Virus record (IMG/VR): IMGVR_UViG_3300025127_000225
Span: 1 to 26,549 of that record
Length of the DNA: 26,549 nucleotides
DNA from: a virus
Reading direction: 5' to 3' (one strand)
Shown here: positions 1 through 26,549 of the stretch, one piece after another
Layout of the letters: every line of letters begins with the position of its first letter
Numbering within the stretch: the first letter of the stretch is position 1
The notes under the pieces: model-generated
What the model saw: the letters and a program-made list of their open reading frames with translations, nothing else
What the model was told of the DNA's origin: nothing
Databases searched by the model: none
Translations under genes and position numbers: made by a program

Positions 1-281
1 TCTTTGTTTGCTTCCGTTATGGTAGCACGATACGACGTTGAAACTTTTAGATGTGATCCATCCTGAAGTTTTAGTTCAGACAAACCCATCTCTGACATCA
101 TCGTAGGTATCACTTCACCTGATATACGTTGATGTTCTTTTTTTAAATCTTTTAAATTATTCTCACTGAGTTCTATTCTACGAAGAACGCCCTCTAGTCT
201 TTGTACTTGATCTGCAAGAGACTGAATATTTTCAGTTCTACTCATTGCATCTTGTTGATCTTTTTCAAAATCAATTGCCAT
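1..281 (-). CDS. Hypothetical phage protein, N-terminal part (3' end outside window)
   Basis: This frame starts at ATG 281-279 and stays open to the left edge, giving about 93 residues. The start is preceded by a good ribosome site (AAGGAG about 8 nt upstream). Residues 1-50 are charged, with heptad-like leucines (SLADQVQRLEGVLRRIEL) that suggest a coiled coil. The following part (EVIPTMMSEMGLSELKLQDG) looks like a small globular domain. It overlaps the end of the 119-aa gene by 11 bp, so the two are probably co-transcribed and coupled. I recognise similar short proteins next to replication genes in marine phages but know no function. The frame was translated by hand. Confidence 0.75.
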   Translation of the reverse strand, partial: MAIDFEKDQQDAMSRTENIQSLADQVQRLEGVLRRIELSENNLKDLKKEHQRISGEVIPTMMSEMGLSELKLQDGSHLKVSTSYRATITEANK

Positions 282-630
282 CTATTTCTCCTTTCTCATG
301 TAAATTAATAGCAATAGGATAATAAGTTCTTTCTTGTTTATCCCATTTTAGTAAGTTGTATTTACCATTTGTAATATCAGAAACCAAAGAACATGTTATA
401 CCTATTATTGCAGGATCACCCGTGCATAGTAAATAATCGTCTTTGTTAAAATCTTTTAGTAAAGGTCTTAACCTATAAATTAGTGGACCAGGAGAAAATA
501 TTATTTGTGAATCTTCTGGTAGCAAAAATTTAAATTTACCAAACTTAGCAGCTCCCATAATATTAATTTTAGGGTTACCGACTTTAGTCCCAGGTATCTC
601 CTGTATAACGTAAACTATTCTTTCTGACAT
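271..630 (-). CDS. Conserved marine-phage protein of unknown function, 119 aa
   Basis: A soluble protein with no membrane segment. Its recognisable part is the DDYLLCTGDPAIIG region followed by LLKWDKQERTYYPI near the C terminus, a pattern I associate with conserved hypothetical proteins of marine phages. No catalytic motif was identified. The frame can be opened by TTG at 639-637, but that codon lies inside the predicted -10 box of the leftward promoter. I therefore prefer ATG 630-628, which falls at or next to the expected transcription start, so the mRNA would be leaderless. There is no ribosome site at proper distance from this ATG. The stop overlaps the start of the next gene by 11 bp. 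The gene is transcribed divergently from the helicase. Confidence 0.75.
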   Translation of the reverse strand: MSERIVYVIQEIPGTKVGNPKINIMGAAKFGKFKFLLPEDSQIIFSPGPLIYRLRPLLKDFNKDDYLLCTGDPAIIGITCSLVSDITNGKYNLLKWDKQERTYYPIAINLHEKGEIDGN

Positions 631-632
631 AC

Positions 633-661
633 TTGACAATATAGCGATCCTGGATTATATG
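633..661 (+). promoter_or_regulatory. Rightward sigma70-type promoter for the helicase gene
   Basis: TTGACA at 633-638 is a perfect -35. A 17-bp spacer separates it from TATATG at 656-661 (4 of 6 matches to TATAAT). The expected start is near 668, leaving a short leader with a purine-rich ribosome site (AGAAAGAAG) before ATG 685. This is pattern matching, not a measured start. Confidence 0.6.
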
Positions 662-665
662 TCAA
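638..665 (-). promoter_or_regulatory. Leftward sigma70-type promoter overlapping the rightward one
   Basis: On the minus strand a perfect TTGACA (665-660) is followed after 16 bp by TATATT (643-638, 5 of 6 matches). The expected start is near 631, immediately at ATG 630 of the 119-aa gene. Its -10 box overlaps the rightward -35 box by one base and its -35 box overlaps the rightward -10 box, so two polymerases could not bind at once. Confidence 0.6.
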
Positions 666-684
666 CCCTAGAAAGAAGAAAATT

Positions 685-2115
685 ATGAAATATAAATTTA
701 AGACAAAACCATATAAGCATCAAATGACTGCTTTAGAAAAGTCATGGAATAAAGAAAACTTTGCCTACTTCATGGAGATGGGTACAGGTAAAACAAAAGT
801 ATTAATAGATAATTTAGCCATGCTTTACGATAAAGGTAAAGTTGATGGAGCTTTGATTGTTGCACCAAAGGGTGTTGTTAAAACTTGGTATGAACAAGAA
901 TTACCAACACATTTACCAAGTCATATAGAAAATGTAACTGTGCTATGGCAGCCAAACATTACTAAAAAACAACAAGAAAAATTAGAATCTCTTTACGAAA
1001 TAGATACAGCTTTACATATTTTAATTATGAATGTGGAAGCTTTGTCTACAGATAAAGGTGTTAAGTATGCATCTAAATTTTTAAATGCTCACAAAGTTTT
1101 GATGGCCATAGATGAATCAACAACAATAAAAAATCCATCTGCAAAGAGAACTAAAAATATAGTAGGCTTAGGTAAGTCTGCTAAGTACAGGCGTATTATG
1201 ACAGGCTCACCTATTACAAAAAATCCACTAGATTTATATAGTCAGTGTGAGTTCCTTGATCCGTGGTTGTTGGACTTTACATCATACTACGCTTTTCGTA
1301 ATAGATACGCTGAGATGAAAACTATATATCTACGTGGTAGATCTATACAAGTTGTTAGTGAGTTTAAAAACTTAGGTGAATTATCTGAAACGGTAAAAAC
1401 ATTTTCTGAAAGAATATTAAAAGAAGATTGTCTAGATTTACCACCAAAAACTTTTATGAAAAGATATGTAGCTTTGACACCAGATCAAAAGAAAATTTAC
1501 GAGCAAATGAAAAAGGCAGCTATGGCTGTGTTGAATGGTAAAGTTACAACTACCATGACAGTGTTGACTCAACTCATGAGACTACATCAAATAACTTGTG
1601 GTCACTTTACAGCTGATGATGGTACATCACAAGCTGTAGATAGCAATAGACTTAACGAACTTATGAATGTTTTAGATGAAACAGAAGGCAAAGCAATCAT
1701 TTGGGCTAACTATCAATTAAGTGTGGGTGAGATTATACAAAGAATAATTAAAGAATACGGAGAAGACTCTTATGTTCACTATTATGGTTTAACTTCTCAA
1801 GAAGAAAGACAAGATAATATTCGTAAGTTTCAAAACGATCCTAAGTGTAGATTCTTAGTAGGCACACCACAAACAGGTGGATATGGTATTACACTTACAC
1901 AGGCCAATACTGTTATCTATTATTCTAATAGTTATGATCTTGAAAAAAGATTACAGTCAGAAGACAGAGCACACAGAATAGGACAAAAACAAAAAGTAAC
2001 TTATGTTGACTTGATCGCTGAGGATACTGTTGACGAGAAGATTGTTGAGGCTCTAAGAAATAAAATAAATATTGCATCTGAAGTCATGGGTGAAGAATTA
2101 AAAGATTGGATCTAA
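685..2115 (+). CDS. SNF2/DEAD-like superfamily II helicase
   Basis: A 476-aa ATP-dependent DNA-remodelling or helicase enzyme with the expected SF2 motifs in order. These are a Q-like H12-Q13, Walker A MGTGKT (32-37), motif II DEST (143-146), TGSP motif III (173-176), a second RecA fold with AIIWANYQ and GTPQTGGYG, and motif VI QSEDRAHRIGQ (424-434) with the arginine finger. The SEDRAHRIGQ signature is typical of SNF2-family proteins, and phage versions are this short because they lack accessory domains. The exact substrate is unknown; a role in replication, recombination or early host takeover is inferred. It is the only plus-strand gene in the window. It has its own promoter and a purine-rich ribosome site. 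Its stop overlaps the endolysin stop by 4 bp. Confidence 0.92.
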   Translation: MKYKFKTKPYKHQMTALEKSWNKENFAYFMEMGTGKTKVLIDNLAMLYDKGKVDGALIVAPKGVVKTWYEQELPTHLPSHIENVTVLWQPNITKKQQEKLESLYEIDTALHILIMNVEALSTDKGVKYASKFLNAHKVLMAIDESTTIKNPSAKRTKNIVGLGKSAKYRRIMTGSPITKNPLDLYSQCEFLDPWLLDFTSYYAFRNRYAEMKTIYLRGRSIQVVSEFKNLGELSETVKTFSERILKEDCLDLPPKTFMKRYVALTPDQKKIYEQMKKAAMAVLNGKVTTTMTVLTQLMRLHQITCGHFTADDGTSQAVDSNRLNELMNVLDETEGKAIIWANYQLSVGEIIQRIIKEYGEDSYVHYYGLTSQEERQDNIRKFQNDPKCRFLVGTPQTGGYGITLTQANTVIYYSNSYDLEKRLQSEDRAHRIGQKQKVTYVDLIAEDTVDEKIVEALRNKINIASEVMGEELKDWI

Positions 2116-2588
2116 ATAATATCTCTGGCACTCCCTAATATAGGTTTATATTTTGTTTTACCTTCGGATCTATACGCATGTAAGAACGATGCTCTTGGTT
2201 GATCTGCTACCCAGCTACAATGAATCCATCCGCTGTTAGGTTCGCCTGGAGTGTAGAACTCGAGAATGAGCTGATCTGGCGTGAGGTTTGCTTTTATCCA
2301 ATCAAATAATTCAGCGTTGTCTGTACCTATCACTTCAAAATCCGCCGCTTCTGCACGGGCATGTTGGCTGTTGACTGAGCTACCGATGGCTACACACAAC
2401 TCACTGCTACGAAATCCGCTAGTCACCTTGACCCTGCCGAAGTGATCACGTACTGGCTGTAAAATATTTTCACACAATGCTTTTAATTTTTCTATTTGCT
2501 CTGCGTTAGGATTGTTATTAATACCTTTACGTATAGCAGTGTCGCTTTTAATAAGCTCTGAAAGAGTGAAGTTACGTGATAAATTCAT
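2112..2588 (-). CDS. M15-family zinc peptidase, probable endolysin
   Basis: A 158-aa peptidase of the M15 (D-Ala-D-Ala carboxypeptidase/L-Ala-D-Glu endopeptidase) type, which would cleave peptidoglycan cross-links at lysis. Visible motifs are the N-terminal FTLSELIKSDTA, then VTSGFRSSEL (55-64), SQH (74-76), AAD (81-83), E110 in the LILEFY strand and GWIHCSW (120-126). The likely zinc ligands are H76, D83 and H123. The usual glycine of the SxHxxGxAxD signature is alanine here (A79). There is no signal peptide, so export depends on a holin, and the gene just upstream fits that role. The start ATG overlaps the holin stop as TAATG. Base composition is uneven: the stretch around 2221-2460 is much richer in G+C than its surroundings. 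Confidence 0.88.
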   Translation of the reverse strand: MNLSRNFTLSELIKSDTAIRKGINNNPNAEQIEKLKALCENILQPVRDHFGRVKVTSGFRSSELCVAIGSSVNSQHARAEAADFEVIGTDNAELFDWIKANLTPDQLILEFYTPGEPNSGWIHCSWVADQPRASFLHAYRSEGKTKYKPILGSARDII

Positions 2589-2764
2589 TATTTCATATAG
2601 TTCATGAGCAAGGCTAGAATAAGTGACCCCATTCCACCTACAATCATGTATTCTATTCTTCTAATACGTTCTTTCATTTCTTTTATTTGATCAAACGTTT
2701 GCTTCTGCATTATCCTGCAAAGCTTTTCATGTGCTTCTATTTTTTGTAGTGCCGATTTTTTCAT
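2588..2764 (-). CDS. Small holin-like membrane protein (XhlA-like), 58 aa
   Basis: A hand-translated small gene fills the space between the endolysin and the 1397-aa gene. It overlaps both as TAATG. Residues 1-39 are highly charged and probably helical, beginning MKKSALQKIEAHEKLC. Residues 40-55 form one hydrophobic helix (MIVGGMGSLILALLMN). A charged amphipathic N-terminal part followed by a single C-terminal membrane helix, plus an 'AHEKLC'-type sequence, matches small holin/XhlA-type proteins that lie directly upstream of endolysins. Its position supports a role in membrane permeabilisation at lysis. A spanin-like or other membrane accessory role cannot be excluded. Confidence 0.75.
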   Translation of the reverse strand: MKKSALQKIEAHEKLCRIMQKQTFDQIKEMKERIRRIEYMIVGGMGSLILALLMNYMK

Positions 2765-5700
2765 TATGTTCTACTCGCAATAACTTTTTCTTCAGGAGAT
2801 AGTAAAGCCTCCTGCGTACGTGTCAAGTTAGTATTTGGGTTAACATTTGCCGCTGTAGCTCTAACTATTGGTTGACCTGATGCTGGTAATGGTGGTGTTT
2901 GTATGCTTGTTTGTTGTATGGTTTGATCTGTTACAGGAGCTGCACTTTCATCACCTTTAATCTCTTCTAAATATTTTTTTAATTCTTCTAGAGCAGCTTC
3001 TTCATCAGTCTCTGGTTTTAAAGTTTTATTTTTGTATTCTCTTAATATATCTCTAAATAATTTTTTAGGATAGAAATAATCTTTGTTAATTGTTTCACCC
3101 TCTCCTCTTCTTTCAGCTTCTTTTTTAGCACTTTCAACTCTTTTCTTCATACCACCCTCAAAACCAGTAAATGGAATATTTTTACCGTCTAATAATTTTT
3201 TTGCCTTCGCATATGGTATTCTTCTTTTCCTTAAAATTTTTAATAGTTCTCTTTTAGGAACACCTACTTTTAATGCGTCTTGTATTATGTTGTGAAACTC
3301 TCTGTTTACTTTTAATGTTTCTTCTTGAATAGTTTTAAATTCATCAGCCATAACTAATGGCCCTCTATTTTGATAATTTTCTAAACTAAAAAATTTTTCA
3401 GCTGTTGTCACAGATCTAAATTTTTTATTGTAATCTGTAATTTTAAATTGCAGGGCTTTTGGTACATCTACATTTATTATTCTTATACCTGAAAATAGTG
3501 CCAGTAATTCATCTTGTAACGTTACAGGTTGACCACCTCTTTTAATATCTTTTTCTAAACCTTGAACAAGTTTACCTGCAGTCGTAATAGCTGTTGGTTG
3601 AACACCTTCAATTATGTGCACTAAACTTTTTAAAAATTGAACGTCTCCATCATCAGTTACTGAGTATACTTTAGAACCTGTTTTAGTTTCACCACCTCTA
3701 CCACCGACTATTAAACCTCTAGGTATGACGTCAGATACTTTTTCAAAGAAAATTGCTTCTGATATAAATGGTTCTAAAAGTTTTCTAATAGGTCCATCTT
3801 TACCTAACATTAAATTAAAAGCTATATTACCAGCATCTTCTTGTCTTATTTTACCCTCCTCTAAAGTTTTTAATGCAGCAGTAAAAGGTTGTTTTACAAC
3901 ATCGTACGGGCTGAAGTATGAGAAGTTAATTGCTTTTCCTACACCATCTTTCCATTTATTAATTGGTATGATTGCAGCTCTTGAATCCCAAGGTGCTGAT
4001 AAACTTCTTTTGTATGCCTCTATCTGGTCCATAGTTGTGCCAGTTAAATTTTGACCTAATGCGGATACACCTTTTTCTGCGCCACCTAATGTAACTAAGG
4101 CTCCCATCAGTCTTCTGTAACCCATCTGTCTTAGATTAGCGTTAGAAGATGTAGCTTCTTTTAATCCTATGTTTAATATATTAAATGTGGTTCTAATCAT
4201 TTCTGCAGGAAACGATACAAAGTTACCAAATGGTAACTTTCTTAAATTTTTTATTACTTCAGGGACTTTACTGTATGTTGGATATGTATTTCTTATTTGC
4301 CATGCAGCTGCCTCATCTAAAGCCTCATCAAATGTTTTTCTAGCACCAGTAAAAGTATTTATTCTATCAAACTCTCTGCCTGTTATTTCTTTGGTCCATC
4401 TTGCTATGTCATCTACATTTTTATACATAGATCTCATCTGTGATTTTACATACTCATGACCATACCATTTCCATAAGTTATCACCCCCAGCATATATTCT
4501 AGTAGCTGTTTTTAACATTCTTGAATCTGATAATCTTGCTAATAAACTATCTAGGTTTTTAACTTTAGCTCCTGAACGTATATCTTTCAATACTGCCTGT
4601 AGTTCTGATGCTACGATGTTTTCATCAATTACACCAAGACGTATTTTATTTTCTAAATTTTTTATAAATTTAGTTTCATCAATAACTTTACCAGCTCCAA
4701 ATATGTCATCCATGACCATTTTAATAGATTCTGTTACGGATGCTCTACCACCTATGTGCCCGTTTGCTAGTGGGAACATACTAGCAGATGTTACGTTTCT
4801 AACTTGTGTTGCAGGTGAAAGAACTGTTTTACCAAACTGTGTTGCCACTTTAAACTGTAGCATATTTCTATACGCAGAGGATTGTAATAAACCATCTAAT
4901 TTACCAGGTGCTCCTTTGATAGCTTTTGCCATATCTGCTGTTGCATAAAGTTTTGACATTTTAGTTTTTAATATTCCAAGATGTTCTAAGTTTCCTATTA
5001 ACTGTGCATCAGGCGCAGCGTTTAAGGCTGCAGCTTCTGATTTATATAACCAACCTTGTTTTAAACCTAAATCAGCTAATTTATCCAATGTTTGTTTATT
5101 TACTGTTTGTGTAATTGCATGTGATGTTGTCTGTAATACAGAAGATTTTAAATTATTTTCTTCTCCTAATAATTTTTTGATAGCATCTGGTAGTTCTTCT
5201 CCTGTTTTAATTAATTTATCAGATCTTAATTGATTTTTAGAAACCTGTTGTAATAATTTAAGTGGATCAACCCCATCTGTTTTTGTGTCTGTAAGAATTT
5301 TATGAACTACTGACTCTGCGTACGCGTCTAGTGCTTGAGCTTTTGTCATTCTTGGTGTTTTTAAACTTAAAGCTATCTCTCTTAAATCTTTATTTTTTGT
5401 TACAACGTTGTCCAATATAAATTTTTTAGCGCCGTCTTTTAATTTTTGATCTGGCATATACTCAGGGTTTGTAAATATAGAAAAAGATTTTCTCATGTAG
5501 GTTTTAACATTATTAAGAATAAAATTTTTAAGATCACCTTTTGGTAGTAGTTCACCAAAAATTTGTTTTGTGTTTACTATTTCTTTATTTAAATCTTCTG
5601 CTGTCTGTTGAAGAATTTTAGGGAGCTCTGATTTTTTTGCTTGTCCTTTTAAATATGCAAGAACTTGATCTAAATAATATTCTTTACTTGCAGGAGATGT

Positions 5701-6957
5701 GGTTGCTGTATTGTAATATCCTTCAAATGATTTAGCTAGTCCGTATGCTTTCTTTTCCAAAGATTCTAGATATTTTTCTATTGTTCTGCTTCTTGCTTTT
5801 ATTTCTCTTTTTGCAGTAGATGTAAGTTGAAAAGATTCACCTGTGTATTTACCAAGAGATCTAAGACCTGATAAAAAATTATCTACCTTTTTTAATCTAG
5901 CTTTTAATGGGTCTCTGCTTTTTGTAGAAAACATTCTCCACTGATCAAAAGCAGGTAGTTGTTTTAATGGATTACCTGTTAACACTGTGGCTAAAGATTT
6001 ATCTATTACAAAACTACTTGCGGTTCTTAAACCTTTACCTAAAGCCGTAGATCCTGGCACTCTTGATAAAAGATAGGTTGCAGGTCTAACTGCTAAATAA
6101 TCTACACCTTGTAATGCATAACCTGCAGGTTTAAACAAACCATACTTTGCACCAACGGTTGCTATCTTTGCAAGTGGTTTACCTAATAAAGTAAAACCAC
6201 CTCCTACTAAAGTTCCTTCTGCTCCAAATCTAAGTTTGTTTCTAAATCTAGCAAGAGCGAGATCTTGACCCTCTAGTCCCTCTTCTTTTTCAAGATCTAA
6301 AAGTAATGGATCACCTTGTTCTTTTTGCCGTGCACCAGATGTGATAAAATCTGTTGCACCAAAAGCTGTTGCCATGTATCCAGTTCTCTTAGCTACACTG
6401 ACTAATTTAGATGTGCCTCCTGCTATCTCTGCATCTGTAATTTTTTTATCTTTAAATTTTTTAGCTCTTGATATTTTTTTAGCTCTGTTCATTATCTTAA
6501 GAACAGCACCACCTGGTAAACCATATTCAATAAGAACTTTATTTACTGTTCCTAGTAATGTCTCAGGATCATCTATTGCTGTATCTTCATAAACTCTGTC
6601 TAATTTTTCAACAAGATTAGTATCGGCTGCCATATCGATACCAGTCGTGACTAGATCTCCAAAAGAAAACCCTATGTTTTGAACTGCACCATACACAGAT
6701 TTTTCAACGTCTTCAAAAAAATCTACATAATCTTTCTCTTTTGGTTTGTCCTTTTTGGACATTAATTGTTCTAGTCTATCAACTTTTAATTTATTAAAAG
6801 GGTTTGTTTCAAACAATAATCCAAAATTTCTTAAACCCTCCCATGTAAACTTCACGGGTTTCTTTTGTTTGGTAAGTGTATTTTTTATTGTGGAAGATAA
6901 AGTGTTAGATACTTCATCTTTATCTAAGATAATTTTATTCTTTTCAAAGGGTTCCAT
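2764..6957 (-). CDS. Very large structural protein, probable internal virion/DNA-ejection protein (T7 gp16-like role)
   Basis: A 1397-aa, largely helical, lysine-rich protein. It contains several Gly/Ala-rich apolar stretches, for example LPGGAVLKIM, VGGGFTLLGKPLAKIATVGA and RRLMGALVTLGGAEKGVSAL. Residues around 707-727 carry a recognisable FGKTVLSPATQVRNVTSA segment seen in large proteins of marine phages. The last 60 residues are Pro/Thr/Gln-rich and end in LLSPEEKVIASRT, suggesting a flexible tail. I see no transglycosylase catalytic motif that I can defend. Size, position after the gp14-like gene and before the lysis genes, and apolar segments resemble the largest internal core/ejection protein of T7-like phages (about 1300 aa). 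The function is inferred from context. Its stop overlaps the holin start as TAATG. Confidence 0.8.
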   Translation of the reverse strand: MEPFEKNKIILDKDEVSNTLSSTIKNTLTKQKKPVKFTWEGLRNFGLLFETNPFNKLKVDRLEQLMSKKDKPKEKDYVDFFEDVEKSVYGAVQNIGFSFGDLVTTGIDMAADTNLVEKLDRVYEDTAIDDPETLLGTVNKVLIEYGLPGGAVLKIMNRAKKISRAKKFKDKKITDAEIAGGTSKLVSVAKRTGYMATAFGATDFITSGARQKEQGDPLLLDLEKEEGLEGQDLALARFRNKLRFGAEGTLVGGGFTLLGKPLAKIATVGAKYGLFKPAGYALQGVDYLAVRPATYLLSRVPGSTALGKGLRTASSFVIDKSLATVLTGNPLKQLPAFDQWRMFSTKSRDPLKARLKKVDNFLSGLRSLGKYTGESFQLTSTAKREIKARSRTIEKYLESLEKKAYGLAKSFEGYYNTATTSPASKEYYLDQVLAYLKGQAKKSELPKILQQTAEDLNKEIVNTKQIFGELLPKGDLKNFILNNVKTYMRKSFSIFTNPEYMPDQKLKDGAKKFILDNVVTKNKDLREIALSLKTPRMTKAQALDAYAESVVHKILTDTKTDGVDPLKLLQQVSKNQLRSDKLIKTGEELPDAIKKLLGEENNLKSSVLQTTSHAITQTVNKQTLDKLADLGLKQGWLYKSEAAALNAAPDAQLIGNLEHLGILKTKMSKLYATADMAKAIKGAPGKLDGLLQSSAYRNMLQFKVATQFGKTVLSPATQVRNVTSASMFPLANGHIGGRASVTESIKMVMDDIFGAGKVIDETKFIKNLENKIRLGVIDENIVASELQAVLKDIRSGAKVKNLDSLLARLSDSRMLKTATRIYAGGDNLWKWYGHEYVKSQMRSMYKNVDDIARWTKEITGREFDRINTFTGARKTFDEALDEAAAWQIRNTYPTYSKVPEVIKNLRKLPFGNFVSFPAEMIRTTFNILNIGLKEATSSNANLRQMGYRRLMGALVTLGGAEKGVSALGQNLTGTTMDQIEAYKRSLSAPWDSRAAIIPINKWKDGVGKAINFSYFSPYDVVKQPFTAALKTLEEGKIRQEDAGNIAFNLMLGKDGPIRKLLEPFISEAIFFEKVSDVIPRGLIVGGRGGETKTGSKVYSVTDDGDVQFLKSLVHIIEGVQPTAITTAGKLVQGLEKDIKRGGQPVTLQDELLALFSGIRIINVDVPKALQFKITDYNKKFRSVTTAEKFFSLENYQNRGPLVMADEFKTIQEETLKVNREFHNIIQDALKVGVPKRELLKILRKRRIPYAKAKKLLDGKNIPFTGFEGGMKKRVESAKKEAERRGEGETINKDYFYPKKLFRDILREYKNKTLKPETDEEAALEELKKYLEEIKGDESAAPVTDQTIQQTSIQTPPLPASGQPIVRATAANVNPNTNLTRTQEALLSPEEKVIASRT

Positions 6958-6958
6958 G

Positions 6959-8086
6959 TTACGCCCCCTGTGGTAATGTCAAATTTACGTCGTATTGTTT
7001 ATTAAAGTTACTAATATCTTCTGTTGTTTGAATGTTTGCAAAATCTAACAAAGCTTTTTTACTTCTTGCCAATAACTGCACAATGTCATTTGATATTTCA
7101 TTTGGTAATCTTGCTCTTAATTCTGTAAAAGATAAATCTTGAACACTGCCTGTATCTTTTTTAGTTTCAACAACGGACTCCATTAGTGGCTCTGAACCAA
7201 CAGCTTTTTCACTACCAACACTATATTCAGCTCTACCACCTTTTTTAAAGAAAAATCTTTCTTTTAAATTTTCTATGGTTAGAGCTCTAGCTTCTCCACT
7301 ACCATCCGTAATTAATGGAAACTCTGCTAATGCTGCCTCTGGTGTTTTACCTGCATCAATAGCCTCTCTTTGTTTTACTTTTTGTGCATCATTATATGAT
7401 TTAACAACATTTGTCATTTCGGCGTCAAATAATTCTGGTGTTGATATGATTGCAGCATATTCAACAGGAGTTCCTAATTCTTTTACAAGCACGTTTTGAT
7501 TTAATCTAATAGTTTGTTCAGCAATTTTCTTTTGATCTGGTGTAGATTCAGGATTAGCTAAAGTATCTCTTGCATCAAAAATATTTTGTTGAGCTTCTAA
7601 AATAATTTGACGTTCTACCTCTGGTGTTTTTCTGTCGTCAGTAGTGCCCTCTCCTGCTTGTTCAATTTTTTCTTTTTCTAAATCATATTCTGATGCTAAT
7701 GCACTTGTGAATATATCTTTTCGTAAATCTGATTTTTCTCCACCTCTTGTCAGTTGCGCTGCTTGAAAAGTTTGAAAAGGATCTTTTGCTGCCCCAGCTG
7801 CCGTGGCTAGTAATCCAGAAAAACCTTTTCCTGCAGGTGTCGCTGATGCTAAATTTAATCCAAAGCTAGTTAAAAATCCTGGCAATGTCCCTGGTCCAAG
7901 GCTAGGTTGTCTACTAACAAATTTATCTATGTCTCCTTCAAATCTTTCTGTAGTTTTTAGTGCCCTGTCGTATGGATCTGTTCCAAGACTAAATTCTTTT
8001 CTAGGTGTATCTAAACCTGATGTGATACCAGTGCCTGCAGAGCCACCTCTCCTAAACATAGGTCTCTTTAAAATTCGATTCATCAT
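6959..8086 (-). CDS. Virion-associated protein with N-terminal FRRGG motif
   Basis: A 375-aa protein, starting at the first of two adjacent ATGs. It has a basic glycine-rich N terminus (RPMFRRGGSAGTGITSGL, residues 8-25) and a Gly/Ala-rich apolar segment (69-100). A long charged helical region spans about 115-245. A second KKGGRAEYSVG motif lies at 281-291. The C-terminal domain includes SFTELRARLPNEI and ALLDFANI. The N-terminal motif and C-terminal domain look familiar from uncultured marine phages, but I know no assigned function. It lies between the gp14-like protein and the 1397-aa protein, which suggests an internal virion component analogous in position to T7 gp15. Its start overlaps the preceding stop (TAATG), and one base separates its stop from the next ATG. 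Confidence 0.75.
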   Translation of the reverse strand: MMNRILKRPMFRRGGSAGTGITSGLDTPRKEFSLGTDPYDRALKTTERFEGDIDKFVSRQPSLGPGTLPGFLTSFGLNLASATPAGKGFSGLLATAAGAAKDPFQTFQAAQLTRGGEKSDLRKDIFTSALASEYDLEKEKIEQAGEGTTDDRKTPEVERQIILEAQQNIFDARDTLANPESTPDQKKIAEQTIRLNQNVLVKELGTPVEYAAIISTPELFDAEMTNVVKSYNDAQKVKQREAIDAGKTPEAALAEFPLITDGSGEARALTIENLKERFFFKKGGRAEYSVGSEKAVGSEPLMESVVETKKDTGSVQDLSFTELRARLPNEISNDIVQLLARSKKALLDFANIQTTEDISNFNKQYDVNLTLPQGA

Positions 8087-9117
8087 TATCTGTCTCTACC
8101 CAAATATAATCCTGCAAGCGTTGTGCCGATACCTAGAGCTGATTGTAATGGTGTTGGATTAGGTATATTAGTTGTTTGTGTTGCTCCAGGATAACCACCC
8201 ATGATTCCTGTTACTTGACTTGCAAATCTATCCAATTGTTCTTGTGGTTGGAATGCTGCTTGTCTTGCTGCTTCTCTTTCAGCATCTAATCGTGCTTGTG
8301 CTTGTGCTTGGTTGATTGCGCCCAATGAACCTAAACGTCCTATATTAGTTCCTGCTACCTGTCCTGTTTGTAATCCAAGAGATGCTTGTTGACCTCCAAG
8401 TCCTGATAATCCCGATGCCACTCCAAACCTGTTAGCAATGTCTTGCTGTCTTGCTTGTGTTGATCTATCAAATCCTTGTTGCAAGAGATTCGCTTGTAAT
8501 AATGCACGCTCTCTTGCTGCCCCTGTGCCAAACTCAGCGAGTTGCACTCCCGCTCGACCACTGCCGAGCGCACCCAAAGCTGCTTGTTGATCTCGTATTT
8601 GTTGCTCTTGTATTCGCTTGTTACGATCAAACTCTCCTAGTGTAGCATCAATAACTTGTTGCTGAAATGGAGACATAAATTGTTGAGTCTGTGCCGCTGT
8701 TGGTGCACCTAAAGGTATCGCACCTAATCCTGTAGCAGCTGCTCCTATTTGTGTTTGGGCTTGTGTTAAAAATGGTTGAAATCCTGCTATACCTGTAGCA
8801 CCTGCTTGTGTTTGTGCTAGTTGCTGTGCTTGTCTTTGTAATGGATCTTGTGCTGCTACTTCTGGTGCTAGTGCTCCAAGTGCAGTTTGACGATCCTCAA
8901 ACATTTGAGCAGCGTCTTGTCTTCTTTTAAATAAATCTTGTCTTAATTGAAATTGTTGTGCTGTTTCACCAGTTCTTTGTGTAGGTGCAGCTCCTAGTCC
9001 TGCAACCGTTTGAGCTACTAGAGGTATACCTTGTTGTGCTATTACCTGTTTACCTAACTCTGTTCCTAATTGTTCTACAAATGGTGCTGGTCTTGTTATC
9101 TGCGTTTGTGTACTCAT
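8086..9117 (-). CDS. Gln/Ala-rich internal virion/ejection protein (T7 gp14-like role)
   Basis: A 343-aa protein very rich in Gln and Ala, with long predicted helices (about 50-130 and 145-225). The central block MSPFQQQVIDATLGEFDRN (148-166), then DQQAALGALGSGRAG and QLAEFGTGAARERALL, is a sequence type I recognise in podovirus internal virion/ejection proteins. A short C-terminal apolar stretch (LQSALGIGTTLAGLYLG) could contact membrane. By family resemblance and position it would sit in the virion core and be expelled to help DNA cross the envelope. Both ends overlap their neighbours as TAATG. Homology to T7 gp14 itself is not claimed; the role is inferred. Confidence 0.78.
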   Translation of the reverse strand: MSTQTQITRPAPFVEQLGTELGKQVIAQQGIPLVAQTVAGLGAAPTQRTGETAQQFQLRQDLFKRRQDAAQMFEDRQTALGALAPEVAAQDPLQRQAQQLAQTQAGATGIAGFQPFLTQAQTQIGAAATGLGAIPLGAPTAAQTQQFMSPFQQQVIDATLGEFDRNKRIQEQQIRDQQAALGALGSGRAGVQLAEFGTGAARERALLQANLLQQGFDRSTQARQQDIANRFGVASGLSGLGGQQASLGLQTGQVAGTNIGRLGSLGAINQAQAQARLDAEREAARQAAFQPQEQLDRFASQVTGIMGGYPGATQTTNIPNPTPLQSALGIGTTLAGLYLGRDR

Positions 9118-10985
9118 TACAATACTTCCTCTAATCTCTGTGCTGTTTGAAACATGTTTCTAGCGCCCTCTAAACCTTGTGATTCTTCGGATACGTCGCC
9201 TCCATCTTCGAGGTTCTTCATCATGTTATACATAACTTCTGCGCCTTTGTCCACATCGCCGTCACCTGCATTTCTAACTGCATCAGCTGTAAATACAAAC
9301 TCATTCTTAGATAGTCTAGCTGGCACATCGTCAGCCTTCTCCATTCTACCTATCGGCACAAAACCACCGTTATCTCTTAAATCCATCTCCTTACCACCCA
9401 TGTCTAGTAACGGCATTGTCTTCTTGGCTACTGGTTCTACATCTCCACCTTTTTGAAATCCTTTTTTATACAATTGTTCAAATTGTTTAAACTTACCTTC
9501 ATACGATTTATTATTTTTTGCTTCTTGTGGGTCTACACCATACATCATTTTAAAACCTTTATATAAAGGACTTTTAGCCAATTTTTTCATGTCTTCTTCA
9601 CTCATCATGGCCCCTGCTTCCATAGTTCCATCAGCATATCCCATTCTACCACCATCAGCTGCTGTTCTTCTAAAACCAGTTCCTAAAGTTGCTCGATATG
9701 GGTTTGCTAAAAGACCTGCTATATCTAATCTAGGTCCTAACGATGCTTCATCTATTGGTTCATCTTCCTCTTCTTCTTGAAACAATAATGGAGCTAGTGT
9801 TAAAGCGCCTCCAAGAGCTAGCTTACCACCACCTGTTAGACCACCTGAAAATTTACCACCTTCAAATAAAAATGGCATAGCCTTTTTTTTTAAAAAAGTA
9901 CCAAGACCACCACTAGTAAGTGCTTGACCACCAAAATATAACAATGCAGCTTTACCTATTGGTGATTTTACAATTTTCTTTACAGCTCTTGTGGCTTTCT
10001 TCACAAGTTTACCAAGACCATACATTTGTCTACTTGTTTCAAGGTCCATGATCCCACCTACAGGTGCATCTTCTGGCATACCACCATCAGCTAATAATCT
10101 AAAAAATACTGGATCAATAGCTGGGGTTTCTTCAGTGGGTGTTGTTGCTTGGTTTGGGTTAACAGCTTGAGCTAATAATAATTGATTTTCATCATCATCG
10201 TCTTCTTCTCTATCACGCATCCTTTCATTACCAGCAGCATCTATATTACCCGCTAATCTCTCAGCCATGTATTCTTTATAACCTTCTGCTGATACACCAT
10301 ATTTTGCTCTTGCTTTAGCCGTTCTTGGATCATTTCTATAAAAATCTATGTTTTTTCTTAAACCAATATTTCTTAAACCAGTTATCGCATTTAAACCCAT
10401 TCCTAAAAATCCAGGTATATTACTATCTCCAACTCCCCTCATAAATAAACGTTGCAAAGAATCTGCACTGCCATAATCCGCAATGTTTTTTCTTTCTTTT
10501 ATATCTCTTCCTAAAAGTTCACTAAGATCTTTAGCTTGTTTTCTTTCAGCTATTTGTAACGCTGCTTTTTGATTTTTTATTCTATCTTCAAAAGCTTTTT
10601 GTGATTTTCTATCTGTTCCAAATTCTCCTGCACCTCTACCAGAAAAACCTGCTCCTTCTTTAGCTCCACCACCAGCCTCTGTATCTGCACCACCCGCTCC
10701 AGCTCCACCTATATCACCAAAACTATCCAATGACATAACACCTGCAGGACCTTCGTTAGGTCCATCTTTTAATGATCCGTGTATGTCTTCTTTTAATAAT
10801 AACTTTTTCTCTGCTTCTGTAATGTATGCTAATTCTGTAGGTGGTTTATCAGGACCTGATTGCCATTTTCTAGGTACAACAACTTGTGGTTGATCACCAA
10901 GATAGTTTTCCACACCACCTTGTACAACAGGTTCGCCACCCTTTTTTAACATCTGTCTGAATTGTTGTGCTCTAGTTATTGCCAT
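9117..10985 (-). CDS. Large Gly-rich virion protein with basic amphipathic segment and conserved C-terminal motif
   Basis: A 622-aa protein made of distinct pieces. The N terminus has KKGGEPVVQGG (14-24) and a glycine-rich linker (90-120), followed by a helical basic region (125-245) and an acidic run EEDDDDE (260-266). Residues 326-350 form a strongly basic, probably amphipathic segment (GKLVKKATRAVKKIVKSPIG). Next are Gly/Leu-rich apolar stretches (355-402), EEEEDE, then DGGRMGYADG (444-453) and QKGGDVEP (511-518). The C-terminal block VPARLSKNEFVFTADAV (554-570), then GAEVMYNMM and SQGLEGARNMFQTAQRL, recurs in marine phage virion proteins. A structural or DNA-delivery role is inferred from neighbours. 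ATG 985 is used because the nearby ATG at 10993 is in another frame and soon stops. Confidence 0.78.
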   Translation of the reverse strand: MAITRAQQFRQMLKKGGEPVVQGGVENYLGDQPQVVVPRKWQSGPDKPPTELAYITEAEKKLLLKEDIHGSLKDGPNEGPAGVMSLDSFGDIGGAGAGGADTEAGGGAKEGAGFSGRGAGEFGTDRKSQKAFEDRIKNQKAALQIAERKQAKDLSELLGRDIKERKNIADYGSADSLQRLFMRGVGDSNIPGFLGMGLNAITGLRNIGLRKNIDFYRNDPRTAKARAKYGVSAEGYKEYMAERLAGNIDAAGNERMRDREEDDDDENQLLLAQAVNPNQATTPTEETPAIDPVFFRLLADGGMPEDAPVGGIMDLETSRQMYGLGKLVKKATRAVKKIVKSPIGKAALLYFGGQALTSGGLGTFLKKKAMPFLFEGGKFSGGLTGGGKLALGGALTLAPLLFQEEEEDEPIDEASLGPRLDIAGLLANPYRATLGTGFRRTAADGGRMGYADGTMEAGAMMSEEDMKKLAKSPLYKGFKMMYGVDPQEAKNNKSYEGKFKQFEQLYKKGFQKGGDVEPVAKKTMPLLDMGGKEMDLRDNGGFVPIGRMEKADDVPARLSKNEFVFTADAVRNAGDGDVDKGAEVMYNMMKNLEDGGDVSEESQGLEGARNMFQTAQRLEEVL

Positions 10986-10994
10986 CGTACCATT

Positions 10995-11165
10995 CTATTT
11001 TGTTTCACCGAATAAATCAAGACTCGGCATTATTACTCTTACGTCTCTTCTTATGTCAGACTCAGGTATACCCTTAGCCTTCCACTCTTCATCGTTCTTA
11101 TATTTTTCACCTGTTTTAAGGTTAGATATCTCTTCTATTACTTTTTTTGGTTTTAGTATTTGCAT
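10995..11165 (-). CDS. Small conserved phage protein, 56 aa
   Basis: Translated by hand. The ATG at 11165-11163 has a strong ribosome site (GGAGGG, about 8 nt upstream) and the frame ends at TAG 10997-10995. The protein is soluble and charged, with KTGEKYKNDEEWKAKGIP in the middle and RDVRVIMPSLDLFGETK at the end. It fills what would otherwise be a 182-bp gap in an operon without other gaps. I recognise this kind of short protein from related phages but know no role. Confidence 0.72.
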   Translation of the reverse strand: MQILKPKKVIEEISNLKTGEKYKNDEEWKAKGIPESDIRRDVRVIMPSLDLFGETK

Positions 11166-11167
11166 TA

Positions 11168-11515
11168 TTATGACCCTCCAAGAACTGTTCTAGGTTGTAC
11201 TTCTAATATTGATGCTATAACGTGCAGCTCATTTGCATCAGCAGCCTGCACTTTAAGAACCTCACTCTCTTCCATAATTAAAGGTTGATTTAAAAGTTCT
11301 GTAGATGCCTTAGATCCTATGGCCTTATCTTTAAATAAATTAAATATAGCACCACTAGAGTTTACTAAAGTTATTGTAATGGTGCTTCCTGACCCTGCAT
11401 CTTCAGTTACCAATAATGATTTAACAACAGTTGTGGTTGCAGTTGGAACTGTATACAAAGTTGTAAGATCAGTTGTGGTTAAATCTACCTTTTTATTTTT
11501 GAAACTATTAGCCAT
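11168..11515 (-). CDS. Small beta-rich virion protein, paralogous to the 130-aa protein at 20054-20446
   Basis: A 115-aa Thr/Val/Ser-rich protein with alternating hydrophobic residues and no cysteine, consistent with a beta-sandwich. The order TTLYTVPT, TITITLVN, LLNQPLIMEESEVLKV, then a C-terminal strand matches the 130-aa protein upstream (TTLMTVST, VTVSITKS, LLDTPIYLMEADVLKG). The two are probably distant duplicates. Proteins of this type are expected to be tail, decoration or fibre-attachment components, but the function is inferred. Its start overlaps the preceding stop (TAATG) and its stop is followed two bases later by the ATG of the 56-aa gene. Confidence 0.75.
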   Translation of the reverse strand: MANSFKNKKVDLTTTDLTTLYTVPTATTTVVKSLLVTEDAGSGSTITITLVNSSGAIFNLFKDKAIGSKASTELLNQPLIMEESEVLKVQAADANELHVIASILEVQPRTVLGGS

Positions 11516-11679
11516 TAATTTATAAAGAAGTTAAATGCTTCTATCTCCTCTTTTAGTTCTTCTTGAAAAGTAGTGTTTAGTTTTTCTATGATAGCATCTA
11601 TGTCTCTGACTTGTGCTTCTGCCGTTCCTAAGTCATACTGTTCACTAGGTCTTGTTAATACTTGTACTATCTTTGCCAT
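11515..11679 (-). CDS. Small conserved phage protein, 54 aa
   Basis: Translated by hand. ATG 11679-11677 overlaps the stop of the 727-aa gene (TAATG) and the frame ends at TAA 11517-11515, overlapping the next ATG. The protein starts MAKIVQVLTRPSEQYDLG, has a charged central helix and ends EAFNFFIN. I recognise similar short proteins just downstream of stabilisation/hub genes in marine podoviruses, without a known function. The tight overlap on both sides supports it as a real gene and suggests fixed stoichiometry with its neighbours. Confidence 0.75.
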   Translation of the reverse strand: MAKIVQVLTRPSEQYDLGTAEAQVRDIDAIIEKLNTTFQEELKEEIEAFNFFIN

Positions 11680-13862
11680 TATCTTCTTCCGTCTGGTTGT
11701 ATATCTAATCTAAAAGTTCCTAACCTCCAACTTTGATTAGTCGATATGTTTTCTATTTTTAATGATACTGCTCTACCTCTCGCGCGAGTATCTACCTTTT
11801 GTGTGCTAGATGTTATATCAAACGGTCCAAGTGATGAGCTTGCTCTTGTATCATTTGGAAAGTTTCTTAAATTTAATGTAACTCTTGTTGCGCCTGTTTG
11901 TGAAATAAAGTCAGGTATAAATCTTCTAACTTTCATTATAAACTCACCATCTCCTCTAAGATCTGCTGCACCTGTAGTTTGACCTGTAACACTTCTTCTT
12001 TGACTTATATCAAAATCTCCAGAAGATATGTTTGCAAGTATTGCAGTTGTAGCTCCACCTCTAACTTGATCTGTCCCTGTTTCGTGTTGATAGTATGTTG
12101 TTCTACCTTCAGTGTTGCCCACAACATCAAAAGATGTATCGTTAGCTGCATCATATTCTGTTGCATGCGGTGAACCAAAAACAGCAGAGTCTTGCCACAT
12201 TGTTCTTGCTAGTGTTCCTACTGTCCACACTGGCCTTTGTGGTGAAGAATCAAAATAGTTATATGCAACCATTCTGTTTACAACAGATGATGAGGAAGTT
12301 GGATAAAACCACATGACTTCACCAAAAAGATTGTTTAATCCAGCAGATACCATTTGGTTACCAGATTCTAAATTTATATCATTATATACATGATCCTCTA
12401 CCAAACAAGGTAGTGATTCTAATTTACCAGCGTATCTAAAAAAACCATTCTCTGACATCCAATACGCAGAACCATCTACTTCCACACATGCATTCTGTCC
12501 AACAAGTCCACAGTTAGTGCCTACTTGTGAGAACGCAAATGTAAACGGAGATCCAACAAATCTTTGTGTAAACAAAGCTGTATCAGTCCAAACATACAAA
12601 GCATCTCTACCACGAATAGCTCCTCTGATCTGTGATCCGTCGGCCAGTCTTTGTGTACCAGCTGTATTAGTTGCTGTTGGTGTGTATGTATTAATATCTT
12701 CTTGATCAGAAAATCTAATAAACATATCGTCTTGAGTTCCCGCATCGCCTATTGTCGTTTCTGTTCCATAAAATACTAAGTGTCTATCAGGTGTTGATAC
12801 AACCATGTGTCTTGATGCAGTTGGCGCACCAGTTATAATTGTTGCTCTTGTGTCTGTAGCATTTGACAAACTAGAATCCCAAGAAAACACTGCACTATCA
12901 TGTATTAAACAAATAGCCTTGTCACCAAAATTATCTAATGACCACATGCCTGGCTCTAATACTAAGTCACCAGATGCAGCTTCACCCCAACCAATAAAAG
13001 TTGTTGTACTAGTAATTGTTGCACCTGCACTATGAGCTGCTTTTGTAGTACCACCTACTTCTCTAGTAACACCTGTAAGTTCTCCTGTTGCTGCAATACC
13101 TGTATAAGATATTTCTTCACTATCTATTTGTAAAAAGTTTGTTCCTGCAGTTGGAAACTGTGAGGCATCCACTAATATAATACCTGTTGTTGCAGTGTCT
13201 GTAATACCATTTTGTAGTGTAGTTGTTGGGTTACCAGCAACTGTACCACCCCAAGATCCTAATGACCAACCAAAACCTTTTGCCTGCACAGCTGGTCCCA
13301 CAGGATAATAGTGTTGTACTCTTATACCACCTGATGTTGTGGCACCAGACCCTGACTCATTTGATGGCATTGTAATAGTTAATGTTGTGCTCGTAGGCAC
13401 AGTTGTAACCATAAATTTTTTATCTTTAAAATCTGCCTCTACAAAATTTGAATTGGTAATTGATGAAAAATTATCCAATAATATTATGTCTTGTGCAGAT
13501 ATATTGTGTGCACCAGAAAAAGTTATTGTGACTTCAGCTGATCCGTTGGTCGTGGTAAATGCACTCGTGAGTGTGGTTGTCGATTTGATTGGATGTATGT
13601 CGTAATACACACCTCCAGAGAAAGCGTATAAAATTCTATTTGTACCAATAATTGCGTATTTTCTAGCTAAACTATTAACAAAGTGATGTAGACCTCGACC
13701 AGCTCCTGTAAGATTACTATCGCCTAATTGTTTCCAACCACCTATTTTTTCTGGAATACCATAACGAAACCTAACATTATCGCAGTCTGTCCATTGACCC
13801 TCTGCTCCAGTGTCCGTGATCTGTTTGTTAATACCTGGCTGAAAACCTATCTTTTGTAGCAT
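11679..13862 (-). CDS. Phage stabilisation/tail hub protein (P22 gp10-like) with inserted modules
   Basis: A 727-aa tail protein. The N terminus, IGFQPGINKQITDTGAEGQW (5-24) followed by RFRYGIPEKIGGW, is a signature I associate with P22 gp10-like packaged-DNA stabilisation/tail hub proteins of marine phages. Most of the rest (about 290-620) has repeated aromatic beta-strands (IRGRDALYVWT, SAYWMSENGFFRYAG), consistent with a propeller-like body. Two inserts explain the length beyond the roughly 470 residues of P22 gp10. One is an AFTTTNGSA module (99-180), also found in the 164-aa connector protein. The other (about 215-290) contains LQIDSEEISYTGI and GTTKAAHSAGATI. It would close the portal channel and hold DNA in the head. 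An AGGG sequence 8 nt upstream is the likely ribosome site. Confidence 0.78.
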   Translation of the reverse strand: MLQKIGFQPGINKQITDTGAEGQWTDCDNVRFRYGIPEKIGGWKQLGDSNLTGAGRGLHHFVNSLARKYAIIGTNRILYAFSGGVYYDIHPIKSTTTLTSAFTTTNGSAEVTITFSGAHNISAQDIILLDNFSSITNSNFVEADFKDKKFMVTTVPTSTTLTITMPSNESGSGATTSGGIRVQHYYPVGPAVQAKGFGWSLGSWGGTVAGNPTTTLQNGITDTATTGIILVDASQFPTAGTNFLQIDSEEISYTGIAATGELTGVTREVGGTTKAAHSAGATITSTTTFIGWGEAASGDLVLEPGMWSLDNFGDKAICLIHDSAVFSWDSSLSNATDTRATIITGAPTASRHMVVSTPDRHLVFYGTETTIGDAGTQDDMFIRFSDQEDINTYTPTATNTAGTQRLADGSQIRGAIRGRDALYVWTDTALFTQRFVGSPFTFAFSQVGTNCGLVGQNACVEVDGSAYWMSENGFFRYAGKLESLPCLVEDHVYNDINLESGNQMVSAGLNNLFGEVMWFYPTSSSSVVNRMVAYNYFDSSPQRPVWTVGTLARTMWQDSAVFGSPHATEYDAANDTSFDVVGNTEGRTTYYQHETGTDQVRGGATTAILANISSGDFDISQRRSVTGQTTGAADLRGDGEFIMKVRRFIPDFISQTGATRVTLNLRNFPNDTRASSSLGPFDITSSTQKVDTRARGRAVSLKIENISTNQSWRLGTFRLDIQPDGRR

Positions 13863-13882
13863 AAAAAACCCTGTTTTCTAGG

Positions 13883-13910
13883 TTCTATATTAGTTTTTAT
13901 GCAGAATCAA
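13883..13910 (-). promoter_or_regulatory. Candidate late promoter upstream of the stabilisation/hub gene
   Basis: This lies in one of the few gaps of the structural region (13863-13925). On the minus strand it has TTGATT (13910-13905), a 15-bp spacer and TATAGA (13889-13884). The segment AAAACTA-N-TATA-N-AA recurs at 25908-25922, in the other large gap. The 15-bp spacing is short for ordinary sigma70 use, so an altered polymerase or a phage activator is possible. Low confidence. Confidence 0.3.
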
Positions 13911-13925
13911 TATTTTTAAGAACTA

Positions 13926-14516
13926 TTAAAGTTCAGGCCACTCACCCAAAGGTCTAGTGAATACAGGGCTCTCTTCAGTTCCTGTGTTAGTATATGTGTA
14001 CAAAGCTTCCATAGCCGCTGCATCAGCTGCACCATCGATTGCTGTCTCCATTTCATTAGATCTAGTTCTGATAGCTGCTCTGTGAGTAGCTATGTTAGAT
14101 GGTATTGTAGATCCAGCGTCTTCTGCTTTTCTAATTATGTACCAATCACTTGGTGATAATAAACCTTTAGCTTGAGCTTTTACTTCATTTTTAAATAAAG
14201 TTTTTAATCCGTGAATAATTACTTGGTTGCCATCTTCGTCTAAAACATTAGCTCCATTTTCATCAACTGCGTTTTGATCTTCTACGTCTTTACCAGTCGC
14301 TGGTGCATAACTTGCAGTAACAGCATTATTTGCAAAGACCATAGACTCTGCACCATTCCAATAATATCTTGGATTTCTTAAATTAGAATTATCATATATG
14401 ACTTCGTAAACACCTTGTGCCTCTCTTTGAGCAACAGTTGTCTCAGGAGACAAACCGAATACCCCTAAATTAGAGTTTGCTCTTACGATTTGATTATTTT
14501 CTACTTTTGCGTACAT
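13926..14516 (-). CDS. Tail-fibre-assembly-like protein
   Basis: A 196-aa protein with a strong ribosome site (AAGGAG, about 8 nt before ATG). The first 70 residues are beta-rich (MYAKVENNQIVRAN, VYEVIYDNSNLRNPRYYWNG). The C-terminal helical part LLSPSDWYIIRKAEDAG (119-135), then IPSNIATHRAAIRTRSNEME, resembles the 'L..TDW..iR..e....P.....R..iR' pattern at the C termini of tail fibre assembly/chaperone proteins. Placement directly after the adhesin genes fits a folding or attachment helper for those adhesins. Alternatively it could itself be a minor fibre component. The function is inferred from pattern and context. Confidence 0.65.
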   Translation of the reverse strand: MYAKVENNQIVRANSNLGVFGLSPETTVAQREAQGVYEVIYDNSNLRNPRYYWNGAESMVFANNAVTASYAPATGKDVEDQNAVDENGANVLDEDGNQVIIHGLKTLFKNEVKAQAKGLLSPSDWYIIRKAEDAGSTIPSNIATHRAAIRTRSNEMETAIDGAADAAAMEALYTYTNTGTEESPVFTRPLGEWPEL

Positions 14517-14561
14517 ATCAGTCTCCTTCTATTATATTTTTAATTTTTTGTCCATAGCTAT

Positions 14562-15995
14562 TTATCTAGCTACCACTGGCACTGCGGTTCCAGAATCATT
14601 GGCTACAAAAGGGTTTTCTGCAAAAGCTAAATAAATTATGGTAGACCCACTTTCATTACCATCAGTTCCAGTTGATCTCAACTTAAAACCATTACTTAAA
14701 AAATCAAATTCATTTGATGTTTCAGATTCTGCACTATTTTGATTAGGCATTAATAATTGATTAGCAGCATTAATTGGATCTCTTTGATTATCAAACAACA
14801 ACCAGCTATGACTTCCAGATGTTGTATTTTTGACTAAAACCCAAGCAGGTTTAAATCCTGTATAAATAAATGCTCCATTTGCATTACCATTACCAGTATA
14901 TGAACCAAACCTAGAGTAGCCTTTTTTTGACTTAAAACAGTAAGCAATATATTCCTCTCCACTTGCATTTACATCATCACCATCTTTAACAGTAAATACC
15001 GTTGAAGTTGGTGCTGTATCTCCCCAAAACGTATAATCTGCTACTGCATCCGTGGCATTTAAATCTATATAATCTGTTTCTGGAGCAGCTGACACTTGAT
15101 GATGATACATATGCCAACCCCCTACACTATCTAAAGATTTTACCATATATACATCAGGCACTACACCTAAACCGTGACCCACTGTTGTCGTTGTTCCTGT
15201 TCCAGCACCTGTGTATTTAACAATACTAAATCCAGCAGTGGTGTTTGGTGAAATATTTGTTTGAATACTACCATCAAAATTAGAGAAAGAATTTGTTGTT
15301 GGAGTGTTTGCTTGTCCACCCATACCAGCATGATTAGAACATTGGTAATATAGCGTTGGTGCAGAAGCCGCTACTGTAATTTCTGTGTAAGCACCTGATG
15401 AACCTGGAGTGCCATTTGTAGTAACCCCTGTTGTGTACTCTCCACCTGATTTATCTGATGATGTATAAAATCTTAATGGGTGTCCAGAGTTTGAACTATC
15501 AGATTGATCAAATCTAAATGTACCACCCTCTGATAATTCTAATGTAACTGCACTTGTACCAAAATCATCAAATCTATATTTGTTACCACTATCAGATACT
15601 ACTTTTACCACATAAGTTTTTGATGGAGTTGTTCCAGCGGCTAACCAATTCCATGCTACATAATTAGAACTGCTAGCATTAGTTTGATAGGGTGTATTAG
15701 ATCCAAGTGAAACAGTAAAACTTGTTGCCGACACCGCAGTAACACCACCATAATTTTCCCAAGTCGCACCACCGCTGTCGTTTTCTTGGTCGGTTTCATT
15801 AGAACTTAATTTTTTTGTTAAAGCAAAACCTCTAATGCAATCTTGAAGTGTATGTGCTGCAGTTGTGCCTCTGTGTTTAATCCAACTCCAATCAACTTGA
15901 AAATTAGCAGTTATTGCTTGCGTAGAGTTACCATCACCTGTGTAGGTAACTGTTTCAAAATGATCGTTAGGTTTTGTAATCGAACTATAAGCCAT
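14562..15995 (-). CDS. DUF7483-type adhesin with inserted cupredoxin-like domain
   Basis: A 477-aa virion surface protein, second copy of the DUF7483-type gene. It aligns with the 346-aa protein (17479-18519) over both halves. The N-terminal half is MAYSSITKPNDHFETVTYTG ... WIKHRG ... LQDCIRGF. The C-terminal half (235-477) is NTTAGFSIVKYTG ... VGHGLG ... FIYTGFKPAWVLVK ... NGFKLRSTG ... IYLAFAENPF. Between them lies an extra domain of about 109 residues (126-234) with H172, C219, H222 and M225 in a type-1-copper-like arrangement. No signal peptide is present, as expected for a virion part. It would contribute to host-surface recognition, which is inferred from family and context. Five bases separate its start from the upstream stop. 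Confidence 0.75.
   Translation of the reverse strand: MAYSSITKPNDHFETVTYTGDGNSTQAITANFQVDWSWIKHRGTTAAHTLQDCIRGFALTKKLSSNETDQENDSGGATWENYGGVTAVSATSFTVSLGSNTPYQTNASSSNYVAWNWLAAGTTPSKTYVVKVVSDSGNKYRFDDFGTSAVTLELSEGGTFRFDQSDSSNSGHPLRFYTSSDKSGGEYTTGVTTNGTPGSSGAYTEITVAASAPTLYYQCSNHAGMGGQANTPTTNSFSNFDGSIQTNISPNTTAGFSIVKYTGAGTGTTTTVGHGLGVVPDVYMVKSLDSVGGWHMYHHQVSAAPETDYIDLNATDAVADYTFWGDTAPTSTVFTVKDGDDVNASGEEYIAYCFKSKKGYSRFGSYTGNGNANGAFIYTGFKPAWVLVKNTTSGSHSWLLFDNQRDPINAANQLLMPNQNSAESETSNEFDFLSNGFKLRSTGTDGNESGSTIIYLAFAENPFVANDSGTAVPVVAR
15294..15620 (-). other. Cupredoxin-like domain inserted in the adhesin (residues ~126-234)
   Basis: Residues KTYVVKVVSDSGNKYRF open the domain. GTFRFDQSDSSNSGHPLRF places H172 after a beta-strand. 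TLYYQCSNHAGMGG ends it with C219-x2-H222-x2-M225. The H-to-C distance of 47 residues equals that of plastocyanin (H37-C84), and the C-x2-H-x2-M loop equals that of amicyanin (C92, H95, M98). The paralogous protein lacks the whole segment and runs straight from the N-terminal half into NTTAGFSIV. Copper binding is inferred. Confidence 0.6.
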
Positions 15996-16000
15996 AATTT

Positions 16001-17479
16001 TTATCCATAAGTATTTAAGTTAGATGTATTTAACGCATAATATCCTGAAGGTACAGTATATTCAAAGTTTCCATGACCGTTAGCATCACTGTTTCCTGAT
16101 GATATTGTATATATTGGATTACCAAAATTTGCCTGAATATTACTGTTTGATGATGTACCACCTTTAGATAATGGCAACCATATAAAGCTCATATCAATGC
16201 TTGAAAAAGCTGAGTTGCTTGTAGTTCCATTTTCTATTTCTGATTGTGTTGCGCTATTTGACCAAGTTCCATTTACACCAAACCAAAGAGTTCCATTGTC
16301 TGCATCAAAGGCAATCATGACTGTGTCTCCAGTAGATAAAGCGGAGGCATAACTACTAGCAGATCCAGACGTATCATATTTTTGTCCTGTTTGTCTTAAC
16401 AAATAACCATTAATATCTGTATTAGTTGCGGCAGAATCAAAACCTATTCCTGTATAAACATTAGAACCAAATGTAACTTTAACTTCCCAATACCATTTAC
16501 CAGCTTGAACTCCAAGAGTGCCATAGCTAAAAGTATTAACACTAGCAGCAAAAACAACTTTTAAATTACCCTCTGAATACGTTGGAACTGTTTGACCTGA
16601 TCTATACGATAAAGGATGTTGAGTGCAAAAATTTTCTACGCAAGTATCAGTCATTTGATCTGTGCTTGCTAAACCACTTACAGTAAAATTATTACTTAAT
16701 CCTGATTCATCTTTACCTAAATTTGAACTATCTTTAAAATTAAGATAAAATGAATTGGTTCCTGCATTAGCGATTTGACCTATTTTTTTAGGAGTCCATA
16801 TACCTGTTGCAGTATTGGTTTCGCCAAAGCTAGAAGGTGTAAGTGCTTGTCCATCTATAAAAACAACCTCTGCCATATACCCTTTCCATTGTTCATCACC
16901 GTTTCTTGCTCCTAAATTAAAAGTTGCTGAAGTGCTACTTAATTCTAAATCTTGACTTGAGGTTGGATAATTAGAAGTTGCAAAACTTGTAACTTCAGCT
17001 CCATTAACATATATTTTAATTCTATCTGCTTCTGTTCCATTTGTCGTATCAAATATTACATGAAAATGATACCATGCAGATTGGTCTCTATAATAAGCGT
17101 TTGTTTTAACATCATTAGAAGTTGAACCACCATCATAATGATACACTCTAAATTGACCACTACTAAAATATATCTCAACAAAGTTGTTAGAGTCTATGTA
17201 TGATGTAAATATTGCTTTATCTGGTTCTGCACTTGCTTTAACCCAAGCAGAAAAAGTAGCTGTGGTTCCGCTACCAGCAGTTGATATACTTTTTTGTGCA
17301 TAACCACTACCATCAAACAAACATGAATTATCTATATTTTCAGGAGCTTTTGGCCATTGATTGTTGCTAACAAAAGTTAGAACATCATTCATCCTCCACA
17401 CACCGCCTGCTACCCCTGTTAAAAATCCTCCTACAGGTGTATTTGTTGGTCCGATTATTCCTCCGTTTCTTCTTGACAT
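16001..17479 (-). CDS. LamG-SPRY adhesin, copy 2
   Basis: A 492-aa putative fibre or appendage protein of two concanavalin-like domains. After a short Gly-rich leader (NGGIIGPTNTP) comes a LamG-like domain (about 52-214) with FSAWVKASAEPDKAIFTSY, WYHFHVIFDTTN (136-147), IKIYVNGAEV and YMAEVVFIDGQAL. A SPRY domain (about 300-455) has GKWYWEVKV (327-335) and GDTVMIAFDADNGTLWFGVNG (384-404). The conserved tail NGHGNFEYTVPSGYYALNT follows. Both domain types commonly bind carbohydrate or protein surfaces, so host attachment is likely but unproven. The same architecture is present in the 500-aa protein (18519-20021). Its start overlaps the preceding stop (TAATG). Confidence 0.78.
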   Translation of the reverse strand: MSRRNGGIIGPTNTPVGGFLTGVAGGVWRMNDVLTFVSNNQWPKAPENIDNSCLFDGSGYAQKSISTAGSGTTATFSAWVKASAEPDKAIFTSYIDSNNFVEIYFSSGQFRVYHYDGGSTSNDVKTNAYYRDQSAWYHFHVIFDTTNGTEADRIKIYVNGAEVTSFATSNYPTSSQDLELSSTSATFNLGARNGDEQWKGYMAEVVFIDGQALTPSSFGETNTATGIWTPKKIGQIANAGTNSFYLNFKDSSNLGKDESGLSNNFTVSGLASTDQMTDTCVENFCTQHPLSYRSGQTVPTYSEGNLKVVFAASVNTFSYGTLGVQAGKWYWEVKVTFGSNVYTGIGFDSAATNTDINGYLLRQTGQKYDTSGSASSYASALSTGDTVMIAFDADNGTLWFGVNGTWSNSATQSEIENGTTSNSAFSSIDMSFIWLPLSKGGTSSNSNIQANFGNPIYTISSGNSDANGHGNFEYTVPSGYYALNTSNLNTYG

Positions 17480-18519
17480 TATCTTGCTGTCCCCGCTGCT
17501 TTAGTTCCTTCTGATACAAATGGTGCCTCAGCCACTGCATAATATATATATGTTGATCCTGAAGAATTAGTATCTGTTGCGTTACCTCTTGCTTTGAAAC
17601 CATTTGCACAAAAATCAAATACTTTTGTGCCAGATGTTCCCTCAGCATTTGATAGATTGTAAAAAAGTTGTTTATCCATTTCATTTATAGTTTGAGATTT
17701 ATTATTGTAAACTGCCCAGTTACCTGTACCACTTGATCTTTTCACCATCAAATAAGCTGGTTGAAAGCCAGTATATACAAATGTGCCATCACTATTTCCG
17801 TTACCAACATAAGATGATATTTTTGAAAACCCTTTTATACTTCTAAAACAATACGCAATAAAAGTTTGACTACTTCCTATTGCTGTGCCCGTACCAAAAA
17901 CTGCAGATGTAGGTGATGTATCATTAAAAACAGTGGTATTATCTGTTCTTGCTCCTGTACTATGCCATTGCACATAATAATCCTCTGGTGCAGAAGCATC
18001 AATTCCTTTATGATATGCGTACCATGATCCAGCAGAATCTCTTCTTTTAACTACTATATATTCTGGTGCGCTTCCAAGTCCATGACCGACTGTTTCCGCA
18101 CTTCCTGTTCCTGTCCATGCCACAATACTAAATCCAGCAGTTGTGTTTGCAGATACAGAACTTGTTACACTTCCTTGTGAATTTGATGATGGAGAGCCAC
18201 CAGCTTTCCAATGCCATGATACTATATTTTTACCACTTCCATTTGTTGCTGATTGTGATCCTGTAGTAAATCCATCAGTATCAAAAGATGTTATTGATGC
18301 AGAATAAGTAGTGTCACCATTATTTGCGTTAGAAAAAAGTGTTACACCAACACCTCTTATTATATCTTGAAGATAATGAAAAAGTGTTGCATCTCTGTCT
18401 TTTATCCAGACCCAATCTGGTTTAAAACCTACTCCTGTAACTGATTGTGTTCCACCATTTCCTGTGTACAAAACTGTATTAAAATGATTTTTTGGATTAT
18501 CTATTGTTGTATAAGCCAT
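17479..18519 (-). CDS. DUF7483-type adhesin, copy 1
   Basis: A 346-aa beta-rich virion protein, the simpler paralogue of the 477-aa protein. Shared landmarks are MAYTTIDNPKNHFNTVLYTG at the start, PDWVWIKDRD, LQDIIRGVG, IVSWHWKAGG (99-108), NTTAGFSIVAWTG (125-137), VGHGLGSAPEYIVVK, YIYYAVAEAPFV and a final ALA-Arg-type tail (GTAR). It has no copper-like insert: residues 106-125 are a short Ser-rich linker. The family is known from marine phage genomes as a domain of unknown function. A role in the adhesion apparatus is inferred from its pairing with LamG-SPRY genes. It overlaps both neighbours by TAATG. Confidence 0.75.
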   Translation of the reverse strand: MAYTTIDNPKNHFNTVLYTGNGGTQSVTGVGFKPDWVWIKDRDATLFHYLQDIIRGVGVTLFSNANNGDTTYSASITSFDTDGFTTGSQSATNGSGKNIVSWHWKAGGSPSSNSQGSVTSSVSANTTAGFSIVAWTGTGSAETVGHGLGSAPEYIVVKRRDSAGSWYAYHKGIDASAPEDYYVQWHSTGARTDNTTVFNDTSPTSAVFGTGTAIGSSQTFIAYCFRSIKGFSKISSYVGNGNSDGTFVYTGFQPAYLMVKRSSGTGNWAVYNNKSQTINEMDKQLFYNLSNAEGTSGTKVFDFCANGFKARGNATDTNSSGSTYIYYAVAEAPFVSEGTKAAGTAR

Positions 18520-20021
18520 TATCCGAACTCCGATAAGTTTTTAGTGTTTAATGCAAAATAACCCGATGGCACTGAATATTCAAAATTACCATGACCATTC
18601 GCATCTGCATTTCCTGATGAGATTGAGAATGATGGAGAGCCAAAGTTACCATCAAATACAACTGTGTTACTACCAAAATCACTTAATGCTGGAAAATAAT
18701 TTCCATAAGGTGTTGATGTAGGTGCTGTTATAGATATTGCTCCCGTTCCTGTAGAACCACTTGTAGGGTCACCACTATTTTGAAAAGTTCCATTTTTAGA
18801 GAAATATAATTTGTTATTATCTAAATCTAAAGCTACTCCTATAATATCTCCAGTGGTGTAAGTGTTACCATAAGATGTATAGCCATCGTTATTTCTATAT
18901 TGACCAGTTCCAGAAACATAAGCATAATCTGTTGAATTATGTCCAAGTTCGTTATTAGCAGTTGTTTGAGATGAGGCTATACCAATCATAGCATATCCTC
19001 CTGTATCTGATACAAATTTAACTTCCCAATACCACTTTCCATTTGAAACACCTATCGTCGCTGGAATCGGTGCTTGATTAGTGGATCCTGTTGTATATCT
19101 AATATTTCCTTCAGACGTTGTTCCCTGTCCATAATAATTATCTAAAGGATTCCATGTTGCAACATTAATGCTACATGTATCAGTAGATTGATCGGTGCTT
19201 GCTAAATTATTAGCAGTAAAATCATTTCCATTTCCTGAAGTATCGTCACCTAAAGCAGATGAATCAGAAAAATTTAATTTAAATCCGTTGGTGCCATACG
19301 TCCCTGTATATGCTATGGGTTCCCAAATATTTGTGACAGGATTAAATGCACCAAATGAATTTTGATCCAATGTTTGCCCGTCTACTAAAATATATTCTGT
19401 ACAGTACCCGCCATAATGTAAATCGTTTGAAGATCCTAAATATCTTCTAAATAAATTTAAATTAGCACTATCATTATTGATACCTGTGTTTGCATTTTGT
19501 GATGGATTATTGTTTGTATCAAATTGTGTTTCCTCTACGCCATTAATATACATTTTAACTCTATCACTAGCTGTTGATTGTGTTGTATCAACTGCAATTA
19601 TAATATTATACCACGCTGTAACATCACGAAAAACTCTTGTCGTTCTTCTCCATACAGTATTATAACCCATAAAATCCAACCTATCATCACTTCTAAATCT
19701 CAAAATTCCACAAGCAGTATCACTGTTTGATGTCCAACCTTCCATAAGAAATTCAAATGCAGATGAAACTATTCCTCTTTTTGTCCATAAAGAAAGTGTA
19801 TATTTATCATTATTTGTAGCTGTCCCATTTGTACGATTAAAATAAGGAGAATCAGATTTATTTAATCTGACGGAATTAGTAAAAGTTATTCGTGGAAAAG
19901 CTGGAGGCCATATGGATGAAGATTGAGCTTCAAATTGATCTTGTAAAGTCCATACACCAGAAGCAACTGTAGTTGTTGGTGTGTTTATTTTTCCTATGAC
20001 TCCACCGTTATCTTGGTTCAT
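18519..20021 (-). CDS. LamG-SPRY adhesin, copy 1
   Basis: A 500-aa protein with the same layout as the 492-aa one. It opens with the leader NGGVIGKINTPT. A LamG-like domain (about 50-218) follows with YTLSLWTKRG, AWYNIIIAVDTTQ (136-148), VKMYINGVEE and TEYILVDGQTL. The SPRY domain (about 305-460) has GKWYWEVKF (328-336) and GDIIGVALDLDNNKLYFSKNG (391-411). The tail is NGHGNFEYSVPSGYFALNT. Conservation of both ends suggests the N terminus docks to the virion and the C-terminal motif caps the SPRY fold (inference). A strong ribosome site (AAGGAG, 8-9 nt upstream) makes this the likely entry point for translation of the four-gene cassette, because the next two starts are TAATG overlaps. Confidence 0.78.
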   Translation of the reverse strand: MNQDNGGVIGKINTPTTTVASGVWTLQDQFEAQSSSIWPPAFPRITFTNSVRLNKSDSPYFNRTNGTATNNDKYTLSLWTKRGIVSSAFEFLMEGWTSNSDTACGILRFRSDDRLDFMGYNTVWRRTTRVFRDVTAWYNIIIAVDTTQSTASDRVKMYINGVEETQFDTNNNPSQNANTGINNDSANLNLFRRYLGSSNDLHYGGYCTEYILVDGQTLDQNSFGAFNPVTNIWEPIAYTGTYGTNGFKLNFSDSSALGDDTSGNGNDFTANNLASTDQSTDTCSINVATWNPLDNYYGQGTTSEGNIRYTTGSTNQAPIPATIGVSNGKWYWEVKFVSDTGGYAMIGIASSQTTANNELGHNSTDYAYVSGTGQYRNNDGYTSYGNTYTTGDIIGVALDLDNNKLYFSKNGTFQNSGDPTSGSTGTGAISITAPTSTPYGNYFPALSDFGSNTVVFDGNFGSPSFSISSGNADANGHGNFEYSVPSGYFALNTKNLSEFG

Positions 20022-20053
20022 TAGCTACTCTCCTTCGCTTCATCAGTGGATTC

Positions 20054-20446
20054 CTACGCGTCGTCTATGACTTCATATGATACAAGTAAATCTATATCAG
20101 ATGCAGCGCTTGCTCCACCTTTTAAGACATCTGCTTCCATTAAGTAGATTGGTGTATCAAGTAATACTAACGTTGCGTCAGCTGGCACTGATAGTGTTTT
20201 TGCTATGTGAAAAGTTCCAGAAGTATCAAAGTTTGTAATACCATCTGGAGTAAAGTTTGATTTTGTAATTGAAACAGTTACATCAGCTGCGTTTGTTCCA
20301 TCAACGTTTGCAGCTGTAATTCTGTTTATTTTTATTAATTTATCAGTGGATACTGTCATTAAAGTTGTAGTTGTAGTAGCTGTTAAGTTATAACCTACCG
20401 ATTCACCTTTGATACTAGTTACTGATACTATATTTGGGTTTGCCAT
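20054..20446 (-). CDS. Small beta-rich virion protein, 130 aa
   Basis: A Thr/Val/Ala-rich protein without cysteine or membrane segment and with alternating strands: TTLMTVSTDKLIKINRI, DVTVSITKSNF, LVLLDTPIYLMEADVLKG, IDLLVSYEVI. It shares length class and strand order with the 115-aa protein at 11168-11515. I recognise such proteins as small virion components next to fibre genes in marine phages. Attachment or decoration is an inference. The ribosome site (AAGGAG, 8 nt upstream, 12-bp gap to the previous gene) supports the start. Confidence 0.75.
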   Translation of the reverse strand: MANPNIVSVTSIKGESVGYNLTATTTTTLMTVSTDKLIKINRITAANVDGTNAADVTVSITKSNFTPDGITNFDTSGTFHIAKTLSVPADATLVLLDTPIYLMEADVLKGGASAASDIDLLVSYEVIDDA

Positions 20447-20458
20447 AATTTACTCCTT

Positions 20459-21274
20459 TTATCCGAATACAATTGCCATTGCAATAGCTTTCCCTGTTGA
20501 TATACCGCTCGAAGGCGTTGTAAAACTTAGTGTTCCAGAACCATTAGTTTGTAATACTTGGCCACTACTACCATCCGCAGCAGGAAATGTCAAAGCATCG
20601 ATCGTGACTGTTCCTGACCCTTTTGGTTGTATAGATACACCGATATTAGTGTCATCACCAGATGCAGTAAATGTTGGTTTGTTTCCTGTGGCTGCATTAG
20701 CGTATGTTAATTCATTAACAGCAGAACTAGTAGCTGTAAGTTTAAATAATTCATTACTGTTTGTGTCTAAAATAGATGTTCCTATTATTGGAGAAGTTAA
20801 AGTTTTATTAGTTAAAGTCTGTGAAGATCCTGTTGTTACCAATCCTACTTGTTTTATATCGGGGTTAGTTCCATCGTTTGCTGTAGCAAATAATACAGCA
20901 TCACCTTTATCTGTTGCTGAAAAAGTAAATGTGCCCCCTGAACCAGATGCATATTTAAATTGCACTGTGTATGCACCAGAAGTTGAGTTTCTTAAAAAAT
21001 AAAAAGTTTGAACATCTAAAGGTATCGTTACAATCTGATTACCTGTAATAGTTCCTGTAAACTCGATCATTCTGTGAGATAGTTCTGCACCAGTCGATCC
21101 ATCAGAAACTGTTAATGCAGTTGTTTGCGCTCCACCTGCTATTGATTTAGCAATGTAACCACCAGATATTTGTTCTATGATTTGTAAATTTGTATTAGTC
21201 TTTGTACCCCATGTACCAGCGTTTTCACCAGTTGCTTGAAGTTCAACACCTAAAGGTGTGTATGTTGATGCCAT
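20459..21274 (-). CDS. Tail fibre protein
   Basis: A 271-aa protein. It begins MASTYTPLGVELQATGENAG and contains GENAGTWGTKTNTNLQIIEQ (16-35), a motif I recognise in tail fibres of many marine phages. The middle part has strands typical of fibre shafts (QIVTIPLDVQTFYFLRN, AVLFATANDGTNPDIKQVGL). TLTNKTLTSPIIGT (155-168) and FPAADGSSGQVLQTNGSGTL (about 233-252) are hallmark linker motifs of phage fibres. It lacks an obvious receptor-binding C-terminal domain, so receptor contact may be made by the adhesins downstream. A ribosome site (AGGAGA, 7-8 nt upstream) overlaps the end of the previous gene. Confidence 0.8.
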   Translation of the reverse strand: MASTYTPLGVELQATGENAGTWGTKTNTNLQIIEQISGGYIAKSIAGGAQTTALTVSDGSTGAELSHRMIEFTGTITGNQIVTIPLDVQTFYFLRNSTSGAYTVQFKYASGSGGTFTFSATDKGDAVLFATANDGTNPDIKQVGLVTTGSSQTLTNKTLTSPIIGTSILDTNSNELFKLTATSSAVNELTYANAATGNKPTFTASGDDTNIGVSIQPKGSGTVTIDALTFPAADGSSGQVLQTNGSGTLSFTTPSSGISTGKAIAMAIVFG

Positions 21275-21284
21275 AAATTATCTC

Positions 21285-22283
21285 CTATGCAGCGTCACTA
21301 TAACTTGTATTTGATCCAGTTGCAACATCCGAATAAGTATCATTCGAACCTGTTGAAACATTAGTATATGACCCATTTGATCCAGTTGCAACATCCGAAT
21401 AAGTATCATTCGAACCTGTTGAAACATTAGTATAAGATGTATTAGAACCAGTGTCAACATCCCCATACGCAAAGATATTAACCGTTCCTAGGTTAAATGT
21501 AGCAGATTGACCAGTTAATCCAACCTGCATATCTACTGGAGATATTGATCCTACACTAGCGCTGAAAGACTGACCTGTTAATCCTAGTCCTTCCTCTACT
21601 GTTAAAGACCCAACACTTGTTGTAGCTGATTGACCAGTTGGTTGAGCAACAGCTCCTCCTAGTCCAACAATAGATCCTAGACTAAAAGATGCTGATACAC
21701 CAGATAATATGGCTGTAGCATTCGGTATTGTAACACTACCTAAACTAGATGTTATTGATTGACCTGTTAATTGTGCTTCTTGTGATGATATACCTTGAGC
21801 TGTGCCTAGTGAAGTTGACATGGACACACCAGAGACTAGTACAGTTTGATTTGGTGCTTTTGCTGTCCCTTGTGAAATAGTTATTGATTGACCAGTTAAA
21901 CCAATAGTCATATCTGCAGGTGTTATTACGCCAACAGATGTTGTTATTGCACTTGATGTCAAACCTTGGTGAACATCATCTACAGTTAAAGATCCAATAG
22001 AAAAAGATGCAGATATACCTGATACGACTACAGGATTAAAAGCCGTACCTTGAGAGGATGTAACAGACTGACCACTTAAACCTACAGTCATGTCTACAAC
22101 TGTTGGTGATCCTAAACTAGATGATATTGATTGACCAGTTAAGGTAATAACTTGATTAGAAGTTTGTCCCCAGGCACCGCCACCATTCCAGGCTTGTGCA
22201 CCCCAACCTGTTTTTAAAGTTGTGTCAGCGTTCCAATTAGCTTGGCCCCAGGAAAACCTGCCCCATCCTGAACTTACCGACAT
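21285..22283 (-). CDS. Repeat-built virion protein (Gly/Trp N terminus, 11 x ~21-aa and 5 x 11-aa repeats)
   Basis: A 332-aa protein made almost wholly of repeats. Residues 1-40 are Gly/Trp-rich with six tryptophans (GWGRF, SWGQANW, GWGAQAW, AWGQ). Residues 46-274 hold about eleven degenerate units of about 21 residues following L-x-G-Q-S-x-x-x-S-x-G. Residues 276-330 are five 11-residue units of the form V-[DSA]-T-G-S-N-x-[ST]-Y-[TS]-[ND]. It is low in charge and rich in Ser, Thr, Gly and Val, with no cysteine. Such sequences usually form extended beta structures, so a fibre shaft or adhesin is likely. I do not recognise a named family. The start is fixed by AGGAGG, 6 nt upstream, overlapping the stop of the previous gene. 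Confidence 0.75.
   Translation of the reverse strand: MSVSSGWGRFSWGQANWNADTTLKTGWGAQAWNGGGAWGQTSNQVITLTGQSISSSLGSPTVVDMTVGLSGQSVTSSQGTAFNPVVVSGISASFSIGSLTVDDVHQGLTSSAITTSVGVITPADMTIGLTGQSITISQGTAKAPNQTVLVSGVSMSTSLGTAQGISSQEAQLTGQSITSSLGSVTIPNATAILSGVSASFSLGSIVGLGGAVAQPTGQSATTSVGSLTVEEGLGLTGQSFSASVGSISPVDMQVGLTGQSATFNLGTVNIFAYGDVDTGSNTSYTNVSTGSNDTYSDVATGSNGSYTNVSTGSNDTYSDVATGSNTSYSDAA
21294..21458 (-). repeat. Five 11-aa (33-bp) tandem repeats with an exact 60-bp duplicate
   Basis: Residues 276-330 are five units of VxTGSNxxYxx. At DNA level bases 21309-21368 and 21375-21434 are identical over 60 bp at a spacing of 66 bp, so two units were copied together recently. Outer units are more diverged. 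Confidence 0.85.
21462..22148 (-). repeat. Eleven degenerate ~21-aa 'LTGQS' repeats
   Basis: The units begin ITLTGQSISSS, LSGQSVTSS, VSGISASFS, LTSSAITTS, LTGQSITIS, VSGVSMSTS, LTGQSITSS, LSGVSASFS, PTGQSATTS, LTGQSFSAS and LTGQSATFN. Each is followed by a glycine and a variable strand. Two unit types, with GQS or with G(I/V)S, appear to alternate in part. Confidence 0.7.
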
Positions 22284-22293
22284 GGTCGGCCTC

Positions 22294-22746
22294 CTATGCT
22301 AATCTGATTATCGCGTTACTTGCGTCTGCTGCAGGAAACTCAATTTTAAAAGTTCCATTACTTGCTGTCTTGTCACCACCAAAAGCTATAACTGCAACAG
22401 CGTCAGTTGTTGAAGAACCACCATCTGTTGTTGTGTTATAAATTAAGGCTCCGTTTGCAGTGAAAGAAGCTGATGAATAAGTTACATCTGCAAAATCTGT
22501 AAATGCAGTTGTTGAAGATAATGATACACCTTGGTTTGTTAAAGTTGCACCACCTGCAGTGTATGCAGATCCAGACGTATTAGATATCTCGTTTGAAGTA
22601 GAGTAATCAGTTGTAGCTGCGCCTAAAGATGCAGAGCTGGTGAATAACGCTATTTTAAAAGTATGTCCACCTGAAGACTCAAAGCTGTGCTTACCTTGTA
22701 GAAGTTCTTGTTTAAAACTAGAGCATATCGCTGATGTTATTGCCAT
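22294..22746 (-). CDS. Conserved virion protein, 150 aa
   Basis: An Ala/Ser/Thr-rich protein with a short helical start (AITSAICSSFKQELLQGKHSF). Beta-strands follow: HTFKIALFTSSASLGAATTDY (28-48), TAGGATLTNQGVSL, ANGALIYNTTT, AVAVIAFGGDKTASNGTFKI and a final AIIRLA. I recognise this pattern as a widespread small virion protein of marine phages, placed between connector and fibre genes. It may be a tail-tip or decoration component. No enzymatic motif is visible. A ribosome site (AGGAGA) lies upstream. Confidence 0.75.
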   Translation of the reverse strand: MAITSAICSSFKQELLQGKHSFESSGGHTFKIALFTSSASLGAATTDYSTSNEISNTSGSAYTAGGATLTNQGVSLSSTTAFTDFADVTYSSASFTANGALIYNTTTDGGSSTTDAVAVIAFGGDKTASNGTFKIEFPAADASNAIIRLA

Positions 22747-22757
22747 GACTTAATCTC

Positions 22758-23468
22758 CTATGGGTTTGCCGAGTTTATTGGTATTCTAACTGCTCCATCT
22801 GTGTAGTCGTCTCTTCGTCTTCTACCAACTTGTTCTGCAGCAAACTTCTGTACTTCTTGTTTATATTTATTTTCATACAAAGTCAACATGTCTATCGGGC
22901 CTTTTAAAAAGCCATATGCTTCTGATAGACAGCAATATAATAGTCCATTTGGAAAATTAAGACTTAGATAATTAGTATCATTGCCCTCTAAAATACCTGC
23001 CATTTTATTAAAATGAATTCTAAATCTATATGTAGTATTTGGTGTAGGGGCTACAAATATTCTACCAGACGTAGTGTCTGTATTACCCGTTGCACCACCA
23101 AACATAGCATAATATTTAGGTTGACCTTGAGCTGCGGAGGTTCCTGTCACATCCTGATATTCTTGTAGATAGGTCATATCTTTTTTCTCTAGCCATCTAT
23201 TAGCTCCCGTAATAGCTGATCCATTAGTATCATAAACTTGTATACCTCTAACAAATAAACATCCAGCAGGTGCATTTATAGATTCCTGACCTGCCACAAA
23301 ATTACCTAATTGTTGTTTTTTATCTGCATCAATAGGCACATCTCTCATAATTCTATATTGAGCGTTTAATATTATATTCTCTAATACACTATCTGATAAC
23401 ACAGTTGAGTCTACCTCTGTGTAACTTCTTATTTGTGTTTTTAATCCTGATGCACTTAATCCTGACAT
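22758..23468 (-). CDS. Head-tail adaptor-like protein (SU10-adaptor type)
   Basis: A 236-aa protein. The N-terminal helices RSYTEVDSTVLSDSVLENII (14-33) and QYRIMRDVPIDADK are typical of phage adaptor proteins that bind beneath the portal. The central beta part includes CLFVRGIQVYDTNGSAI and RIFVAPTPNTTYRFRIHF. The C-terminal helices LYCCLSEAYGFLKGPIDML and LYENKYKQEVQKFAAEQ are also typical. The basic tail GRRRRDD may contact DNA or the portal. Assignment to the SU10-adaptor-like group is from memory of the pattern. Position beside the gp4-like protein supports a connector role. Its start overlaps the zinc-finger gene's stop (TAATG). Confidence 0.72.
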   Translation of the reverse strand: MSGLSASGLKTQIRSYTEVDSTVLSDSVLENIILNAQYRIMRDVPIDADKKQQLGNFVAGQESINAPAGCLFVRGIQVYDTNGSAITGANRWLEKKDMTYLQEYQDVTGTSAAQGQPKYYAMFGGATGNTDTTSGRIFVAPTPNTTYRFRIHFNKMAGILEGNDTNYLSLNFPNGLLYCCLSEAYGFLKGPIDMLTLYENKYKQEVQKFAAEQVGRRRRDDYTDGAVRIPINSANP

Positions 23469-23662
23469 TATACAGCTCCTGCTAACTCTCTACAAAGAGA
23501 ACAGCTTTTTTTATATCTGTTATGTGTTCCACATTTCCACTTTGGTTCTTCATGCACAGGTATTTCTGGCTCTGGAACTTTAGTATAATACTCTATGTGC
23601 TCATCCTCTGGACATGCACATTGTTTAATACCAAATAATTTACTAATTAATTTTTTAATCAT
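23468..23662 (-). CDS. Small zinc-finger protein, 64 aa
   Basis: The protein has an N-terminal basic-apolar helix (MIKKLISKLFGIK), C15-x-C17, a Pro/Glu linker (VPEPEIPVHEEPKWK) and a C-terminal C44-x2-H47-x6-C54-x2-C57 cluster (WKCGTHNRYKKSCSLC) that should bind one zinc ion. I recognise this cluster from small proteins in the same place in other marine phages, but no function is known to me. It overlaps the 164-aa gene by 4 bp (ATGA) and the adaptor gene by TAATG, so it is embedded in the connector block. An assembly factor is one possibility and a regulatory protein another. Confidence 0.72.
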   Translation of the reverse strand: MIKKLISKLFGIKQCACPEDEHIEYYTKVPEPEIPVHEEPKWKCGTHNRYKKSCSLCRELAGAV

Positions 23663-24153
23663 GCTGTTACTGTTACTGGCCCTGCTGATGCAAAACCGCC
23701 TCCTCCAGACTCAGTTATACTAGATGTTGTAGCTGTTGCAAAGGTATAATTATCATCATCTACTTTTGTAATTGTGTATCCTGCAGCTAAATTTATCGTT
23801 GCTGCAGCGACTCCACCAACAACTTCTGCATTTCTAAATCTAACTGTATCAGATGTTGATCTACCATGATTTGGTTCGTTAACAGATATTGTTGCAGATC
23901 CATTTGTTGTTGTAAAAGCATTAAGTGGTAAAATTTTAGGAACAGCTGTTTCTGTTCTATCTGGTCTAACATTACGTAAAGATATAGAATCACCATTCAT
24001 AGGTTTTGGTTCTAATTGTGGTTGCTTTGGTTCAAACTCTGACACATGCACAAATGATCCATTCCATTCTCTAACCATTTCTTTGTATGGAAACTCCATA
24101 CCTGATCTGTCTGATATTGCTCTTGCGTATTTACCTGTTGCGTATTTAGCCAT
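23659..24153 (-). CDS. Connector-region protein with a mobile Ig-like module
   Basis: A 164-aa protein. The N-terminal 75 residues (MAKYATGKYARAISDRSGM, YKEMVREWNG, EFEPKQPQLEPKP, ARPDRTE-type segment at 61-69) look like a conserved phage protein found with the gp4-like adaptor. The C-terminal part (79-153) starts AFTTTNGSATISVNEPNHG and ends in a Gly-rich run; it matches the insert in the 727-aa hub protein. The module is likely a small beta-sandwich. The first ATG overlaps the previous stop (TAATG), which fixes the start. The function, probably structural, is inferred from location. Confidence 0.72.
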   Translation of the reverse strand: MAKYATGKYARAISDRSGMEFPYKEMVREWNGSFVHVSEFEPKQPQLEPKPMNGDSISLRNVRPDRTETAVPKILPLNAFTTTNGSATISVNEPNHGRSTSDTVRFRNAEVVGGVAAATINLAAGYTITKVDDDNYTFATATTSSITESGGGGFASAGPVTVTA

Positions 24154-24905
24154 TATGCTCCTGGGTAATATGCTTTTGGTGTTATGTGTGTGCTAGATGC
24201 AGAGCCATCTTCTGCTAACGCTCTTTGAAACTCATCTTCATACACTAATTTCATTGGTTGTATTAGTTGTGGAGCATACTTTTGCGCAAGATAATATGTC
24301 AATCCAGATACCATGCAAGGCACAAATCTGAAAGGAACATCTGTTGCGTTAGTATAATCTCCTACATCTTGTATTCTTTTTATAAAATAAAAATGCATAT
24401 CTTTAGATGCATTAGTAGAATCTGGTGTTGGATAGATATGTATTCTAACTTTATCAATAAATCTTTCTACCCAATATTGATTAGGTGTGCCTTTTGATAA
24501 TTTATTAGAAAAACCTGCATACGTTGATCTATCAACTTTAGTCATTGGACTATCTGATTGATCTGTAGAGGTTCTATTTGATCTTAACTGTGCTTCAAGA
24601 ACATCGGATACACCAAACACACTAGCAGGAGCTGTAGTAGTAGCACTCGTGCCATCATCGCTTGATCTAAAAAAGTCATAATCTGACTGACCTTCTATTA
24701 AATCTAAGTTAGTTTCTCCTACTTCCCAGTAGTGAATACCTCTATTACCCCACTCTTGAAACATTATATTTAATGTTCTACGAGCATTTTTTAGTTGATA
24801 TCCCGCTACGTTTTGTAGTCCTAATCTTTCAAAAGCCTCCTCTATTATTTCATCAATAGCAAAAGTCTTATCGAAAGTAGTTGTTCCCGAGGTAGTGTTA
24901 GCCAT
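24153..24905 (-). CDS. Head-tail adaptor/tail accessory factor (P22 gp4-like)
   Basis: A 250-aa protein. Residues 16-60 (AIDEIIEEAFERLGLQNVAG, then ARRTLNIMFQEWGNRGIHYW) are the helical signature of P22 gp4-like tail accessory factors, which bind the portal after DNA packaging. The middle carries a Ser/Thr-rich insert (SDDGTSATTTAPASVFG) and a strand region (YWVERFIDKVRIHIYPTP). The C-terminal helix is FVPCMVSGLTYYLAQKYA. At 250 residues it is longer than P22 gp4 (166). It precedes two other connector proteins in the same operon. The ribosome site AGGAGG lies 4-5 nt upstream. Confidence 0.8.
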   Translation of the reverse strand: MANTTSGTTTFDKTFAIDEIIEEAFERLGLQNVAGYQLKNARRTLNIMFQEWGNRGIHYWEVGETNLDLIEGQSDYDFFRSSDDGTSATTTAPASVFGVSDVLEAQLRSNRTSTDQSDSPMTKVDRSTYAGFSNKLSKGTPNQYWVERFIDKVRIHIYPTPDSTNASKDMHFYFIKRIQDVGDYTNATDVPFRFVPCMVSGLTYYLAQKYAPQLIQPMKLVYEDEFQRALAEDGSASSTHITPKAYYPGA

Positions 24906-24913
24906 TTAACCTC

Positions 24914-25213
24914 CTAGCCAGTATAGCCGATAGTCAAAGATGTTGTGTTAGTCATAGTAGCATGGATACCATTTTCAAATCTAATGCCATTTCCTGGAAC
25001 ATATATATCTAAACCTTCTGTACCAAAATCAGCTTCGAAAATTTTATCTCCTGTGCTACCAGATGAAATGTCTCTTAACACTAACACAGAATCAGCAACT
25101 CCTTTTGCTTGTATGTAAGTTACTCTAGCAGGACCTATGTTAGTTGATCCACCAGAAATAGTTTTTACCTGACCTGTGCTTGCTATATTTGTAAACTTTT
25201 GATCTGAACTCAT
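24914..25213 (-). CDS. Small beta-rich virion protein, 99 aa
   Basis: A Thr/Gly/Ile-rich protein with strands TGQVKTISGGST, ARVTYIQAKGV, SVLVLRDISSG, GLDIYVPGNGIRFENGIHA and SLTIGYTG. The PGNGIRFENGI segment is one I recognise in small virion proteins of marine phages. No cysteine, membrane segment or catalytic motif is seen. It is probably a capsid or tail decoration subunit. It lies just downstream of a hairpin terminator, so it may be made at a lower level than the preceding 184-aa protein. The ribosome site AAGGAG is close to the terminator stem. Confidence 0.75.
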   Translation of the reverse strand: MSSDQKFTNIASTGQVKTISGGSTNIGPARVTYIQAKGVADSVLVLRDISSGSTGDKIFEADFGTEGLDIYVPGNGIRFENGIHATMTNTTSLTIGYTG

Positions 25214-25234
25214 ATTTTTCTCCTTAAAATTAAT

Positions 25235-25256
25235 ATGTGGGGCCGAAGCCCCACAT
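25235..25256 (-). terminator. Hairpin terminator with UUCG loop
   Basis: A perfect 9-bp stem (ATGTGGGGC with GCCCCACAT) closes a TTCG tetraloop on the minus strand and is followed by ATTAATTTT. It sits between the 184-aa gene and the 99-aa gene. The U-tract is interrupted, so partial termination or mRNA 3'-end protection is likely. Confidence 0.75.
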
Positions 25257-25266
25257 TAATTATTTA

Positions 25267-25821
25267 TTACGATGCAAATGCAAATGCACCTGTAGTAGCG
25301 TCAGCTGCACCACCCATTTTTGAAGCAATGTGGTATGTGCCATCTTCATAACAAATAAAAGCAATCATGCTTCCAGTTGTAAAAAGATTTGTTGCTGCGT
25401 TAGCTGGTGTGAAAGTTAATAAAGTTTCACCCGCTGCTGAAGTATCAAAAGTTACTTCAGATGAACCTCTTGATTCAATTACAGATCCTGTTGCAAAAAC
25501 ATCTGATCCTGCACAGTCAAAACTTAAAGTTGCTGTTCCACCAGTTGTGTCTTTTGCTTGAGCGTAAACTACAATTGTTCCTGCTGTTGCTGCTGGTAAA
25601 GTGCACGCGCATGCTGCACCACCTGCATAGTTAACAACAGAAATTGTATCTGCCGCTAAAGTTAGCGTAGATGCTGTTGCTACATCTGATATTGATAAAC
25701 CAGTTAAGTCAGGCATACCTGAACTCATTCTAGTAGTAATAGCTCCTGTAGTAGTATTTTTAGTTGCTACTTGGAAACCTTTTTCCGATCTTACTGGACC
25801 GTTAAACGTTGTACTTGCCAT
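25267..25821 (-). CDS. Probable capsid decoration or head-fibre-like protein
   Basis: A 184-aa Ala/Thr/Ser-rich protein. The start MASTTFNGPVRSEKGFQVAT is a recurrent N terminus of small virion proteins in marine phages. The middle holds low-complexity beta-strands (STLTLAADTISVVNYAGGAA, LPAATAGTIVVYAQAKD, SEVTFDTSAAGETLLTFTPA). The end is FICYEDGTYHIASKMGGAAD. It is the first gene after a candidate promoter, has a strong AGGAGG ribosome site, and is followed by a terminator-like hairpin. Together these suggest high expression, as expected of a multi-copy capsid accessory protein. That role is inferred. Confidence 0.75.
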   Translation of the reverse strand: MASTTFNGPVRSEKGFQVATKNTTTGAITTRMSSGMPDLTGLSISDVATASTLTLAADTISVVNYAGGAACACTLPAATAGTIVVYAQAKDTTGGTATLSFDCAGSDVFATGSVIESRGSSEVTFDTSAAGETLLTFTPANAATNLFTTGSMIAFICYEDGTYHIASKMGGAADATTGAFAFAS

Positions 25822-25829
25822 AATTATAT

Positions 25830-25835
25830 CCTCCT
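25830..25835 (-). promoter_or_regulatory. Strong ribosome-binding site of the 184-aa gene
   Basis: AGGAGG lies 8 nt before ATG 25821-25819 and fixes that start. Confidence 0.8.
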
Positions 25836-25907
25836 AGTTTTCCGAATACTGTCTCTAGGCCGTCGACTATACGCGTCAGCATTCTAATTAATTGTATAGT
25901 GATTAAT

Positions 25908-25935
25908 TTATATAGTAGTTTTGATTAGAGCGCAA
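25908..25935 (-). promoter_or_regulatory. Candidate promoter upstream of the 184-aa virion gene
   Basis: In the 172-bp region 25822-25982, which otherwise holds no gene that I can see, the minus strand has TTGCGC (25935-25930) followed by TATATAAA (best -10 TATAAA at 25912-25907, 17-bp spacer). The segment AAAACTA-N-TATA-N-AA matches the site at 13883-13910. The expected leader is about 80 nt. Moderate to low confidence. Confidence 0.4.
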
Positions 25936-25982
25936 GAGGGCCTGCAATGTGGATTGGATTTTTCCAACGATGTAGCTTTTTA

Positions 25983-26210
25983 TTAAGTAGCTACAGAAAC
26001 TTGTGGTGCAGAACCTTCAATCTTATTTTGCATATGCTCTTTTTGAGCCTCTGCAAGTTTAATATGGCTAATTACTTCTCTGACTTTTCTGTCAATCTTA
26101 ACCATGTTGAGAGTATATCTACCCTCTTTAAGATGCTCCTGCTCCCATTCGAGATCCAGACCTCTCTTCTTCGTGTAAAGGTCGTTTAGATGTTGCATCA
26201 TGTTCTCCAT
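25983..26210 (-). CDS. Small helical phage protein, 75 aa
   Basis: The frame is also open from ATG 26225, but AGGAGG lies between that codon and ATG 26210-26208, six bases before the latter, so I take 26210. The protein (MENMMQHLNDLYTKKRGLDL...) is charged and almost entirely helical, probably coiled coil, with no membrane segment. I recognise similar short proteins beside capsid genes of marine phages but know no function. It shares 83 bp with the preceding gene in another frame. Confidence 0.75.
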   Translation of the reverse strand: MENMMQHLNDLYTKKRGLDLEWEQEHLKEGRYTLNMVKIDRKVREVISHIKLAEAQKEHMQNKIEGSAPQVSVAT

Positions 26211-26406
26211 CGATAACCTCCTCATAGGTTATTCGTTTTACCTTGGGATCATACATTTCTCCAAGATACTCCCATTTTATATCAGATTTTCCCAACCTGT
26301 CAATGATTGCGTTCTCGATATCAATAGGCGATTCGATGCATGTTATATGAAAATCAGCCTGCATTTGGTATGCAAAAATTTGAACTCTGAATTTCTTAGG
26401 GTGCAT
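26128..26406 (-). CDS. Small conserved phage protein, 92 aa
   Basis: Residues 1-64 read as a compact alpha/beta protein: FRVQIFAYQMQADFHITCIE, IENAIIDRLGKSDIKWEYLG, YDPKVKRITYEEV. This is a pattern I associate with short proteins near capsid genes in marine phages. The last 25 residues (EHDATSKRPLHEEERSGSRM...) are polar, look disordered and are read from DNA that also encodes the start of the 75-aa protein. A purine-rich ribosome site precedes the ATG, and the gene follows the terminator after the capsid gene. The function is unknown. Confidence 0.65.
   Translation of the reverse strand: MHPKKFRVQIFAYQMQADFHITCIESPIDIENAIIDRLGKSDIKWEYLGEMYDPKVKRITYEEVIDGEHDATSKRPLHEEERSGSRMGAGAS
26217..26222 (-). 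promoter_or_regulatory. Ribosome-binding site deciding the start of the 75-aa gene
   Basis: A perfect AGGAGG lies 6 nt before ATG 26210. It lies inside the coding sequence of the 92-aa gene, where it encodes part of YEEV. Confidence 0.8.
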
Positions 26407-26426
26407 TTTTTCTTTCTAAAAGTTAA

Positions 26427-26452
26427 ATGGGGCGGTTTTAAGGCCGCCCCAT
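26427..26452 (-). terminator. Intrinsic terminator after the probable capsid gene
   Basis: A 9-bp GC-rich stem (ATGGGGCGG with CCGCCCCAT), an 8-base loop and a following TTAACTTTT on the minus strand. It lies 11 bp after the capsid-like stop codon. Confidence 0.8.
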
Positions 26453-26462
26453 AAATTTGGTA

Positions 26463-26549
26463 TTACGCACCTTCTACACCGAAGATACCTCTAGGGTCTG
26501 ATACTCCAAATGAGTATCTTTCTCTAGCTTTGTATCTTACGTTGCCAGT
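26463..26549 (-). CDS. C terminus of a probable major capsid protein (5' part outside window)
   Basis: Only the last 28 codons are inside. They read RYKARERYSFGVSDPRGIFG and end GVEGA before TAA. An 'RERYSFG-x-SDPRG' ending is one I recognise from major capsid proteins of marine tailed phages. A strong terminator directly downstream and small virion genes after it fit a highly expressed capsid gene. The identification rests on a short C-terminal motif. Confidence 0.55.
   Translation of the reverse strand, partial: TGNVRYKARERYSFGVSDPRGIFGVEGA

Follow-up and report, generated by a model that had tools for sequence, protein, structure and literature searches.

The 109-residue block that interrupts a DUF7483 virion protein in a 26.5-kb viral contig (the window, i.e. 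the whole stretch of 26,549 nucleotides that was analysed) is almost certainly a cupredoxin domain, and it carries the four residues of a type-1 copper site. Copper binding in nature, judged from these ligands, is probable. The fuller proposition, that this is a mobile cupredoxin with the complete type-1 set which binds copper and has a decoration or adhesion role on virions, seems to us about evenly balanced. The features concerned are:

14562..15995, minus strand: DUF7483 virion protein bearing the insert, 477 aa (PF24299, E 2.2e-101; PHROG virion structural and tail fiber families)
15294..15620, minus strand: cupredoxin-like insert, residues 126-234, absent from the paralogue (AlphaFold2 pLDDT 92.3; VIA-align and Copper-bind profile matches)
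15480..15482, minus strand: codon of H172, putative copper ligand 1
15339..15341, minus strand: codon of C219, putative copper ligand 2 and sole Cys of the insert
15330..15332, minus strand: codon of H222, putative copper ligand 3
15321..15323, minus strand: codon of M225, putative axial copper ligand
17479..18519, minus strand: DUF7483 paralogue without the insert, 346 aa, used for comparison by alignment (PF24299, E 1.5e-113, one stretch, 9-333)
24153..24905, minus strand: phrog_12985 protein without a cupredoxin (45% identity to residues 135-361 of P0001, its homologue in phage 023Pt_psg01)

The 477-residue ORF matches Pfam DUF7483 with 339.7 bits against a cut-off of 27, the match being split over two stretches, and the annotation of its PHROG families would make it a virion protein. 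Alignment to the 346-residue paralogue, whose match is continuous, places the extra block in a Ser/Gly-rich linker separating the two parts of DUF7483, and both the block and the positions of H172, C219, H222 and M225 are as an earlier note on this DNA had described them. As the window helicase and a structural protein have their nearest relatives in phage 023Pt_psg01 and the Pelagibacter phages HTVC027P and HTVC023P, the contig is probably a relative of HTVC023P-type pelagiphages. The insert-bearing gene lies in a duplication-like region of two SPRY + DUF7483 gene pairs in tandem, one of which also has LamG (14562-20021, minus strand); SPRY, LamG and DUF7483 parts are fused in other phages (phrog_19943). 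Elsewhere in the window a 375-aa ORF amid virion genes (6959-8086, minus strand) weakly resembles protein-arginine deiminase, at a sub-threshold E of 0.0032, and a 1397-aa ORF (2764-6957, minus strand) has no match in Pfam or PHROG.

AlphaFold2 modelled the insert from 26 sequences as eight strands with a pLDDT of 92.3 and a pTM of 0.85. In cupredoxins a His precedes a strand, the Cys ends a strand, and a second His and the Met lie in the loop that follows; the model has His47 (H172) immediately before a strand, Cys94 (C219) at the end of another, and His97 and Met100 in the loop after it. The top eight Foldseek matches in the PDB are all rusticyanin entries (probability 0.98-0.99, E 0.009-0.02), and VIA-align returned cupredoxin-fold proteins in all 50 of its rows, the highest Z, 8.7, going to Hyphomicrobium nitrite reductase through its N-terminal domain, with rusticyanin (8.1), the purple cupredoxin of Nitrosopumilus (7.5) and laccases among them. 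The full-length model (pLDDT 83.6, pTM 0.87) matches the same cupredoxins through its insert residues, with Z up to 9.8 over 104 residues, and its DUF7483 part gave no clear fold match in the structural search. These values are moderate (best E 0.009, Z below 10), so the fold call rests on the uniformity of the match list together with the sequence evidence; on that footing the predicted fold is a Greek-key β-sandwich of cupredoxin type, whereas the earlier note would have counted a fold lacking such a barrel as refutation. A 124-residue β-sandwich protein of Pithovirus LCPAC302 in BFVD (A0A481Z6J5) also matches the insert fold, at E 3e-5; the module may also be present in a giant virus.

The insert itself has no Pfam match and does not reach the Copper-bind (PF00127) cut-off. 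A profile of 25 diverse relatives (A2) is invariant only in columns F, H, C, H, M and G, and a comparison set of twenty Copper-bind domains gathered from bacterial genomes is invariant in G, H, C, H and M. An hhalign comparison of the two puts His, Cys and His, the first three ligands, in register (E 4e-5, probability 70%). Its score is 30.3; none of 300 column-shuffled profiles scored above 21.2, and the reversed profile scored 18. Phage copies found with the A2 profile bridge the remaining distance, those of P-SSM2 and P-HM1 matching Cupredoxin_1 at 2.7e-4 and Copper-bind at 4.6e-4 and 9.4e-4; such copies fall just under the curated cut-offs, the best phage copy scoring 21.0 bits against Copper-bind where 21.2 are required. 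Residues 313-409 of S-TIM4 gp9 match the copper nitrite reductase 2vmj at E 0.005. Together these comparisons argue for homology to known cupredoxins. Direct sequence search of the PDB was set aside as evidence, since the insert reached pseudoazurin only at E 0.2 and the profile gave E 0.95 beside antibodies. Several copies also match the At5g54830-like domain PF25489 (E 0.0002-0.04).

The insert has the type-1 copper order His, Cys, His, Met, the last three in one loop, and among its relatives in IMG/VR, phages and bacterial genome records each of the four is invariant (121/121), in a set biased by search patterns some of which contained the C-x2-H motif. Conservation was therefore recounted on domains found by profile: matches to A2 were located in 21 phage genomes, nearly all of them retrieved, and scored by column. 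This gave 64 domains, two interrupted ones being counted once each and the genomes having themselves been selected as domain carriers; 35 have the complete ligand set, 28 lack the C-H-M triad and a single copy, that of S-CAM4, is partial, keeping H, C and H and losing M. The first His is still in register in 3 of the 28 triad-less copies. Among these phage domains the ligand site is retained or lost as a unit, where the earlier note had envisaged free variation of C219 or H172 as counter-evidence. Loss as a unit is the pattern that would be expected of a metal site and not of a folding requirement. Since many phage copies remain recognisable without ligands, the metal would appear dispensable for the fold in some contexts; where the site persists, its conservation suggests that the metal matters, be it for stability, for copper-dependent adhesion or for redox chemistry. 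The cupredoxin-like domain that the earlier note proposed has strong support from the fold prediction, the profile comparisons and the conserved ligands. Its likening of the H-C spacing of 47 to plastocyanin is rejected, as the spacing varies from 41 to 76 among relatives, with a mode of 50, and is not diagnostic.

Searches with the insert found 172 phage records when the E limit was 1e-5 and 277 when it was 1e-3, with marine hosts or sources where these are named, and at least 594 stretches in IMG/VR, while the version on gp9 found 347 phage records, nearly all cyanophages. Among 160 domains examined, 40 adjoin DUF7483, mostly at the same site, and 57 lie at the C-terminus of their protein. 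The module forms the C-terminus of T4-like gp9, whose N-terminus matches T4 gp9/gp10; it is also in the next gene, in proteins of S-TIM5, P-SSM2 and Syn1 that are structural or belong to fibres, on T7-type tail fibres (PF03906) in SAR11 genome records and in SU10-type adaptor fusions (neck adaptors). In phage 023Pt_psg01 it is N-terminal on an adaptor-like phrog_12985 protein, whose window homologue has none, so the carrier protein differs between relatives. The sequences indicate that the module is mobile, being borne by different virion proteins in close relatives, and that it is widespread in marine phages and no peculiarity of one adhesin or phage. The earlier note's picture of a cupredoxin inserted into a phage adhesin holds for the cupredoxin; as gp9, neck adaptors and tail fibres are among the virion proteins that carry copies, its placement in a receptor-binding part is unproven, as is any tail-tip role for the DUF7483 carrier, which is annotated as virion structural or tail fiber.

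Individual carriers vary in their make-up. The baseplate wedge gp9 of T4-like cyanophages has its C-terminal cupredoxin-like domain with all four ligands (S-TIM4, L240:553-1785; same gene in L234-L239), and the gene that follows has a copy with ligands plus, in several phages, one without. A small phage protein of phrog_28581, zinc-ribbon-like in its CDRCGF...CPxCYE motif, has a cupredoxin-like C-terminus (L217:2569-3288, L208, L068 and about 50 similar IMG/VR ORFs); the L208 protein has two such domains in tandem, and many relatives are without the zinc-type cysteines. Outside phages, at five SAR86 loci near metabolic genes, the domain makes up a protein of its own that bears a lipoprotein-type signal. 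At these loci (L106:5764-9231, L108, L114, L116, L120) the lipoprotein-type gene is followed by one for a secreted protein, 966-997 aa where complete and with no Pfam match, and the pair recurs together with an upstream short-chain dehydrogenase gene. In a SAR116 single-cell contig (L098:5938-7056) the domain shares one protein with DUF5648 and a calcium-binding repeat of RTX type, a combination that points to secretion by the bacterium.

We infer that each domain would hold one copper ion between loops at one end of the β sandwich, with no disulfide, and that the bound metal would pin these loops to give a stable surface domain, exposed on the virion and used there for decoration or adhesion, much as phage Ig-like domains are proposed to be. 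Its presence on many particle parts favours such a general decorating, stabilising or adhesive role over a single receptor or redox partner, and the whole suggests that marine phage virions bind copper. The redox or metal function raised in the earlier note is still unproven, copper binding being read from the ligands.

The same copper domain could instead perform redox or copper chemistry at infection, docking to an electron-transfer partner in the host periplasm or at its surface or exploiting copper uptake. The type-1 set is complete down to the axial Met, the stand-alone SAR86 lipoproteins imply that the domain also works at a cell surface or in the periplasm, and iron-binding fibres provide a precedent for metal on phage tails; yet the module sits also on neck adaptors and other parts distant from the receptor, the site has been lost from many tail-fibre copies and no partner protein is known, and we judge this reading unlikely. 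Of similarly low probability is that the four residues hold mainly another metal, zinc or iron, or bind metal for structure only, leaving the native virion without a blue-copper centre. There is little free copper in the cytoplasm, the site of phage assembly; iron is known from tail fibres; and residues around a structural metal would likewise persist or vanish together. Against this, H, C, H, M is the order of the type-1 copper set, Met is a poor ligand for zinc or iron and is here invariant, and the nearest structures are those of copper proteins. A metal-free β-sandwich, cupredoxin by ancestry only and keeping these residues for packing, would suit the 28 copies still recognisable without the triad, but is very improbable, because packing alone does not predict all-or-none loss and because copies with the triad have the distant His too, in phages and in SAR86 lipoproteins at about 50% identity. 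That the H, C, H, M pattern arose by chance in an unrelated, Ig-like domain of phages could be read into the antibodies and titin at lower Foldseek ranks and the antibodies beside pseudoazurin in the PDB profile search, but is already disfavoured, and scarcely credible, given that VIA-align returned cupredoxins throughout despite the many Ig chains in the Foldseek list, that the shuffled profiles scored lower and that bridging copies match cupredoxin families.

Copper-bearing decoration modules, our preferred reading, would have consequences well beyond this contig. We would extend it only tentatively, and with some doubt, to the claim that loaded blue-copper centres are standard virion parts of abundant marine phages (cyanomyoviruses, pelagiphages and relatives), several to a particle and needed for attachment or persistence. 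If that were true phages would form an oceanic copper-binding pool and would be viruses with type-1 copper sites as built-in particle components, of which we have seen no description. The hosts concerned, Synechococcus, Prochlorococcus, SAR11 and Methylophilales, rank with the ocean's most abundant cells. Were copper held, virions would be metalloparticles with a tightly bound trace metal, and copper might govern how stable they are and how they attach; proteins now listed by the hundred as ‘hypothetical’ or ‘tail fiber’ would gain a testable property, with the all-or-none loss of ligands supplying natural controls with and without the site.

In open-access papers we found no description of a cupredoxin as a phage virion domain; one paper linking copper binding and tail fibers has no bearing here, its subject being a viral NirK of the ordinary kind. 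The phages themselves are already known, and superfamily-level database annotation may already tag some copies; what appears new is the recognition of a virion-borne cupredoxin family. Members of PHROG 30742, 27200, 693, 677 and 708, from marine phage tails and baseplates, contain the same domain, but these are whole-protein clusters annotated without mention of a cupredoxin. Type-1 cupredoxins (PF00127, PF13473, rusticyanin and the N-terminal domain of Hyphomicrobium nitrite reductase) share with the insert its predicted fold, the H...C-x2-H-x2-M pattern and the strand positions of the ligands; they differ in being secreted electron carriers or enzymes, whereas the insert lies below Pfam thresholds and in a virion protein. 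Phage Ig-like domains such as T4 Hoc are likewise mobile β-sandwich modules found on different virion proteins, with a proposed role in decoration or adhesion (PMC10385173), but belong to another fold family and have no metal ligand set. For metal on the tails of marine phages the closest parallel is the iron-binding HxH motif of tail fibres, in T4 gp37 and Alteromonas phage R22Y (PMC11705849): there too metal-binding residues occur in phage tail proteins, though the iron is held between intertwined fibre chains and not in a cupredoxin.
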